Assembly (NCBI RefSeq): GCF_000719475.1
Contig: NZ_JOGO01000028.1
Coordinates: 9,342-73,341, forward strand
DNA from: Streptomyces sp. NRRL F-5630
GTDB taxonomy: Bacteria > Actinomycetota > Actinomycetes > Streptomycetales > Streptomycetaceae
Direction of reading: 5' to 3'
Length of the DNA stretch: 64,000 nucleotides
The notes under the pieces: generated by a model
Told to the model about the DNA's origin: nothing
Seen by the model: only the letters and a program-made list of their open reading frames with translations
Database searches by the model: none
Program-made: the position numbers and the translations under genes
Shown: positions 1 to 64,000 of the stretch, piece by piece
Numbering within the stretch: the stretch's first letter is position 1
Layout of the letters: each line of letters starts with the position of its first letter

Positions 1-575
1 GTCACGAGGTAGCGCGCCGCCGCCTGGTTGTTCACCGAGCGCTGCCCGCACAGGAGGAACACCGGACGCGTCAGTTCCTCGCGCCCCGTCGTGAGCCGCG
101 CGAGCAGGACGTACTCGGACCGGCCGCGGTCGAGCGCGTACCGCTCGCCGTCGATGACGAACGCGTTGCGCTCGGGACTGGGGTCGCTCTCCACCCGTAT
201 CCCGGGGAGCAGGGCGGCCAGGTGCGCGGCCGTCCGGCGGTTCGAGTACGGGCCGCCCACGCAGAACTCCGCCAGTTCGCCGAAGCCCCGCCTGGCCTCG
301 TCGTGGGCGAGGACCTGCGCACGTGCCCCGCACTCCTTGATCAGTGCCGCGAGTTCGAGCAGCGCGTACGCGTCGAAGCGGGCGACGGCGAAGTCCGGGC
401 CACCCGCGTCCTTGTTCACCACGAGCAGCGCCTCGCTGTGCGCGGGCAGCCCGAAGAACTCCCTGGTACGGCCGAGGCGTCGGCGCGCGAGGAAGGCGCG
501 CGCCGACCAGGCGAGCGCGGCGCTGAGGGCCGAGGCGAGGAGGCCGAGCAGGATGTCGCGTACGTCGTCCGTCAT
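1..575 (-). CDS. Unknown membrane-anchored protein, C-terminus cut by window edge
   Basis: The reading frame starts at an ATG (575) with MTDDVRDILLG and stays open for 191 codons to the window edge, so the C-terminus is missing. Residues about 6-25 form one hydrophobic stretch rich in Leu and Ala followed by an ARRRL basic patch, which predicts an N-terminal membrane anchor with the rest in the cytoplasm. The soluble part has alternating hydrophobic strands and the sequences FCVGGPYSN and VFLLCGQRSVNNQAA, which suggest a Rossmann-like alpha/beta domain, but I do not recognise the family. No strong ribosome binding site is visible upstream of the ATG. It is divergent from the ggt gene. I am fairly sure it is coding because of the codon bias; no function is proposed. 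Confidence 0.6.
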   Translation of the reverse strand, partial: MTDDVRDILLGLLASALSAALAWSARAFLARRRLGRTREFFGLPAHSEALLVVNKDAGGPDFAVARFDAYALLELAALIKECGARAQVLAHDEARRGFGELAEFCVGGPYSNRRTAAHLAALLPGIRVESDPSPERNAFVIDGERYALDRGRSEYVLLARLTTGREELTRPVFLLCGQRSVNNQAAARYLV

Positions 576-782
576 GGCGCGCGATCGTACTGGCTCGGAG
601 GTCCAACAGGCTGGCGAACGGCGCGGGTTGGAGTCTCTCCGCGCACCGCCGGGAGGCGGGGTGGTGCGGTGGCGGTCCCGTGTGCGTGCTGGTGGTGGGG
701 TGCGGTTTCCCCTGGCGTCCTGGTGGTGGCGCGGGTGTCAAGTTAGTCTGCTGGGACGGCTGTTCACTGGAGGAAAGACCGG

Positions 783-2612
783 ATGTCACATTCCGCGGCG
801 CGGCGCGTCGGGCGTCGCCGCACCTTCTCGTACTTGTCCCTGACCGCCGTTGTCGCCGGGGCGCTCAGTCTCGGCGCGGCGCCACCGCGGCACGGTTCCC
901 CGGAGCCTCCCGCGAAGACCCCCGTCGCCACCGGCTGGGGCGGGGCCGTGGCGAGCGTCGACGCGGACGCGAGCGCCGCCGGGATCGAGGTGCTGCGCAA
1001 GGGCGGCAACGCCGTCGACGCGGCCGTCGCGACCGCCGCCGCGCTCGGCGTCACCGAGCCCTACTCCTCGGGCATCGGCGGGGGCGGCTACTTCGTCTAC
1101 TACGACGCCCGCACCCACCGCGTCCACACCCTCGACGGCCGCGAGACCGCGCCCCGCGCCGCCGACAAGGACCTCTTCGTCGAGAACGGCAAACCGCTCG
1201 CCTTCGCCGACGCGGTCACGAGCGGCCTGAGCGTCGGCACCCCCGGCACCCCCGCGACCTGGGACGAGGCGCTCCGCTCCTGGGGCCGCAAGTCCACCCG
1301 CGACGTCCTCGCGCCCGCGACCCGCCTGGCGCGCCAGGGCTTCACCGTCGACGACACCTTCCGCCAGCAGACCGCCGACAACGCCGCCCGCTTCCGGGAC
1401 TTCCCGGCGAGCGCGAAGCTCTTCCTGCCCGGCGGCGAGCCCCCGGCGGTCGGCACCACCCTCAAGAACCCGGACCTGGCCCGTACCTACGACGAACTCT
1501 CCCGCAAGGGACTCCGCTCGCTGTACGGCGGTGCCCTCGCCCGGGACATCGTGCGCACCGCCACCCACCCGCCGCTCGCGCCCGGCTCGACCCGCGACGC
1601 GCGCCCCGGCAAGCTCGCGCTCGCCGACCTGCGCGCCTACGACGTCAAGCACCAGGCCCCGACCCGTACCGGCTACCGCGGCCTCGACGTCTACTCGATC
1701 GCGCCCTCCTCCTCCGGCGGCACGACCGTCGGCGAGGCGCTGAACATCCTGGAGAACGACAAGCTCGGCACGCTCTCGCAGGAGCAGTACCTGCACCACT
1801 ACATCGAGGCGAGCCGCATCGCCTTCGCCGACCGGGGCCGCTGGGTGGGCGATCCGAGCAGCCAGGACGTGCCGACGAAGGAACTCCTCTCGCAGCGCTT
1901 CGCGGACTCGCGCGCCTGCCTGATCCAGGACGACGCGGTTCTGAAGAGCCCGCTCGCCCCCGCCGACCCGCGCCACCCCGGCAAGGGCTGCGCGCCCGCG
2001 GGCAAGGGCCTCGACACGACGTACGAGGGGGAGAACACGACGCACCTGACGACCGCCGACCGCTGGGGCAACGTCGTCTCGTACACCCTGACCATCGAGC
2101 AGACCGGCGGCAGCGGGATCACTGTGCCGGGGCGCGGCTTCCTGCTCAACAACGAGCTGACCGACTTCTCCTTCACGCAGGCGAACCCCGCCGTGCCCGA
2201 CCCGAACCTGCCGGGCCCGGGCAAGCGCCCGCGCTCCTCCATCTCCCCGACGATCGTCCTCGACCGGCACGGCGAGCCCGTCGTCGCCCTCGGCTCGCCG
2301 GGCGGAGCGACGATCATCACGACCGTGCTCCAGACCCTCACCGGCTACGTCGACCGGGGCCTCCCGCTCGTCGACGCGATCGCGGCGCCCCGCGCGAGCC
2401 AGCGCAACGCCGCGGCGACCGAACTCGAACCCGGGCTGTACGACAGCGCGTTGCGCGGCAAGCTGGAGGCGATCGGGCACACGTTCACGCAGGTGCCGGA
2501 GATCGGCGCGGCGACCGGGATCGAGCGCCTGAAGGACGGCCGCTGGCGGGCCGCCGCCGAGCCCGTACGGCGCGGGGGCGGCAGCGCGATGGTGGTCACA
2601 CCGACGCGGTAG
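783..2612 (+). CDS. ggt: Gamma-glutamyltransferase (secreted)
   Basis: A 609-residue N-terminal nucleophile hydrolase that would cleave or transfer the gamma-glutamyl group of glutathione-like and poly-glutamyl substrates outside the cytoplasm. It starts with an Arg-rich n-region and a hydrophobic stretch (about residues 10-33), a signal peptide. Family hallmarks are the early GGNAVDAAVA segment, SSGIGGGGYF, and the autocleavage site TTHLTTAD; the first Thr of that motif (about residue 419) becomes the nucleophile of the small subunit, giving subunits of about 418 and 191 residues. The GGSAM segment near the C-terminus is also typical. AGGAAAG lies six to ten bases before the ATG. It stands alone between a divergent gene and a convergent one and ends in a strong hairpin. 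Confidence 0.93.
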   Translation: MSHSAARRVGRRRTFSYLSLTAVVAGALSLGAAPPRHGSPEPPAKTPVATGWGGAVASVDADASAAGIEVLRKGGNAVDAAVATAAALGVTEPYSSGIGGGGYFVYYDARTHRVHTLDGRETAPRAADKDLFVENGKPLAFADAVTSGLSVGTPGTPATWDEALRSWGRKSTRDVLAPATRLARQGFTVDDTFRQQTADNAARFRDFPASAKLFLPGGEPPAVGTTLKNPDLARTYDELSRKGLRSLYGGALARDIVRTATHPPLAPGSTRDARPGKLALADLRAYDVKHQAPTRTGYRGLDVYSIAPSSSGGTTVGEALNILENDKLGTLSQEQYLHHYIEASRIAFADRGRWVGDPSSQDVPTKELLSQRFADSRACLIQDDAVLKSPLAPADPRHPGKGCAPAGKGLDTTYEGENTTHLTTADRWGNVVSYTLTIEQTGGSGITVPGRGFLLNNELTDFSFTQANPAVPDPNLPGPGKRPRSSISPTIVLDRHGEPVVALGSPGGATIITTVLQTLTGYVDRGLPLVDAIAAPRASQRNAAATELEPGLYDSALRGKLEAIGHTFTQVPEIGAATGIERLKDGRWRAAAEPVRRGGGSAMVVTPTR

Positions 2613-2627
2613 GCGTTGCGTGAGGTG

Positions 2628-2666
2628 ACGGGCGGCCGGGGCCCGCGAAGGGCGCCGGCCGCCCGT
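2628..2666. terminator. Terminator hairpin after ggt
   Basis: A perfect 12-bp inverted repeat (2628-2639 with 2655-2666, ACGGGCGGCCGG and its complement) with a 15-base loop starts 16 bases after the ggt stop. It also lies downstream of the convergent map gene, so it can serve both strands. No U-run follows, as is common in Streptomyces. Confidence 0.7.
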
Positions 2667-2786
2667 GGCACGTCCGCGCTTCTCGGGGCCCGGCCCCGTC
2701 TGCCGTGCCGAACGCCCCGGATCAGGCGCGCGTGCTCCCGGTCCCGTGCGCAAGCGGCGTCCCCCCGAGCGAGGCCGTGCCCGGGG

Positions 2787-3554
2787 CTACAGCGCCGTGA
2801 GGATCTGCGGGCCCTCCTCCGTCACCGCCACCGTGTGCTCCACGTGTGCGGCGCGGGAGCCGTCGTTGGTGCGCAGGGTCCAGCCGTCGGGGTCCGGGTG
2901 GTAGCCGTCGGTGCCGCCCGCGACGACCATCGGCTCGATGGCGATGACGAGCCCCGGGCGGAGCACCATGCCGCGCCCCGGCCGCCCCTCGTTGGGCACG
3001 CCCGGGTCCTCGTGCATCGCGCGGCCCACACCGTGCCCGCCGAAGTCCTCGGGGATGCCGTACCCCTCCGCCCGGCACACCGTGCTCACCGCGTAGCCGA
3101 TGTCGCCGATCCGCGCGCCCACCTTCGCCGCCTCGATCCCGGCGGCGAGCGCGCGCTCCGCCGTCGCGATGAGCTTGACGTCCTCGGGGCGCGGCGTCCC
3201 CACCGTGAAGCTGATCGCCGAGTCCCCGGCCCAGCCCCCGAGGAGCGCCCCGAAGTCCGCGCTCACGAGGTCGCCGTCGCGCAACGGCTCGTCGCCCGGG
3301 ATGCCGTGCACGATCGCGTCGTTGACCGAGATGATGAGCGTCGCGGGGAACGGGACCGGGGCGAAGTGCGGGTGGTAGTTCAGGAACGGCGAGTCCGCCC
3401 CCGCCTCCCGCAGCACCTCGCGTGCCACCTCGTCCAGCTCGCGCGGCCGCACACCTGGCGCGGCGGCCTCCCGCACGGCGTGCAGGCCCCGGGCCACCAC
3501 CCGCCCGGCTTCGCGCATCTCAAGAATCTCGGCTGCTGTCTTCCTTCGCACCAT
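2787..3554 (-). CDS. map: Methionine aminopeptidase, type I
   Basis: A 255-residue cytoplasmic enzyme that removes the initiator methionine from nascent proteins. All metal ligands of the family are visible: the first Asp in SADFGALLGG, the second in GWAGDSAISF, His in GHGVGRAMHEDP, and Glu residues in IEPMV and HVEHTVAV. The His of HGIPGD is the conserved substrate-side histidine. I place the start at the ATG at 3554 (MVRRKTAAEILEM), which matches the usual N-terminus; the frame is open further upstream to 3593 but only through promoter-like AT-rich DNA. Streptomycetes usually have a housekeeping map near the ribosomal protein genes, so this copy next to an XRE regulator is probably a second, regulated one. 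Confidence 0.9.
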   Translation of the reverse strand: MVRRKTAAEILEMREAGRVVARGLHAVREAAAPGVRPRELDEVAREVLREAGADSPFLNYHPHFAPVPFPATLIISVNDAIVHGIPGDEPLRDGDLVSADFGALLGGWAGDSAISFTVGTPRPEDVKLIATAERALAAGIEAAKVGARIGDIGYAVSTVCRAEGYGIPEDFGGHGVGRAMHEDPGVPNEGRPGRGMVLRPGLVIAIEPMVVAGGTDGYHPDPDGWTLRTNDGSRAAHVEHTVAVTEEGPQILTAL

Positions 3555-3561
3555 GCCAATT

Positions 3562-3584
3562 ACTATACCGAGATTCTTATACCG
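3562..3584 (-). promoter_or_regulatory. Promoter with direct-repeat operator upstream of map
   Basis: This short AT-rich island in GC-rich DNA holds TATAGT on the minus strand (3567-3562), a good -10 hexamer seven bases before the map ATG, which would make the mRNA leaderless or nearly so. Two copies of TATACCG (3564-3570 and 3578-3584 on the plus strand) sit exactly 14 bp apart, overlapping this -10. Such spaced repeats suit a small XRE repressor such as the one encoded divergently at 3681. Confidence 0.5.
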
Positions 3585-3668
3585 GTCGCGCACGCCCGGT
3601 CAGCGGCCCGGACCCACCCGCCCCGGGGTCGTCCTGATCGCGCCCCTCCGTACGCCGCGCGGGCCCCG

Positions 3669-3674
3669 TAGAAT
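3669..3674 (+). promoter_or_regulatory. -10 element of leaderless XRE gene
   Basis: TAGAAT ends six bases before the ATG at 3681, so transcription should start at or next to the start codon. There is no Shine-Dalgarno sequence in front of the ATG, consistent with a leaderless message. Confidence 0.55.
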
Positions 3675-3680
3675 CGCCGT

Positions 3681-3944
3681 ATGGTCCGAACACCGCTCAC
3701 TCCCGAGGAACGCGCCCGCGGCGAACGGCTCGGGGCGCTCCTCCGGGACGCGCGCGGCGGGCGCAGCATGGCCGAGGTCGCCATCGAGGCGGGCATCTCC
3801 GCCGAGACCCTCCGCAAGATCGAGACCGGGCGGGCGCCCACGCCCGCCTTCTTCACCGTGGCGGCGCTCGCCCGCGCCCTGGAGCTGTCGCTCGACGCCA
3901 TCGAAGAGGCGTGCGGCACCGCTCCCCTCACCGCGGCGAGCTGA
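3681..3944 (+). CDS. Small XRE-family helix-turn-helix regulator
   Basis: An 87-residue protein that is almost entirely a Cro/CI-type helix-turn-helix domain (about residues 14-70). The segment SMAEVAIEAGISAETLRKIE is the two-helix DNA-reading motif, followed by a hydrophobic helix (AALARALELSLDAIEE). There is no effector domain, so it should act as a simple DNA-binding protein. It is divergent from map across a 126-bp region that contains a repeat operator, which suggests it controls map and possibly itself. Start and codon bias are clear. Confidence 0.85.
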   Translation: MVRTPLTPEERARGERLGALLRDARGGRSMAEVAIEAGISAETLRKIETGRAPTPAFFTVAALARALELSLDAIEEACGTAPLTAAS

Positions 3945-3999
3945 CGCCGTCTCGCGCGACTCCGCTCCCGCACGGCCGGGGCCCGGACCGTGCGGGGGC

Positions 4000-4830
4000 T
4001 CAGGCTGAGGCCGCCTGCCGGAGCGAGGCGACCAGCGCGCGCTCGAAGCGCGTACGCGTCTCCGCGTCGAGCAGCCCGAGCGACAGGTACGGGTTGTGGT
4101 CCTCCAGCTCGACGAGCAGCAGTTGCCCCTCCCGTGTGCGGCACGCGTCCACGCGCTGGATGCCGTACGGCAGGGCGTTCCACTCGACGAAGCGGCGCGC
4201 GACGGCGAGATCCGCCGCGCTCGGGCGGTAGGGGGCCAGCTCCCAGCGGCGCGCGGGGTCCGAGGCGTACAACGCGTACTGGAACACCCCGTCCACGAAG
4301 GTGAAGGAGACCTCGTACCGGAACGGGACGTACGGCTGGACGAGCGTGCGCGGGTCGGGGGTGCGGGCGGCGAGCGCGGCCGGGTCGAGGTGCGCCAGGC
4401 CCACCGAGTCCGCGCCGTCGACCGGCTTGACGACGTAGGAGCCGGACGCGGGCAGGTCGCCGGGGGCCGTGTCGCCCGCGTACGTCGGGATGACGGGCAG
4501 GCCCGCGCGCGTCAGTCCGACGAGGTATCCCTTGCCCGCCATGTCGGCGCGGCCCGTGAGCGGGTTGTGGACGGGGATGCCGCGCCGCAGCGCCTCGGCG
4601 CGGAACTCCGCGTAGGCGGCGCGGTAATGGAGGACGGGGCCGCTGTTGCGGACGAGCACGGCGTCGAAGCCGTCCATGAGGCGGGCGGCGTCGCGCGGGT
4701 CGCACAGGGCGAGCGGGAAGTCGGCGCGCAGGCGGGCCGACAGCTCCAGGTCCTCGTCGGCGTAGCGGCGTCCCGCCGCCCGGTAGGCGAGGTCGGTCAC
4801 GTAGAGCAGTCGCGGCGGGCGCCGGGCCAT
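4000..4830 (-). CDS. ATP-grasp-like protein of unknown substrate
   Basis: A 276-residue cytoplasmic protein laid out like a small ATP-grasp ligase. Residues 1-100 form a Rossmann-like pre-domain (LLYVTDLAYRAAG, then DAVLVRNSG). ADMAGKGYLVGLTRAGLPVIPTY fits the start of the ATP-binding domain, SYVVKPVDGADSVGL holds the Lys that would contact ATP, and VELEDHNPYLSLG near the end is close to the metal-binding E-x-N segment of ATP-grasp enzymes. I infer carboxylate-amine or thiol ligation with ATP but cannot name the substrate. It lies 6 bp downstream of a small membrane protein gene and is probably co-transcribed with it. A GAGGAC sequence lies upstream of the ATG at 4830. Confidence 0.75.
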   Translation of the reverse strand: MARRPPRLLYVTDLAYRAAGRRYADEDLELSARLRADFPLALCDPRDAARLMDGFDAVLVRNSGPVLHYRAAYAEFRAEALRRGIPVHNPLTGRADMAGKGYLVGLTRAGLPVIPTYAGDTAPGDLPASGSYVVKPVDGADSVGLAHLDPAALAARTPDPRTLVQPYVPFRYEVSFTFVDGVFQYALYASDPARRWELAPYRPSAADLAVARRFVEWNALPYGIQRVDACRTREGQLLLVELEDHNPYLSLGLLDAETRTRFERALVASLRQAASA

Positions 4831-4836
4831 GGGGAG

Positions 4837-5025
4837 TCAGTCCTCGTGCCCGCGACGGACCGGCGTGTCGTCGGGGGAACCACCGCCGTGCGAGCGGCTC
4901 ATCTCGATACGCAGCGGGACGGCGACGCAGACGACCGCCGCGGTGAGGAGGAGGCCGAGCACGAGGAGCCAGTCGAGTCCGGGTAGCCAGACGCCGGCCC
5001 GGACCCACCCGTCGTGCTGCGTCAT
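4837..5025 (-). CDS. Small single-pass membrane protein
   Basis: A 62-residue protein (MTQHDGWVRAGVWLPGLDW...) with one strong hydrophobic segment around residues 17-41 and a charged, Pro/Asp/Arg-rich tail. I prefer the ATG at 5025 because GGAGGAG lies eight to nine bases upstream; an in-frame ATG at 5046 has no such site. The stop is 6 bp before the ATP-grasp-like gene, so the two form an operon. The family is unknown; it may anchor or partner the ATP-grasp protein, which is inference from context only. Confidence 0.6.
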   Translation of the reverse strand: MTQHDGWVRAGVWLPGLDWLLVLGLLLTAAVVCVAVPLRIEMSRSHGGGSPDDTPVRRGHED

Positions 5026-5387
5026 CCTGTGCGACTCCTCCGTCATGCCCCGCGCGGGGTTCTCCTGCCCCGCCCCGACGGCGCCACGCCTCTCCGCCGA
5101 CGGAGACCACCATGCTCCGCGACGCCCGGTAACCGGAAACCGGGGCGGGGGACTCGCCCCGGTACGCCACGAAGATCACGTCGAGGCTGGGGCCGTGGCC
5201 GTGGCGGGTGTCCCCGCTCGGGCGGCGGGGTCTCGGGGCGGACGCGGGTACGTACGGCCGGTCGGCCGCGCGCCCTGCTCCCCCCCGCGTCACTCCGTCG
5301 CTCCCCGAAAAGCCCGTGTAGCGACCGCGTAACACGGGGGGTGTTTCCTTCCGCACCAAAGGACGCCGCAGCGGGAGCGGGGCACGC
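5026..5387. other. Gene-free divergent intergenic region
   Basis: About 360 bp between the small membrane protein gene (minus) and the unknown gene at 5388 (plus). Open frames here have no ribosome binding site and poor codon bias. It must carry both promoters. The only structure seen is a 5-bp inverted repeat (AACAC at 5331, GTGTT at 5341) separated by GGGGG, about 45 bases before the 5388 start, which could be an operator. Confidence 0.4.
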
Positions 5388-6839
5388 GTGATGGGACAAC
5401 TTCCCTTAGGGGCCGAACAGTTCGAGAACCCCGGGGAGCGGGACCCGGTCGCGGAGTTCGCGCGCGCCTTCGGTGAGTTGCTCGCGGGGCTCGACCCGGG
5501 CGACGGCTGGTGCCAGGTCTTCTGGGCCCGCGATCCCCAGGGGCTGCGGGCCTGCGTGGACGGCACGGAGACGCCGCCGTGGGACGTCGTCGAAGCGCTC
5601 GTCGAGGACCACGTGACGCGCGCGGCGCCGGGGACGGAGCCGCGGCAGGCCGCCGCCGGACTGCGTCCGGCGTATCTGGCCGCCCTCGCCGGACGCGACG
5701 CCCGCCCCGGTGCGGCCGGGGAACTCGCCCGCCGCCTCCCCGGCATGGTGCGCGCACGCGAGCGCGCCGCCAGGCGCGTCACCGACCTCGAACGCGGACT
5801 CGTGGGAGCGGACGGCCCTGCGGCGGCCCACCTGCACGGGCACCTCGCCTGGGCGCGCGACGACCTGTGGCGCGCGGAGGCCCGCTGCGCCGAACTCGCC
5901 GACAGGCTCGCGCGCGTGCGACCGGGGGAGGGGCACGGGGTGCCGGGCGGCCCCGCGCCCGAGTCGCCGCCCACCGGGCGGCGGCCCGCCGGGGCGGACG
6001 CCCCGCGACGCGAGGCACCCTCGTACGGAGGCGCCCCCGATCCCGACCCGGACCCCCCGGAGCCGCGCCCCGCTCCCCGGCGCGAGCCCGCGCCGGGCGG
6101 CACGGCGAAGCCCGTCAAGTCCACGCCCAGGAGCAGGCGTTCGGCTCGTTTCGCCGGTGTGGACGACGCGCTCGTGGGGCCCGGCAGTGTGCTGCCGCCG
6201 CGCGCGGCGCCGCCTGTGGCGGCGGCGGGGACGGGGGAGGCGCCCACGGGGGCGCGGTTCGCCGGGAGCGCGGCGCACGGGGCCCGCGAGGCGGCCGCGC
6301 CGGACGCGGAAGGGATGCGGCGGTCCGGGGAACTCCTCAGCCTGCTGGGTCACGTGCGCGCCGAGGGGCGTGAGGGCGAGGCGCATCTGCTTCTCGTGGA
6401 CGCGGCGCACTGGCCGCCCGCCCACGTGTGCGCGCTCGGCTCCCGCCTGGCCGCCGACGGGCTCGCCGCCGACTGGAGCACCGTGCTGTGGGAGGCCGCC
6501 GCGCTCCCGCTGCCGCCCCTGACCGCGCTCGCGACCGCGCTGGAGGCGGCCGGGCACCGTGCCGACGCAGCGCGCATCCTGCGGCAGGGCGTCGTACGGC
6601 CGCTCCGGGAGGTCGCCGCCGCTCTCGCGGACCCCGCCGTCACCGGCGTGCCGGGCGCGCTCGACCGCCTCGCCGTGTCCTGCGTGACCGCCCGCAGTGC
6701 CGAGGACGTGGCCCGCATCGCCGCCTCCGCGCCCGGCACCCTCACGGCACCCCTCCTCGCGGCTGCCGCCCGCACCTCCGACCTGTGCCACGAGGCACTG
6801 ACGCACGCGCTGAGAGTGGCAGGGGTGGCCGGGGGCTGA
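5388..6839 (+). CDS. Unknown protein with a bldA-type TTA codon
   Basis: A 483-residue soluble protein that I do not recognise. Residues 1-175 are alpha-helical with a charged coiled-coil-like region (RARERAARRVTDLERG...), 180-285 are a low-complexity Pro/Gly/Ala/Arg linker, and 290-483 are Ala/Leu-rich helices that look like degenerate helical repeats (LLSLLGHVRAEGREGEAHLLL). It starts GTG-ATG (5388 or 5391). The sixth codon after the ATG-start Met, at 5406-5408, is TTA, read in Streptomyces by the bldA tRNA, so translation is probably limited to late growth or development. It is flanked by long gene-free regions and seems monocistronic. Confidence 0.75.
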   Translation: MMGQLPLGAEQFENPGERDPVAEFARAFGELLAGLDPGDGWCQVFWARDPQGLRACVDGTETPPWDVVEALVEDHVTRAAPGTEPRQAAAGLRPAYLAALAGRDARPGAAGELARRLPGMVRARERAARRVTDLERGLVGADGPAAAHLHGHLAWARDDLWRAEARCAELADRLARVRPGEGHGVPGGPAPESPPTGRRPAGADAPRREAPSYGGAPDPDPDPPEPRPAPRREPAPGGTAKPVKSTPRSRRSARFAGVDDALVGPGSVLPPRAAPPVAAAGTGEAPTGARFAGSAAHGAREAAAPDAEGMRRSGELLSLLGHVRAEGREGEAHLLLVDAAHWPPAHVCALGSRLAADGLAADWSTVLWEAAALPLPPLTALATALEAAGHRADAARILRQGVVRPLREVAAALADPAVTGVPGALDRLAVSCVTARSAEDVARIAASAPGTLTAPLLAAAARTSDLCHEALTHALRVAGVAGG

Positions 6840-6903
6840 CGGGTGGAGGCGACCCGGCCCGGGCACCGGCCCCCTGCCGCCCCCTGCCCCGCACCTCGTC
6901 CCC

Positions 6904-7000
6904 CGGCCGGGCGCCTCACCCCCGGCCAGGTACCTCGCCCCACGGCTGGGCGCCTCACCCCCGGCCGGGCGCCTCGCCCCCCGGCCAGGCGCCTCCGCAC
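6904..7000. repeat. Short tandem repeat, five units of 19-20 bp
   Basis: Five imperfect head-to-tail copies starting at 6904, 6923, 6943, 6962 and 6982, each close to CGGCCGGGCGCCTCACCCC. They fill the middle of the 333-bp gap (6840-7172) between the unknown gene and the pyrimidine operon. I see no gene in this gap. The repeat may be simple slippage DNA; the operon promoter must lie downstream of it, between about 7000 and 7150. Confidence 0.6.
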
Positions 7001-7172
7001 CGGCCACCCGGCCCTCCGCCCCGTTCCCGCTCACCCGCTGGGGTGGCATCCCTCGTGTCCGGCGACCCGGCGGTCTTGCCCCGCCACCGCCCCGGGCTTA
7101 CGTTCGTGCCTCTACGGCCCGGGGCTCCGGGCGGTAGCGGCTCTCTGACGTCTTGTCGAAGGAGCACTGCTC

Positions 7173-8018
7173 ATGGCTGCCTCCGTCGTCCGCGCCGCAC
7201 TCGTCCAGGCCACCTGGACCGGCGACACCGAATCCATGATCGCCAAGCACGAGGAACACGCCCGTGAGGCCGCCCGGCAGGGCGCGCGGATCATCGGCTT
7301 CCAGGAAGTCTTCAACGCTCCGTACTTCTGCCAGGTGCAGGAGGAGGAGCACTACCGCTGGGCCGAGCCCGTGCCCGACGGGCCGACCGTGCGCCGGATG
7401 CGGGACCTCGCGCGCGAGACCGGCATGGTGATCGTGGTACCGGTCTTCGAGCGCGAGGCCGAGGGCTTCTACTACAACACCGCCGCGGTCATCGACGCCG
7501 ACGGCAGCTACCTCGGCAAGTACCGCAAGCACCACATCCCGCAGCTCAAGGGCTTCTGGGAGAAGTTCTACTTCCGTCCCGGCAACGCGGGCTGGCCGGT
7601 CTTCGACACCGCGGTGGGCCGCGTCGGCGTCTACATCTGCTACGACCGTCACTTCCCCGAGGGCTGGCGCCAACTCGGCCTGAACGGCGCCCAGATCGTC
7701 TACAACCCCTCCGCCACCTCGCGCGGCCTCTCCAGCTACCTGTGGCAGCTCGAACAGCCCGCGGCGGCCGTCGCCAACGAGTACTTCGTCGCCGCGATCA
7801 ACCGCGTCGGCCAGGAGGAGTACGGCGACAACGACTTCTACGGCACGAGCTACTTCGTCGACCCGCGCGGGCAGTTCGTCGGCGAACCCGCGAGCGACAA
7901 GGAGGAGGAACTCGTCGTACGCGACCTGGACCTCGGCCTCATCGACGAAGTGCGCCACCAGTGGGCCTTCTACCGCGACCGCCGCCCCGACGCCTACGAG
8001 GGACTGACCCGCCCGTGA
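7173..8018 (+). CDS. Beta-ureidopropionase-like carbon-nitrogen hydrolase
   Basis: A 281-residue nitrilase-superfamily amidohydrolase. The catalytic triad is visible: Glu45 in GFQEVFNAP, Lys119 in YRKHHIP and Cys156 in YICYDRHFPEG. The expected reaction is hydrolysis of N-carbamoyl-beta-alanine (or the methyl homologue) to beta-alanine, carbon dioxide and ammonia, the last ring-opening step of reductive pyrimidine catabolism. This specificity is inferred mainly from the operon: the stop overlaps the start of an aminotransferase by 4 bp (GTGA), and a dihydropyrimidinase follows. GAAGGAG precedes the ATG by eight bases. N-carbamoyl-D-amino acid hydrolase is the main alternative. Confidence 0.88.
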   Translation: MAASVVRAALVQATWTGDTESMIAKHEEHAREAARQGARIIGFQEVFNAPYFCQVQEEEHYRWAEPVPDGPTVRRMRDLARETGMVIVVPVFEREAEGFYYNTAAVIDADGSYLGKYRKHHIPQLKGFWEKFYFRPGNAGWPVFDTAVGRVGVYICYDRHFPEGWRQLGLNGAQIVYNPSATSRGLSSYLWQLEQPAAAVANEYFVAAINRVGQEEYGDNDFYGTSYFVDPRGQFVGEPASDKEEELVVRDLDLGLIDEVRHQWAFYRDRRPDAYEGLTRP

Positions 8019-9301
8019 GCGACCTCCTGGCGCGGCACCGCGCCGTACTCCCCGACTGGCTCGCCCTCTACTACGACGAACCCATCGAGCTCACCCACGG
8101 CGAGGGCCGCCACGTGTGGGACGCCGAGGGCCGCCGCTACCTCGACTTCTTCGGCGGCATCCTCACCACCATGACCGCGCACGCCCTCCCCGAGGTGACC
8201 AAGGCGGTCAGCGAGCAGGCCGCCCGGCTCGTCCACTCCTCGACGCTCTACCTCAACCGCCCGATGGTCGACCTCGCCGAGCGGATCGCGCACCTCTCCG
8301 GCATCCCCGACGCGCGCGTCTTCTTCACCACGTCGGGCACCGAGGCCAACGACACCGCGCTGCTCCTCGCGACCGCGTACCGCCGCTCCAACCAGATCAT
8401 CGCGATGCGCAACAGCTACCACGGCCGCTCCTTCTCGGCGGTCGGGATCACGGGCAACAGCGGCTGGTCCCCGACGAGTTACTCACCGCTCCAGACTCTG
8501 TGGGCACACGGGGCCGTCCGCGGGCGCGGCCCGTTCGCGCACCTGGACGACCGCGAGTTCACCGAGGCGAGCGTCGCCGACCTGCGCGACCTGCTCGGCC
8601 AGGCACGCGGTCAGGTGGCGGCGCTGATCGCCGAACCGGTGCAGGGCGTCGGCGGGTTCACCTCGCCGCCCGACGGGCTCTACGCCGCGTTCCGTGAAGT
8701 CCTCGCCGAGCGCGGCATCCTGTGGATCGCCGACGAGGTGCAGACCGGCTGGGGGCGCACGGGCGACCACTTCTGGGGCTGGCAGGCCCACGACGGGGCC
8801 GGGCCGCCGGACCTGCTCACCTTCGCCAAGGGCATCGGCAACGGCATGTCCATCGGCGGCGTCGTCGCACGTGCCGAGATCATGAACGTCATCGACACCA
8901 ACTCGCTCTCCACCTTCGGCGGTTCACCCATCACGATGGCCGCGGGGCTCGCCAACCTCACGTACCTCCTGGAGCACGACCTCCAGGGCAACGCGCGCCG
9001 CGTCGGCGGGCTGCTGCGCGAGCGGCTGCGGGCGGGGACGGCCGGCATGGCGCACGTGCGGGAGGTGCGCGGGCGCGGGCTCATGCTCGGCGTCGAACTC
9101 GTCGCGCCCGGCACGGACCGCGCCGACCCGGCACGCGCGGGCGCCGTCCTGGAGGCCGCGCGCGCCGCCGGCCTCCTCATCGGAAAGGGCGGCGGCCACG
9201 ACACGAGCGTGCTGCGCGTCGCGCCGCCGCTGAGCCTGACCGTCGCGGAGGCCGAGGAGGGCGGCGACCTCCTCCTGTCGGCCCTGCGCGCGACGGCCTG
9301 A
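8015..9301 (+). CDS. Class III (omega) aminotransferase, probably for beta-alanine
   Basis: A 428-residue PLP enzyme starting at GTG 8015, overlapping the previous stop by 4 bp. It has the class III features: FTTSGTEANDTA (cofactor phosphate binding), DEVQTGWGRTG with the Asp that contacts the pyridine nitrogen, and Lys272 in LLTFAKGIGNG forming the Schiff base. Following a beta-ureidopropionase, it most likely transfers the amino group of beta-alanine or beta-aminoisobutyrate to an oxo-acid, giving malonate semialdehyde. Related AGXT2-like or GABA aminotransferases are alternatives that the sequence alone cannot exclude. Confidence 0.88.
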   Translation: MSDLLARHRAVLPDWLALYYDEPIELTHGEGRHVWDAEGRRYLDFFGGILTTMTAHALPEVTKAVSEQAARLVHSSTLYLNRPMVDLAERIAHLSGIPDARVFFTTSGTEANDTALLLATAYRRSNQIIAMRNSYHGRSFSAVGITGNSGWSPTSYSPLQTLWAHGAVRGRGPFAHLDDREFTEASVADLRDLLGQARGQVAALIAEPVQGVGGFTSPPDGLYAAFREVLAERGILWIADEVQTGWGRTGDHFWGWQAHDGAGPPDLLTFAKGIGNGMSIGGVVARAEIMNVIDTNSLSTFGGSPITMAAGLANLTYLLEHDLQGNARRVGGLLRERLRAGTAGMAHVREVRGRGLMLGVELVAPGTDRADPARAGAVLEAARAAGLLIGKGGGHDTSVLRVAPPLSLTVAEAEEGGDLLLSALRATA

Positions 9302-9423
9302 GCGGTCAGGAGCGGGCGCCACGGATTCGGGCCCCGCACCCGTGGCGCGAGCCCCCGTGGCACCCGCCCCGCAGCCGCACGAGAGCCGCCCGCCCCACCC
9401 GAGCCCGAGGAGAAGGAGCCCCC

Positions 9424-10830
9424 ATGAGCAACCGCACCCTGATCCGCGGCGGACTCGTCGTCACCGCCGCCGAGGAGACCCACGCCGACGTGCTCGTCGA
9501 GGACGGGCGGGTCGCCGCCCTCGCCACCACAGGCTCCGCCGCCGCCGAGGCGTGGACGGCGGAGCGGGTCGTCGACGCGCGCGGCACGTACGTGATCCCC
9601 GGCGGTGTCGACGGGCACACGCACATGGAGATGCCCTTCGGCGGTACGTACGCGTCCGACACCTTCGAGACCGGTACCCGGGCCGCGGCCTGGGGCGGCA
9701 CCACGACGATCGTCGACTTCGTCGTGCAGAGCGTCGGCCACGGACTGCGCGAGGGCCTCGACGCCTGGCACGCGAAGGCCGAGGGCAACTGCGCGATCGA
9801 CTACGGCTTCCACATGATCCTCGCCGACGTCAATGAGGACACCCTGAAGGAGATGGACCTCCTCGTCGGCGAGGGCGTCACGAGCTTCAAGCTCTTCATG
9901 GCCTATCCCGGCGTCTTCTACTCCGACGACGGCCGCATCCTGCGCGCGATGCAGCGCGCGGGCGAGAACGGCGGCCTCACGATGGTGCACGCCGAGAACG
10001 GCATCGCCATCGACGTCCTCGTCGAACAGGCCCTCGCGGCGGGCCGTACCGACCCGCGCCACCACGGCGAGGTCCGCAAGGCCCTCCTGGAGGCCGAGGC
10101 CACCCACCGCGCGATCCAGCTCGCGCGCGTCGCGGGCGACGTCCCGCTGTACATCGTGCACGTCTCGGCGCAGGAGGCACTCGCGGAGATCGCCGCCGCG
10201 CGCGACACGGGCCTGCCCGTCTACGGCGAGACGTGTCCGCAGTACCTCTTCCTTTCCACCGACAACCTCGCCGAACCGGACTTCGAGGGCGCCAAGTACG
10301 TGTGCTCGACGCCGCTGCGCCCCCGGGAGCACCAGGCGGCACTGTGGCGCGGGCTGCGGACCGACGACCTCCAGGTCGTCTCGACCGATCACTGTCCCTT
10401 CTGCTTCAGTGGCCAGAAGGAGCTGGGCCGGGGCGACTTCTCGAAGATCCCCAACGGGATGCCCGGCGTCGAGCACCGCATGGACCTCCTCCACCAGGCC
10501 GTCGTGGAGGGCCACATCTCCCGCCGCCGCTGGATCGACCTCGCCTGCGCCGCGCCCGCCCGCATGTTCGGCCTCTACCCGAGGAAAGGCACGATCGCCC
10601 CCGGCGCGGACGCGGACATCGTGATCTACGACCCGCACGCGGAACAGGTCCTCTCGGCCGCCACCCACCACATGAACGTCGACTACTCGGCCTACGAGGG
10701 CAAGCGCGTCACGGGCCGGGTCCGCACGGTCCTCTCGCGCGGCGTCCCGGTCCTGGAGGACAGGGAGTACGTGGGCCGCGCGGGCCACGGCGTGTACGTG
10801 CCGAGGGGACTGAGCACGTACAGGAGCTGA
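9424..10830 (+). CDS. hydA: Dihydropyrimidinase / hydantoinase
   Basis: A 468-residue amidohydrolase that opens the ring of 5,6-dihydrouracil and dihydrothymine (or 5-substituted hydantoins). The metal centre is recognisable: HTHMEMP (two His), Lys156 in SFKLFMAYPG (carboxylated bridging Lys), His in IVHVSAQ, and Asp322 in STDHCPF. An excellent AGGAGAAGGAG lies just before the ATG. Its product is the substrate of the amidohydrolase encoded at 7173, so three consecutive steps are in one transcription unit. The gap of 122 bp before it holds no gene. Confidence 0.93.
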   Translation: MSNRTLIRGGLVVTAAEETHADVLVEDGRVAALATTGSAAAEAWTAERVVDARGTYVIPGGVDGHTHMEMPFGGTYASDTFETGTRAAAWGGTTTIVDFVVQSVGHGLREGLDAWHAKAEGNCAIDYGFHMILADVNEDTLKEMDLLVGEGVTSFKLFMAYPGVFYSDDGRILRAMQRAGENGGLTMVHAENGIAIDVLVEQALAAGRTDPRHHGEVRKALLEAEATHRAIQLARVAGDVPLYIVHVSAQEALAEIAAARDTGLPVYGETCPQYLFLSTDNLAEPDFEGAKYVCSTPLRPREHQAALWRGLRTDDLQVVSTDHCPFCFSGQKELGRGDFSKIPNGMPGVEHRMDLLHQAVVEGHISRRRWIDLACAAPARMFGLYPRKGTIAPGADADIVIYDPHAEQVLSAATHHMNVDYSAYEGKRVTGRVRTVLSRGVPVLEDREYVGRAGHGVYVPRGLSTYRS

Positions 10831-10998
10831 CCGGCACGCGGTACGGCGGCGGGGGCGGGGCGCACGGGCGGGGCGCGGGACCACCGGTGCCTGATCGGTC
10901 CCCTTCGCGCGGTATCGCCTGACACCCTCACGCACACCGTCGTCCGCGGCCCGGCGGTACGACGGCCCCCAGGAGCCCCGAACACAGGAGCACTCGCC

Positions 10999-12000
10999 AT
11001 GGACTTCGGACTCGTCCTCCAGACCGACCCCCCGGCCTCCACCGTCGTCGGCCTCATGCGCCGCGCCGAGCAGCAGGGCTTCACCCACGGCTGGACCTTC
11101 GACTCCGCCGTCCTGTGGCAGGAGCCCTTCGTCATCCACAGCCAGATCCTGGAGCACACCGAACGGCTCGTCGTCGGCCCGATGGTGACCAACCCGGGGA
11201 CCCGTACGTGGGAGGTCACCGCCTCGACCTTCGCGACGCTCAACGACATGTTCGGCAACCGCACCGTGTGCGGCATCGGGCGCGGCGACTCCGCGATGCG
11301 CGTCGCGGGCCGCCCGCCGAACACCCTCGCCCGCCTCGGCGAGGCCATCGACACCATCCGCGATCTCGCCGAGGGTCGCGGCGCGCGGCTCGGCGACACC
11401 GAGGTGCGGCTGCCGTGGGTGCGGGAGGGGCGGCTGCCGGTGTGGGCCGCCGCGTACGGGCCGAAGGCGCTCGCCCTCACCGGGGCGCGCGCCGACGGCT
11501 TCATCCTCCAGCTCGCCGACCCCTACCTGACCGCCGCGATGGTCGAACAGGTCCGCACCGCCGCCTCCGACGCGGGCCGCGACCCCGCCTCCGTCACGAT
11601 CTGCGTCGCCGCCCCCGCCTACGTGAGCGAGGACCTGGCCCACGCGCGCGAGCAGTGCCGCTGGTTCGGTGGCATGGTCGGCAACCACGTCGCCGATCTC
11701 GTCGCCCGCTACGGCAGCGAATCCGCCTCCGTACCGCCCGAGCTGACCGCGTACATCGCCGACCGCGAGGACTACGACTACAGCCACCACGGCCGCGTGG
11801 GCAACAGCTCGACCGACTTCGTGCCCGACGAGATCGTGGACCGCTTCTGCGTCCTCGGCCCCGTCGAGGCGCACATCGAGAAGCTGCGCGAACTCCGCGC
11901 CGTCGGCGTCGACCAGTTCGCCGTCTACGCGATGCACGACGCGCGCGAAGAACTCATCGACGTGTACGGGAAGGAAGTCATCCCCGTCCTCAACTCCTAG
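10999..12000 (+). CDS. Mer-like LLM-class flavin/F420-dependent oxidoreductase
   Basis: A 333-residue luciferase-like TIM-barrel oxidoreductase. The N-terminus MDFGLVLQTDPPAS, GPMVTNPGTR (the strand-3 segment with the non-prolyl cis peptide of the F420 branch) and GIGRGDSAMR are typical of the group close to methylenetetrahydromethanopterin reductase. Such proteins use F420 or FMN for hydride transfer; the substrate is not known. The gene sits between dihydropyrimidinase and an NCS1 transporter, so a role in pyrimidine ring reduction or modification is likely. No PreA/PreT-type dihydropyrimidine dehydrogenase is present nearby. An ACAGGAGCACTCGCC leader sequence precedes the ATG. Confidence 0.85.
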   Translation: MDFGLVLQTDPPASTVVGLMRRAEQQGFTHGWTFDSAVLWQEPFVIHSQILEHTERLVVGPMVTNPGTRTWEVTASTFATLNDMFGNRTVCGIGRGDSAMRVAGRPPNTLARLGEAIDTIRDLAEGRGARLGDTEVRLPWVREGRLPVWAAAYGPKALALTGARADGFILQLADPYLTAAMVEQVRTAASDAGRDPASVTICVAAPAYVSEDLAHAREQCRWFGGMVGNHVADLVARYGSESASVPPELTAYIADREDYDYSHHGRVGNSSTDFVPDEIVDRFCVLGPVEAHIEKLRELRAVGVDQFAVYAMHDAREELIDVYGKEVIPVLNS

Positions 12001-12172
12001 AGTCGGCAGACCTTTCCCCCGCCCGGCGCGCCCCCGCCCCACGCGACGGGGCACGTCCCGCCGGAAGCGCGGCACGTCCGCGCGCCCTTTTACCCCGCAC
12101 CCGCACGGCACCCCACGGCACCCGAGCACGGCACCGCATCCTCCCGCACCGTTCTCCCCGAAGGGTCCCGCC

Positions 12173-13750
12173 ATGACTGACGCCCTCGCCACCCCGCCCG
12201 GCACCCCGCCGGGCCCACCGCGCCCCTCCCACGCGGCCACCGCTCCGGGGCAGCACCTCACCCCCGACGGCCGCGTCGAACTCGACCCGGGCGCCTTCCC
12301 CGCCGACTCGCCGCACGCCAACGAGGATCTGCGCCCGATCCCCGTCGCCCACCGCCACTGGGGCACCTACAACTTCACGGCCCTGTGGATCGGGATGGCG
12401 CACAACATCCCCTCCTGGACGCTCGCTTCGGGCCTCGTGGCGCTCGGCATGGACTGGAAGCAGGCCGTCCTCACCATCGCCCTCGCCAATGTCGTCGTCC
12501 TGCTCCCCATGCTCCTGACCGGGCACGCGGGACCCAAGTACGGCATCCCCTTCCCCGTCCTCGCGCGCGCCTCCTTCGGGCTGCGCGGCGCGAACCTGCC
12601 CGCTCTCCTTCGCGCGGCCGTGGCCTGCGGCTGGTTCGGCATCCAGACGTGGATCGGCGGACAGGGCGTCTTCGTCCTACTCGACAAGCTGCTGCCGGGC
12701 TCCTGGGCGCACGCCTCGCGCCTCGGCGGGCAGCCGTGGCCGCTGTGGGTGTGTTTCGGGATCTTCTGGCTGCTGCAACTCCTCATCATCCACCGGGGAA
12801 TGGAGACCCTGCGGCGCTTCGAGAACTGGGCCGGGCCCTTTGTGTTCCTCGGCGCGCTCGCGCTGCTCGCGTGGATGGCGGACGAGGCGGGCGGCTTCGG
12901 CCCGCTGCTCGACCAGCCCTCGGAGCTCGGCTGGGGCGGCGACTTCTGGCCCGTGTTCTTCCCCGCGCTCATGGGGATGATCGGCTTCTGGTCCACGCTC
13001 TCGCTGAACATCCCCGACTTCACGCGCTTCGGCAGGGGCCAACGCGCCCAGGTCTGGGGCCAGTCGCTCGGCCTGCCCACCACGATGACGGCCTTCGCGC
13101 TCCTCTCCGTGCTCGTCACCTCGGGCTCCCAGGCGGTCTACGGCGAACCCGTGTGGGAGCCGGTCGACCTGGCGGCCCGCGCGGACAACGCCTTCGGTCT
13201 GCTCTTCGCGCTGATCACGGTCCTCGTCGCGACGATCTCGGCGAACCTCGCGGCGAACGTCGTCTCGCCCGCGTACGACCTCGCCAACCTCGCCCCCCGC
13301 TTCATCAGCTTCCGCACCGGGGCGCTCATCACCGGTGTGGTGGGCGTGCTGATCATGCCGTGGAAGCTCATCGCGACGCCGGAGCTGTACATCTACACGT
13401 GGCTCGGGGTGGTCGGCGGGCTGCTCGGCACGGTCGCGGGCATCCTCATCGCCGACTACTGGCTCGTCCGGGGCACCTCGCTGCACCTCGCGGAGCTGTA
13501 CCGCAGGGAGGGCCGCTACTGGTACCGCCGCGGCTGGCACCCGGCGGCGGTCCTCGCCTTCCTCGCCGGTGGCGTCCTCGCGGTCGGCGGCTCCCACTCC
13601 GCGCCCGGCAAGGGCCCCTTCCCGGAGGACGGCCTCATCCCCCTCCTCAAGCCGCTCGCCGACTACGGCTGGGCGATCGGCTTCGCCTCGTCACTCCTCG
13701 TGTACGTGATCCTCGCGGGACGCTCGGGGAGGCGGGCGGAGCGGGAGTGA
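12173..13750 (+). CDS. NCS1-family nucleobase/hydantoin transporter
   Basis: A 525-residue integral membrane protein with about 12 hydrophobic segments. The start of the first helix (YNFTALWIGMAHNIPSW) and the following loop with GPKYGIPFPVLARASFG are the NCS1 signatures. The family imports uracil, cytosine, allantoin or hydantoins with Na+ or H+. Placed last in the operon with dihydropyrimidinase, it probably imports uracil/thymine or the corresponding dihydropyrimidines or hydantoins. GAAGGG precedes the ATG by seven bases. The preceding 172-bp gap holds no gene. Confidence 0.9.
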   Translation: MTDALATPPGTPPGPPRPSHAATAPGQHLTPDGRVELDPGAFPADSPHANEDLRPIPVAHRHWGTYNFTALWIGMAHNIPSWTLASGLVALGMDWKQAVLTIALANVVVLLPMLLTGHAGPKYGIPFPVLARASFGLRGANLPALLRAAVACGWFGIQTWIGGQGVFVLLDKLLPGSWAHASRLGGQPWPLWVCFGIFWLLQLLIIHRGMETLRRFENWAGPFVFLGALALLAWMADEAGGFGPLLDQPSELGWGGDFWPVFFPALMGMIGFWSTLSLNIPDFTRFGRGQRAQVWGQSLGLPTTMTAFALLSVLVTSGSQAVYGEPVWEPVDLAARADNAFGLLFALITVLVATISANLAANVVSPAYDLANLAPRFISFRTGALITGVVGVLIMPWKLIATPELYIYTWLGVVGGLLGTVAGILIADYWLVRGTSLHLAELYRREGRYWYRRGWHPAAVLAFLAGGVLAVGGSHSAPGKGPFPEDGLIPLLKPLADYGWAIGFASSLLVYVILAGRSGRRAERE

Positions 13751-13980
13751 GGGCCGGGGAGGGGCGCGGAAGCCGCGGGGCGCCGTACGGGGCCCGCCGC
13801 CACCGCGCGGCCCGTGGCACCCCCGAGTACCCTCCCACCCGTCCCCAGCTGCGGTTTCCGCCCCCCGCGGTTAGCGTGGGCTGAGGGCTGGGCCCTCCCG
13901 GCCGGCCGGTCCCGAGCCGGAAGGACGTGTGACATGCGAACGCCCCGTACCGGAACCCGTACCGCCGCCGGAGCCGCGCG

Positions 13981-14835
13981 GTGACCGCCGCCGCGCACGG
14001 GCTCGCTCCCGTCATGACCGGCATCGCGGCCATGGTCTTCGACGTCGACGGGGTCCTCACCGACTCCGCGCGCGTCCACGCCGAGGCGTGGAAGGAGGCG
14101 TTCGACGCCTGCCTGCGCGCGCATCCCCCCGCCGACAAGGCGCTGGACAGGCCCTTCGACGCCGCCGACGACTACCTGCGCTACGTCGACGGCAAGCCCA
14201 GAGCCGACGGCGCCGCCGCCTTCCTGCACTCCCGGCGGGTGCCGATCCCGGACGGCAGCCCCTCCGACGCCCCCGGCACGGACTCGGTCGCCGCCGTCGC
14301 CGCGCTCAAGGACGGCATGTTCACGCGCCGCGTCCGCGAGAACGGCATCGAACCCTTCCCGGGCTCCGTCCGGCTCCTGAAGGCCCTGCGCGCCGCCGGT
14401 GTCCCCATGGCCGCCGCCTCCTCCTCGCACCACGCCCGCGACGTCCTCGCGGGGGCCGGACTCCTCGACTACTTCGTCAGCCTCGTCGACGGCGACGAGT
14501 CCCACCGCCTCGGCCTGCCCGGCAAACCCGACCCCGCGCTCTTCCTGGAGGCCGCGAACCGTCTCGGCACCGAGCCCGCGCACGCCGCCGTCGCCGAGGA
14601 CGCCCTCGCGGGGGTCGAGGCGGGGCGGCGCGGCGGCTTCGGCCTCGTCATCGGCGTCGACCGGGCCCACACCACCGACACCGCCAGGAGCCTGCGGGAG
14701 CACGGCGCCGACCTCGTCGTCGACGACCTCGCCCACCTCCTGCGCGCACCGGGCACCGACGACCGCCCACCCGGGAAGGACGACCGCGCGTCCGGGGCCC
14801 ACGGCGGTGCGTCCGGCACCGACGGCAAGGAGTGA
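13981..14835 (+). CDS. HAD hydrolase, beta-phosphoglucomutase-like
   Basis: A 284-residue HAD protein. The nucleophile and acid/base are in FDVDGVLTDSARVH (D-x-D), the Ser/Thr loop in AAASSSHH, the Lys in LPGKPDPALF and the second acid cluster in AVAEDALAGVEA. The cap domain lies between. This subfamily interconverts beta-glucose-1-phosphate and glucose-6-phosphate, which fits the GH65 phosphorylase encoded 4 bp downstream. The GTG at 13981 is chosen because GGAG lies seven bases upstream; an ATG at 14014 is possible. The tail after residue 255 is a Pro/Gly/Asp-rich extension with no family counterpart I know. Confidence 0.87.
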   Translation: MTAAAHGLAPVMTGIAAMVFDVDGVLTDSARVHAEAWKEAFDACLRAHPPADKALDRPFDAADDYLRYVDGKPRADGAAAFLHSRRVPIPDGSPSDAPGTDSVAAVAALKDGMFTRRVRENGIEPFPGSVRLLKALRAAGVPMAAASSSHHARDVLAGAGLLDYFVSLVDGDESHRLGLPGKPDPALFLEAANRLGTEPAHAAVAEDALAGVEAGRRGGFGLVIGVDRAHTTDTARSLREHGADLVVDDLAHLLRAPGTDDRPPGKDDRASGAHGGASGTDGKE

Positions 14836-14839
14836 CCGC

Positions 14840-17248
14840 ATGTCCGAATGGACCTGGGAGTACGAGGGCTACGACCCCGCAGAGGAGACGCTGCGCGAAT
14901 CCCTGTGCAGCCTCGGGAACGGCTACTTCGCGACCCGCGGCGCGGCCCCCGAGTGCGCCGCGGGCGGCCCGCACTACCCGGGCACCTACGCCGCCGGCGT
15001 CTACAACCGGCTCACCTCGGAGGTCGCCGGGCAGACGGTCTCCAACGAGGACATGGTCAACCTCCCCAACTGGCTGCCCCTGCGCTACCGCCTCGCCACG
15101 CCCGACGGCAGCGGCGGCGACTGGTACACGCCCGACGACGCCGCGCTGCGCTCGTACCGCCAGCTGCTCGACCTGCGCGCCGGGATCTACGAGCGCCACC
15201 TCTTGTTCGAGGACGCCTCGGGCCGCAGGCTGCGCGTGCGCCAGTCCCGGATCGTCCACATGGACGACCCCCATCTCGCCGCCCTGCGCACCGAGTTCAC
15301 CGCCGAGAACTTCAGCGGCACCGTCGAGGTCGAGTCCGCGATCGACGCAGCAGTCACGAACGACGGCGTGGCACGCTACCGCGAGCTGAACGGCCAGCAC
15401 CTGGCCGAGATCATGAGCGGCTACCCCGAGGACTGCACCGTGTGGGTCCGCGCGCGCACGATCAACTCGGGCATCGCGGTCGCCGTCGCCGCCCGGACGT
15501 ACAGCAGCCAAGGCCCCTCGTGCGAGCCCCGCCCCTCCACAGGCACCCCGACCCGGCCCGCGACGCGCGTCGACCTGGCCCTGAAGCAGGGCGAGACGGC
15601 GACGGTCGACAAGATCGTCGCCCTGCACACCTCGCGGGACTCCGCGATCAGCGACCCGCTCGACGCGGCGCTCGACGGCGTGCGCAACGTGCCCGGCTGG
15701 GACCAGCTCCTCCTCGGCCACCGTCTCGCCTGGCAGCGCCTGTGGCACCGCGCGCTCCTCGAAGTCCCCGGCGAGGCCGGGCACATCCTGCGCTTCCACC
15801 TCTTCCACGTCCTCCAGACCCTGTCCCCGCACACCGCCGACCTGGACGCGGGCGTGCCCGCGCGCGGCCTCAACGGCGAGGCGTACCGGGGGCACGTCTT
15901 CTGGGACGAACTCTTCGTCCTGCCCTACCTCAACCTGCACTTCCCCGAGGTCTCCAAGGGCCTGCTCCGCTACCGCCACCGACGCCTGAACCGCGCCCGC
16001 CGCCTCGCCCGCGACGCCGGGTACGACGGCGCGATGTACCCCTGGCAGTCCGGCAGCGACGGTCGCGAGGAGACCCAGGAACTCCACCTCAACCCCAGCT
16101 CCGGACGCTGGCTGCCCGACAACTCACGCCTCCAGCACCACATCGGCTCGGCCGTCGCGTACAACGTGTGGAGCTACGCGCGCGCCACGGGCGACAGACG
16201 CTTCATGGAGCAGGAGGGCGCCGAGACGCTGCTCCAGATCTCGCGCTTCTGGGCCTCGAAGTCCGAGTGGGACGGCGACATCGGCCGCTACCGCATCCGC
16301 CGCGTCGTCGGCCCCGACGAGTACCACGACGCCTACCCCGACGCGACCGAACCCGGGCTCGACGACAACGCGTACACCAACGTCACCGCCGCCTGGGTCC
16401 TCCAGCGCACCCTCGAATCCCTCGCCGCGCTCCCCGAGGAACGCCGCGCCGAACTCGCCGAGCACACCGGGCTGGACGACACCGAACTCTCCCACTGGGA
16501 CGACATCTCGCACCGCCTCCACGTGCCCTTCCACCAGGGTGTCGTCAGCCAGTTCGACGGCTACGGGGAACTGCGCGAACTCGACTGGGTCGGCATGTCC
16601 ACCAAGTACGGCGACATCCGCCGCCTCGACCGCGTCCTGGAGGCCGAGGGCGACAGCGTCAACCGCTACCAGGCGTCCAAGCAGGCCGACACCCTGATGC
16701 TCGGCTACCTCTTCCCGCCCCGCGAACTGCGCGCCCTCTTCGCGCGCCTGGGCCACCGGCTCGACGACGAGACGTGGCGCCGCACGGTCGACTACTACGT
16801 GGCCCGTACGAGCCACGGTTCCACGCTCAGCGGCCTCGTGCACGCCTGGGTGCTGGCCCGCGTGCGGCCCGCCCAGGCGTGGGGCTTCTTCCAGGAGGCG
16901 CTGCGCGGGGACGTCGCCGACCTCCAGGGCGGGACGACGGGCGAGGGCATCCACCTCGGCGCCATGGCCGGGACCCTCGACCTCGTGCAGCGCTGCCTGA
17001 CGGGACTGCGCATCCGCTCCGACGGCGCACTCAGCCTCGCCCCCGTGCCCCAACCCGAGCTGTCCGGCTACGACTTCGCGATCCACTACCGCCACCTGTG
17101 GGGCGTGCGCTTCCGGATGCGCTCGGGCGGCCTCGACATCAGCCTCCCCGCCACCAACCGGCGCTCGCTCGACATCCGGCTCGTGGACCGCACGGTGACG
17201 CTGCGGCCGGGCGACTCCTTCCACCTGACCCTGCCGGACGGGGACTGA
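14840..17248 (+). CDS. Glycoside hydrolase family 65 disaccharide phosphorylase
   Basis: An 802-residue cytoplasmic protein with the GH65 order: N-terminal beta-sandwich, helical linker, (alpha/alpha)6 barrel and C-terminal sheet domain. Glu494 in GPDEYHD is the general acid, and the later YQASKQADTL and SHGSTLSG segments correspond to the regions that bind phosphate in maltose, trehalose and kojibiose phosphorylases. It would split an alpha-glucosyl disaccharide with phosphate to beta-glucose-1-phosphate, which the co-transcribed HAD phosphomutase then converts. The disaccharide itself cannot be read from the sequence. It starts 4 bp after the HAD stop. Confidence 0.9.
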   Translation: MSEWTWEYEGYDPAEETLRESLCSLGNGYFATRGAAPECAAGGPHYPGTYAAGVYNRLTSEVAGQTVSNEDMVNLPNWLPLRYRLATPDGSGGDWYTPDDAALRSYRQLLDLRAGIYERHLLFEDASGRRLRVRQSRIVHMDDPHLAALRTEFTAENFSGTVEVESAIDAAVTNDGVARYRELNGQHLAEIMSGYPEDCTVWVRARTINSGIAVAVAARTYSSQGPSCEPRPSTGTPTRPATRVDLALKQGETATVDKIVALHTSRDSAISDPLDAALDGVRNVPGWDQLLLGHRLAWQRLWHRALLEVPGEAGHILRFHLFHVLQTLSPHTADLDAGVPARGLNGEAYRGHVFWDELFVLPYLNLHFPEVSKGLLRYRHRRLNRARRLARDAGYDGAMYPWQSGSDGREETQELHLNPSSGRWLPDNSRLQHHIGSAVAYNVWSYARATGDRRFMEQEGAETLLQISRFWASKSEWDGDIGRYRIRRVVGPDEYHDAYPDATEPGLDDNAYTNVTAAWVLQRTLESLAALPEERRAELAEHTGLDDTELSHWDDISHRLHVPFHQGVVSQFDGYGELRELDWVGMSTKYGDIRRLDRVLEAEGDSVNRYQASKQADTLMLGYLFPPRELRALFARLGHRLDDETWRRTVDYYVARTSHGSTLSGLVHAWVLARVRPAQAWGFFQEALRGDVADLQGGTTGEGIHLGAMAGTLDLVQRCLTGLRIRSDGALSLAPVPQPELSGYDFAIHYRHLWGVRFRMRSGGLDISLPATNRRSLDIRLVDRTVTLRPGDSFHLTLPDGD

Positions 17249-17253
17249 CCTGC

Positions 17254-17271
17254 CCCCCGGGGCGCCGGGGG
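17254..17271. terminator. Bidirectional hairpin between GH65 and lipoate ligase genes
   Basis: A perfect 7-bp stem (CCCCCGG, loop GGCG, CCGGGGG) sits in the 35 bp between two convergent stops. It is short but placed exactly where a shared terminator is needed. Confidence 0.45.
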
Positions 17272-17283
17272 CGCGCCGGGTCC

Positions 17284-18396
17284 CTACGGAACCCGCGCCG
17301 TCCACTCCTGCGAGTCGAACTTCGTGCGTGCCAGCTCGCGTGCGCGGGCCATCTCCGCCTCCGTCACGGCGCCCTCCGTGAGCCCGTAACGGCTGCGGAA
17401 GGAGGCGACCATGTTCGCGATGACGCTCTCGCGCGGCAGACCGGTCTGCCGGCGCAGCGGGTCGACGCGCTTCTTGGCGCTCGTCGTGCCCTTGTCGGAG
17501 AGCTTCTCCTTGCCGATCCGGAGGACTTCGGTCATCTTGTCGGCGTCCATGTCGTACGCCATCGTGACGTGGTGCAGCACGGCGGGCATCCCGCCCTGCG
17601 GCGCGGCGACCCGGCGCTGCGCGGCACCGGCGATCTTCCCCGCCTCGGTCGCGATGTCGTTGAGCGGCTGGTACCAGGCCTTGATGCCCATGTCGCCGAG
17701 CGCGGAGAGCACCCAGTCGTCGAGGTAGGCGTAGCTGTCGGCGAAGGAGAGGCCCTCGACGAGCGCGCTCGGCACGGAGAGCGAGTACGTGATGCTGTTG
17801 CCGGCCTCCATGAACATCGCCCCGCCACCGGTCACGCGGCGCACGACGGTCACGCCGTGCCGCGCGGCGCCGTCCGGGTCCACCTCGTTGCGCAGCGACT
17901 GGAAGCTGCCGATCACGACGGCCGGGTCCTGCCACTCCCACACCCGCAGCGTCGGCGGGCGGTTCCCGGCGGCGACCTCCTGCGTGAGGATCTCGTCGAG
18001 CGCGAGGTGCAGGCCGACGGGCTGCGGGCCGACGTGGATGAGCTGCCACTCGTAGTCGGTCCAGTCGGTGGCCCGCGCGAGCGCCCGGCGCACCGCGACC
18101 CCGATGCCCTCGGCGGTCAGCCCGTACATCACCGTGCCCGGCGGCAGCGCGGCCTGCACCCGCGCGGCGAGCCCGGCCCCGTCCGTGCCGGAGGGGGCGC
18201 CTTCGAGCGCGGCGTTGATCGCGTCGATCGCCTCGTCGGGTTCGAGGAAGAAGTCCCCGGCCACCCGCACATCGCGCAGCACCCCGTCCCGCTCGTCGAG
18301 GTCCACCACCACGAGCTTCCCGCCCGGGATCTTGTACTCACCGTGCACGGCCGCCGCCTCCAGTTGTTTCGGGCCCGGGACGGGCACTTCGGTCAT
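17284..18396 (-). CDS. Lipoate--protein ligase family protein
   Basis: A 370-residue two-domain protein. Residues 1-105 resemble the small accessory (LplA C-terminal-like) domain, here placed first; residues about 120-370 are the BPL/LplA catalytic fold with RRVTGGGAMF (lipoyl-AMP/ATP loop) and the Lys in EAGKIAGAAQRR that contacts the carboxylate. It would attach lipoate, or octanoate, to E2 or H proteins. The family usually has His after the GGG loop (GGG-x-V-x-H); here it is GGGAMFME, a divergence that might change the acyl substrate. It converges with the GH65 gene and diverges from the inositol-phosphatase gene. Confidence 0.85.
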   Translation of the reverse strand: MTEVPVPGPKQLEAAAVHGEYKIPGGKLVVVDLDERDGVLRDVRVAGDFFLEPDEAIDAINAALEGAPSGTDGAGLAARVQAALPPGTVMYGLTAEGIGVAVRRALARATDWTDYEWQLIHVGPQPVGLHLALDEILTQEVAAGNRPPTLRVWEWQDPAVVIGSFQSLRNEVDPDGAARHGVTVVRRVTGGGAMFMEAGNSITYSLSVPSALVEGLSFADSYAYLDDWVLSALGDMGIKAWYQPLNDIATEAGKIAGAAQRRVAAPQGGMPAVLHHVTMAYDMDADKMTEVLRIGKEKLSDKGTTSAKKRVDPLRRQTGLPRESVIANMVASFRSRYGLTEGAVTEAEMARARELARTKFDSQEWTARVP

Positions 18397-18635
18397 TTCC
18401 CTGCGGACAGGGCAACGTTAGCGGGGAGTACGGGATTCCCGGGGCGGGGGTGGGGGAGAGGCGGCACGGTACGCGAGGAGGCGGCGCGTCCCCCGGATGC
18501 GGAGGCCGTGCGGGGGGTACGGGGCGGGAAAGGCGCGACCGGCGCCCGCCCCTCGACCCCGTCCGTTCCCCTCCCCGCAAGCCCCCGTTCCCCCTCCCTC
18601 TCCGCGATGTCAGTACCACGTGCTCTCATGAAGCC

Positions 18636-19556
18636 ATGCTCGAAGACCTGCGCGATTCCGCCCCGGCTCACCCCGCCACCAGCGCCTTCGCCGATCCCCC
18701 CGCCGTGGCGGCGCTCGCCTCCGCGCTCGACGCCGACCGCGTCGCGGCCGTCGAGGCGGCCGTGCGCGCCGCCGTGGACCGTGCCGTGCTGCCCCGCTTC
18801 CGCCACCTCGCGGACGGCGAGGTCAGCACGAAGGCCGGGCCCCACGACCTGGTCACCGTCGCCGACCGCGAGGCCGAACAACTCCTCACCGAGAGCCTGC
18901 CCGCCCTCCTCCCCGGCTCCGTCGTCGTCGGCGAGGAGGCCGTCGCCGAGGACCCGCGCCGGTACGAGGCGCTGCGCGAGGCCGCGCCCGTGTGGATCGT
19001 CGACCCCGTCGACGGCACCCGCCAGTTCGTACGCGGCGAGCCGGGCTTCTGCACCCTCGTCGCGCTCGCGGTCGAAGGCGAGGTCGTCGCCTCCTGGACG
19101 TACGCGCCCGTCCTCGGCCTCATGGCCGTGGCGGTACGCGGCAGGGGCGCCCTGCTCAACGGGGAGCCCCTGGCCCGCACCGCCGCCGTGCCGGGCGCGC
19201 CGCTGAGCGTCGCCTGCTCGCACCCCGACTACACGACGGGTCCCCAGCAGGCCCAGCTCCGCCGCCTCGCGGTCCCCGGCCTCGCACCGCGCCCCTGCGG
19301 CTCCGCCGGGCTCGAATACCTCGCGGTCGCGCGCGGTGAGCTGGACGCCACGGCCTTCGGCTGGGAGCTGGCCTGGGACCACGCGGCCGGGCTCCTCCTC
19401 GTCGAGGAGACCGGCGGCGCGCACCTGACGGCCGACGGCGTCCCGTTCCGTGTCACCGGGGGCAACGCGCTGCCCTTCACCACCGCGCGCGACGCGGCGA
19501 CGGCCGAACGGGTCCGCGCGCTGCTCGCCGGGGAGAGGGGCGGCGCCCCGGCGTGA
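18636..19556 (+). CDS. Inositol monophosphatase family phosphatase
   Basis: A 306-residue Mg-dependent sugar phosphatase. Ligands are recognisable in order: Asp in DLVTVADREAE, Glu in VGEEAV, the WIVDPVDGTRQFV loop (D-P-x-D-G-T), and Asp in ELAWDHAAG. Members dephosphorylate inositol-1-phosphate, histidinol phosphate or PAP-like nucleotides; histidinol-phosphatase is a plausible alternative in actinomycetes. The chosen ATG (18636) begins MLEDLRDSAP. The next gene starts about 105 bp later in the same direction and may be co-transcribed. Confidence 0.85.
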   Translation: MLEDLRDSAPAHPATSAFADPPAVAALASALDADRVAAVEAAVRAAVDRAVLPRFRHLADGEVSTKAGPHDLVTVADREAEQLLTESLPALLPGSVVVGEEAVAEDPRRYEALREAAPVWIVDPVDGTRQFVRGEPGFCTLVALAVEGEVVASWTYAPVLGLMAVAVRGRGALLNGEPLARTAAVPGAPLSVACSHPDYTTGPQQAQLRRLAVPGLAPRPCGSAGLEYLAVARGELDATAFGWELAWDHAAGLLLVEETGGAHLTADGVPFRVTGGNALPFTTARDAATAERVRALLAGERGGAPA

Positions 19557-19661
19557 GGGAGGCGCGTGAGGGAGCGTCAAGGGCCGGGAAAGCGGGGCGG
19601 CGGCCGTGCCGGGCGGCATATCCTGGCCGCCGGGCCGTCGGCTGACGTGAGGAGTCCGGAG

Positions 19662-21092
19662 GTGTCGACTTTGCTGGACGCGGTCGTCGTGGGGGCGGGA
19701 CCCAACGGGCTCACCGCCGCCGTCGAACTGGCCCGGCGGGGCCTCTCCGTCGCCGTCTTCGAGGCCGCGTCCGAGGTGGGGGGCGGCGCACGCACGGAAG
19801 AGCTGACCCTCCCCGGCTTCCACCACGACCCCTGCTCCTCCGCGCACCCCCTCGGCATCGCCTCGCCCGCCTTCCGGGCCCTGCCCCTCGCGCGGTACGG
19901 GCTGCGCTGGCTCCACGCCGACCTGCCGATGGCCCATCCGCTGCCGGGCGGCGACGCCGTCGTGCTCGCCCGTTCCGTCGGCGAGACCGCCGCCTCGCTC
20001 GGCGCGCGCGACGCGGGGAGGTACCGGCGCCTGGTCTCCCCGCTCCTTCGGCACTGGGACGCCGTCCTGCGCGACTTCATGGCGCTCCCCTCCACCGCGC
20101 TGCCCCGGGACCCGCTCGCCCTGGCCCGCTTCGGCCTCGCCGGGCTGCCCCCCGCCCACGTCCTCCTCGCCCGCTTCCGCGAGGACCGCGCGCGAGCGAT
20201 GCTCGCCGGGCTCGTCGGTCACGTCATCGCCCCGCTGAGCGGTCCCGCCACCTCCGCCGTGGGGCTCCTCTTCGCGCTCGCCGCGCACGCGCGCGGCTGG
20301 CCCGTCGCCGCGGGCGGCTCCGGCGCGATCACCGGCGCCCTGGCGGCGTACCTCAAGGACCTCGGCGGCACCATCGAGACCGGCTTCGAGGTCCGCCGCC
20401 TCGACGACCTCCCGCCCGCGCGCGCCTACCTCTTCGACACCTCGCCGCACGCCCTCGCCCGCATCGCCGGGCTCGGCGCGCGCGCCTACCCGCACTACCG
20501 CTACGGCGCCTCCGTCTTCAAGCTCGACTACGCGCTCGACGGCCCCGTGCCCTGGAGCTCCGGGGCCGCCCGCCGCGCCGGCACGGTGCAACTCGGCCCC
20601 GGCAGCCGCGACATCTCCCGCTCCCTCGTCGATGTCTCACGGCGCGGCACCCCGCCGGACGACCCCTTCCTCATCACGGTCCAGCCGAGCCTTGCCGATC
20701 CCTCCCGCGCCCCGGAGGGCAAGCACGTCTTCTGGGCGTACGGGCACGTGCCGCACGGCTGGGACGGCGACCTCAGCGACGTCATCGAGCGCAAGATCGA
20801 ACGCTTCGCCCCCGGCTTCCGCGACCTGATCCTCGCCCGTGCCACGGCCGGGCCGCCCCAACTCGCCGCGCGCAACCCCAACTACGTCGGCGGCGACATC
20901 GCCTGCGGCGCCGCGAGCGGCCTCCAGCTCCTCTTCCGCCCCCGCCCCACCCTGCGCCCCTACGCCACCCGCCACCCCGCCGTCTTCCTCTGCTCCTCGG
21001 CGACCCCACCGGGCCCCGGCGTCCACGGGATGAGCGGCCACAACGCGGCACGAGCGGTGTGGCGGGCACTGAGGGCGCGGGACGCGGCATAG
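19662..21092 (+). CDS. FAD-dependent oxidoreductase, phytoene-desaturase-like
   Basis: A 476-residue protein with a classic N-terminal dinucleotide fold: [20 protein letters not shown] (G-x-G-x-x-G) followed by Glu in [16 protein letters not shown] that binds the ribose. The C-terminal [20 protein letters not shown] is the second FAD-contact segment of the amine oxidase/phytoene desaturase group. No carotenoid genes are nearby, so the substrate is unknown. I take the GTG at 19662, which is preceded by GGAG seven bases upstream; the frame is open to 19566 but without family-like sequence. Confidence 0.85.
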
Positions 21093-21341
21093 CACTGGAG
21101 CCCGCGACGGGCGCGCGGCGCCGTTGGGCGAGCCGCAGGGCTCTCGCCGTCCTCTCGGCCGCATGGACGTCGCCCTGCCCGTTCCGCGTCCCCAGCGGGA
21201 ACCGTGCCCGCCGCAAGGCGACCACGGACCGGCGAACCCCCCTGCCCGCACTCCCGGCCCTGGTCGAAGCAGTCGAGCACCAGCGCGGGGACATCCGGGC
21301 CCGTCACGCCACCGGGCGGGAGGCCCCTGCCGGAGCCCCGC

Positions 21342-21384
21342 CCGCCACCCCGGCGGGCGAGAACCTCTCCCGCCGGGGTGGCGG
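21342..21384. terminator. Perfect 16-bp hairpin
   Basis: CCGCCACCCCGGCGGG (21342-21357) and its exact complement (21369-21384) flank an 11-base loop. It is 250 bp beyond the stop of the FAD oxidoreductase, far for a primary terminator, but strong enough to stop transcription from either side of the gene-free region. Confidence 0.6.
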
Positions 21385-21645
21385 CGTCCTCCCGCCTCTG
21401 CGCCGCCGCCACCGGCCGTCGCCGGGCCCCGACGAGGGAAGAGGAACGTGCCTGCCCCGCCCTTGGCCTGCGGGTGCTGGGCTGGTTGCTGCCGATCTTC
21501 CGGGTGTCCGCCGACAGGCTTTGGACGGCCCGGGGCACCCGGCGGTGATTGCGTCGCCGGGCCCGCCGAGGGCCGGCGCCTGACCTGGTCCCGTTCACGG
21601 CGACGGTCGTCGCGCCGGAGCGCGGTCGCCGTCCGTCGCCGTGAT

Positions 21646-21671
21646 CCTCGCTGCCACGGTCGGCAGCGAGG
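21646..21671 (-). terminator. Terminator hairpin after the SDR gene
   Basis: A perfect 10-bp stem (CCTCGCTGCC at 21646-21655 with GGCAGCGAGG at 21662-21671) and a 6-base loop begin 2 bp after the SDR stop on the minus strand. No U-run follows. Confidence 0.65.
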
Positions 21672-21673
21672 CG

Positions 21674-22420
21674 TCAGGACGCTGACATGCCGGCGTCGAT
21701 CTTGTGCTCCGCGCCGGTGATGTAGGAGGACTCGTCAGATGCCAGGAACAGCACCAGCGAGGACACCTCGTCCGCCTCCGCGAGCCGGCCGAGGAAGATC
21801 TGTGCCAGCGCGTCGCCGCCTTCCTCGTCGGTCGCCTCGACCATCATCGGCGTGTTGATGAAGCCGGGGTGCACGGAGTTCACGGGGATGTTGTCGCGCC
21901 CGTACTCCTGGGCGGTCGCCTTCGTCATCCCCCGGGTCGCGAACTTGCTGGCCACGTAGGCGAGGCTCGGGAAACCGTAGTTGGCCCGCAGACCCGCCAG
22001 GGACGAGATGTTCACGATCGAGCCGATGCCCGGGCGCTGCATCGACGGGATGACCGCCTTCATCCCCAGGAACTGGGAGTGCTGGTTGATGGCACAGACT
22101 TTGAGGTAGTCGTCTTCGTCGAGGTCCGCCGTCTTGGCGATCGGCCCCAGGATGCCCGCGTTGTTCACGAGGACGGTGACGTCACCGAACGCCGTCTCGG
22201 TCTCCTCCACGACGCGCCGCCAGTCGTCGGCCTTCGTGACGTCCTGCACCGTGTACCGCGCGTTGTCCCCGAGTTCTTCGGCCAGCTCACGGATGGCGGC
22301 CTCGTTGACGTCGGTGAGAGTGACCTTCGCTCCCTCCTTGACGAAGCGGCGGGCGTGCGAGGCGCCCATTCCTCGGCCCGCTCCGGTGATGATCGCGACC
22401 TTGTTGTCCAGACGAGCCAT
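21674..22420 (-). CDS. Short-chain dehydrogenase/reductase
   Basis: A 248-residue classical SDR. The cofactor loop TGAGRGMGASH and the Asp at the end of the second strand (VTLTDVNE) suggest NAD(H); NNAG, the catalytic Ser in VNISSLAG, and Tyr/Lys in YVASK are present, followed by the VHPGFINTPM loop. It resembles bacterial 3-alpha/20-beta-hydroxysteroid-type dehydrogenases, but the alcohol substrate cannot be read. GAAGGAG precedes the chosen ATG (22420). The promoter region carries a perfect GGGACC-T-GGTCCC operator that matches one in front of the alcohol dehydrogenase gene, so the TetR protein between them should control both. Confidence 0.88.
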   Translation of the reverse strand: MARLDNKVAIITGAGRGMGASHARRFVKEGAKVTLTDVNEAAIRELAEELGDNARYTVQDVTKADDWRRVVEETETAFGDVTVLVNNAGILGPIAKTADLDEDDYLKVCAINQHSQFLGMKAVIPSMQRPGIGSIVNISSLAGLRANYGFPSLAYVASKFATRGMTKATAQEYGRDNIPVNSVHPGFINTPMMVEATDEEGGDALAQIFLGRLAEADEVSSLVLFLASDESSYITGAEHKIDAGMSAS

Positions 22421-22454
22421 GGCAGGGACTCCTTCGTCCTGTGCGGCACCCGAC

Positions 22455-22475
22455 TTTCGGGACCTGGTCCCAAAA
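22455..22475. promoter_or_regulatory. TetR operator upstream of the SDR gene
   Basis: A 21-bp near-palindrome: TTT, C, GGGACC, T, GGTCCC, A, AAA. The 13-bp core (22459-22471) is perfect and the outer TTT/AAA also pair. It lies 35-55 bp upstream of the SDR ATG, over the likely promoter. Its layout and outer bases match the site at 23141-23161. Confidence 0.7.
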
Positions 22476-22498
22476 TACACGCGGGGGCACACGTCGGG

Positions 22499-23119
22499 TC
22501 AGGACAGGTCCCTTCCGTTGAGCAGCGTCTGGAAGGCGTCGGTGACGGGGCGCAGTGCCTCGTCCAGTTCGGCGAAGTCGACCGGCTCGTCCCTGGTGGT
22601 CCAGCGCCTGAGCACCGCGACGTAGGCGGCCTGGACCGCGCCGCCGATGGCGGCCGGGACGGGAGCGCTCGCGTCGAGTCCCGTGCGCTCCGCCACGTAG
22701 CGGCTCACCGTCTCGGCCCAGACGTGCCAGTGCGCGGCGGTCTCCGCGGCGAGCGCGGGGTCCCGGTCCAGCACGCGGAAGCGGTCGAGCCATGATTCCG
22801 GCGCCGCCGCCTGGGACAGGCGTGTCGAGCGGACCACCGCCGCTCGCACGGCCGCCATGACGGGTGCGTCGTCGGCGTCCCGCAGGGCCGACCGCAGCCG
22901 CTCGACGGCGCGGTCGAACTCGCCCCACACGATGCCCGCCTTGGAGCCGAAGTAGCGGAACAGCGTCGAGCGGCCGACACCTCCGGCGGCCATGATGGCC
23001 TGGAGCGTCGTGGCCTCGTAGCCGTCGCGCAGCAACAGCTCGAAGGCGACCTCCTCAAGGGCTTCGCGGGTCGAGGCCGGCGGTCGTCCGCGGCGCGTAC
23101 GGGGGCGGGGGCTTGTCAT
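22499..23119 (-). CDS. TetR-family regulator of the SDR/ADH cassette
   Basis: A 206-residue repressor. Residues 14-60 are the TetR DNA-binding domain (ALEEVAFELLLRDG, then LQAIMAAGGVGRSTLFRYFG as helix-turn-helix, SKAGIVWGEFD as helix 4). The C-terminal ligand domain is helical and Trp-containing; the ligand is unknown. It is encoded between two genes that both carry the same 21-bp operator, one of them in its own divergent promoter region, so it probably represses the SDR, the dehydrogenase and itself until a substrate-like ligand binds. Confidence 0.9.
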   Translation of the reverse strand: MTSPRPRTRRGRPPASTREALEEVAFELLLRDGYEATTLQAIMAAGGVGRSTLFRYFGSKAGIVWGEFDRAVERLRSALRDADDAPVMAAVRAAVVRSTRLSQAAAPESWLDRFRVLDRDPALAAETAAHWHVWAETVSRYVAERTGLDASAPVPAAIGGAVQAAYVAVLRRWTTRDEPVDFAELDEALRPVTDAFQTLLNGRDLS

Positions 23120-23140
23120 CGTCCGAGCCTAGAGGAGTAT

Positions 23141-23161
23141 TTTCGGTACCTGGTATCAATA
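23141..23161. promoter_or_regulatory. TetR operator in the tetR-ADH divergent promoter
   Basis: TTT, C, GGTACC, T, GGTATC, A, ATA: the same spacing and 15 of 21 or more identical bases as the site at 22455-22475. It lies 22 bp before the tetR start and just before the dehydrogenase start, so one bound dimer could block both promoters. Confidence 0.7.
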
Positions 23162-23179
23162 ATGAGTCGGGAGCGAATG

Positions 23180-24118
23180 ATGCGCGCATGGCAGTTCACC
23201 GAAGTCGGGAAACCCCTCACCCTGAGCGAGGTGCCGGCACCGGCACCAGCCGCCGACGAGCTCGTCGTCCACGTCCGCGCCGCCGGACTCTGCCACAGCG
23301 ACGTCGGATTCCTGGACGGCACGCTGACGTCGCTGCTGCCGTTCCGGCCCATCACCCTGGGGCACGAGATCGCGGGCACCGTGTCCGCCGTGGGGCCTGA
23401 GGTGACCGAGTTCTCCGTAGGCCAGAAGGTCGTCGTTCCGGCAGCCATCGAAGGGCCGGGAACTTCGCTGAACGGCGGGTTCGCGGACGAGGTCGTCGTC
23501 CCCGCACGGCTCGTGGTCGCCTTGCCCGACGGCGTGCCGTTCGATCAGGCGGCAGCCGCCACCGACGCGGGGCTGACCTCGTACCACGCGGTCGCCGTGC
23601 AGGGGCGGGTCGCCTCCGGTGACCGCGTCGGCGTCATCGGGCTCGGTGGGCTCGGTTCGCTCGGCGCGCAGACCGCGCGCGCCCTCGGTGCCAGGCTCTT
23701 CGTCGCCGAGAAGAACGAGCGCGTGCACGACTTCGCCCGCTCGCTCGGTGCCGAGAGCGTCGCGAGCGACATCACCGACTTCGCCGGCGAGGGACTCGAC
23801 GTGGTCATCGACTTCGCGGGGTTCGGGACGACCACCGACGGTGCGATCCATTCCGTGCGGCGCGGCGGACGGATCGTCCAGGTGGGCCTCGGTCGCGCGC
23901 GCGGCGAGATCGACCTCCAGGCGCTCACGCTCAACGAGGTGGAGCTGGTCGGCTCGCAGGCCGGGACGAAGGAGGACTGCGTCGCGGTGCTGGATCTCGT
24001 CGCCGAAGGCAGCTTGTCGTCGCGCATCACCGAGATCGGCTTCGAGGAGATCGCTGACGGGATCGGCCGCCTTGAGCGAGGAGAAGTGATCGGACGGCTG
24101 GTCGCCACGTTCGGATAA
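23180..24118 (+). CDS. Zinc-type medium-chain alcohol dehydrogenase
   Basis: A 312-residue NAD(P)-dependent dehydrogenase. Catalytic zinc ligands are in AGLCHSD and LGHEIAG; the cofactor fold has GVIGLGGLGSLGAQ. The four-Cys lobe that binds structural zinc in many relatives is absent: only two Cys are present in the protein. I choose the ATG at 23180 (MRAWQFTEVGKPL), the usual start of this group, with GGGAG six bases upstream; ATGs at 23162 and 23177 are in frame. It is divergent from tetR and shares its operator with the SDR gene, so the two enzymes may act on the same alcohol/ketone pathway. Confidence 0.88.
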   Translation: MRAWQFTEVGKPLTLSEVPAPAPAADELVVHVRAAGLCHSDVGFLDGTLTSLLPFRPITLGHEIAGTVSAVGPEVTEFSVGQKVVVPAAIEGPGTSLNGGFADEVVVPARLVVALPDGVPFDQAAAATDAGLTSYHAVAVQGRVASGDRVGVIGLGGLGSLGAQTARALGARLFVAEKNERVHDFARSLGAESVASDITDFAGEGLDVVIDFAGFGTTTDGAIHSVRRGGRIVQVGLGRARGEIDLQALTLNEVELVGSQAGTKEDCVAVLDLVAEGSLSSRITEIGFEEIADGIGRLERGEVIGRLVATFG

Positions 24119-24120
24119 CG

Positions 24121-24150
24121 GGTCTCGGGCGGGAGGATCACCCCGGGACC
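24121..24150 (+). terminator. Terminator hairpin after the alcohol dehydrogenase
   Basis: GGTCTCGGG (24121-24129) pairs with CCCGGGACC (24142-24150) with one G-U pair, starting 2 bp after the stop. Confidence 0.5.
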
Positions 24151-24289
24151 GTCCGGAAACGGCGGGAGCCTTCGTAGTGGTCGCGTCGGGGCTGCCCCGG
24201 GGGCGCCTTCGTGCCCGGCCGCGCCTTCACGGCCTCCCGGCCCCGTGGCCTCCGCCGCCGGGCCCGGCGACGGCGCCGCGCTCACCGCG

Positions 24290-25189
24290 TCATCCCGCCG
24301 CCTTCCCCAACGCGTCGAGGACCGGCCGGATCAACGGGTGCTCCTCCGCCCCGCACCGCACGGCCGCGAACACCCTGCGGGTCGGGGCCGCGCCGTCCAC
24401 CGGGCGGACGACCGCGCCGTCGAGGTCCATGCCCCGCAGCGCCGAGCGCGGGACGAGCGCGACGCCCGCGCCCGCGGCGGCGAGGGCCACCACCGCGCGG
24501 AAGTCGTCGGAGAGGTGCTCGATGGGTGGCTGGAAGCCCGCGTGCTCGCAGGCGAGGACGACGACGTCGTGGCAGGGGTTCCCCGGGAAGGGCCCGATCC
24601 ACGGGTCGGCGGCGAGGTCCGCGAGCGGGACGTGCTCCTCGGCGGCGAGGGCGTGGCCCGGCGGGAGGACCGCGTCGAAGGGCTCCGCGTAGAGCGGGAC
24701 GCGGGTCAGGCGCGGGTCGTCGGCGCCCGGCGCGCCCCGGTACTCGACGGCCACCGCGACATCCGTGCGGCGGTCGAGGACCATCCGCAGGCTCGCGTCG
24801 CCCTCGGCGTCCCTTACCCGCACCCGTATCCCCGGCGCCGTGCCGGCCAGCACCGCGAGCGCCGGGGCCACGACGAGGTTGATGCCGGTCGCGAAGGACG
24901 TCACCGTGACCGTGCCCGAGGCGCCCGTGCGGTAGGCGGCCAGCTCGGCCTCCGCGCGCTCCAGCTGGGCGAGGACGGTGTGCGTGTGCGCGAGGAGGAT
25001 CTCGCCCGGCGGTGTGAGCCGTACGCCCCGGGCGCCGCGCTCGACGAGCCGGTGCCCGGTCTCCTGCTCCAGGGCGCTGAGCTGCTGCGAGACCGCCGAA
25101 GGGGTCAGGTAGAGCGCGGCGGCCGCCGCGGTCACCGTGCCGTGGTCCGCCACCGCGCGCAGGATGTGCAGCCGCCGTGCCTCGATCAT
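24290..25189 (-). CDS. LysR-family regulator
   Basis: A 299-residue LysR protein starting at ATG 25189 (MIEARRLHILRAVADHG). The winged helix-turn-helix covers residues 1-60 (TVTAAAAALYLTPSAVSQQLSALE); the rest is the periplasmic-binding-like effector domain with ASGTVTVTSFATG at its start. It follows kbl-tdh in the same direction and may regulate threonine catabolism, but a strong terminator hairpin separates it from kbl, so it is probably transcribed from its own promoter in the 25190-25216 region. The effector is unknown. Confidence 0.88.
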   Translation of the reverse strand: MIEARRLHILRAVADHGTVTAAAAALYLTPSAVSQQLSALEQETGHRLVERGARGVRLTPPGEILLAHTHTVLAQLERAEAELAAYRTGASGTVTVTSFATGINLVVAPALAVLAGTAPGIRVRVRDAEGDASLRMVLDRRTDVAVAVEYRGAPGADDPRLTRVPLYAEPFDAVLPPGHALAAEEHVPLADLAADPWIGPFPGNPCHDVVVLACEHAGFQPPIEHLSDDFRAVVALAAAGAGVALVPRSALRGMDLDGAVVRPVDGAAPTRRVFAAVRCGAEEHPLIRPVLDALGKAAG

Positions 25190-25216
25190 GGGAACGATTG
25201 TCGCAAATCGGCGGAA

Positions 25217-25255
25217 CGGGTGGTGCCGGGGCGGTCGAGCCCCGGGCACCACCCG
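25217..25255 (-). terminator. Strong terminator between kbl and lysR
   Basis: GGGTGGTGCC-GGGGC (25218-25232) pairs with GCCCC and GGGCACCACCC (25239-25254), leaving one bulged G and a 6-base loop: about 15 bp of stem 18 bp after the kbl stop. Confidence 0.7.
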
Positions 25256-25272
25256 CTCGGGCGGCTTTGGGC

Positions 25273-26481
25273 TCAGACCGCCGGCCTGTCCGTCGCCGCG
25301 GCCTCGCGCGCCGAGACGAAGGCCGCGACGGCACGGTCCACGTCCTCGGCCGAGTGGGCCGCCGAGAGCTGCACGCGGATGCGCGCCCGCCCCTGCGGCA
25401 CGACCGGGTACGAGAACGCGGTCACGTACACGCCGCGTTCGAGCAGCAGCTCCGCCATGCGCCCCGCGAGGGCCGCGTCGTGGAACATGACCGGCACGAT
25501 GGGGTGCTCGCCGGGCAGCAGCTCGAAGCCCGCCTCGCTCATCGCCGCACGGAAGCGCGCGGTGTTCTCGCGCAGCCGTACGCGCTGGTCCGAGGCGCCT
25601 TCGAGGAGGTCGAGGACCTTGAGGGAGGCGCCCGCGATGACCGGCGCGAGGCTGTTCGAGAAGAGGTAGGGGCGCGAGCGCTGGCGCAGCAGCGCGACGA
25701 TCTCGGCCCGCGCGGCCACGTACCCGCCCGAGGCCCCGCCCAGCGCCTTGCCGAGCGTGCCCGTGAGGATGTCGACGCGGTCGCTCACCCCGGCCAGCTC
25801 CGGGGTGCCGCGTCCGTTCTCGCCGACGAAGCCGACCGCGTGCGAGTCGTCGACCATGACCATCGCGTCGTAGCGCTCGGCGAGGTCGCAGATCTCGCGC
25901 AGCGGGGCGAGGTAGCCGTCCATCGAGAAGACGCCGTCGGTGACGACGAGGCGGCGGCGCGCGTCGCCCGCCTCCTTCAGGCGCTGCTCCAGCTCCGCCA
26001 TGTCACGGTTCGCGTACCGCAGCCGGCGCGCCTTCGACAGGCGGATGCCGTCGATGATCGAGGCGTGGTTGAGGGCGTCCGAGATGACGGCGTCCTCGGG
26101 GCCGAGCAGCGTCTCGAAGACACCGCCGTTGGCGTCGAAGCACGAGGAGTAGAGGATCGTGTCCTCCTGCCCGAGGAACGCGGACAGGCGCCCCTCCAGC
26201 TCCTTGTGCACCTCCTGCGTGCCGCAGATGAAGCGGACCGAGGCCATGCCGTAGCCCCAGCGGTCGAGCGCCGCGTGCCCGGCGGCGATGACCTCGGGGT
26301 CGTCGGCGAGGCCGAGGTAGTTGTTGGCGCAGAAGTTGAGCACCTCGCCGGGCAGGCCCCCGGCGGTGACGTCGACGGTCGCGGACTGCGGGGTGCCGAT
26401 GACGCGCTCGGGCTTGTACAGGCCCTCGGCGGCGATCTCGTCGAGAGTGGTACGCAACTGGTCGCGCACGGAACCGAACAT
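25273..26481 (-). CDS. kbl: Glycine C-acetyltransferase (2-amino-3-ketobutyrate CoA ligase)
   Basis: A 402-residue PLP enzyme of the alpha-oxoamine synthase family that cleaves 2-amino-3-ketobutyrate with CoA to glycine and acetyl-CoA. Recognisable parts are [43 protein letters not shown] (Asp and His of the cofactor site) and the Schiff-base Lys in [14 protein letters not shown]. Length and motifs match Kbl better than the related BioF or HemA. GGAGGAAT precedes the ATG at 26481. It lies 61 bp downstream of tdh, which makes its substrate, so the pair is the threonine-to-glycine pathway. Confidence 0.95.
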
Positions 26482-26542
26482 GGGGGATTCCTCCGGAGGA
26501 TGGATGCGGGCGGTACGAAGGTTCAGGCCGCGGGGGAACGGC

Positions 26543-27571
26543 TCACGCGGTCCAGTCCATGACGACCTTGCCGCCGTGCCCGCTCGCGGCGTCCGCGAAC
26601 GCGGCCTCGAACTCGGCGGCCGGGTAGCGGCCCGTGATGACGGGGGCCAGGTCAAGACCGCCTTCGAGGAGGACGGACATCGCGTACCACGTCTCGAACA
26701 TCTCACGGCCGTAGATGCCCTTGATCGTGATCATCGAGGTGACGATCCGGGCCCAGTCGACGGCGAACTCCTGCGCGGGCAGGCCGAGCATCGCGATCTT
26801 GCCGCCGTGCGTCATGTTGGCGAGCATGTCGCGCATCGCGGCCGGGTTCCCGGACATCTCCAGGCCGACGTCGAAGCCCTCGCGCAGGCCGAGGAGCCGC
26901 TGGCCGTCCGCGAGGGAGGCCGAGGAGACGTCGAGGGCGAGATCCGCGCCGACCTTGCGGGCCAGGTCGAGCCGCGCCTCGCTCACGTCGCTGACCGCCA
27001 CATTGCGCGCCCCGGCGTGCTTGGCGACGGCCGCGGCCATGAGCCCGATGGGGCCCGCGCCCGTGATGACCACGTCCTCGCCGACGAGCGGGAAGGAGAG
27101 CGCGGTGTGCACGGCGTTGCCGAAGGGGTCGAAGATCGCGGCGATGTCGAGGTCGACCGGCTTGCGGTGCACCCACACGTTGGAGGCCGGGAGCACGACG
27201 TACTCGGCGAAGCAGCCGTCGCGCCCGACGCCCAGCCCGACCGTGGCGCGGCACAGGTGGCGGCGGCCCGCGAGGCAGTTGCGGCACGTGCCGCACACGA
27301 GGTGGCCCTCACCGCTGACGAGGTTCCCCACCTCGATGCCGTTGACGTCGCGGCCCACCGAGACGACCTCGCCCGAGAACTCGTGACCGACGACGAGCGG
27401 CGCGCTGACGGCCTGCTGGGCCCAGCCGTCCCAGGCCCGGATGTGCAGGTCCGTGCCGCAGATCCCGGTGCGCAGCACCTTGATGAGCACGTCCCCGGGA
27501 CCGGCCTCGGGCTCCGGGACCTCCACGAGGCTCAGACCCGGCGCCGCCTTCTCCTTGACCAGTGCCTTCAC
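26543..27571 (-). CDS. tdh: L-threonine 3-dehydrogenase
   Basis: A 342-residue zinc-dependent medium-chain dehydrogenase oxidising L-threonine to 2-amino-3-ketobutyrate with NAD. The catalytic Cys is in [17 protein letters not shown] gives the next ligand, and [15 protein letters not shown] is the four-Cys structural zinc lobe. The nucleotide fold has [11 protein letters not shown]. The start is a GTG with GAGGAG about ten bases upstream. It heads the tdh-kbl operon. The 225 bp upstream contain its promoter and no gene. Confidence 0.95.
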
Positions 27572-27764
27572 TCCGGTGGCTCCTCTTCTGTGCGCGCCGC
27601 ACCGCGCGACCGGCGGACCGGCGGGTACGGAGGGGTGGGGGACAGCCGCGGCCCGACAGGGCGCGCACGACCGGCATCAAGATCCTGCCGCCCCGCACAC
27701 CACCAGGTCCATCGAGGTTTTCTTAACCGCGCCTGCGGCTTTCCTACAGGCTGCGGGCACCCGG

Positions 27765-27783
27765 CGGCGTGCGCGGCACGCCG
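27765..27783 (-). terminator. Hairpin after the GNAT gene
   Basis: CGGCGTG (27765-27771) and CACGCCG (27777-27783) form a perfect 7-bp stem with a 5-base loop, 13 bp after the stop at 27797. Confidence 0.4.
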
Positions 27784-27796
27784 TCCCCGCCGGTGC

Positions 27797-28357
27797 TCAG
27801 CGCGGCGGCAGGTCGTTCAGGATGATCTGGAAGAGCCGGTGGTCGCGCCAGGCGCCGTTGATGTGGAGCATCCGCGGAGCGACGCCGAACTCGGTGAACC
27901 CGGCCTTGGCGAGGACGCGCTGCGAGGCGAGGTTGTCGAGCAGCGTCCCGGCCTCCACACGGTGCAGGCCGAGCACCTCGTCCGCGTAGCGGACGACGAA
28001 GGCGGCGGCGGCGCCGGTCAGGCCGCGGCCCGCGTACTCCCCGTCGACCCAATAGCCGAGGTTCGCGCTGTTGAGCGGGCCGCGCGCGACGTGCGTGAGC
28101 GTGATCGTGCCGACGATCCGCTCCTCGTCCACGAACACCCAGCCGAAGAGCGCCCCGGCCTCCTGCGCGGCGAGCTGGTTCGCGAGCCGCTCGCGCTGCC
28201 CGGCGAGCGTGTAGAACTCCTCCGTCCGCACCGGCTCGAACGGCTGGAGGTGGGAGCGGTTGCGCACGTAGGCGTCGAGCAGCGCGGGGGCGTCGCCTCC
28301 GGCGAGCGGGCGCAGGAGGATACCCCCGGGGAGGATGGTGTGATCATCGTTCGCCAT
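27797..28357 (-). CDS. GNAT-family acetyltransferase, RimJ/RimL-like
   Basis: A 186-residue acetyl-CoA-dependent N-acetyltransferase. The order LLRPLAGGDAPALL, IGY-type strand (NLGYWVDGEYAGRGLTGAAAAFVV, holding the acetyl-CoA pyrophosphate loop) and VEAGTLLDNLASQRVLAKAGF is that of the ribosomal-protein N-acetyltransferase (RimJ/RimL) group. The acceptor is unknown and could be a protein N-terminus, an antibiotic or a small amine. It lies between the tdh promoter and the sugar ABC operon and appears to be a single-gene unit. Confidence 0.87.
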   Translation of the reverse strand: MANDDHTILPGGILLRPLAGGDAPALLDAYVRNRSHLQPFEPVRTEEFYTLAGQRERLANQLAAQEAGALFGWVFVDEERIVGTITLTHVARGPLNSANLGYWVDGEYAGRGLTGAAAAFVVRYADEVLGLHRVEAGTLLDNLASQRVLAKAGFTEFGVAPRMLHINGAWRDHRLFQIILNDLPPR

Positions 28358-28439
28358 GTCGGGAGGCTATCCGACCAGCCGGAACGCCGTACGGGCCCGG
28401 GCGCGGCCCTCGGCCCGCCCGGCCCCGTGCCGCGTGCGC

Positions 28440-29381
28440 TCACTGCCCCCCGAGGCCCGTCGTCGCGACGGACTTCACGATCTGGCGCTGGAAGACCATG
28501 AAGACGAGCACGAGCGGCAGTGAGGCGAGCATCGCCGCCGCGGCGGACTGCGCGTACTGGAGTCCGTAGGAGTCCTTCACCGTCGAGAGTCCCACCGGGA
28601 GCGTCATGAGGTCCGGGTCGCTCGTGCTGACGAAGGGCCACAGGAAGTTGTTCCAGGTCGTGATGAACACGAAGATCGCGACGGCCGCGAGGATGGGGCG
28701 CGACAGCGGCAGCACGATGCTCCGGAAGACGCGCAGGCTCCCGGCTCCGTCGATGCGTGCCGCCTCCTCCAGTTCACGCGGCACCCCGTCGAAGAAGCGC
28801 TTCAGGATGAACACCATCGCGGGCGCCACGACCTGCGGCAGGATCACCGCCCAGTAGGTGTCGGCGAGGCGGGCCGTGATCATCTCGCGGAACAGCGGCA
28901 CGATGAGGATCTGCGGCGGCACCATGATCGACGCGAGGGTCAGCGCGAGGAGCGCCTTGCGGCCCCGGAAGAGGGTCCGCGAGAAGCCGTAGGCGGCGAG
29001 CGCCGACACGGCGACGGTCAGCGCCGTCACGACGACCGTGACGAGCAGGCTGTTGAACGCCCACAGCGGCAGGTTCCCCTGGCCGAGGATCTCGCGGTAC
29101 GCGCCGAGCGTGAAGCCGTGCGCGGGTATCCAGCCGTCGTCGGGGGTCGCCGCGTCCGTCTCGCTCTTGAAGGACGTCACGAGCCCCCACGCGAGCGGCA
29201 GCAGCCACAGCACGGTCGCCGCGAGCAGGACGAGGAGCGCGACGATCTTCGGGAGCGGCCCCGAGCCGAGCACGGGCCCGGGGCGTACGGAGAAGCGCTG
29301 CCCGCGCGGGACCGGCCGGGGCGGGCGGCGGGACGCGGCCACGGGCGGTCGCCCGGCGGAGGGAACGGTCGGGGTGCTCAT
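28440..29381 (-). CDS. Sugar ABC transporter permease (MalG type)
   Basis: A 313-residue inner-membrane protein with six hydrophobic segments. The cytoplasmic EAA loop reads LEEAARIDGAGSLRVF, the contact point for the ATPase, and is in the position typical of the second permease (MalG) of carbohydrate importers. It lies 3 bp after the other permease gene and completes the operon GH2-binding protein-MalF-MalG. No ATPase gene is here; streptomycetes often share one (MsiK-like) among such importers. Confidence 0.92.
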   Translation of the reverse strand: MSTPTVPSAGRPPVAASRRPPRPVPRGQRFSVRPGPVLGSGPLPKIVALLVLLAATVLWLLPLAWGLVTSFKSETDAATPDDGWIPAHGFTLGAYREILGQGNLPLWAFNSLLVTVVVTALTVAVSALAAYGFSRTLFRGRKALLALTLASIMVPPQILIVPLFREMITARLADTYWAVILPQVVAPAMVFILKRFFDGVPRELEEAARIDGAGSLRVFRSIVLPLSRPILAAVAIFVFITTWNNFLWPFVSTSDPDLMTLPVGLSTVKDSYGLQYAQSAAAAMLASLPLVLVFMVFQRQIVKSVATTGLGGQ

Positions 29382-29384
29382 GTG

Positions 29385-30347
29385 TCACGCCTCCTTGCGC
29401 GAGAAGAGCTTGAACTGCGCGAGCGACAGGATGACGAGGATCGCGAAGAAGACGTACGAGACGGCCGAGGCGTAGCCGAGCCGGTAGCCGGTGAAGCCGG
29501 TGTCGTAGATGTACTCCAGGATCGGCCGCGTCGAGCCGTTCGGGCCGCCGCGCGTCAAAAGGTAGATCTGGTCGAACACCTTGAGCGAGGCGAGGACCTG
29601 GAGCACGGCGATGAGCCCCGTCGTGCGCCTGAGCTGGGGCAGGGTGATGGACCACAGGCGCCGCCAGGCGCCCGCGCCGTCGAGCGCGGCGGCCTCGTAG
29701 AGGTGGTCGGGCACGGCTTGGAGAGCGGCGAGGTAGAGCAGGAAGTTGAAGCCCGCCGTCCACCACACCGTGACGAGGACGACCGCGTACATCGCCCACT
29801 TCTCGTCGACGAGCCAGCCGACGCCGTCCAGCCCGATCGCGTGGAGGAAGTTGTTGACCAGTCCCAGATCGGGCTGGAACATCATCGACCACACCTGCCA
29901 CACGACGGCGACGGGCAGCACGTACGGCGCGAAGAACGCGAACCGCCACAGCCACTGTCCCGGCAGGTTCGCGTGCACGAGCAGCGCCATCGCGAGCGCG
30001 AGCACGACGAGCGGTACGGAGGAGAGCACCGTGAAGACGGCGGTGTTGCCGAGGCTCTTCCAGACCTCGGGGTCGGTGAGCGCCTCGGCGTAGTTGCCGA
30101 GCCCGGCGAAGGAGCTGTCGCCGTGCCCGGTCAGGCTCGCGTCCGTGAAGCTCATCCAGAGCCCGTAGACGAGCGGGACGAGCAGGAAGAGCCCGAAGAA
30201 GAGCAGGAAGGGGGCGACGAAGAGGCCGCCCGAGCCGCTGCGGGGGGAGCGGGCCGCGGGACCGCGCGTGGCCGCGCGGGCGGCCCCGGCGGAGGAGGTG
30301 GCTTCGGCGGCGGGGGTCGCCGGGCCCGTGGTGGGGACCGTACTCAT
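29385..30347 (-). CDS. Sugar ABC transporter permease (MalF type)
   Basis: A 320-residue permease with a Ser/Ala/Thr-rich N-terminal extension (about 40 residues) followed by six membrane segments, beginning LFVAPFLLFFGLFLLVPL. Its EAA loop is LYEAAALDGAGAWRRLWS. The ATG at 30347 is preceded by GAAAGG at a suitable distance; a much longer open frame upstream belongs to the shadow of the binding-protein gene. It works as a heterodimer with the neighbouring permease. Confidence 0.92.
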   Translation of the reverse strand: MSTVPTTGPATPAAEATSSAGAARAATRGPAARSPRSGSGGLFVAPFLLFFGLFLLVPLVYGLWMSFTDASLTGHGDSSFAGLGNYAEALTDPEVWKSLGNTAVFTVLSSVPLVVLALAMALLVHANLPGQWLWRFAFFAPYVLPVAVVWQVWSMMFQPDLGLVNNFLHAIGLDGVGWLVDEKWAMYAVVLVTVWWTAGFNFLLYLAALQAVPDHLYEAAALDGAGAWRRLWSITLPQLRRTTGLIAVLQVLASLKVFDQIYLLTRGGPNGSTRPILEYIYDTGFTGYRLGYASAVSYVFFAILVILSLAQFKLFSRKEA

Positions 30348-30370
30348 CGTTGAGTGCCTTTCTGTCCCGG

Positions 30371-31681
30371 TCAGGCCGGATTGGGCTTGGAGAGGAAGAA
30401 GTCGAGGCCGGAGAGCATCTCGGCGACCGCCCCCCGCGCGGAGTCGGCACCTCGCACCCCTTGCAGGAGGGCACTGCACATCCGCGCCTGGAAGTCCGAG
30501 CCGGCGCCCGTGAACCACGCGGGCGGGTCGATCGCGGGATGCTCCGCCGCCGGTGCGTACGAGGACTGCGGGTCGAGCTTCGCGTACGCCTTCGAACCGA
30601 CGACCGGCAGGTAGGCGGGGATGTGGCCCGCCCGCGCCCACGTCATGCTGCCTTTGAGGAGTTCGGCCACGAGCCGGTGGGCGGCGCGCCGCCGTCCTTC
30701 GTCGGCGCTGTCCTGGTGCGGCAGCACGAAGGAGTGGCTGTCGGCGTACGAGGCGGGGGAGCCGAACAGGGTCGGCATCGGCGAGGCCCCGAGGTCGAAC
30801 TTCGCGCCCTGGAACGTGGGCAGTTCCCACTCGCCCGAGAAGATGAAGGGCGACTGCCCCGTGGTGAAGGCGGCGACCCCGGCGGGGTAGTCCATCGACC
30901 GGGAGTCGACGGCCACCTTCGTGAAGAACTCCACCACCTCGGTCATCTTGTCCCGGTCGACCCCCGGCTTCCCGCCCGACAGGTCGAACGCCCCGCCGGT
31001 CTGGCTGTAGAGACCCCAGAACATGCGCCAGGCCTGCGCCGTGTCGTTGAACAGGCCCATGACCGGGCCCAGTTTGCCCTTCCTTCCACGCAGTCGCTCG
31101 GCCGTCTCCAGGAAGTGAGCGGGCGACTCGGGCGGCAGGAGCCGCCCGTCGCTGTCGAGCAGCCCGGCCTTGTCCATGACGGTGCGGTCGTAGAAGACGA
31201 CGAAGGGGTGGGTGTCGAAGGGGATCGCGTACGGCTGCTTCTCGAACCGTCCGAGGGCGCGCACGCGCGGGTTGACCTGCTCCTGCGGGACGCCGAACTC
31301 TTCGAGGAGCGCGGTGTCCCAGGGGTCGAGCAGGCCGCCCGGTGCGTACCCGGCGAGTCGCGAGAGGTGCATGATCGCGAGGTCGGGGGCGCGACCGCCC
31401 GCCGAGGCCATCGCGAGCTTCGTGTAGTACGCGGCGCCCCAGTCCAGGACCGTGTCGTCGGGGTCGAGCCCGGGGACGTCCTCGCGCACCTTCGCGAGCA
31501 TCCGGCGCATGAGCGCCCCGTCGCCGCCCTGGAAGAGGTGCCAGAAGCGCACCCTGCCCGGCGAGGAGGACACCGAGCCCGCCACCGAGTCGCAGGCGGC
31601 GAGGGCGGGGGCGAGCGCGGCGGCCGAGAGCCCGGCGAGGGCGCCGCGCAGCAGACCGCGTCTGGTGGTCGTCACGCTCAC
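30371..31681 (-). CDS. Extracellular sugar-binding lipoprotein
   Basis: A 436-residue solute-binding protein of the MalE/CUT1 type. The N-terminus has the twin-Arg pattern TTRRGLLRG, a hydrophobic stretch and a lipobox (LAAC at about residue 29), so it is a lipoprotein on the outer face of the membrane, possibly exported by Tat. FWHLFQGGDG and the later WELPTFQGAKFDLGASPMP are typical of the family. It starts with GTG at 31681, overlapping the glycosidase stop by 4 bp. It should deliver an oligosaccharide to the two permeases downstream. Confidence 0.9.
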   Translation of the reverse strand: MSVTTTRRGLLRGALAGLSAAALAPALAACDSVAGSVSSSPGRVRFWHLFQGGDGALMRRMLAKVREDVPGLDPDDTVLDWGAAYYTKLAMASAGGRAPDLAIMHLSRLAGYAPGGLLDPWDTALLEEFGVPQEQVNPRVRALGRFEKQPYAIPFDTHPFVVFYDRTVMDKAGLLDSDGRLLPPESPAHFLETAERLRGRKGKLGPVMGLFNDTAQAWRMFWGLYSQTGGAFDLSGGKPGVDRDKMTEVVEFFTKVAVDSRSMDYPAGVAAFTTGQSPFIFSGEWELPTFQGAKFDLGASPMPTLFGSPASYADSHSFVLPHQDSADEGRRRAAHRLVAELLKGSMTWARAGHIPAYLPVVGSKAYAKLDPQSSYAPAAEHPAIDPPAWFTGAGSDFQARMCSALLQGVRGADSARGAVAEMLSGLDFFLSKPNPA

Positions 31682-33558
31682 CGCTCCTCTCCCGCGGCGC
31701 TCCCCGTGCTGCCCAGCTCATAGGCGGCGGGGCGCAGTTGGGCCTCCCGCACCCGGCTCACGTCGAGCTTGTCCGAGCGGTCGAAGCGGTAGACGCCGTT
31801 CTGCTCCTGGAAGACATCGGTGAGCTGCGTGTAGCAGTAGCCGAACATGAGCGGGTCGTCGAGCAGGACCCCGGTGAGCCCGGCGAAGCGCGCGTGGAAC
31901 TCCTCCTCGTCGCGCGGCCGTTGCCCGTACCCCCACGAGACGTCGCGGTCCTCGCCCGCCGCCGCGGCTTCCTCCGGGTTCCACCAGATGCCGCCGAACT
32001 CGCTGACGAAGTAGGGCTGTCCGCGATACGGGAGCGACCACACCCGGTCCGGTTCCTCGGGGTTGACGAACGGTTTGTCGTCGGCGAGCCCCGCCATCTG
32101 CCGCGCGAAGGCGGCGGGGTCCTGCTCGTAGGTGTGCGCGTCGTACACGTCCGTCTCGGCGACACGGTGCGCGTAGCCGGAGGCGTCGATCACCGGGCGC
32201 GAGGAGTCGGCGGCCTTCGTCGCGAGGAACATCGCCCGTGTCACGTCGTCGAGTTGGGTGCGGCGGTCGTGGAGGAGCTGGTGCGTCTCGTTGAGCGGGC
32301 ACCAGCCGACGATCGAGGGGTGCGCCTGGTCCCGCTCGACGGCCTCCAGCCACTGGTGCACGAAACCGGCGGTCGGTCGCTGGTTGTCCCAGGCCGTGCC
32401 GCCGCCCGTGTGCGCGCCCCAGTCGCCGAACTCGCCCCACACGAGGTAGCCGAGCCGGTCGGCGTGCCACAGGAAGCGCTCCTCGAAGACCTTCTGGTGC
32501 AGCCGCGCCCCGTTGAAGCCTGCGGCGAGGGAGAGTTCGATGTCGCGCACGAGTGCCGCGTCGTCCGGCGCCGTCATGAGACCGTCCGGGTACCAGCCCT
32601 GGTCGAGCACGAGGCGCTGGAAGACGGGCTCGCCGTTGAGCAGGAACCGCTTCCCGTCGAGCGAGACCGCGCGCAGCCCCGCCGTGCACACGGCCCGGTC
32701 GACGACCTCGCCCTCCGCGTCGGTCACTTCGAGCAGGACGCGGTAGAGGTGCGGGTCCCGGGGCGACCAGGTGCGCTGCCGCGCGGGCGGCACGGTGAGG
32801 ACGAGGCGGGGCGCGAGGTCGAGATCGGCCCGTACGGCCGCCTGCGCGACCGTCCCCTCCGCGTCGAGCAGGCGCGCCCGCACGCGGTGCCCCGGGCGGT
32901 TGGCGGAGAGCGGAAGCTGCAGGTGGAAGCAGCCTCCCGCGAGATCCGGGGTGATACGAGGGCGGCGCAGGTGCACATCGGCGACCGGCTCCAGCCACAC
33001 CGTCTGCCAGATCCCCGTCACCCGCGTGTAGTTGCAGGCGTGGTTGGCGTACTCCGTGGACTGCTTGCCGCGCGCCTGCGGCCCGTGGGCGGCGTCCCGC
33101 GCCCGTACGACGACGACGGCCTCGTCGCCCGGCTCCACGACCCCGCCGAGATCGGCGCTGAACGGGGTGAAGCCCCCGCTGTGGCGCGCCACTTCGGTGC
33201 CGTTGACCCACACCGTCGCGTCGTGGTCGACGGCGCCGAAGTGCAGCACCGGCCGTCGTCCGGCCCACTCGGCGGGGATCGTCACGGTACGGCGGTACCA
33301 CACGGCGTGCAGGAAGTCGGTGTCCCCGATGCCCGACAACTCCGACTCGGGACAGAACGGCACCGTGATCCGCTCGGGCAGTTCCCGCTCGGCGATCCCC
33401 CGTTCGAGGCCGCTGTCCCCGGGGTCGCGCGCGAACTCCCACGTGCCGTTGAGGTTCAGCCACTCCGCACGCGCGAAAGAGGGGCGGGGGTACTCGGGCC
33501 GGGGCACGTCAGGGCCGGCATCGAGCGGATGCGGACAGATGCCGTCGTACTCGGGCAT
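31678..33558 (-). CDS. Glycoside hydrolase family 2 protein (beta-galactosidase/glucuronidase-like)
   Basis: A 626-residue GH2 enzyme with no signal peptide, so it probably acts inside the cell on imported sugar. Domains in order: jelly-roll sugar-binding (WEFARDPGD, VWYRRTVTIP, HFGAVDHDATVWVNG), immunoglobulin-like middle, and a TIM barrel. GWCPLNETH carries the acid/base Glu (N-E) and PYFVSEFGGIWW the nucleophile Glu. The start at 33558 is preceded by GAGGAGAG; an in-frame ATG at 33594 lacks one. It heads the operon with the ABC importer. Beta-galactosidase, beta-glucuronidase and beta-mannosidase activities all remain possible. Confidence 0.9.
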   Translation of the reverse strand: MPEYDGICPHPLDAGPDVPRPEYPRPSFARAEWLNLNGTWEFARDPGDSGLERGIAERELPERITVPFCPESELSGIGDTDFLHAVWYRRTVTIPAEWAGRRPVLHFGAVDHDATVWVNGTEVARHSGGFTPFSADLGGVVEPGDEAVVVVRARDAAHGPQARGKQSTEYANHACNYTRVTGIWQTVWLEPVADVHLRRPRITPDLAGGCFHLQLPLSANRPGHRVRARLLDAEGTVAQAAVRADLDLAPRLVLTVPPARQRTWSPRDPHLYRVLLEVTDAEGEVVDRAVCTAGLRAVSLDGKRFLLNGEPVFQRLVLDQGWYPDGLMTAPDDAALVRDIELSLAAGFNGARLHQKVFEERFLWHADRLGYLVWGEFGDWGAHTGGGTAWDNQRPTAGFVHQWLEAVERDQAHPSIVGWCPLNETHQLLHDRRTQLDDVTRAMFLATKAADSSRPVIDASGYAHRVAETDVYDAHTYEQDPAAFARQMAGLADDKPFVNPEEPDRVWSLPYRGQPYFVSEFGGIWWNPEEAAAAGEDRDVSWGYGQRPRDEEEFHARFAGLTGVLLDDPLMFGYCYTQLTDVFQEQNGVYRFDRSDKLDVSRVREAQLRPAAYELGSTGSAAGEER

Positions 33559-33883
33559 GAACTCTCCTCGCGGGGACACCACTTGGGCCATCACTGGGTG
33601 GGATCACATGTCAGCACCCGCGTTACATCGTTGTAAAGAGGTGGTGACGGGGTTTGCCGCCCGTGAGCGGGAGAGCACGGAACGCACCGTCCCGACACCG
33701 CGGTCGAAAGGGCCGATGCGGGGAGCGCGGAGGCGGGGGAGAGGGGGCGAGGCGCCCGCAAGGGACGCGGGGCGGCGCGTGTCGTGGGCCCGGTCGGTGC
33801 GGGAAGCGCGGCAGCCGGGGCACGCGCACCGCCATGTCGGATTTCCGCCAGCCCAGCCTCCGGGGATGTCGCATGCTGGAGGC
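33559..33883. other. Divergent control region between GH2 operon and alkA
   Basis: 325 bp without a gene. It contains the LacI-type operator near the GH2 side and must hold the promoter of the Ada-AlkA gene on the other side; I see no clear -10/-35 pair or Ada box for the latter. Confidence 0.4.
33623..33636. promoter_or_regulatory. LacI-type operator upstream of the GH2-ABC operon
   Basis: TTACATCGTTGTAA is a 14-bp palindrome with a central CG and only the sixth base pair mismatched, the hallmark of LacI/GalR-family sites. It lies 65 bp upstream of the GH2 start. No LacI gene is in the window nearby. Confidence 0.65.
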
Positions 33884-35425
33884 ATGTCAGCCACTCCAGG
33901 GGCGGCCCCAGGGACCGCCGCGACCAGCACCGTCGTCAGCGGTCCGCAGGGCGGTCTGCACGCCGACCGGGACCGGTGCGTGCGGGCCGTGCGCTCGCGA
34001 GACGCGCGATTCGACGGGTGGTTCTTCACCGCCGTCACCTCGACCGGCATCTACTGCCGCCCGAGCTGCCCGGCCCTCACACCCCGGCCCGAGAACATGG
34101 TCTTCCTGCCGAGCGCGGCCGCCTGCCAGCAGGCCGGTTTCCGCGCCTGCAAGCGGTGCCGCCCCGACGCGAGCCCCGGCTCGCCCGAGTGGAACCACCG
34201 CGCCGACCTCGTCGCCCGCGCCATGCGGCTCGTCGCGGACGGCGTCGTGGACCGCGAGGGCGTGCCCGGACTCGCGGCCCGCCTCGGCTACAGCGCCCGC
34301 CAGGTCGAGCGCCAGCTCAACGCCGAACTCGGCGCCGGGCCGCTCGCCCTCGCCCGCGCCCAGCGCGCGCAGACCGCGCGCCTGCTCATCGAGACGACCG
34401 CGCTGCCGATGGCGGACATCGCCTTCGCCTCGGGCTTCTCCTCGATCCGCACCTTCAACGAGACCGTCCAGGAGGTCTACGCCCTCGCTCCCTCCGCGCT
34501 CCGTGCCCGCGCCGGGGGCGCCGCCGAGCCCGGCGCGGGCACCGTACGGCTCCGCCTCCCGCTGCGCGGCCCCTTCACGCCCGACAACCTCTTCGGCCAC
34601 CTCGTCGCGACCGCCGTGCCCGGCGTCGAGGAGTGGCACGACGGCGCCTACCGCCGCACCCTCGACCTCCCGCACGGACCCGGCATCGTCGCGCTGAGCC
34701 CCCTGCCGGAGTACGTGGACTGCCGCCTGCGGCTGCGCGAGCTGCGCGACCTGCCCGCCGCGATCAGCCGCTGCCGCCGCCTCCTCGACCTCGACGCCGA
34801 CCCCGAGGCCGTGGACACGGCGCTCGCGGCCGACCCCGACCTCGCGCCGCTCGTGCGCAAGGCACCGGGGCGCCGCGTACCGAGGACGACCGACGAGGCG
34901 GAGTTCGCGGTACGGGCCGTGCTCGGGCAGCAGGTCTCCACCGCGGCGGCCCGCACCCACGCGGGACGCCTGGCCGCCTCGTACGGCACTCCGGTCGACG
35001 ACCCCGACGGCGGTCTCACGCACCTCTTCCCCCGACCGGCCGCCCTCGCCGCGCTCGATCCCGAGCAGCTCGCGATGCCGCGCAGCCGTCGCCGCACCCT
35101 CACGGGCCTCGTCGACGCGCTCGCCGCGGGCACGCTCGCGCTCGGCGCGGACAGCGACTGGGACCTCGCCCGCGCGCGGCTCGCCGAACTCCCCGGGGTG
35201 GGACCCTGGACCGTCGAGGTCATCGCCATGCGGGCGCTCGGCGACCCCGACGCCTTCCCCGTCACCGATCTCGGAATCCGCCAGGCCGCGGAAGCGCTCG
35301 GCCTGCCCGCGACCCCCGCGGCGCTCACCCGCCGCGCCACCGCCTGGCGCCCGTGGCGCGCCTACGCGACGCAGTACCTGTGGGCGACGTCCGCGCACCC
35401 CATCAACGTCATGCCCCGTTCCTGA
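33884..35425 (+). CDS. alkA: Ada-AlkA fusion: DNA repair regulator and 3-methyladenine glycosylase
   Basis: A 513-residue fusion. Residues about 25-100 are the Ada zinc domain (YCRPSCPA ... CKRCRPD supplies four Cys, one the methyl-phosphotriester acceptor); 105-200 is an AraC-type helix-turn-helix (GYSARQVERQL, MADIAFASGFSSIRTFN); 205-513 is AlkA with the helix-hairpin-helix LPGVGPWTVEVIAMRAL and catalytic Asp in FPVTDLGIR. It would sense methylated DNA, activate repair genes and excise alkylated bases. The start is uncertain: GGAGG is only one base before the ATG at 33884, and 33866 is an in-frame alternative. ogt follows 30 bp downstream. Confidence 0.9.
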   Translation: MSATPGAAPGTAATSTVVSGPQGGLHADRDRCVRAVRSRDARFDGWFFTAVTSTGIYCRPSCPALTPRPENMVFLPSAAACQQAGFRACKRCRPDASPGSPEWNHRADLVARAMRLVADGVVDREGVPGLAARLGYSARQVERQLNAELGAGPLALARAQRAQTARLLIETTALPMADIAFASGFSSIRTFNETVQEVYALAPSALRARAGGAAEPGAGTVRLRLPLRGPFTPDNLFGHLVATAVPGVEEWHDGAYRRTLDLPHGPGIVALSPLPEYVDCRLRLRELRDLPAAISRCRRLLDLDADPEAVDTALAADPDLAPLVRKAPGRRVPRTTDEAEFAVRAVLGQQVSTAAARTHAGRLAASYGTPVDDPDGGLTHLFPRPAALAALDPEQLAMPRSRRRTLTGLVDALAAGTLALGADSDWDLARARLAELPGVGPWTVEVIAMRALGDPDAFPVTDLGIRQAAEALGLPATPAALTRRATAWRPWRAYATQYLWATSAHPINVMPRS

Positions 35426-35455
35426 CCCCCGCCCGAGCTTGAGGAAGTGTTTCCC

Positions 35456-35977
35456 GTGCGCCGTCAGCACACCCTGACCGACAGCCCCTACGGCACGCTC
35501 ACCCTCGTCGCGACGGACGGTGTGCTCAGCGGCCTCTACCTGCCGCAGCACCGCCACCGCCCCGCCGAGGAGACCTTCGGCGAGCGCGACGAACGCCCCT
35601 TCGCCCAGGCGCTCGACCAGCTCGGCGCCTACTTCGCGGGCGAGCTCACGACGTTCGACCTGCCGCTCCACCAGACGGGCACGCCCTTCCAGCGCACCGT
35701 CTGGGACGCGCTCGTCCGCATCCCCTACGGCGAGACCCGCAGCTACGGACAGCTCGCCGCCGCGCTCGGCAAGCCCGGCGCGTCCCGCGCGGTGGGCCTC
35801 GCCAACGGCCGCAACCCGATCAGCATCGTCGTCCCCTGCCACCGCGTCGTCGGGGCGAACGGGAGCCTGACGGGGTACGCGGGCGGCGTCGACAAGAAGA
35901 AGGCGCTCCTCGCGTTCGAGCGGGGGCGGGCGGGGGTGACGACGGGCGGCGCGGACACGCTCTTCGCGCTGTCCTGA
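35456..35977 (+). CDS. ogt: Methylated-DNA--protein-cysteine methyltransferase
   Basis: A 173-residue suicide repair protein that takes the methyl group from O6-methylguanine onto its own Cys. The active-site motif PCHRVVG and the preceding [13 protein letters not shown] are present, along with the DNA-reading helix YGQLAAALG and the arginine-finger region SRAVG. I choose GTG at 35456, eight bases after GAGGAAG; a GTG at 35447 overlaps that site. It forms an alkylation-repair operon with the Ada-AlkA fusion. Confidence 0.93.
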
Positions 35978-36073
35978 CCGGCGGGTCCGCTCCGGGCGGA
36001 GCCCGGGGTACGGGGCCCGCGTGAACGCCCCCTGGGCGCGCCCCTGGGAAGGAGCCGGTGGCCCCCGGTCCGC

Positions 36074-36595
36074 TCAGCCCTCCGTCCCGCGCGGCAGCAC
36101 CCCGTCCTCCAGCTCCACCGTCCCCTCGCCCCGGTCGAGCACGTCGAGCGCCGCCGTGACGCGAGCCGCCAGTTGCGGGGGCAGGAACTCGGCGAGGCGA
36201 GTTCTCGGCACCATGCGCCAGGAGAGCAGCTCGGACTCCTGGAGCCGGATCGACCCGAGCCGGCGTTCGGTCAGTACTCCGCCGTCGTAGAGGTGCATGA
36301 CGATCGGCGGGCGGCCGGGGCCGCGCGACCAGTCGACCGCGAGGAGCCGCCCGAGCGGCAGGTCGAGGCCGATCTCCTCCAGCGTCTCGCGCCGCGCCGC
36401 CTCGCGCGGCGACTCGCCCGTGTCCGACTCCACCGTCCCGCCGGGGACGCCCCACCCGGGCCGGTAGTTGGGCTCGACGAGCAGCACCCGCCCCTCCGCG
36501 TCCCGGAAGAGCGCCGCCGCCGCCGCGAGCACGCGGGGCAGGCCCGCGATGTAGTCGGCGTACTCGCTGTCCACACTGTTCTCGCTCACGGTCAC
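36074..36595 (-). CDS. Nudix hydrolase
   Basis: A 173-residue pyrophosphohydrolase. The Nudix helix is clear in ESPREAARRETLEEIGL, with the metal-binding Glu pair. The loop before it (GGTVESDTG) is about two residues longer than the usual G-x5-E spacing. The N-terminus is acidic. The substrate (an NDP-sugar, dinucleotide or oxidised nucleotide) cannot be deduced. The gene is divergent from glycerate kinase and convergent with ogt. Confidence 0.87.
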   Translation of the reverse strand: MTVSENSVDSEYADYIAGLPRVLAAAAALFRDAEGRVLLVEPNYRPGWGVPGGTVESDTGESPREAARRETLEEIGLDLPLGRLLAVDWSRGPGRPPIVMHLYDGGVLTERRLGSIRLQESELLSWRMVPRTRLAEFLPPQLAARVTAALDVLDRGEGTVELEDGVLPRGTEG

Positions 36596-36757
36596 CGACC
36601 TTAGTGCCCGCGCCGCGGACGCGCCGCGCGCTGCGCCCGCCTCCCGGGTGCGCGGGGGCCCCGCCCGCCCCGCCGGTTAGGGTCGCTGCGGCGTGCGCGG
36701 CCGGGGAGGCCCGGCGGCGGGCACGCGACCGAGCCGCCTAACAACTTACGGAGAACC

Positions 36758-37885
36758 GTGACCGAGGAGCAGGGGCACCCGAGGGTGCTGATCGCCGCCG
36801 ACAAGTTCAAGGGCTCGCTCACCGCCGTCGAGGTGGCGGAGCGCGTGCGCGCCGGGCTGCGGTCCGTGCGGCCCGGGCTCGCCGTCAAGGCGCTGCCGGT
36901 CGCGGACGGGGGCGACGGTACGGTCGCCGCGGCCGTAGCCGCGGGGTTCACACGGCGCGAGGCGGCCGTGACGGGTCCGCTCGGCGAGCCCCGTACCGCC
37001 GCCTTCGCCCTGCGCGCGGACACCGCCGTCGTGGAGATGGCGGAGGCGAGCGGGCTCCAGCACCTGCCCCCGGGACAATTCGCGCCGCGCACCGCGACGA
37101 CGTACGGGACCGGTGAGCTGGTGCGCGCCGCGCTCGACGCCGGCGCGCGCAGCATCGTGCTCGGCGTCGGGGGCAGTGCGACGACGGACGGCGGCGCGGG
37201 GATGCTCACGGCGCTCGGCGCCCGGTTCCTCGACGACCGGGGTGCCCCCGTCGGCCCGGGCGGCGGCGGGCTCGCCGCGCTCGCCCGCGCGGACCTCAGC
37301 GGACTCGACCCGCGCCTCGCCGCCGTCGACCTCGTCCTCGCCTCCGACGTCGACAACCCGCTCACCGGCGCGCACGGCGCCGCCGCCGTCTACGGCCCGC
37401 AGAAGGGCGCGGACCCCGAGGACGTCGCGGTGCTCGACGCGGCTCTCGCCCACTACGCGCACGTCCTGGAGGCGGGCGCGCGGGCGCAGGCGCCGGGCGC
37501 GGGTGCCGCGGGCGGCCTCGGCTACGGCGCGCTCGTCGGCCTCGGCGCGCGCTTCAGGCCCGGCATCGAGGTGCTGCTCGACGTCCTCGGCTTCGCGCCC
37601 GCGCTGGAGCGCGCGGATCTCGTCGTCACGGGAGAGGGCTCGCTCGACGCGCAGACCCTGCGCGGCAAGGCGCCCGCCGGGGTCGCCGCCGCGGCCCGCG
37701 CGCGCGGAGTGGAGGTCGTCGCCGTGTGCGGCAGGCTCGCCCTGGCACCGGAGGAACTGCGCGCGGCGGGCATCGCCGCCGCGTACCCGCTCACCTCGCT
37801 CGAACCCGACGTGGACACGTGCGTCAAAGAGGCGGGCCCGCTCCTGGAACGCCTCGCGGCCCGCATCGCCCGCGAACGCCTGTAG
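36758..37885 (+). CDS. Glycerate kinase (GarK/GlxK family)
   Basis: A 375-residue ATP-dependent kinase that makes phosphoglycerate from D-glycerate. ADKFKGSLTAVEVAERV at the N-terminus, VADGGDGT, GVGGSATTDGGAGM and VTGEGSLDAQTLRGKAP are the family signatures in the right order. It starts with GTG preceded by ACGGAG. It stands alone, so it probably serves glyoxylate/glycerate or glucarate catabolism encoded elsewhere. Confidence 0.93.
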   Translation: MTEEQGHPRVLIAADKFKGSLTAVEVAERVRAGLRSVRPGLAVKALPVADGGDGTVAAAVAAGFTRREAAVTGPLGEPRTAAFALRADTAVVEMAEASGLQHLPPGQFAPRTATTYGTGELVRAALDAGARSIVLGVGGSATTDGGAGMLTALGARFLDDRGAPVGPGGGGLAALARADLSGLDPRLAAVDLVLASDVDNPLTGAHGAAAVYGPQKGADPEDVAVLDAALAHYAHVLEAGARAQAPGAGAAGGLGYGALVGLGARFRPGIEVLLDVLGFAPALERADLVVTGEGSLDAQTLRGKAPAGVAAAARARGVEVVAVCGRLALAPEELRAAGIAAAYPLTSLEPDVDTCVKEAGPLLERLAARIARERL

Positions 37886-37969
37886 CCCGCCGCGCGGGGC
37901 GGCCGAAGCGAGGAGCCGACGCCGGGGGCCGGGCGACGCGAAGGGGCCGCCGCGCAGGGGCCGACGCGA

Positions 37970-38006
37970 AGGGCCCCGCGCCTCCGGGCAGGAGGGGCGG
38001 GGCCCT
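37970..38006. terminator. Bidirectional terminator between glycerate kinase and pssA
   Basis: A 16-bp stem with one mismatch (37970-37985 with 37991-38006; outer arms AGGGCCCC/GGGGCCCT) and a 5-base loop lies between two convergent genes. Upstream of it, two copies of GACGCGAAGGG (about 37934 and 37963) form a short direct repeat. Confidence 0.7.
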
Positions 38007-38026
38007 GTCAGCTCACGCGCGAGCCG

Positions 38027-38908
38027 TTACGGCAGCCGTACCGCCCGGGCCTCGCGCCGGTTGCCCCGGAAGTTGTTGACCCGGCGCGCCGTCGCGAAGA
38101 GCGGGATGACGGCGGCGAGCACGAGCTGGAGCGCGCAGCCCGTCTGGAGCAGGAGCTGTCCGCCCGGGGCGTCGAAGGCCCAGGCGGCGAGGAGCCCCAT
38201 CGCCGCGACGATCCAGCCGAGCATCGCCACGGCGAGCGGCCCGCGCGGCTTCGGGTACTCGACGCGGCTCACCATGAGCCACGCCGTCCCGATGATCGCG
38301 AGCAGCGTCGCCACGAACGGCAGCTCCAGAAGCACGACCGACACCACGGTGAGCGCCCCGAACGGGCTCGGCATCCCCTGGAAGACGCCGTCACGCAGCG
38401 TCACGCAGGAGAAGCGGGCGAGTCGCAGCACCACCGCGAGGAGCACGACGATCGCCCCGAGCGCGGCGACTCTCTGGTGCGCGTCGTCCGCGACCAGCCC
38501 GTACACGAGCACGAAGTAGGCCGGCGCCAGACCGAAGCTGATCAGGTCCGACAGGTTGTCCAGCTCGGCGCCCATCGGCGAGCTGCGCAGCTTGCGGGCC
38601 ACCAGGCCGTCGAAGAGGTCGAAGACCGCCGCGCACAGCATGAGGATCACCGTGGTCGCCGCCGAGTGACGCGCCATGCCGAACTCGTCGCTGCCGGTGA
38701 GGTGCGGGATGAGGATGCCCGTGGTGGTGAAGTACACCGCCATGAACCCGCACGTCGCGTTGCCGAGCGTGAGGGCGTCGGCGATCGAGAGGCGCAGGGA
38801 GAGGGGCATCTCGGGCTCGCCCGCCTGGTCGGCGTCGAGCCCCCACGGGTCCCCCGTCTCGGGGTCGTGTGTCTCGCGGTCGTGGGTACCGCGGTCAGTC
38901 ACGGTCAA
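38027..38908 (-). CDS. pssA: CDP-diacylglycerol--serine O-phosphatidyltransferase
   Basis: A 293-residue membrane enzyme with about eight hydrophobic segments. The CDP-alcohol phosphotransferase motif is complete: D-G-x2-A-R-x8-G-x3-D-x3-D, seen as DGLVARKLRSSPMGAELDN followed by LSD. It makes phosphatidylserine, which the neighbouring Psd decarboxylates to phosphatidylethanolamine. The start overlaps the end of psd by 14 bp if the TTG at 38908 is used; a GTG at 38902 is an alternative. The N-terminal 25 residues (THDRETHDPETGD) are charged and low in complexity. Confidence 0.93.
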   Translation of the reverse strand: MTVTDRGTHDRETHDPETGDPWGLDADQAGEPEMPLSLRLSIADALTLGNATCGFMAVYFTTTGILIPHLTGSDEFGMARHSAATTVILMLCAAVFDLFDGLVARKLRSSPMGAELDNLSDLISFGLAPAYFVLVYGLVADDAHQRVAALGAIVVLLAVVLRLARFSCVTLRDGVFQGMPSPFGALTVVSVVLLELPFVATLLAIIGTAWLMVSRVEYPKPRGPLAVAMLGWIVAAMGLLAAWAFDAPGGQLLLQTGCALQLVLAAVIPLFATARRVNNFRGNRREARAVRLP

Positions 38909-39542
38909 TGCGAGTCACCCCCGCGAGCGTCGGCTGCCCGACCTCCACGGCGACCTCGACCCCCTCCGGCAGATAGAGGTCCACGCGGGAGCCGAAACGG
39001 ATCAGCCCGATCCGCTCGCCTTGCTCGACCTTCGTGCCGCTCGGCACGTACGGCACGATGCGGCGCGCCACGGCCCCGGCGATCTGGATCATCTCGATGT
39101 CGCCGAGCTCCGTGTCGAAGTGCCACACGACACGCTCGTTGTTCTCGCTCTCCTTGTTGAAGGCGGGCACGAAGCCACCGGGGACGTGTTCCACGGAGGT
39201 GATGGTGCCGGCCAGCGGAGCGCGGTTGACGTGCACGTTGAGCGGGCTCATGAAGATCGCCACGCGGGTGCGGCCGTCCTTCCACGGCATGATGCTCTGC
39301 ACCACGCCGTCGGCGGGCGAGATGACCCTGCCCTCGGAGATCTCGCGCTCGGGGTCGCGGAAGAACCACAGCATCCCCGCGGCGAGGGCCGTGGCCGGTA
39401 CCGCGAGCGCCGCCGCGCGCCCGGAGCGCCGGGCGCGGCCGAGGGAGAGGGCCGCCGTGGCGACGGTGGGCAGCAGCCAGGGAGAGGCGCCGCGGGCCAG
39501 GCGGACCCGGCCGCGAGTTACAGGGGTGTGGCTGTCGGGCAT
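38895..39542 (-). CDS. psd: Phosphatidylserine decarboxylase proenzyme
   Basis: A 215-residue short-form (class II-like) decarboxylase. The self-cleavage site is in IRFGSRVDLYLP: cleavage between Gly and Ser leaves a pyruvoyl group on the small C-terminal chain. SPADGVVQS, MSPLNVHVNRAPLAG and the NKESENNER segment are family landmarks; one or two membrane-embedded hydrophobic stretches (WLLPTVATAALSL, ALAVPATALAAGMLWF) are near the N-terminus. GAAGG precedes the ATG at 39542. It is the first gene of the psd-pssA unit. Confidence 0.94.
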   Translation of the reverse strand: MPDSHTPVTRGRVRLARGASPWLLPTVATAALSLGRARRSGRAAALAVPATALAAGMLWFFRDPEREISEGRVISPADGVVQSIMPWKDGRTRVAIFMSPLNVHVNRAPLAGTITSVEHVPGGFVPAFNKESENNERVVWHFDTELGDIEMIQIAGAVARRIVPYVPSGTKVEQGERIGLIRFGSRVDLYLPEGVEVAVEVGQPTLAGVTRIDRD

Positions 39543-39817
39543 GGATGACCTTCGTAGCGGATGAATGCCGCGCGGACGAGACGGGGGACGGCGGCTTTCC
39601 GGGGATGGTATCGGTTGCGGCCCGCAACTGGGCAAGCCAGGAAGCGAGTCGACGGGCGAACAGCCCTCACCGGATGTGATCAGGAGCACCTCCGTGCGTG
39701 CGAGGTGAACCCTTCAGTCCTTCCGTCAGTCTTTTCATCATCCCATGCCAACTTCCTGTGTGACAGAGGTCTCGCCGGACGGTACGAAGCGCGGGCAGCG
39801 CCGCGCGCACGCGCCCC

Positions 39818-40786
39818 TCACTCCGGCGCCGTGAACGACGTCGTGCGGCGGAGGCCCGCCGCCCGGCCCTTGCCCGCGATCACCAGCGCCATCTTGCGGC
39901 TGGCCTCGTCGATCATCTCGGTGCCGAGCATCGCCGCGCCCCGTGCCCCGCCCGCGGCCGAGGTGTGGTGGGCGTACGCGTCGAGGATCAGCTCGGCGTG
40001 GTCGTAGTCCTCCTGGGCGGGCGCGTAGACCTCGTTCGCGGCCGCGATCTGTGCCGGGTGCAGGACCCACTTCCCGTCGAAGCCGAGCGCGGCAGAGCGC
40101 CCGGCGACGGCGCGGAATCCGTCCACGTCGTGGACCCGGAGGTAGGGGCCGTCGATCGCCTGGAGCCCGTGGGCCCGCGCGGCGATCAGAATCTTCATGA
40201 GGATGTAGTGATAGGCGTCCGCGCCGTAGCCGGGCGGTTGTTCGCCGACGACGAGCGTCTTCATGGCGATCGAGGCCATGAAGTCGGCCGGTCCGAAGAC
40301 GAGGGCCTCCAGGCGCGGGGAGGCGGCGGCGATCGCGTCGACGCCGGCGAGCCCGCGCGCGTCCTCGATCTGCGCCTCGATGCCGATGCGGCCCACCTCG
40401 AAGCCCATGGCCTTCTCGATCTGCGTGAGCAGCAGGTCGAGCGCGACGACCTGCTCCGCGTCCCGCACCTTCGGCAGCAGGAGGCAGTCCAGGTGCTGTC
40501 CGGCGCCCTCGACGACCGTCACGACGTCGCGGTAGGTCCACTGCGTCGTCCAGTCGTTGACCCGCACGACCCGGGTCCTGTCGCCCCAGCCGCCCTCGTC
40601 GAGGGCGCGCACGACGTTCTCGCGCGCCTCCTCCTTCGCCGCCGGTGCCACGGCGTCCTCCAGGTCGAGGAAGACCTCGTCGGCGGGCAGCGAGCGCGCC
40701 TTCTGGAGGAACCGCGGGTTGCTGCCGGGCACGGCGAGGCAGGAGCGGCGCGGGCGGACGGGACGCCGGCCTGGCATGCCGTTCAT
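39818..40786 (-). CDS. CitE-like CoA-ester lyase (malyl-CoA lyase/thioesterase type)
   Basis: A 322-residue HpcH/HpaI-CitE family enzyme. RSCLAVPGSNPRFLQKA, EVFLDLEDAVAP, VRVNDW and LLPKV form the CoA and metal region; Glu in IGIEAQIEDA and Asp in FGPADFMASI bind magnesium. The likely reaction is cleavage or hydrolysis of a malyl- or methylmalyl-CoA, as in the ethylmalonyl-CoA pathway. The neighbour upstream is a reduced MeaA relative, the other enzyme of that pathway, which supports this. GGAGG lies seven bases before the ATG. No maoC-type hydratase or ccr gene is in the window. Confidence 0.85.
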   Translation of the reverse strand: MNGMPGRRPVRPRRSCLAVPGSNPRFLQKARSLPADEVFLDLEDAVAPAAKEEARENVVRALDEGGWGDRTRVVRVNDWTTQWTYRDVVTVVEGAGQHLDCLLLPKVRDAEQVVALDLLLTQIEKAMGFEVGRIGIEAQIEDARGLAGVDAIAAASPRLEALVFGPADFMASIAMKTLVVGEQPPGYGADAYHYILMKILIAARAHGLQAIDGPYLRVHDVDGFRAVAGRSAALGFDGKWVLHPAQIAAANEVYAPAQEDYDHAELILDAYAHHTSAAGGARGAAMLGTEMIDEASRKMALVIAGKGRAAGLRRTTSFTAPE

Positions 40787-40843
40787 GCGGGGACCTCCGG
40801 GGGAGCGGCTGGTACGGGCTCCTCCCGACCCTACGGGGGGTGA

Positions 40844-41638
40844 TCACCGCACCCCGGCGCGGGACGGGGCGGGGGCGCCGTGCCCGGCGGACGCCGCCGG
40901 TGCTGCCGGGGCCTCGTACGCGCCGAGCGCGACCCGCAGTGTGCGCGCCCACTCGCCCGTCGTGACCCCGGCGCGCACGCAGTCCAGCGTGGCGTCCATG
41001 AGGCAGTCCCCGCCGAGGGCGGCGTCGGCGAGCCTGTCGAGGCTCTGGCGCACGCTCGGCCAGAGGTAGGGGTCGGCGAGGCCCTGCCGGTCGGTGGACT
41101 CCTCGCGGGTCTGCCGCCAGCGCGCGAGCGCCGCGACGGCGGCCGCCTCGTCGCCGGGCCAGGCGCTTCGGGAACCGCCTCCCGGCAGGGTGCCCGGGCG
41201 GAAGGCCCAGCGGGGCAGAGAAGCGGAGACGTACGCGGTGAGGTCGCCGCGCAGCCGCAGCGCGAGCGCCGTCGCCTCGGGCCGCTCCTCGTGCGTGGTC
41301 CCGTGCAGTTCGTCCGGCGCGAGGCCCCGCTCCTCCGCGGCGACCAGGCAGAGGGCGAGCAGCCACATCCCCGTGAGGCCGCCGGGGAGCGCGAGGCGCA
41401 CCCGGTCGAGCGGGACGCCGTCGAACAGCCGCCGCACGTCGCCGAGGTGAGCGAGTGCCACGCCCTCGCGCCCGAAGGCGCCCGCGTCCCGCTCGCCCGG
41501 GTCGAAGCCGGCGCGCGTGGGCGCGTCGCACACGACGGCGAGCGTCGCGCGGTCCCCGGCGAGGGAGTGCGCGGGCGCGGTGGGGGAGGGGGCGGCGGCC
41601 GGGCCAGTGGTCCGGGGAGTGTCGCTGGTGTCCTTCAC
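40844..41638 (-). CDS. Internally deleted ethylmalonyl-CoA mutase (MeaA) relative, probably not a mutase
   Basis: A 264-residue protein that keeps only pieces of the MeaA/methylmalonyl-CoA mutase barrel. LAHLGDVRRLFDGVPLD and MWLLALCLVAAEERGL match the family, as does DLTAYVSASLPRW, and the end (ATLDCVRAGVTTGEWARTL) matches the end of the mutase chain. The conserved NTSMTINA active-site stretch is replaced by RLALPGGLT, about 250-300 residues of barrel are missing, and there is no cobalamin domain. I place the start at GTG 41638, five bases after GGAGG. The frame, ribosome site and codon bias are intact, so it may be expressed as something new rather than be a plain pseudogene. It is 57 bp from the CoA-ester lyase. 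Confidence 0.7.
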   Translation of the reverse strand: MKDTSDTPRTTGPAAAPSPTAPAHSLAGDRATLAVVCDAPTRAGFDPGERDAGAFGREGVALAHLGDVRRLFDGVPLDRVRLALPGGLTGMWLLALCLVAAEERGLAPDELHGTTHEERPEATALALRLRGDLTAYVSASLPRWAFRPGTLPGGGSRSAWPGDEAAAVAALARWRQTREESTDRQGLADPYLWPSVRQSLDRLADAALGGDCLMDATLDCVRAGVTTGEWARTLRVALGAYEAPAAPAASAGHGAPAPSRAGVR

Positions 41639-41783
41639 GGGTGCCTCCGGCGGGGGGGCTGTGGCGTGGCGGCCCACGGAGGGGCCGCCCGGACTTCCTC
41701 AACGTATGGCACGCGGTGTCAGTCAGCAAGACGGAGAAGCTACTCGCGGGTATGAATCTGGTAAAGAGAGTGCTCACTTGAGC

Positions 41784-41797
41784 GATGATCGATCATC
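41784..41797. promoter_or_regulatory. 14-bp perfect palindrome, candidate operator
   Basis: GATGATCGATCATC is a perfect palindrome about 145 bp before the MeaA-like start, flanked by CACTTG (41775) and CAAGTG (41799). The core TGATCGATCA recurs at 41838-41847. Two such sites suggest a dimeric regulator, perhaps the TetR protein encoded next door. Confidence 0.5.
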
Positions 41798-41837
41798 CCA
41801 AGTGGCGCAAGGGATTCTCGTCCATGGCTGCCCCGAA

Positions 41838-41847
41838 TGATCGATCA
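41838..41847. promoter_or_regulatory. Second copy of TGATCGATCA
   Basis: A 10-bp palindrome identical to the core of the site at 41784-41797, 52 bp further upstream of the MeaA-like gene. Confidence 0.45.
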
Positions 41848-41984
41848 CGGCTCGGCGGAACGAGGGCTTCCTCGCGTGTGTGCAGGCGTAACAGGATGGA
41901 GGAGGCGGCGCGGCAATGGCACTGCGTGCCATGCTTTGCGGAGGAGGTGCGGAGGTGCGGAGATGCGGGCAAAGCGAAAGGGGC

Positions 41985-42006
41985 GGCGGGGCCTGTGCGG
42001 CCCGCC
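41985..42006 (-). terminator. Terminator hairpin after the TetR gene
   Basis: GGCGGGGCC (41985-41993) pairs with GGCCCGCC (41999-42006) with one bulged base and a 5-base loop. On the minus strand it is followed by a pyrimidine run containing CCCCTTT, 30 bp after the TetR stop. Confidence 0.5.
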
Positions 42007-42035
42007 ACCCCTCGTGGTGATGTCCTCCGGTGCGC

Positions 42036-42866
42036 TCAGTCGCCCTGCGGGCGCAGCGCCTCCTTGATCGTCCGCATGACCTCGTCGAGCGGCGCGTCCG
42101 TGCGCGCCACCGTCACGAGCACTTCGCCGCGCGCGCTCGCCGTCGCGGCGGCCCCGGGCCGCCCCGGCGTGAGGCCGCCGACCGCGAAGTTCGCGCCGAC
42201 CGTGGCCCGGACGATCGCGAAGGCGCGGTCGAGCTGGGACATGACGTCGCCCTCGCCACCGGCCCGCAGCCAGCGCCGCAGGACGTGGTTGTGCGCGGTC
42301 ACGACGGCGGAGGCGGCTACCTCGGCGAGCAGCGGCTCGTCGTTGCCGTTCTGCTCGTGCTCGTCGAAGTGCCCGAGGAGGTAGCGCGTGAAAAGGCGCT
42401 CGTAGCGCGAGACCGAGGCGATCTCGCGCTCGCGCAGCGTCGGCACCTCGCGCGTCAGTCTGTAGCGCTCGACCGAGACCTGAGGCGCCGCCGCGTACAT
42501 CTTCATGACCTCTTTGATGCCCCGGCAGACCGTGTCGAGCGGGTGCTCGTGCGCGGGCGCCGCCTTCAGTACGTCCTCCACACGGACGAGGGTGTCGTCG
42601 TGGTCGGGGAAGATCGCCTCCTCCTTGGACCGGAAGTGGCGGAAGAAGGTCCGGCGGGCGACCCCGGCGGCGGCGGCGATCTCGTCGACGGTCGTCGCCT
42701 CGTACCCCTTCGTCGCGAAGAGCTCCATCGCGGCGGACGCCAGTTCGCGGCGCATCTTGAGGCGTTGGGCCGCGGCCCGGCCGCCCGAGCCGTTCTCGGT
42801 ACCCGCCGGGGGCGGGGCGGCAGGGGGTGCGGAGGGGGATGACGGTGGCGTGGCCGGCTGGGACAT
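42036..42866 (-). CDS. TetR-family regulator
   Basis: A 276-residue regulator starting at ATG 42866 (MSQPATPPSSP). A Pro/Ala/Ser-rich N-terminal tail of about 35 residues precedes the DNA-binding domain (MRRELASAAMELFATKGYEATTVDEIAAAAGVARRTFFRHF contains the helices, roughly residues 38-82). The C-terminal domain is helical. It is next to the lyase/MeaA-like unit and may control it through the TGATCGATCA sites, which is inference. A 258-bp gene-free stretch separates it from the divergent HEAT gene. Confidence 0.88.
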   Translation of the reverse strand: MSQPATPPSSPSAPPAAPPPAGTENGSGGRAAAQRLKMRRELASAAMELFATKGYEATTVDEIAAAAGVARRTFFRHFRSKEEAIFPDHDDTLVRVEDVLKAAPAHEHPLDTVCRGIKEVMKMYAAAPQVSVERYRLTREVPTLREREIASVSRYERLFTRYLLGHFDEHEQNGNDEPLLAEVAASAVVTAHNHVLRRWLRAGGEGDVMSQLDRAFAIVRATVGANFAVGGLTPGRPGAAATASARGEVLVTVARTDAPLDEVMRTIKEALRPQGD

Positions 42867-43124
42867 GCACCCGAACGTACTGCATCGACGCCGTGCGCGT
42901 GCGCGCTGCCCGCGGCTCGCGGCCCGTCTCGCGCGCCCCTCGTCCGCACCCCGCGCCGGCCCCGCGTCCCGCCCGCGCGCCGCTCCGATGAGCGCCGCCC
43001 GCGCGCCATGAGCGGCCCGGTCCGCCTCCGGGCCCCGGACGGGTGAACTGGTCAACGAGGAAGGGGGGTTCCTTCCTTCTGGCCCCCTGACCCGGCGCCG
43101 CTTCAGCCGCTACGCTCGGCTGCC

Positions 43125-43763
43125 ATGAACAAAGAGTTGCGTGCGCTCACGGACCGCTTACGGTGCGAGGCGGTGGTGGAGGGGGAGCGAGCGGTCGAGG
43201 AGTGCGAACGACTGGCACGCGCGGCCGGGCCCGAGGAGCTGGCCGGGGTGCTGAGCGACCCGGGCCGCCCGCTGTGGGCCAGGGAACTCGCGGCCTACCG
43301 CCTCGGCGTCGCCAAGGACCCGCGCGCCTTCGAGACCCTCGTCCTCTTCCTCAATCACCGCGACCCGCAGCGCTGCGCCACCGCGGCCCAGGCCCTCGCC
43401 GCGCTCGGCGACCCCAGGACCGCGCGCGCCGCCGCCGCGCTCGCCACCAACGAACTGCGCGTCGCCTACGCCGGTCAGGCGGTGCGGCTCCTCACCATGC
43501 TCCGCGCGCCCGAGTCCGTGCCCGCGCTCATCGCGACGCTGGAGCGGCGGCTCGTGCGGAACGACCCCTACCGGAACGTGGCGCTCGCGTGCGTCGCCGG
43601 GCTCGGCGTGCTGGGCGACCGGCGGGCGCGCCGCGTGCTCCAGGCCGCCGAGCGGCACCCGGGACTCGGTGCCGCGGCCTCCGCCGCCCTCGCCCGCATC
43701 CCGGCCCCGCGCACCCGGCGCCCCGCGGAACTGCGCAAGAAGGAGGCCGGGGCCGAGGGCTGA
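43125..43763 (+). CDS. HEAT-repeat protein
   Basis: A 212-residue soluble protein built of helical pairs. Repeats can be followed at about residues 45-75 (LWARELAAYRLGVAKDPRAFETLVLF), 80-110 (CATAAQALAALGDPRTARAAAAL), 115-145 and 150-185. This is the HEAT/PBS-lyase-like arrangement used for protein binding; it has no catalytic motif. The C-terminus is basic (RTRRPAELRKKEAG). The partner is unknown. It is convergent with the radical SAM gene. Confidence 0.8.
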   Translation: MNKELRALTDRLRCEAVVEGERAVEECERLARAAGPEELAGVLSDPGRPLWARELAAYRLGVAKDPRAFETLVLFLNHRDPQRCATAAQALAALGDPRTARAAAALATNELRVAYAGQAVRLLTMLRAPESVPALIATLERRLVRNDPYRNVALACVAGLGVLGDRRARRVLQAAERHPGLGAAASAALARIPAPRTRRPAELRKKEAGAEG

Positions 43764-43786
43764 GTCCCGGCCGCGGCGAGGACCGG

Positions 43787-43860
43787 GTGGCCGGTCCCGA
43801 GTGGGCAGGTTCCGGGCCCGAGGCGGCCGGTTCCGGCAGTGAGGTCACCGGTTCCCGAAG
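43787..43860. repeat. Short 21-bp tandem repeat between convergent genes
   Basis: About three and a half imperfect units (starting 43787, 43801, 43822, 43843), each carrying a core close to GGCCGGTTCCGG. It lies after both stops and encodes nothing. Confidence 0.45.
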
Positions 43861-43884
43861 GCGTGTGGGCCGTGCGCCACCGGC

Positions 43885-45000
43885 TCAGAGAAGGCTGAGC
43901 TGGGTCGGGCCCGCCGGTTCGGACCCCCGCGTGTGCTCCGGGGCGCGCGAATGCCGGATGTGCGCCGGCGCGGCGGGCGAAGCGCCGTCCCGCGTACCGC
44001 CGCGCCGCCCGCCGTCCCCGTCGGCACGCCACGAGGCGGCGCGCCGTTCGCCCATGCCGTAGGCGCGGGCGAGTTCGTGGACCTGGCGCGTGACGCGGCG
44101 CTGGTACCACGTCGGGGCGTAGGCCCCGTCCCCGTACAGGCGCTGGTAGGGCCGCACGAGGTGCGGGTGCTCCCGGGCGAGCCAGGACATGAACCACTCG
44201 CGCGCGCCGGGCCGCAGGTGCAGCACGAGCGGCGTGACCGAGGTGGCGCCCGCCTCGGCGACGGCCCGCACCGTCGCCTCCAACTGCTCGGGGCTGTCGC
44301 CCAGGTACGGGATGACGGGGGCCATGAGGACGCCGCAGTCCAGGCCGCGCTCACCGAGCCGCCGTACGACGTCGAGCCGTCGGGCGGGGGCCGGGGTGCC
44401 GGGTTCGACCGTGCGCCACAGCGTCTCGTCCGTGAAGCCGACCGAGACCGAGACGCCGACCTGCGTCACGCGCGCCGCCTCGGCGAGCAGCGGGAGGTCG
44501 CGGAGGATCAGCGTCCCCTTGGTGAGGATGCTGAAAGGGTTGGCGTGCTCGGTGAGCGCCGTGATGATGCCCGGCATGAGCGCGTACCGGCCCTCGGCGC
44601 GCTGGTAGCAGTCCACGTTGGTGCCCATCGCGATGTGCTCGCCGTGCCAGCGCGGGGAGGCGAGGCGCTTGCGGAGCAGTTCGGGCGCGTTGACCTTGAC
44701 GACGATCTGGCTGTCGAAGCCGAGGCCCGTGTCGAGGTCGAGGTAGCTGTGCGTCTTGCGCGCGAAGCAGTAGACGCAGGCGTGCGAGCAGCCTCGGTAG
44801 GGGTTCACGGTCCACTCGAAGGGCATCCGGGAGGCGCCCGGGACGCGGTTGACGATCGAGCGGGCGCGGATCTCGTGGAAGGTGATGCCGGCGAACTCGG
44901 GGGTCTCGAAGGTGCGGGTCGTGACGGACTCGGCGGAGAACAGCGCGTTCTTCGCGGTCGTGGCGTCGTCGGCGGTGTCGTTCAGGTTGTCCCAGCGCAT
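43885..45000 (-). CDS. Rv2578c-type radical SAM protein
   Basis: A 371-residue radical S-adenosylmethionine enzyme. The iron-sulfur site is CSHACVYCFA (C-x3-C-x2-C), preceded by NPYRGC. Other landmarks are MGTNVDCYQRAEGRY, SILTKGTLILRD and VSVGFTDE. It belongs to the SplB-related group common in actinobacteria; its reaction is not known to me. The N-terminus MRWDNLND and GAGGAGG before the ATG at 45000 fix the start. The last 45 residues are an Arg/Gly/Ser-rich tail ending QLSLL. Confidence 0.88.
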   Translation of the reverse strand: MRWDNLNDTADDATTAKNALFSAESVTTRTFETPEFAGITFHEIRARSIVNRVPGASRMPFEWTVNPYRGCSHACVYCFARKTHSYLDLDTGLGFDSQIVVKVNAPELLRKRLASPRWHGEHIAMGTNVDCYQRAEGRYALMPGIITALTEHANPFSILTKGTLILRDLPLLAEAARVTQVGVSVSVGFTDETLWRTVEPGTPAPARRLDVVRRLGERGLDCGVLMAPVIPYLGDSPEQLEATVRAVAEAGATSVTPLVLHLRPGAREWFMSWLAREHPHLVRPYQRLYGDGAYAPTWYQRRVTRQVHELARAYGMGERRAASWRADGDGGRRGGTRDGASPAAPAHIRHSRAPEHTRGSEPAGPTQLSLL

Positions 45001-45232
45001 GGCGGCCTCCTCGGGGTAGCGGACCGGCCGCGTGCGTCGCGCGGGCCGCGAGCGAGTCGCGGAGGGAGCGCGAACACGTCGCGAACGGGTCGCGTTCGAA
45101 CAATAGAACATCTGTTCCCTTGATCGCTGGGACGCAGGATTTGGCGGCGTGGCCCCGCGATGGTTGGGTGGGCCCCACCGCCGCACCGGCGGGCGTGTGA
45201 GTACACCCGGCGAAGTCCCTGGAGGTAGTGCA

Positions 45233-45676
45233 ATGGCGCAGGTCGAGGCCACGACGGAGCGGATCATCGCGGCCGGCCCCGAGGACGTCTTCGACGCGCT
45301 CGCCGACTACAGCGGCACGCGCGAGAAGCTCCTGCCCGAACAGTTCAGCGAGTACGAGGTGCGCGAGGGCGGCGACGGCGAGGGCACCCTCGTGCACTGG
45401 AAGCTCCAGGCGACGAGCAAGCGGATCAGGGACTGCCTCCTGGAGGTCAGTGAGCCGCAGGACGGCACGCTCGTCGAGAAGGACCGCAACTCCTCCATGG
45501 TGACGACCTGGACCGTGACCCCGAGCGGCGAGGGCGCCTCGCGTGTCGTCGTCACGACGACGTGGAACGGGGCCGGGGGCATCGGCGGCTTCTTCGAGAA
45601 GACGTTCGCGCCGAAGGGGCTCGCGCGGATCTACGACGCCGAACTCGCGAAGCTGGCGGCCCACTTCGGAGGCTGA
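45233..45676 (+). CDS. SRPBCC-superfamily (START/polyketide cyclase-like) protein
   Basis: A 147-residue protein with the helix-grip fold: a first strand (VEATTERIIAAGPEDVFDALADY), a middle sheet with alternating hydrophobics, and a long C-terminal helix (GGIGGFFEKTFAPKGLARIYDAELAKLAAHF). These proteins bind hydrophobic ligands in a central cavity. There are no clear catalytic residues and no neighbour suggesting the ligand. GGAGG lies just upstream of the ATG at 45233. A strong hairpin follows the gene. Confidence 0.82.
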   Translation: MAQVEATTERIIAAGPEDVFDALADYSGTREKLLPEQFSEYEVREGGDGEGTLVHWKLQATSKRIRDCLLEVSEPQDGTLVEKDRNSSMVTTWTVTPSGEGASRVVVTTTWNGAGGIGGFFEKTFAPKGLARIYDAELAKLAAHFGG

Positions 45677-46021
45677 CCCCTCACGGGAGGGCGTCTCGGG
45701 GCTCCGGCCCCGGAGCGACGCGCCCGGCGTCACCAACGCTCGTGATCAACGCGCCTAGCGCCGGAGGGGCTGTTTCCGCAACCCCTCCGGCGCTTCGCCA
45801 CCCCTTCCGGTGTCAACATGCCTCCCCGTCTCCCGCCGTTCCGGTGTCACTGAGATGAGTGGATCTCCGTATCCCTCCCGTCGTACGCCGTAAGGCCCCT
45901 ACCGGCACAGATGACCGCGCGCCCGCGCACAACCGCCCCTTCCTGCCCACTCTTCGTACTTGCGTCGCCACGGAACGCGATGCGAGAACTGTCCCCGCAC
46001 GGGCGGACGAAGGGGACAAGG
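45677..46021. other. Intergenic region before the MFS fusion gene
   Basis: 345 bp without a gene, containing the terminator hairpin at 45757-45794 and, downstream of it, a stretch of lower GC (about 45835-45900) that is the best place for the promoter of the MFS fusion gene. Confidence 0.4.
45757..45794 (+). terminator. Terminator hairpin after the SRPBCC gene
   Basis: A perfect 13-bp stem (AGCGCCGGAGGGG with its complement) and a 12-base loop lie 81 bp after the stop. No U-run. Confidence 0.6.
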
Positions 46022-48493
46022 GTGAGCGGTACGACGCTGGCGGAGAACTGGGCGGGGCTCGACGAGCGGGGTGGTGCGCCCCTCGCCGAGCCGGTGCCCC
46101 CACCCCCCGTGCTCCGGCGGGCCGGCGGCCCGCCACCCCCGCAGGTGGCCCCCGAGCTGAGCCGGGCGCAGGTCCGCACCGTCTTCCTCGGGCTCATGCT
46201 CGCGCTCCTCCTCGCGGCCCTCGAGCAGATGATCGTCGCGACCGCGCTCCCGAAGATCGTCGGCGAGCTGCACGGGCTCGACCGCATGTCGTGGGCGATC
46301 ACCGCGTACCTGCTCACCTCGACCGTCGGGCTGCCGATCTACGGAAAGCTCGGCGACCTCTTCGGGCGCAAGGGCGTCTTCCAGTTCGCGATCCTCGTCT
46401 TCGTCGTCGGCTCCGCGCTCGCTGGCTGGTCCCGCTCCATGGACCAGCTCATCGCCTTCCGCGCCATCCAGGGCATCGGCGCGGGCGGGCTCATGATCGG
46501 CGTGCAGGCGATCATCGGGGACATCGTGCCGCCACGCGAACGCGGCAAGTACATGGGCCTCATCGGCGCCGCCTTCGGCCTCGCCTCCGTCGCGGGACCG
46601 CTCCTCGGAGGCTTCTTCACCGACCACGTCTCGTGGCGCTGGTGCTTCTACTTCAACGTCCCCTTCGGCCTGCTGACCCTCGTCGTCGTCACCCTCGTCC
46701 TCAAACTGCCCCGCCCGCGCCGCAAGGCCAAGCTCGACGTGCTCGGCGCGACCCTGCTCGCCCTCGCGTCGGCGTGCCTCGTGCTGCTCACGAGCTGGGG
46801 CGGCACCGAGTACGCGTGGGGCTCGCGCATGATCATCGGGCTCGGCGCGGGCGCCGTCGTCAGCTCCGCGCTCTTCCTGCTCGCCGAGCACTACGCGACC
46901 GAACCGCTCATCCCGCTGCGCCTGTTCCGCGAACGCGCCTTCAACGTCACCGGGCTCGTCGGCGCCGTCGTCGGCATCGCGCTCTTCGGCGCGGCGAGCT
47001 ACCTGCCGACCTATCTCCAGATGGTCGACGGGGCGAGCGCCACGGAGTCCGGGCTGCTCATGCTGCCGATGATGGGCGGCGTCGTCATCGCCTCGATCGT
47101 CGCCGGGCAGCTCATCACGCACACCGGGCACTACCGGATCTACCCGATCCTCGGCGGGATCCTCTCGACGCTCGGCATGTGGCTCCTGTCCCGCCTGGAG
47201 ACCGGCACCTCGCGGTTCACGTACAGCGTGTGGATGGCCGTGCTCGGCGCCGGGATCGGGCTCATCATGCCCGTCCTCGTCCTCGCCGTGCAGAACGCGG
47301 TGCGCCCCGGTGACCTCGGGACGGCGACGAGTGCGAACAACTACTTCCGGCAGATCGGCGGCAGCGTCGGGGCCGCGATCTTCGGCACCCTCTTCGCGAG
47401 CCGCCTCGCCGACGCGCTCGCGGACCGGCTGCCCGCGGGCGCCGGTGACACCCTGCCCGACCCCGAGTCCGTCACCCCGCAGCTCGTGCACCACCTCCCG
47501 GCGCCGCTGCGGGACGGATTCATCCAGGCGTACGCCGACGCGATGCCGAGGATCTTCCTCTACCTCGTACCGGTGCTCGCCCTCGGCCTGCTGATCGCCT
47601 GCTTCCTGAAGGAGACCCCCCTCGTGTCCACCGCCGCAGCGCACACCCCCGCCGAGCCCGCCGAGCCGGGGCCCGAGGCGCTCGCCGACACCACCGAAGT
47701 CCGCCTCCCCGCGAGCCGCACCCCACACGCGGGGCCGGGCGTCCCGGTGTGCGGCAGCGTCCAGCACCCGGACGGCAGCCCCGTCCCGCGCGCCGCGCTC
47801 ACGCTCATCGACATCGCGGGGCAGCAGGTCGGGCGTGGCGCGAGCGGCGAGGACGGCAGGTACGCGCTCGCGACGCCCGGCATCGGATCGTACGTGCTCA
47901 TCGCCGCCGCGGGCGGGCACCAGCCGCAGGCGGTCACGGTGACCGTCGCCGAGCGGCCCGTGGAACTGGACGTCGTGCTGGGCGGCGCGGGGCGGCTCGC
48001 CGGGCGGGTCGTCACGGCGGACGGCACCCCCGTCGCGGGCGCCTCGGTGACGCTCACGGACGTGCGCGGCGAGGTCGTCGCGCACGCGCGCTCGGAGCAC
48101 GACGGGGCGTACGTGCTGGACGACCTCGTCGCGGGCGAGTACACGCTCGCCGCGAGTGCCACGGCCTTCCGTCCCGCCGCGCTGCCGCTCACCGTGCAGG
48201 CGGCCCGCGAGACCCGGCAGGACATCGAGCTGGCCGGGGGAGCGGTGCTGCGCGGGACGGTACGGGCCCGCGGCGGGCGCCCCGTCGAGGACGCGCGCGT
48301 GACGCTGCTCGACGCGGCGGGCAACGTCGTCGACTCGCTCACGACCGAGGCAGACGGCAGCTTCCGCTTCGTGGACCTCTCCTCCGGCGAGTACACCGTC
48401 ATCGCGGCGGGCTACCCGCCGGTCGCCACGGTCCTCCAGGTGGCGGGCGGCGGGCGCACGGAACGCGACCTCCTCCTCGGCCACGAGGACTGA
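46022..48493 (+). CDS. DHA2-type MFS exporter fused to carboxypeptidase-regulatory-like domains
   Basis: An 823-residue protein. Residues about 45-535 form a 14-helix drug/proton antiporter with [14 protein letters not shown] (loop 2-3 signature), [10 protein letters not shown] (motif near helix 4) and GPLLGGFF (motif C). Residues about 580-823 are soluble and hold three Ig-like carboxypeptidase-D-regulatory repeats ([54 protein letters not shown]). The exporter part probably expels a hydrophobic or cationic compound; the tail is likely to bind protein or envelope components. Which side it faces depends on the helix count. GTG at 46022 follows GAAGGGG. It ends in two tandem terminators. Confidence 0.87.
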
Positions 48494-48506
48494 CCTCCTC
48501 CCGACC

Positions 48507-48538
48507 GGCGGTCCGGCCGCCTCCCCTGCCGGACCGCC
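48507..48538 (+). terminator. First terminator after the MFS fusion gene
   Basis: A perfect 11-bp stem (GGCGGTCCGGC with GCCGGACCGCC) and a 10-base loop, 14 bp after the stop. Confidence 0.7.
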
Positions 48539-48541
48539 CCG

Positions 48542-48591
48542 GCGCCCGTCCTCCTCCCGCGGCCCCGCCCGGGAGGGGGACGGGCGCTTTT
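48542..48591 (+). terminator. Second, intrinsic terminator with U-run
   Basis: An 18-bp stem with a single G-U pair (48542-48559 with 48570-48587), a 10-base loop and TTTT directly after it: a textbook intrinsic terminator, insulating the kdp operon. Confidence 0.85.
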
Positions 48592-48705
48592 CCGTGCGCT
48601 CTCCCGCCCCGGGGCACTCCCCCCGCGTACGGAATGCGTCAAGAGCGCCCCGCGCGCCATATGGACGGCGTCAACAGCGCTCCCGAGTGCCGGAATCCGC
48701 GTTTC

Positions 48706-48728
48706 GATCGGAAGGTATCCAACCGATC
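48706..48728. promoter_or_regulatory. Inverted repeat upstream of the kdp operon
   Basis: GATCGG, 11 bases, CCGATC lies 42-64 bp before the first start codon of the kdp unit. It is a candidate operator, or part of one, for the kdp promoter. No KdpE site can be assigned from sequence alone. Confidence 0.45.
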
Positions 48729-48769
48729 AGATCCGTGGAATCGCACGGCTTAGCTCTCAGGAGTCAACG

Positions 48770-48853
48770 ATGGCCGATCTGGCCTTCGTGGCCACCATGC
48801 TCGCGGTCTTCGCGCTCGTGGCCCTCGTCGCGAAAGGGGTGACGAAGCTGTGA
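48770..48853 (+). CDS. 27-residue membrane micro-ORF opening the kdp operon
   Basis: ATG to TGA encodes [20 protein letters not shown] followed by AKGVTKL: one uninterrupted membrane helix with a basic end. CAGGAG lies eight bases upstream of the ATG, and the stop overlaps the GTG of kdpF (GTGA), so the two are translationally coupled. Size and topology resemble KdpF, but the sequence is distinct from the KdpF encoded next. I think it is a real small membrane peptide; its role, perhaps stabilising the Kdp complex, is inference. Confidence 0.6.
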
Positions 48854-48939
48854 CCGCCGAAAACGTCACCGGGCTCCTCGTGGCCCTCGCCCTTCTCGTG
48901 TACCTCGTCCTCGCCCTGGTCCGTCCGGAGAGGTTCTGA
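48850..48939 (+). CDS. kdpF: KdpF, small subunit of the K+-ATPase
   Basis: A 29-residue single-helix peptide ([20 protein letters not shown], then LALVRPERF) that stabilises the KdpABC complex in the membrane. The C-terminal L-x-R-P-E-x-F ending is characteristic. It starts with GTG overlapping the preceding micro-ORF and ends 8 bp before kdpA. Confidence 0.88.
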
Positions 48940-48947
48940 GCGGCGAC

Positions 48948-50635
48948 ATGAGTCCTGTCCTGGCCGGAATACTCCAGTTGCTCGCGCTCGTCGTCGCCCT
49001 CGGCCTCTCGTACCGGCCGCTCGGCGACTACATGGCGCGGGTGTATTCCTCGCCCCGCCACCTCCGGGTGGAGAAATGGATCTACCGGGTCATCGGCGCG
49101 AACCCGGACACCGCGATGCGGTGGCCCGCCTATCTGCGCGGTGTGCTCGCCTTTTCCCTCGTGTCCCTCCTCTTCCTGTACGCGCTGCAGCGCGTACAGG
49201 GAATCCTGCCCGGCTCGCTCGGTTTCTCCTCGATCGACCCGGACCAGGCGTTCAACACCGCCGCCTCCTTCGTCGCCAACACCAACTGGCAGTCCTATTA
49301 CGGCGAGCAGGCCATGGGCCACGTCGTGCAGACCGGCGGCCTCGCGGTGCAGAACTTCGTCTCGGCCGCCGTCGGCATGGCCGTCGCGATCGCCCTCGTC
49401 CGCGGGTTCGCGCACCCCCGCCTGCTGGGCCGCAAGCTCGGCGCCGGTACCGGTGAGCTGGGCAACTTCTGGTCCGATCTCGTGCGCGGCACGGTCCGGA
49501 TCCTGCTGCCGATCGCCGCCGTCGCCGCCGTGCTGCTCGTCGCGTGCGGCGCGATCCAGAACTTCGCCGGCATCCACGAGGTCGGCCAGTTCACGGGCGG
49601 CACGCAGCAGTTCAACGGGGGAGCGGTCGCCTCGCAGGAGGCGATCAAGGAACTCGGCACGAACGGCGGCGGCTATTTCAACGCCAACTCCGCACACCCC
49701 TTCGAGAACCCCACGCCGCTCTCCAACCTCCTGGAGATCTTCCTCATCCTGGTGATCCCCTTCTCCCTGACCCGCACCTTCGGCCGCATGGTCGGCTCGG
49801 TGCGCCAGGGATACGCGATCCTCGCCACGATGGGCCTCATCTGGCTCGGATTCACCGCGCTCATGATGTGGACCGAATTCGCCCACCACGGCCCCGCGTT
49901 CGACCTCGCGGGCGGCGCCATGGAAGGCAAGGAGACGCGTTTCGGGGTCGGCGGTTCCTCGCTCTTCGCGGTCGCCACCACCCTCACCTCGACCGGCGCG
50001 GTCAATTCCTTCCACTCGTCCTTCACCGGACTCGGCGGCGGCATCACCATGCTGGGGATGCAATTGGGCGAGATCGCGCCCGGTGGCGTCGGCTCGGGCC
50101 TGTACGGAATGCTCGTCATCGCCGTCATCGCGGTGTTCCTCGCCGGGCTCATGGTCGGCCGCACCCCCGAATACCTCGGCAAGAAGATCGGGCCCCGAGA
50201 GATCAAACTCGCCGCGCTCTACATCCTCGTCACCCCGGCACTCGTCCTGTGCTTCACCGCCGCCGCGATGGCCCTGCCCACCCCCGGCGATTCGATGACG
50301 AACTCCGGGCCGCACGGCTTCTCCGAGATCCTGTACGCGTACACCTCGGGCGCCAACAACAACGGCTCCGCGTTCGCCGGGCTCAACGCCGACACGCAGT
50401 GGTTCAACACCACGATCGGCCTCGCGATGCTCCTCGGCCGCTTCCTGCCGATGGTCTTCGTTCTCGCCCTCGCGGGCTCCTTCGCGAGCCGGCGCCCCGT
50501 CCCCGAGACGGCCGGCACGCTCCGCACCGCGAAGCCCCTGTTCACCGGGGTGCTCACCGGCACCCTCCTCATCGTCACCGGACTCACCTACTTCCCGGCG
50601 CTCGCGCTGGGACCGCTCGCCGAAGGGCTCGCCTC

Positions 50636-50639
<4 letters not shown>
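48948..50639 (+). CDS. kdpA: Potassium-transporting ATPase subunit A
   Basis: A 563-residue channel-like subunit with about ten membrane helices. It carries the four pore loops of the KtrB/KdpA family, among them [18 protein letters not shown] and [13 protein letters not shown], which line the potassium filter. It binds potassium outside and passes it to KdpB. The stop overlaps the kdpB start by 4 bp (ATGA). Confidence 0.96.
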
Positions 50640-52732
<2,093 letters not shown>

Positions 52733-52737
52733 CCGCC

Positions 52738-53409
52738 ATGAACTCCACCGCAGGTACCACGGGACGCCTCCTGTGGGCCGGGCTGCGCGCCCTGCTCGTC
52801 CTGACCGTCGTCACCGGGGTGCTCTACCCCCTCGCGATCACCGGTATCGCCCAGGGCCTCTTCCACGACAAGGCCAACGGCTCCGAGATCAAGGAGAGCG
52901 GCGAGGTCGTCGGCTCGGCCCTCATCGGCCAGCGCTACGACCTCGCCACCGGGAAGGGCGAGGACACGCCCCGCCCCGACCTGCGCTTCTTCCAGCCGCG
53001 CCCGTCCAACGGCCTCGGCACGAACAGCGTCAACACGCAGTACAAGCTCATCCTCTCGGGCGCGACGAACCGCTCGGGCGACAACGAGGAGCTGATCGGC
53101 TGGGTGCGGCAGGCCAAGGCGGACGTCGTACGGGACAACTCCGTGCCCGGCCACCCGGTGCGCCCCGCCGACGTCCCCGCCGACGCCGTCACCTCCTCGG
53201 GCTCGGGTCTCGACCCCGACATCTCCCCGGAGTACGCGGCCCTCCAGGCCCGTCGCGTGGCGGAGCGCAACGACCTGCCGCTGAGCAGAATCCGGGACCT
53301 CGTCGCGGAGCACACGAGCGGGCGGACGCTGGGCTTCGCGGGGGAGCCGAGGGTGAACGTGCTGGAGCTGAACGTGGCGCTGCGGGAGGCGGTGGAAGCC
53401 GCGAAGTGA
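52738..53409 (+). CDS. kdpC: Potassium-transporting ATPase subunit C
   Basis: A 223-residue single-helix subunit. Residues 10-32 form the membrane anchor (LLWAGLRALLVLTVVTGVLYPLAITG), followed by the conserved FFQPRPSN and SSGSGLDPDISPEYA segments of the extracytoplasmic domain. It completes kdpFABC. No kdpD or kdpE follows; a hairpin terminates the unit instead. Confidence 0.95.
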   Translation: MNSTAGTTGRLLWAGLRALLVLTVVTGVLYPLAITGIAQGLFHDKANGSEIKESGEVVGSALIGQRYDLATGKGEDTPRPDLRFFQPRPSNGLGTNSVNTQYKLILSGATNRSGDNEELIGWVRQAKADVVRDNSVPGHPVRPADVPADAVTSSGSGLDPDISPEYAALQARRVAERNDLPLSRIRDLVAEHTSGRTLGFAGEPRVNVLELNVALREAVEAAK

Positions 53410-53829
53410 CCCCGCGGGGGCACGGGGCGACGGGGCGGCGTGGGTGCCGTACCGCCGCCCTGTGCCCGTGCCGTGTCCTGGCGGGTCCCCGCCTCGGGGG
53501 GAGTCCAGCGCTCGGGTGAGCCGTTCGGCGTCTTGGGGGAGCGGCCCCCGCCGGGCCGTCCCAGAGTGCCGTCACGCTGCCGGGTGCACCCCACGGCTCA
53601 CGCTGACTCCGTGCGGAGGACCGCCCGCGAGAGAGGCGCGGGGGCTGCCCCGAGAGCGGGTGCGGGCCCCCTGCCCGTCCGCCGGTGCCTCCCCCGCCCG
53701 GCCGCCACCGGTACGCCCATTGGCGGTGCCGCCACCCCGAGGGGAAGGCCATTGACCTGCGCGCCTGCCGCAAGATCTACTCTGACGGGGCCGCCCGCCG
53801 AGGACCCGGCCCCGAGGAGAGGAGGACGC
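53410..53829. other. Intergenic region between kdp and the peptidase operon
   Basis: 420 bp without a gene: open frames have no ribosome site. The left end holds the kdp terminator. Near the right end TTGACC (53752-53757) followed 18 bp later by TCTACT (53776-53781) is a possible promoter for the peptidase operon, about 45 bp before its start. Confidence 0.45.
53419..53472 (+). terminator. Terminator hairpin after kdpC
   Basis: Two stacked 8-bp stems (GGCACGGG/CCCGTGCC and GGGCGGCG/CGCCGCCC) separated by a small internal loop, starting 10 bp after the kdpC stop. Confidence 0.6.
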
Positions 53830-54672
53830 GTGCGGATTCTGATCAGCGCCGACATGGAGGGCGCCACCGGGGTCACCTGGCCCGGGGACGTCCTGCCGGG
53901 GACCCCGCTCTGGGAACGCTGCCGGCCGATGTTCACCTCCGATGTCGACGCCGCCGTGCGCGGTTTCTACGACGGCGGCGCGGACTCCGTGCTCGTCAAC
54001 GAGGCGCACTGGTCGATGCGGAACCTGCTCATCGAGCGGATGGACGAGCGCGTCGAGATGCTCACCGGCAAGCACAAGGACCTCAGCATGGTCGAGGGCG
54101 CGCAGTACGAGGGCGCCCGCGCCGCCGACGCCATCGCCTTCATCGGCTACCACGCCGGGGCCGGCATGGAAGGCGTCCTCGCGCACACCTTCCTCGCCAA
54201 CCAGATCACCGGCGTGTGGCTCGACGGGCGGCGCGCGAGCGAGGGCCTGCTGAACGCCGCGCTCGTCGCCGAGTACGGCATCCCCGTCATCCTCGTCACC
54301 GGCGACGACCTCGCCTGCCGCGACGCCGAGGGGTACGCGCCCCGGGCCCGCAAGGTCGCCGTCAAGGACCACGTCTCGCGGTACGCCGCGATCTGCCGCA
54401 CCCCCGCCCGTACCGCGAAGGACATCCGCGCGGCGGCCGAGGAGGCCGTCGCGCTCGCGGGCCGCCACGAGCCCGTCCCCCCGGCGCCGCACACGGTCGA
54501 GGTCGAGTTCGACGCCGCGCACCTCTCGCAGATCGTCACCTCGATCCCCGGCGTCGCACGCGCCGGCGAACGCAAGGTCTCCTTCGAGAGCCCCAACATG
54601 TACGAGGCGTACCGCACCTTCAAGTCGGTGTGCTCGATCGCCTCCGGAGCAGTGGAGGAGCAGTATGGCTGA
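53830..54672 (+). CDS. M55-family D-aminopeptidase (DppA-like)
   Basis: A 280-residue zinc peptidase of the DppA type that releases N-terminal D-amino acids from small peptides. The first metal ligands are Asp and Glu in MRILISADMEGATG; later His residues are in NEAHWSM and GYHAGAGMEGVLAHTF, and a further Glu follows in the NAALVAEYG region. GAGAGGAGG precedes the GTG start. It opens an operon with three other peptidases: the stop overlaps the M20 gene by 8 bp. D-amino acids come from peptidoglycan, so a role in wall-peptide use is likely. Confidence 0.9.
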   Translation: MRILISADMEGATGVTWPGDVLPGTPLWERCRPMFTSDVDAAVRGFYDGGADSVLVNEAHWSMRNLLIERMDERVEMLTGKHKDLSMVEGAQYEGARAADAIAFIGYHAGAGMEGVLAHTFLANQITGVWLDGRRASEGLLNAALVAEYGIPVILVTGDDLACRDAEGYAPRARKVAVKDHVSRYAAICRTPARTAKDIRAAAEEAVALAGRHEPVPPAPHTVEVEFDAAHLSQIVTSIPGVARAGERKVSFESPNMYEAYRTFKSVCSIASGAVEEQYG

Positions 54673-56008
54673 GCAGCAGACCCCCGCCGAGGGCCCCGAC
54701 GACCTCGCCCTCGACGAGGTCGTCGCCTACACCTCGGACCTCATCCGCATCGACACCACGAACAGGGGCGGCGGCGACTGCCGGGAGCGCCCCGCCGCCG
54801 AGTACTGCGCGGCCCGCCTCGCCGAGGCCGGGCACGAGCCCGTGCTCCTGGAACGCATCGAGGGCCGCGCCAACGTCGTCGTCCGCGTCCCCGGCACCGA
54901 CCCCACCGCGCCCGGGCTCCTCGTCCACGGCCACCTCGACGTCGTGCCCGCGCAGGCGGCGGACTGGAGCGTCGACCCGTTCTCGGGCGAGGTGCGCGAC
55001 GGCCTCGTGTGGGGGCGCGGCGCCGTCGACATGAAGAACATGGACGCGATGATCCTCGCGGTGCTGCGCTCCTGGCACCGTACGGGGGTGCGGCCCCGGC
55101 GCGACATCGTCGTCGCCTTCACCGCCGACGAGGAGGCGAGCGCCGAGGACGGCTCCGGGTTCCTCGCCGAGCGGCACGGCGACCTCTTCGAGGGCGTCAC
55201 CGAGGGTGTCAGCGAGTCGGGTGCCTTCACCTTCCACGACGGCTCGGGCAACGAGCTGTACCCCATCGCCGCCGGGGAACGCGGCACCGCCTGGCTGGAG
55301 CTGACCGCGCGGGGGCGGGCCGGGCACGGCTCCAAGGCGAACGCCGAGAACGCGGTGAGCCGCCTCGCCGCCGCCGTCACGCGCATCGGCGCCCACCGGT
55401 GGCCCGTCCGCCTCACCCCCGTCGTCAGGGCCGCACTCAAGGACATCGGCGCGGTCTACGGGCTCGAAGCCGACCTGGACGCACCGGACTTCGACGTCGA
55501 CGCCTACCTCGCCAAGCTCGGACCGGCGGCCTCGCTCGTCGCGTCGACCGTGCGCAACAGCTCCAACCCCACGATGCTGGAAGCCGGTTACAAGGTCAAC
55601 GTGATCCCGGGCAGCGCCACCGCGATGATCGACGGCCGCTTCCTGCCCGGCCACGAGGACGAGTTCCGCGCCACGATGGACGAGCTGACCGGGCCCGACG
55701 TCGCCTGGGAGTTCCACCACCGCGAGACCGCCCTGACCGCCCCGCTCGACTCGCCCACGTACGCGCGGATGCGGGAAGCGGTACGGGAGTTCGCGCCCGA
55801 GGGCATCCCGGTCCCGTACTGCATGTCGGGCGGCACCGACGCGAAGCAGTTCTCGCGGCTCGGCATCACGGGCTACGGCTTCTCGCCGCTGCGGATGCCG
55901 CCCGGGCTCGACTACAACGCGCTCTTCCACGGCGTCGACGAGCGCGTCCCGGTGGACGCGCTCCACTTCGGCGTCCGCGTCCTCGACCGCTTCCTGCGCA
56001 CCGCCTGA
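54665..56008 (+). CDS. M20/M25/M40-family metallopeptidase
   Basis: A 447-residue cytoplasmic zinc peptidase. Metal ligands lie in LLVHGHLDVVPA (His), GRGAVDMKNMDAM (bridging Asp), TADEEAS (Glu pair with the catalytic base) and the C-terminal VDERVPVDALHFG (His comes earlier, in ALFHGVDER). The dimerisation domain is inserted at about residues 200-340. It would cleave dipeptides or acyl-amino acids. It overlaps the M55 gene by 8 bp. Confidence 0.9.
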   Translation: MAEQQTPAEGPDDLALDEVVAYTSDLIRIDTTNRGGGDCRERPAAEYCAARLAEAGHEPVLLERIEGRANVVVRVPGTDPTAPGLLVHGHLDVVPAQAADWSVDPFSGEVRDGLVWGRGAVDMKNMDAMILAVLRSWHRTGVRPRRDIVVAFTADEEASAEDGSGFLAERHGDLFEGVTEGVSESGAFTFHDGSGNELYPIAAGERGTAWLELTARGRAGHGSKANAENAVSRLAAAVTRIGAHRWPVRLTPVVRAALKDIGAVYGLEADLDAPDFDVDAYLAKLGPAASLVASTVRNSSNPTMLEAGYKVNVIPGSATAMIDGRFLPGHEDEFRATMDELTGPDVAWEFHHRETALTAPLDSPTYARMREAVREFAPEGIPVPYCMSGGTDAKQFSRLGITGYGFSPLRMPPGLDYNALFHGVDERVPVDALHFGVRVLDRFLRTA

Positions 56009-56146
56009 GCCGCACCGCCCGAGCCGCACCGCCGAGCCGAGCCCGCCCGAGCGCCCGACCGCGCCGCCCGGCCGAACCGCACGGCCGAGCCGCGGGGCCC
56101 GCGAGGCACCGCCCACCGCCGCACGCACCTTCCGAGAGAGGCCCCC

Positions 56147-58159
56147 ATGGGCAGCACCCCCGCCGAACTCCCCTACGGAACCTGGCCGTCGCCGATCGAC
56201 GCGGCGACGGCGGCGAGCCACGACGGCTCGCCGGACCACCTCGGCCACGTCGGCGACGAGCTGTGGTGGACCGCGCCGCGCCCCGCCGAGGGCGGTCGCA
56301 GGACCCTCGTGCGGCGCCGCGCGGATGGCACCGAGGAGAGCGCGCTGCCCGCACCGTGGAACGTGCGCAACAGCGTGATGGGGTACGGGGGTTTCCCATG
56401 GACGGGCCGCACGGGCGCGCACGGCCCTCTCGTCGTCTTCACACACTTCGGCGACCAGCGCCTCTACGTCGTCGAGCCGGACGCCCCCGACAGTGCCCCG
56501 CGCCCGCTCACCCCCCTCTCGTCCGTCGGCGGCGGACTGCGCTGGTGCGAGCCGGTGTTCGCGCCCTCCGGCGACGAAGTGTGGTGCGTACTGGAGGAGT
56601 TCACCGGCGAGGAGCCGACCGACCTGCGGCGCGTGCTCGCGGCCGTGCCGCTCGACGGCTCGGCGGCACAGGACCGCACGGCGGTGGGCGAACTGACCGG
56701 CGAAGCACACCGGTTCGTCACCGGCCCGAAGCTCTCCCCGGACGGCACGCAGGCCGTGTGGCTCGCCTGGGACCACCCGCGGATGCCGTGGGACGGCACC
56801 GAACTGCGGCACGCGAGCATCACCCCCGAGGGCACCTTCACCGACGCCCGCACGCTCATCGGCGGGCCGGGGGAAGCCGTCGCGCAGGCCGAGTTCACGC
56901 CCGAGGGCGCGCTCCTCGCCGCGACCGAGCGCGGCAACTGGTGGAACCTGCACCGCGTCGACCCCGCGAGCGGCGAGGCCGTCAACCTGTGCCCGCGCGA
57001 GGAGGAGACCGGTGGCCCGCTGTGGAAGGCGGGGATGCGCTGGTTCGCGCCCCTGGAGGGCGGGCTCGTCGCGATGCTCCACGGGCGCGGCGGCAACTCC
57101 CTCGGCGTCCTCGACCCTGCCGCGGGGACCCTCGTGGACGCCGTCGGGCCCTGGACCGAGTGGTCCGCGACCCTCGCCGTGCACGGCAGCCGTGTCACGG
57201 GCGTCGCCGCCGGGCCCGTCTCGGGCGCCGAGATCGTCGAACTCGACACCGGCACCGGACGCGCCCGCGTGGTCGCCGCCCCGCACCACGACGCCGTGGA
57301 CCCCGCCTACTACCCGGCCCCCGAGGAGCGCGTCTTCACCGGACCGGGCGGCCGCGACATCCACGTCCACCTCTACCCGCCGCACCACCCCGAGGTCACC
57401 GGCCCAGCGGGAACGCCCGCGCCGTACGTGATGTGGGCGCACGGAGGGCCCACCGGGTACGCGCCGTGCGTCCTGGACCTGGAGATCGCCTACTTCACCT
57501 CGCGCGGCATCGGCGTCGCCGAGGTCAACTACGGCGGCTCGGCGCACTACGGCAAGGAGTACCGCGAACGGCTGCGCGAGCAGTGGGGGGTCGTCGACGT
57601 CGAGGACTGCGCCGCCGTCGCCCGCGCCCTCGCCGACGAGGGCCTCGCCGACGCCGGGCGCCTCGCGGTGCGCGGCGGCAGCGCGGGCGGCTGGACCACG
57701 GGTGCCTCGCTCGTCTCCACCGACGTCTACGCCTGCGGCACGATCCTCTACCCCATCCTCGACCTCACGGGCTGGGCCACGAGCGGCACGCACGACTTCG
57801 AGTCGCAGTACCTCGAAGGGCTCATCGGCCCGCTCGCCGAGGTCCCCGAGCGGTACGAGGAGCGCTCCCCGGCGAACCACCCCGAACAGGTCGGCGCGCC
57901 CTTCGTGCTCCTCCAGGGCCTCGACGACCCGATCTGCCCGCCCGTGCAGTGCGAACGCTTCCTCGACGCGCTCGCGAGCGCCCCGGGCGGCGGCGTCCCG
58001 CACGCGTACCTCACCTTCGAGGGCGAGGGCCACGGCTTCCGCAGGCTCGACACGCTCGTCCGCTCCCTGGAGGCCGAACTCTCGCTGTACGCCCAGACGT
58101 TCGGCTTCGAGGCGGAGGGCGTCCCGCGCCTGGAGCTGCGCACGGCGGAGCAGCGGTGA
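56147..58159 (+). CDS. S9-family prolyl oligopeptidase-like peptidase
   Basis: A 670-residue serine peptidase. Residues about 1-390 are a beta-propeller that limits substrate size; the rest is an alpha/beta hydrolase with Ser about 512 in RGGSAGGW, Asp in GLDDPICPP and His about 629 in GEGHGFRR. It should cut short peptides inside the cell, since there is no signal sequence. GAGAGAGG precedes the ATG. The 138-bp gap before it is a repeated GAGCCGCACCGCC-like sequence, without a gene. Its stop overlaps the next gene by 4 bp. Confidence 0.9.
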   Translation: MGSTPAELPYGTWPSPIDAATAASHDGSPDHLGHVGDELWWTAPRPAEGGRRTLVRRRADGTEESALPAPWNVRNSVMGYGGFPWTGRTGAHGPLVVFTHFGDQRLYVVEPDAPDSAPRPLTPLSSVGGGLRWCEPVFAPSGDEVWCVLEEFTGEEPTDLRRVLAAVPLDGSAAQDRTAVGELTGEAHRFVTGPKLSPDGTQAVWLAWDHPRMPWDGTELRHASITPEGTFTDARTLIGGPGEAVAQAEFTPEGALLAATERGNWWNLHRVDPASGEAVNLCPREEETGGPLWKAGMRWFAPLEGGLVAMLHGRGGNSLGVLDPAAGTLVDAVGPWTEWSATLAVHGSRVTGVAAGPVSGAEIVELDTGTGRARVVAAPHHDAVDPAYYPAPEERVFTGPGGRDIHVHLYPPHHPEVTGPAGTPAPYVMWAHGGPTGYAPCVLDLEIAYFTSRGIGVAEVNYGGSAHYGKEYRERLREQWGVVDVEDCAAVARALADEGLADAGRLAVRGGSAGGWTTGASLVSTDVYACGTILYPILDLTGWATSGTHDFESQYLEGLIGPLAEVPERYEERSPANHPEQVGAPFVLLQGLDDPICPPVQCERFLDALASAPGGGVPHAYLTFEGEGHGFRRLDTLVRSLEAELSLYAQTFGFEAEGVPRLELRTAEQR

Positions 58160-59094
58160 GCCTCGTCCCGCTCACCTGCCCCGCCCGGCTCACCCCCGGC
58201 GCGCGCGTCGCGGTCGTCGCCCCGAGCGGCCCCGTACCCGAGGAACGGCTCAAACCGGGGCTCGACCTGCTGCGCGAATGGGGCCTCGAACCCGTCGTCG
58301 GCGCCCATGTCCTCGACCGCCACCCGCGATTCGGGTACCTCGCGGGCACGGACGCCGACCGCGCGGCCGACCTCCAGGCCGCCTGGTGCGACCCGTCCGT
58401 GGCCGCCGTGCTCTGCGCGCGGGGCGGGTACGGGGCACAGCGCATGAGCGACCTGCTCGACTGGGACGCGATGCGCGCCGCCGGGCCCAAGCCCTTCCTC
58501 GGCTTCAGCGACATCACCGCGCTCCACGAGGACTTCGCGACCCGCCTCCACGTCGCGACCCTGCACGGCCCGATGGCCGCCGGGACCGACTTCCTTGAGC
58601 ACGAGGGCGCCCGCGCCCACCTGCGCGCGAGCCTCTTCGCGCCCGAGACCGTCCAGGTGCTGCACGCCGCCGAGGGCGCCCGCGCCCTCGTCCCCGGGCG
58701 CGCCGATGGCGTCACCTTCGGCGGCTGCGCCTCGCTCCTCGCCGCCGAGCGCGGTACCCCGCACGCCCGGCCGGACGGCGCGGGCGGCCTGCTCCTCCTG
58801 GAGGACATCGGCGAGGAGGCGTACCGACTCGACCGCATCCTCACCCAACTCCTGCGCACCGGACTGCTCGATGGGGTGCGCGGCATCCTCCTCGGCTCCT
58901 GGGAGGAGTGCGGCCCGTACGAGACCGCGATCCGGCCGCTGCTCGCCGACCGCCTCGGCGGTCTCGGCGTGCCCGTGGTCGAGAACTTCGGTTTCGGTCA
59001 CGGGCGCGGCGCGCTCACGATGCCGCTCGGGGTACGGGCCGTACTCGACGCGGACGCGGGGACGCTGACGCTCGCGGAACCCGCGCTCGCCTGA
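58156..59094 (+). CDS. S66-family LD-carboxypeptidase (muropeptide)
   Basis: A 312-residue cytoplasmic serine carboxypeptidase that removes the terminal D-Ala from murein tetrapeptides during wall recycling. The nucleophile Ser is in FLGFSDITALH, after the oxyanion ARGGYGAQR loop; the Glu is in LLEDIGEEAYRLDR and the His in FGFGHGRGALTMPLG. It starts at GTG 58156, overlapping the S9 stop (GTGA). With the M55 D-aminopeptidase in the same operon it supports breakdown of peptidoglycan peptides. It ends 10 bp from the convergent MarR gene. Confidence 0.9.
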   Translation: MSLVPLTCPARLTPGARVAVVAPSGPVPEERLKPGLDLLREWGLEPVVGAHVLDRHPRFGYLAGTDADRAADLQAAWCDPSVAAVLCARGGYGAQRMSDLLDWDAMRAAGPKPFLGFSDITALHEDFATRLHVATLHGPMAAGTDFLEHEGARAHLRASLFAPETVQVLHAAEGARALVPGRADGVTFGGCASLLAAERGTPHARPDGAGGLLLLEDIGEEAYRLDRILTQLLRTGLLDGVRGILLGSWEECGPYETAIRPLLADRLGGLGVPVVENFGFGHGRGALTMPLGVRAVLDADAGTLTLAEPALA

Positions 59095-59104
59095 CGCGCG
59101 GGGC

Positions 59105-59617
59105 TCAGATCCGCTCCCCGTCGAGGCCCGCGCGGGCGAGACGCTCCAGGAGGGCGATGGCCCTGTCCAGGTCGGGACGCTCCTCGGGGCGGACGACCTC
59201 ATCGATGGCGCGCGTGAGGAAGGCGGCGCGGCCCGCGAGGAGCCGCTCGATCAGCTCGGCGGCCGAGGGGGCGGCGCTCGTGAGCTTCTTGCGGCCGTCC
59301 GAAGGGTCGGGCTCGGTACGGACGAGCCCGGCGGCCTTGAGCGCGGTGAGGCTCTGGGCGATGGCCTGCGCGCTGACGTGGTCGAGGGCGGCGAGCCGCG
59401 CGGCGGTCACGGGGCCTTCGCGCACGACGCTCGCGAGGACGGTGAGCTGGGTCGGGGTGAGTCCCGTCTCGTGCTGACCTGACTCGGCGCGCAGGCGGGC
59501 GCGGAGCCGCCGGATCGCGTCGTTGAGGCGCTGAGCGGTCTCGGGTGCGGGCAGGGACGCGGTCGCGGGGGTGGACACGCCCTCGGGGACGGGCGGACCG
59601 GGGGAAGGGGAGGACAT
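59105..59617 (-). CDS. MarR-family regulator
   Basis: A 170-residue winged-helix regulator starting at ATG 59617. The recognition region is LTVLASVVREGPVTAARLAAL, then SAQAIAQSLTALKAAGLV, and the wing is DPSDGRKKL. The N-terminus is Pro/Ser-rich. A perfect palindrome 35-45 bp upstream of the start suggests autoregulation. It is convergent with the peptidase operon, so there is no direct evidence that it controls it. The ligand is unknown. Confidence 0.88.
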   Translation of the reverse strand: MSSPSPGPPVPEGVSTPATASLPAPETAQRLNDAIRRLRARLRAESGQHETGLTPTQLTVLASVVREGPVTAARLAALDHVSAQAIAQSLTALKAAGLVRTEPDPSDGRKKLTSAAPSAAELIERLLAGRAAFLTRAIDEVVRPEERPDLDRAIALLERLARAGLDGERI

Positions 59618-59651
59618 CCCGGCAGGGTAGGAACGCACCAGCGATGTCGTC

Positions 59652-59662
59652 AAGTTACTTGC
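59652..59662. promoter_or_regulatory. Palindrome upstream of marR
   Basis: CAAGT-T-ACTTG, a perfect 11-bp inverted repeat in an AT-richer stretch, lies 35-45 bp before the marR ATG, over its likely promoter. This is the size and place expected of a MarR operator. Confidence 0.6.
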
Positions 59663-59684
59663 GTACCTTTGTGTTTCTCCCTGC

Positions 59685-60467
59685 TCACTCGGCGTCGCAC
59701 CCGCCTCGTCCGTCGCGCGGCCCGAACGCCGCGAGCGCCTCCAGATCGCCCACCGCGCCGCTGAGGTATGTCTCCGCCCACGCCCGCGCCTCCGGGTACG
59801 CCGACCCCGCCGCCACCGCGTCGATCGCCGCCGGTACGTCCACCGGCGTGTGCCGCAGCGCCACCTGCCCGTCGCGCAGCAGCGCCCAGGAGCCACCGGG
59901 GCGGCCGTACGGCATCCCGACGCTGCCCGGATTGACGACGAGGCGCCCGCCGACGAGGCGTACGAACGGCATGTGGGTGTGCCCGCACACCACCGTCCGC
60001 ACCTCGTCCGGAAGCCCCGCGAGGGCTTCCGCCCACTTCGCCGGGCGCGTGTCCACGAGCACCACCTCCTCGTCGTCGCGCGGAGTGCCGTGGCAGAACA
60101 CGACGGGCCCGAACCCCGCGACCTCGCGCACGACGGGGTGCGGGAGACCGTCGAGCAGGGCGAGATGGGAGGGGGTGAGTCGCCGGGCGGCCCACAGATC
60201 GACAGGGAGGGCTTCGCCGGGCGGGAGCGTGCCGCGCACGAGGGCGACGAGTTCGCGGTCCGCGTTGCCCCGGACGAGCACGGCGCGCTCGCCGAGACCC
60301 CTGAGACGGTCCAGCACCGCGACCGGCTGGGGCCCGGCCGCCAGGTCACCGGTGAAGACGAGCAGGTCGGCCTCGCGGACGTCCGGCTCGGCGAGGACGG
60401 CTTCGAGGACGGGAAGGACACCGTGAAGGTCGGAGAGTACGGCGACGGAGCGCGCGGGAAGGCTCAT
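59685..60467 (-). CDS. Calcineurin-like metallophosphoesterase
   Basis: A 260-residue YfcE-type phosphodiesterase. Metal ligands in order: LSDLHG (D-x-H), FTGDLAAG (G-D), VRGNADRE (G-N-x-D), FCHGTP and CGHTHMP (G-H-x-H). It probably hydrolyses phosphodiesters such as cyclic nucleotides or nucleotide anhydrides, but the substrate is not evident. The ATG at 60467 overlaps the stop of the HAD remnant by 4 bp (ATGA). Confidence 0.88.
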   Translation of the reverse strand: MSLPARSVAVLSDLHGVLPVLEAVLAEPDVREADLLVFTGDLAAGPQPVAVLDRLRGLGERAVLVRGNADRELVALVRGTLPPGEALPVDLWAARRLTPSHLALLDGLPHPVVREVAGFGPVVFCHGTPRDDEEVVLVDTRPAKWAEALAGLPDEVRTVVCGHTHMPFVRLVGGRLVVNPGSVGMPYGRPGGSWALLRDGQVALRHTPVDVPAAIDAVAAGSAYPEARAWAETYLSGAVGDLEALAAFGPRDGRGGCDAE

Positions 60468-60709
60468 CCCGCCATGGTCGCCGGGCCCGGCGCGCGGTCC
60501 CCACCGGAACCGGGGAGTACGCCGAGGGCGGAAAGCGCGGCGCGCACCTCGGTGTGGCTCACGGCGTGCGCGTGCGCGGCGGCAAGCGCCCCGGGGCCGT
60601 ACGCCGTGGCGAACCCGATGACGCGGCACCCGGCCGCGCGGGCCGCCTCGGCGCCCGCCGGGGCGTCCTCGACGGCCACGCATGCCGACGGCGCATGAAC
60701 GCTGCGCGC
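60464..60709 (-). pseudogene. C-terminal remnant of a HAD hydrolase
   Basis: Reading the minus strand from just after an in-frame TGA at about 60712, the sequence runs HAPSACVAVEDAPAGAEAA and RAAGCRVIGFATAYG, which is the last acidic motif and C-terminus of a beta-phosphoglucomutase-like HAD protein. Everything before it (the nucleophile D-x-D motif and cap domain) is missing, and there is no proper start except a GTG at 60679. It overlaps the phosphoesterase start, so the intact ancestor was probably in an operon with it. Confidence 0.65.
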
Positions 60710-60743
60710 TCACCTCTGAGATGGTGGCGCCCGAGGCGTAACG

Positions 60744-61133
60744 TCAGCCGCGTCGCTTGCGGTTGACCTTCATGGTGTCCAGATCGGTCACCGCCGCGCG
60801 CAACTCGCCGCAGTGCAATCCCCGTTCGCGCAGTACGTGCTCAAGGCGCTCCTCGGCGAGCGCGGCGGCCATCTCCTCGCCGTCCTCCGCGTCCGAGCGC
60901 AGTTCGACGCGGAACGAGAACGCCTTGAGAGTCCGGTCGTAGGCGAGCGAGCCCTCGGACGTGAACCGCATCGCCCCGAGACCGTCCGCCTCGGCGAGCC
61001 CGGCTCGCAGCGTCTCCCGCTCGGCCTCGTCCACCGGCGTCCACACCCCTCGCAGGGTCACCCGGTACGTGTGCTGCTCGGACTGCTGGGGCCGCGCGTG
61101 CTGCGGGCCGGCGGGTGCGGTGGGGTTGCTCAT
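60744..61133 (-). CDS. Small unknown protein (DUF6204-like)
   Basis: A 129-residue soluble protein. After a Pro/Gln-rich tail (about 20 residues) it alternates beta strands and helices: YRVTLRGVWTPVDEAERETL, MRFTSEGSLAYDRTLKAFSF, VELRSDAEDGEEMAAALAEE and a basic end DTMKVNRKRRG. The pattern suggests a small alpha/beta fold that I associate with an uncharacterised actinobacterial family. GGGAAGG precedes the ATG at 61133. It is divergent from the arginase-fold gene across 61 bp. Confidence 0.7.
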   Translation of the reverse strand: MSNPTAPAGPQHARPQQSEQHTYRVTLRGVWTPVDEAERETLRAGLAEADGLGAMRFTSEGSLAYDRTLKAFSFRVELRSDAEDGEEMAAALAEERLEHVLRERGLHCGELRAAVTDLDTMKVNRKRRG

Positions 61134-61194
61134 GGCGCCTTCCCGTAAAGAAAAGAGGGTGTAGCGTGCGGCGCCACCGTAGAGGATGGGCCAC

Positions 61195-62094
61195 ATGCGA
61201 CGCACCGTGATTATCGACGCGCCCTCCAATCTCGGCCTCCGGCCCCCCGCGCCCGGCCAGGTGCCCGGTTGCCACGGCCTCGCGGCGGCGCTGCGCGCGC
61301 GGGACCTGCCCCGGCGGATCGGTGCCCACGACGGCGGTGTCGTCCCCGCGCCCGCGTACGACAGGGGCGACTGGCGCCCGGGCGACGGCGTTTTCCACGC
61401 CGAGCAACTGGCCACGTACACGCGCCGGTTGGCTGACCGTATCGGCGCTCTTCTCGACGGGGGCGACTTCCCGGTGGTGCTCGGCGGCGACTGCGCGATC
61501 CAGCTCGGTGCCTCCCTCGCGCTCCGTCGCAGGGGCCGCTTCGGGCTCGTCGCCGCCGACGCCTCGGCCGACTTCCGCCACCTCGGCAACGCGCCCGCCG
61601 TCGGCGCCGCGGCGGGCGAGGAGGTCGCCCTCGCCACCGGGCGCGGGCAGGCGGACCTCACGGACATCGACGGGCTGCGGCCCTACCTGCGCGAGGAGGA
61701 CATCCGCTACGCGGGCATCAGGGACGGAGACGAGGACATCCCCGAACTGACCTCGCTCGGGATGGGCGTGGTCACGGTCGGCGCGCTGCGCGAGCGGGGC
61801 CCCGCGGCGGTCGGCACGGAGCTCGCGCGGGAACTGGGCGGCGGGGGGCGGGCCGGGTACTGGCTGCACTGCGACGCGGACGTGCTCGACCCGGCCGTCA
61901 TGCCCGCCGTGGACAGCCCCGACCCCGGCGGACTCTCACCGGCGGAGCTCACCGACCTGCTGCGACCGCTGCTGGCCGACCCCGGCTGCGTCGGACTGAA
62001 CGTGACGATCTACGACCCGGACAAGGACCCGGAGGGAACGGCGGGGGACACGCTGGCGGACCTGCTGGTGGCGGCTTTCGCGCCGCGGGGCTGA
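61195..62094 (+). CDS. Arginase-fold protein with altered metal ligands
   Basis: A 299-residue protein of the ureohydrolase (arginase/agmatinase) fold. Three ligand segments are found: GGDCAIQLGA (usual GGDH), AADASADF (usual DAHxD), and CDADVLDP (DxDxxDP, intact). Cys for the first His occurs in relatives, but loss of the central His (DAS instead of DAH) is unusual and may weaken one Mn site. True arginase or agmatinase activity is therefore doubtful; formimidoylglutamase-like or a non-hydrolytic role are alternatives. The ATG at 61195 is preferred over 61186 because the GAGG site fits its spacing. Confidence 0.75.
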   Translation: MRRTVIIDAPSNLGLRPPAPGQVPGCHGLAAALRARDLPRRIGAHDGGVVPAPAYDRGDWRPGDGVFHAEQLATYTRRLADRIGALLDGGDFPVVLGGDCAIQLGASLALRRRGRFGLVAADASADFRHLGNAPAVGAAAGEEVALATGRGQADLTDIDGLRPYLREEDIRYAGIRDGDEDIPELTSLGMGVVTVGALRERGPAAVGTELARELGGGGRAGYWLHCDADVLDPAVMPAVDSPDPGGLSPAELTDLLRPLLADPGCVGLNVTIYDPDKDPEGTAGDTLADLLVAAFAPRG

Positions 62095-62226
62095 GGGCCT
62101 TCAGGGACGGCCGTCAGCGGGGGTGAGTGCGCGGTGCGGTGGAGCGCTCATGCGGGGCTGAAGGGGCCGTTCCCGACTGGCGACTCCCCGTACGAGCGCG
62201 GCTTCGCCTGCCCCTCCTCCGGCTGT

Positions 62227-62257
62227 TTGACCTTGACACGGTGACAAGCCCTTCACT
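62227..62257 (+). promoter_or_regulatory. MerR-type promoter and operator
   Basis: CTTGACAC-G-GTGACAAG (62232-62248) is a 17-bp inverted repeat with one mismatched pair. It fills the spacer between TTGACC (62227-62232) and TTCACT (62252-62257), a spacing of 19 bp that is too long for normal recognition and typical of MerR-activated promoters. It drives the HEAT gene at 62304 and probably the MerR gene after it. Confidence 0.7.
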
Positions 62258-62303
62258 GGAGGCTCGACGACTGGCCCCTGGCGGGGCGGGAGGAGGGGTT
62301 GCC

Positions 62304-63089
62304 ATGACCATGCCGGAAGTGGTCCCGTACACGACGCGGGTCGTGCGGGCGCTGGCGAGCGGCGACGGGGCGGTACGGCTGCGGGCGGCGCTCGCGGCGG
62401 GGACGGACCCGGACGCGGCGTACGTCGGCACACTCGTGGCGCGGTGCGCGGTCGAGCCGGAGTTCGGCGTACGGGAGATGCTGACGTGGGCGCTGATCCG
62501 GCACCCGGAGGCGGCGACCGTGCCACTGCTCGTGGCCGCACTGCGCGCGGAACCCGCGCAGGCGCGCGCCCAGGCCCTGCACACGCTCTCGAAGATCGCC
62601 GAGCCCAGCACGTGGGAGGCGATCACGCCCGCCCTGCTGGACGACCCGGACGACGAGGTGGCGCGCACCGCGTGGCGCACGGCGGTGGTGCTCGTCCCCG
62701 AGGGCGAGAAGGCCGCGCTGGCCGTAGCGTTGTCGGCACAGCTCGGACGGGGCGACCCCGACGTACGGCTCAGCCTGAGCCGGGCACTGATCGCGCTCGG
62801 TGACGCGGCGCTGCCGGTTCTCGCCGAGCGCGAGAAGGACGCGGACCCGGAGGTGCGCGCTCACGCCCTGGCCACGGAACGGCTGCGACGGGACCCGTCG
62901 CTCGGCTTCGCTTCCGCGATCGAGGCGGCGAAGCGTGCCAGCGCCCTGGGGCCGGATAGCCCGGCGGCTCGGACGGACGGCGCGGGGGGTGCGGCGGACG
63001 GTGTGGCGGGTCCGGCGGACGGCGTGGGAGGCCCGGCGGACGGCGTGGCCGGTCCGGCGGACGGCCCGGCGGCTCAGGACGAGCGGTAG
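62304..63089 (+). CDS. HEAT-repeat protein paired with a MerR regulator
   Basis: A 261-residue protein of helical HEAT/PBS-lyase-like repeats over residues about 10-215 (DPDVRLSLSRALIALGDAALPVL is one clear unit). The last 45 residues are a low-complexity tail of GxxGPAD units. It has no catalytic motif. GAGGAGGGG precedes the ATG. The MerR regulator with its own HEAT domain follows 72 bp downstream, so the two may interact through their repeats. Confidence 0.8.
   Translation: MTMPEVVPYTTRVVRALASGDGAVRLRAALAAGTDPDAAYVGTLVARCAVEPEFGVREMLTWALIRHPEAATVPLLVAALRAEPAQARAQALHTLSKIAEPSTWEAITPALLDDPDDEVARTAWRTAVVLVPEGEKAALAVALSAQLGRGDPDVRLSLSRALIALGDAALPVLAEREKDADPEVRAHALATERLRRDPSLGFASAIEAAKRASALGPDSPAARTDGAGGAADGVAGPADGVGGPADGVAGPADGPAAQDER
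62979..63062 (+). repeat. Four in-frame 21-bp repeats in the HEAT protein tail
   Basis: Four exact-length units (62979, 63000, 63021, 63042) encode GAGGAAD, GVAGPAD, GVGGPAD and GVAGPAD. Because the period is a multiple of three, unit gain or loss would keep the frame, so the tail length may vary between strains. Confidence 0.7.
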
Positions 63090-63161
63090 TGGTCCTGCGC
63101 GCGCTCGGGCGGGAGGGGAGAGCGGGAGGATGGCCCCGGCGGCCGGGAGGAGCGGTGGACG

Positions 63162-64000
63162 GTGCTGATCGGTGAGCTGGCGCGGCGGTCCGGGGTCAGC
63201 GCCCGGATGCTCCGGCACTACGAGGCGCTCGGCCTCGTACACCCGCAGGGCCGTACCGGCTCCGGCTACCGGGAGTACTCGGCCGACGACGTGCGGCGCG
63301 TCTTCCACATCGAGAGTCTCCGCTCGCTCGGCCTGTCGCTGCGCGAGGTGGGGCGTGCGCTCGACGACCCGGACTTCGCGCCCGCGCGCCTCGTCGGGGA
63401 ACTCGCCCGGCGCACCCGGGAGCGCATCGCGGCGGAGACCGAACTGCTCACCAGGCTCGACCGCATCAGCGCCGCGGGACCGGCCGGCTGGGAGGACGTC
63501 CTGCGCAGCGCCGCGCTGCTCCGGGCGCTGGGAGCGTGGAGCGCGGACGACAGGCAGCGCGCCGCGCTCGCGGCGGCCGAGGGCGGCCCCGTACCGGCGG
63601 AGGCGCTCGCGGACGCGGTGCTGCGCGAGCCGGACCCGTACGTGGCGGGCGCCATGCGCTGGGCGCTCGCGCGAACGGACGGGAACGCCCTCGGACCGCT
63701 GGCCCGGGGCCTCGGCTCACCGGACGCGGAGGTGCGGGAACGAGCGGCGCGCTCCCTCGCGGCGCTTCCGGCCGACCCCGGGGCGACGGCGCTGCTGCGA
63801 CAGGCGCTCGGCCACCCCGACGCGGAGGTGCGCGACCACGCGGCCCTGGCGCTGGGAGCGCGGGGACACACGGAGGCGGTGCCCGCGCTCGTGGCGATGG
63901 TCGTCGCGGGGCGCCACGACGTGGACGCGGCGGACGCGCTGAGCCTGTTGGCGCGGGGTGTGGCGGGTGCGGGGGCCGCGGGTGGGGCGTCGGCCGCGGG
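63162..64000 (+). CDS. MerR-family regulator with C-terminal HEAT repeats (partial)
   Basis: The frame starts at GTG 63162 (LIGELARRSGVSARMLRHYE, the MerR helix-turn-helix) nine bases after GGGAGGAG and runs off the window after about 279 codons. Residues 1-70 are the DNA-binding domain with GYREYSADDVRRVFHIESLR; 70-110 is the dimer helix (FAPARLVGELARRTRERI); from about 150 onward helical repeats appear (LGSPDAEVRERAARSLAAL, LGHPDAEVRDHAALALGA). The repeats replace a small-molecule domain, so the signal may be a protein such as the HEAT protein encoded just upstream. Confidence 0.85.
   Translation, partial: MLIGELARRSGVSARMLRHYEALGLVHPQGRTGSGYREYSADDVRRVFHIESLRSLGLSLREVGRALDDPDFAPARLVGELARRTRERIAAETELLTRLDRISAAGPAGWEDVLRSAALLRALGAWSADDRQRAALAAAEGGPVPAEALADAVLREPDPYVAGAMRWALARTDGNALGPLARGLGSPDAEVRERAARSLAALPADPGATALLRQALGHPDAEVRDHAALALGARGHTEAVPALVAMVVAGRHDVDAADALSLLARGVAGAGAAGGASAA

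What the first reader, a model, noticed from the sequence alone, without database searches (positions are those of the whole stretch)
7173..13750. Mer-like oxidoreductase in a pyrimidine operon that lacks dihydropyrimidine dehydrogenase
Seen: ring-opening dihydropyrimidinase, ureidopropionase-like hydrolase, aminotransferase and NCS1 transporter surround an LLM-class oxidoreductase. Known: the reductive pyrimidine pathway begins with reduction of uracil/thymine, normally by a PreA/PreT or DPYD enzyme, none of which is here. Inferred: the Mer-like protein may reduce the pyrimidine ring using F420H2 (or FMN), a different chemistry for the first step.
Basis: partly seen in the sequence, partly recalled or inferred. 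Interest (0 to 1): 0.72.

Follow-up and report, generated by a model that had tools for sequence, protein, structure and literature searches.

The report
F420-dependent pyrimidine reductase in uracil operon
A Streptomyces gene cluster for breaking down uracil-type bases seems to start the job with an unrelated enzyme that uses the rare cofactor F420 instead of the usual flavin-iron-sulphur enzyme, and related clusters occur in marine Proteobacteria and Chloroflexota.

Summary
Window 7173-13750 is a five-gene cluster: carbon-nitrogen hydrolase, class-III aminotransferase, dihydropyrimidinase, TIGR03842 LLM oxidoreductase, NCS1 permease. The genome's only DHO_dh-domain protein is PyrD, so no PreA/DPYD; RutA is below cut-off.

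The interpretation gains strong comparative support. In 296 Actinomycetota genomes, 59 of 62 with TIGR03842 also have dihydropyrimidinase (87 of 296 overall), 47 of 62 within 10 kb. In Paracoccus and Leisingera the family directly follows cofGHDCE-npdG (F420 biosynthesis); in Leisingera and P. denitrificans pyrimidine genes adjoin. Leisingera sp. ANG1 and Limimaricola carry two pyrimidine clusters, one with preT-preA, one with F420 genes and this LLM. Of 80 genomes with the family, 65 have CofH over cut-off, one a split CofH, and 14 only the F420 ligase. The predicted fold is nearest to F420 enzymes.

Best reading: an F420H2-dependent uracil/thymine reductase, a non-homologous replacement of PydA. 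Activity is untested. Six of 46 named genomes also have PreA. My searches of the held library found no description of it.

The parts
7173..8018 (+). Carbon-nitrogen hydrolase, proposed N-carbamoyl-beta-amino acid hydrolase (beta-ureidopropionase step)
   Evidence: PF00795 246.8 bits. Best NCBIfam model is N-carbamoylputrescine amidase at 266.5 bits, under its cut-off of 410.25. Solved relatives: N-carbamoylputrescine amidohydrolase first, then CG3027 and beta-ureidopropionases. Motifs FQEVF, YRKHHIP and ICYDRHFPEG present; their catalytic role is recalled.
8015..9301 (+). Class-III aminotransferase, proposed beta-alanine/beta-aminoisobutyrate transaminase; GTG start inferred from the 4-nt overlap
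   Evidence: PF00202 280.4 bits; none of the 25 NCBIfam families shown (of 69) reaches its cut-off; no solved relative at E<=1e-60.
9424..10830 (+). Dihydropyrimidinase / D-hydantoinase (ring opening)
   Evidence: TIGR02033 566.9 bits, cut-off 393.25; solved D-hydantoinases and dihydropyrimidinases match at E down to 3.3e-154; motifs GHTHM, FKLFMAYPG, VHAEN, YIVHVS, STDHC, CSTPL, PNGMPGV present, their catalytic role recalled.
10999..12000 (+). TIGR03842 LLM-class oxidoreductase, proposed F420H2-dependent pyrimidine (uracil/thymine) reductase
   Evidence: 574.2 bits, cut-off 295.45; model pLDDT 90.9, nearest solved folds are F420 enzymes; conserved linkage to dihydropyrimidinase and to F420 biosynthesis.
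12173..13750 (+). NCS1-family nucleobase/hydantoin permease, proposed substrate importer
   Evidence: TIGR00800 442.7 bits, cut-off 353.1; nearest solved protein Mhp1 hydantoin permease, 1.3e-38.

Best explanation
The window holds a reductive pyrimidine-degradation operon whose first enzyme is a TIGR03842 luciferase-like reductase in place of PydA/PreAT/DPYD. NCS1 imports uracil or thymine. F420H2 passes a hydride to the pyrimidine ring through the LLM enzyme, giving a 5,6-dihydropyrimidine. Dihydropyrimidinase opens the ring, the CN hydrolase removes the carbamoyl group, and the aminotransferase removes the beta-amino nitrogen. In Proteobacteria NpdG, and in some a transhydrogenase, would regenerate F420H2. 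Shown: genes, absence of PreA and RutA over cut-off in this genome, the conserved linkage, CofH or F420 ligase in each of 80 tested genomes that have the family, the predicted fold class. Inferred: co-transcription, cofactor binding, substrate, direction of reaction, transport.
Against: No enzyme assay. 16 of 80 named loci have neither a pyrimidine gene nor three F420 genes within 10 kb, among them all six Devosia loci. No pyrimidine gene is annotated in the about 42.6 kb viewed around the Paracoccus alcaliphilus copy. 6 of 46 named genomes also have PreA over cut-off and G318 has a full-length match of 219 bits below it; only the PreA model was used there, so fused DPYD-type enzymes with low scores could be missed. 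14 of 80 genomes lack a CofH match, so F420 there would have to be salvaged or made otherwise. PreA is rare in Actinomycetota (2 of 296), so its absence there is weak evidence. G339 has the family but no TIGR02033 over cut-off. TIGR02033 does not separate dihydropyrimidinase from D-hydantoinase. The CN hydrolase scores closer to N-carbamoylputrescine amidase than to beta-ureidopropionase.
Confidence: 0.77

Rival explanations
1. The LLM enzyme is F420-dependent but acts later, for example reducing malonate semialdehyde or methylmalonate semialdehyde formed by the aminotransferase, as PydE-type reductases do (PydE recalled).
Against: It would leave this genome, and 40 of 46 named genomes without PreA over cut-off, with no known pyrimidine reductase. 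The LLM tracks the ring-opening enzyme somewhat better than the aminotransferase: dihydropyrimidinase without aminotransferase in 15 of 80 named loci, the reverse in 7; in the 20 fetched Actinomycetota loci 5 against 0.
Confidence: 0.08
2. It is an F420-dependent reductase of another cyclic ureide or modified base, with the cluster serving that compound rather than uracil or thymine.
For: Two genera carry a PreA cluster and an F420 cluster in one genome, which could mean different substrates. The nearest solved transporter is a hydantoin permease. TIGR02033 covers hydantoinases. A paper proposes a luciferase-family F420 reductase for 2,8-dioxopurine in Chloroflexota (PMC12507026, passages read).
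Against: Many clusters have the set expected for uracil; hydantoins need no reduction before ring opening (pathway knowledge). No xanthine dehydrogenase is annotated in the Leisingera stretches viewed; I did not search for one elsewhere. The breadth of hosts suggests a common substrate (inference).
Confidence: 0.1
3. The enzyme uses FMN with oxygen or NAD(P)H (RutA-like), not F420.
For: Same superfamily as RutA, which acts on uracil; 14 of 80 genomes have no CofH match.
Against: The window LLM is not among the 13 RutA-model matches in this genome; fold nearest to F420 enzymes; F420 operons attached in Proteobacteria; F420 ligase in all 14 CofH-less genomes. A RutA product would not need dihydropyrimidinase (pathway knowledge).
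Confidence: 0.05

Closest known systems
Reductive pyrimidine (Pyd) pathway with PydA / PreAT / DPYD
   Same: Dihydropyrimidinase, N-carbamoyl hydrolase, aminotransferase and NCS1 permease follow the same logic; first step would be ring reduction.
   Different: First enzyme is LLM-fold and F420-linked; PydA uses FMN and FeS with NADPH, PreAT NADH, clostridial PydAc ferredoxin (PMC7332683, passages read). No DHO_dh domain.
Mer, F420-dependent methylene-tetrahydromethanopterin reductase
   Different: Mer models score 107.6 and 120.1 bits, below cut-offs of 348.7 and 276; Mer Glu6 is Val, Thr or Cys in 60 of 60 members compared; context is pyrimidine catabolism.
RutA uracil monooxygenase
   Same: LLM superfamily enzyme acting on uracil.
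Putative F420 'luciferase family' yanthine reductase of Chloroflexota
   Same: Proposed F420 LLM reducing a purine core before an amidohydrolase (PMC12507026, passages read).
   Different: Purine substrate, proposed from neighbourhoods only; no F420 uracil case in the passages read. Relation to TIGR03842 not tested.
NpsU / SSGG-03002 of napsamycin and mureidomycin biosynthesis
   Same: Putative F420/FMN oxidoreductase reported, by genetics and NMR, to reduce the uracil C5-C6 bond (PMC10714638, passages read).
   Different: Antibiotic nucleoside, not catabolism; in vitro activity was not obtained; relation to TIGR03842 not tested here.

Membership tests
TIGR03842 (F420_CPS_4043, hypothetical equivalog) | Score over the curated cut-off of 295.45 bits | tested here: met
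   574.2 bits, model positions 1-329 of 329
F420-dependent LLM oxidoreductases | LLM fold nearest to F420-binding members | tested here: met
   15 best aligned entries are F420 enzymes
F420-dependent LLM oxidoreductases | Host makes or processes F420 | tested here: met
   Own genome CofH model 534.9 bits; of 80 genomes with the family 65 CofH over cut-off, 1 split CofH, 14 F420 ligase without CofH
F420-dependent LLM oxidoreductases | Binds F420 and transfers hydride | not testable with these tools
   needs purified protein
Reductive pyrimidine pathway cluster | Dihydropyrimidinase, N-carbamoyl hydrolase and aminotransferase together | tested here: met
   By family: TIGR02033, PF00795, PF00202; substrate of the hydrolase and aminotransferase not resolved
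Reductive pyrimidine pathway cluster | Pyrimidine-reducing enzyme activity | not testable with these tools
   candidate is the LLM; no assay
PydA / PreA / DPYD | DHO_dh (PF01180) domain | tested here: not met
   LLM is PF00296; only PyrD carries PF01180 in the genome
Mer | Over the Mer model cut-offs, and Glu6 | tested here: not met
   107.6 and 120.1 bits below cut-offs; no Glu at position 6 in 60 of 60. Glu6 is named by the E6Q mutant entry; its catalytic role is recalled.
RutA | Over TIGR03612 cut-off of 498.3 bits | tested here: not met
   best place in the genome 75.3 bits, and the window LLM is not among the 13 matches

The most novel reading that the evidence does not exclude
A non-homologous kind of pyrimidine reductase, with a fourth electron donor after NADPH, NADH and ferredoxin: an F420H2-dependent LLM enzyme that starts the Pyd pathway in Actinomycetota, marine Proteobacteria and Chloroflexota. 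In many Proteobacteria the whole F420 biosynthesis operon would travel, also on plasmids, mainly to feed this one enzyme, and Devosia-type bacteria would salvage F420 precursors for it.
Probability: 0.6. Interest if true: 0.83.

Novelty: new variant of a known kind. Interest (0 to 1): 0.75.

Why it matters
It would give a function to TIGR03842, a family NCBIfam lists only as a hypothetical equivalog, and a reason for F420 biosynthesis operons in many marine Proteobacteria. It would add a second, unrelated enzyme family to the reductive dearomatisation of pyrimidines, with F420 as a further electron donor. It could also matter for how soil and marine bacteria handle fluoropyrimidines and nucleic-acid nitrogen. 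The prediction is directly testable in Paracoccus denitrificans, which has no PreA over cut-off and carries F420 genes, LLM, dihydropyrimidinase, Zn hydrolase and NCS1 side by side.

Tried and rejected
Absence of PreA as statistical proof in Actinomycetota: rejected, PreA is over cut-off in only 2 of 296 genomes, so 0 of 62 is about what chance would give. Alphaproteobacteria as a background sample for the LLM: the family is over cut-off in 1 of 190, the centre itself, so co-occurrence could not be computed there; the same sample gives CofH over cut-off in 28 of 190. My Fisher test of CofH between that sample and the named genomes mixes phyla and selected genomes, so I do not rely on it. Linkage of CofH and dihydropyrimidinase on one contig within 25 kb holds in 19 of the 36 named genomes with CofH; in 17 dihydropyrimidinase lies elsewhere or on another contig. 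'It is a Mer': rejected on model scores and position 6. Promoter and terminator scan of 6900-14000: no sigma-70-like promoter; three terminator-like sites, all inside the permease gene; the consensus is poorly suited to this high-GC genome. Literature: F420 with dihydropyrimidinase and uracil, LLM class with dihydropyrimidinase, F420-dependent with pyrimidine catabolism, F420 with dihydrouracil, F420 with pyrimidine degradation, TIGR03842/CPS_4043/F420-dependent uracil phrases, F420 with hydantoinase: no title or abstract listed, and no passage that I read in three of these papers, describes an F420 uracil reductase in the Pyd pathway; only open-licence PMC papers are held. Searches found no paper; one search gave a listing from which I read passages of PMC7332683. 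Other uracil routes (URC, oxidative barbiturase) were not searched in the genome.
Full report
What is in the window. The window lies in a Streptomyces-like genome of 7.06 Mb in 237 contigs, estimated 100% complete; the nearest named homologues of the LLM are from Streptomyces. Between 7173 and 13750 five genes run on the + strand: a carbon-nitrogen hydrolase, a class-III aminotransferase overlapping it by 4 nt, a dihydropyrimidinase, an LLM-class oxidoreductase of family TIGR03842, and an NCS1 permease. The open frame upstream (5388-6839) has no Pfam or NCBIfam match at E 0.001 and the one downstream (13981-14835) is HAD-like.

Is the first enzyme really missing? PreA and DPYD both carry the DHO_dh domain (family knowledge). 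The whole genome has one DHO_dh match. It is quinone-dependent PyrD. The PreA model reaches only 45.4 bits in this genome against a cut-off of 335, and at the PyrD place. RutA is below its cut-off. The URC and oxidative routes were not searched. If this strain reduces uracil, a known PydA-type enzyme is not doing it.

Conserved linkage in Actinomycetota. In a sample of 296 genomes drawn evenly from the phylum, TIGR03842 is over cut-off in 62 and dihydropyrimidinase (TIGR02033) in 87; 59 genomes have both (Fisher p 1.4e-36, not corrected for kinship). The three without it are G149, G216 and G234, estimated 87%, 100% and 67% complete. In 47 of 62 the two genes lie within 10 kb, on the same strand except in G175 and G111. 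In three (G031, G045, G237) they are further apart on one contig; in 12 no over-cut-off dihydropyrimidinase is on the LLM's contig, the three just named as lacking it included. I chose and fetched 20 of these 62 neighbourhoods: dihydropyrimidinase in 19, aminotransferase 14, CN hydrolase 13, NCS1 8, Zn-dependent hydrolase 7. The full five-gene order of the window is kept in some Streptomyces (G107, G023) but not in all: G246 and G171 lack NCS1 in the stretch seen, and G171 the aminotransferase.

The same link far away. Homologues about 40-43% identical, over the TIGR03842 cut-off, sit in alphaproteobacterial plasmids directly after cofG-cofH-cofD-cofC-cofE-npdG, the F420 biosynthesis set with NADPH:F420 reductase. 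In Leisingera the divergent operon holds both transhydrogenase subunits, an aminotransferase, a Zn-dependent hydrolase, dihydropyrimidinase and NCS1. In Paracoccus alcaliphilus no pyrimidine gene is annotated in the about 42.6 kb viewed; in Paracoccus denitrificans NCS1, dihydropyrimidinase and Zn hydrolase adjoin. A scan of named genomes kept the best 80 of at least 592 loci, so it leans to relatives of the Leisingera protein. Of these 80, 43 carry three or more F420 genes within 10 kb, 53 at least one pyrimidine gene, 38 at least two, 64 either, and none preA or preT. By gene: dihydropyrimidinase 34, Zn hydrolase 29, aminotransferase 26, CN hydrolase 16, NCS1 15; 46 have a ring-opening or carbamoyl hydrolase. 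Some contigs are short, so genes may be missed; some aminotransferase matches are weak (25-30% identity) and may be unrelated. Hosts include Paracoccus denitrificans, Marinomonas, Halomonas, Marinobacter, Vibrio, Halopseudomonas and Chloroflexota. At genome level dihydropyrimidinase is over cut-off in 45 of 46 of those I searched (46 of the 80).

A natural control. Six of those 46 genomes also have PreA over cut-off: Leisingera sp. ANG1 and ANG59, Limimaricola, Aquamicrobium, Devosia psychrophila and a Geminicoccaceae MAG. In Leisingera sp. ANG1 and Limimaricola two parallel clusters exist. One holds preT, preA, a Zn hydrolase and a dihydropyrimidinase; the other holds the F420 genes and LLM with paralogous Zn hydrolase and dihydropyrimidinase, plus aminotransferase and NCS1. 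ANG59 has the same PreA cluster and an F420-LLM operon. In the stretches fetched around PreA in Aquamicrobium, Devosia psychrophila and the Geminicoccaceae MAG no dihydropyrimidinase was matched. The LLM module stands where PreAT stands. That is the best single argument for a shared step, though it also allows a different pyrimidine as substrate.

Cofactor. Of 80 genomes with the family (46 named, 34 Actinomycetota of the 62), CofH is over cut-off in 65, is split between contigs in one (G145) and has no match in 14. All 14 have an F420 ligase match over cut-off. G257, a genome of the same taxonomic family as two of the 14 but without a TIGR03842 match, has none; among the 14 control genomes only Methanocaldococcus, Methanosarcina and Haloferax have one. 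In eight loci of Devosia and close kin a ligase-type gene lies within 5 kb of the LLM, and in the two examined (L104, L096) genes of an uptake transporter are close by too, which suggests salvage. Among 190 Alphaproteobacteria CofH is over cut-off in 28.

Mechanism proposed. F420H2 gives a hydride to the pyrimidine ring, probably at C6 as in PydA (analogy, recalled), to yield dihydrouracil or dihydrothymine; ring opening, decarbamoylation and transamination follow. NpdG and, in some hosts, transhydrogenase would recharge F420. Only the genes, linkage and predicted fold are shown.

Against it. 16 of 80 named loci show neither context; G339 lacks dihydropyrimidinase over cut-off; PreA coexists in 6 of 46, and G318 has a 219-bit match below cut-off; PreA is too rare in Actinomycetota to make its absence telling; the CN hydrolase is nearer to N-carbamoylputrescine amidase; TIGR02033 includes hydantoinases.

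What is known. PydA uses NADPH, PreAT NADH, clostridial PydAc ferredoxin (PMC7332683, passages read). A 2025 paper proposes an F420 luciferase-family yanthine reductase in Chloroflexota from neighbourhoods (PMC12507026, passages read). A 2023 paper reports, by genetics and NMR, that a putative F420/FMN oxidoreductase reduces the uracil C5-C6 bond in mureidomycin (PMC10714638, passages read). My seven searches on this point brought up no paper whose listing or passages describe an F420 enzyme for the first Pyd step; papers outside that library were not seen. I therefore rate it a new variant of a known kind.

Noticed in passing
L104:5112-9924, L096:12100-15089 (Devosia): Devosia-type genomes have no CofH match but keep TIGR03842 near an F420 ligase and transporter genes (periplasmic binding protein in both, ABC ATPase domain in L104, FecCD permease in L096): possible uptake and salvage of an F420 precursor.
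   Followed up: partly
L044:4414-14973 (Variovorax sp. PBL-E5 plasmid): An amidohydrolase, a CN hydrolase, an LLM below the TIGR03842 cut-off (202.7 bits), a GTP-binding protein, npdG, RidA and cofGHDCE lie together: another F420-linked cyclic-amide pathway, substrate unknown.
   Followed up: no
L123 from 3733 (three copies) and L115:10001-11904 (two copies): Tandem TIGR03842-like copies beside npdG and cof genes in alphaproteobacterial MAGs.
   Followed up: no
G225:C1:2193491-2194476 and G237:C1:121370-122355: TIGR03842 match split into two pieces, as by a frame change; for G225 the congener G268 has it in one piece. Left as found.
   Followed up: no
L152 (G023), about 6.0 kb: A second CN hydrolase gene lies between aminotransferase and dihydropyrimidinase in one Streptomyces genome.
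   Followed up: no
window 4000-4830, - strand: Protein with a weak match to D-cycloserine synthetase DcsG (35.4 bits, cut-off 360).
   Followed up: no
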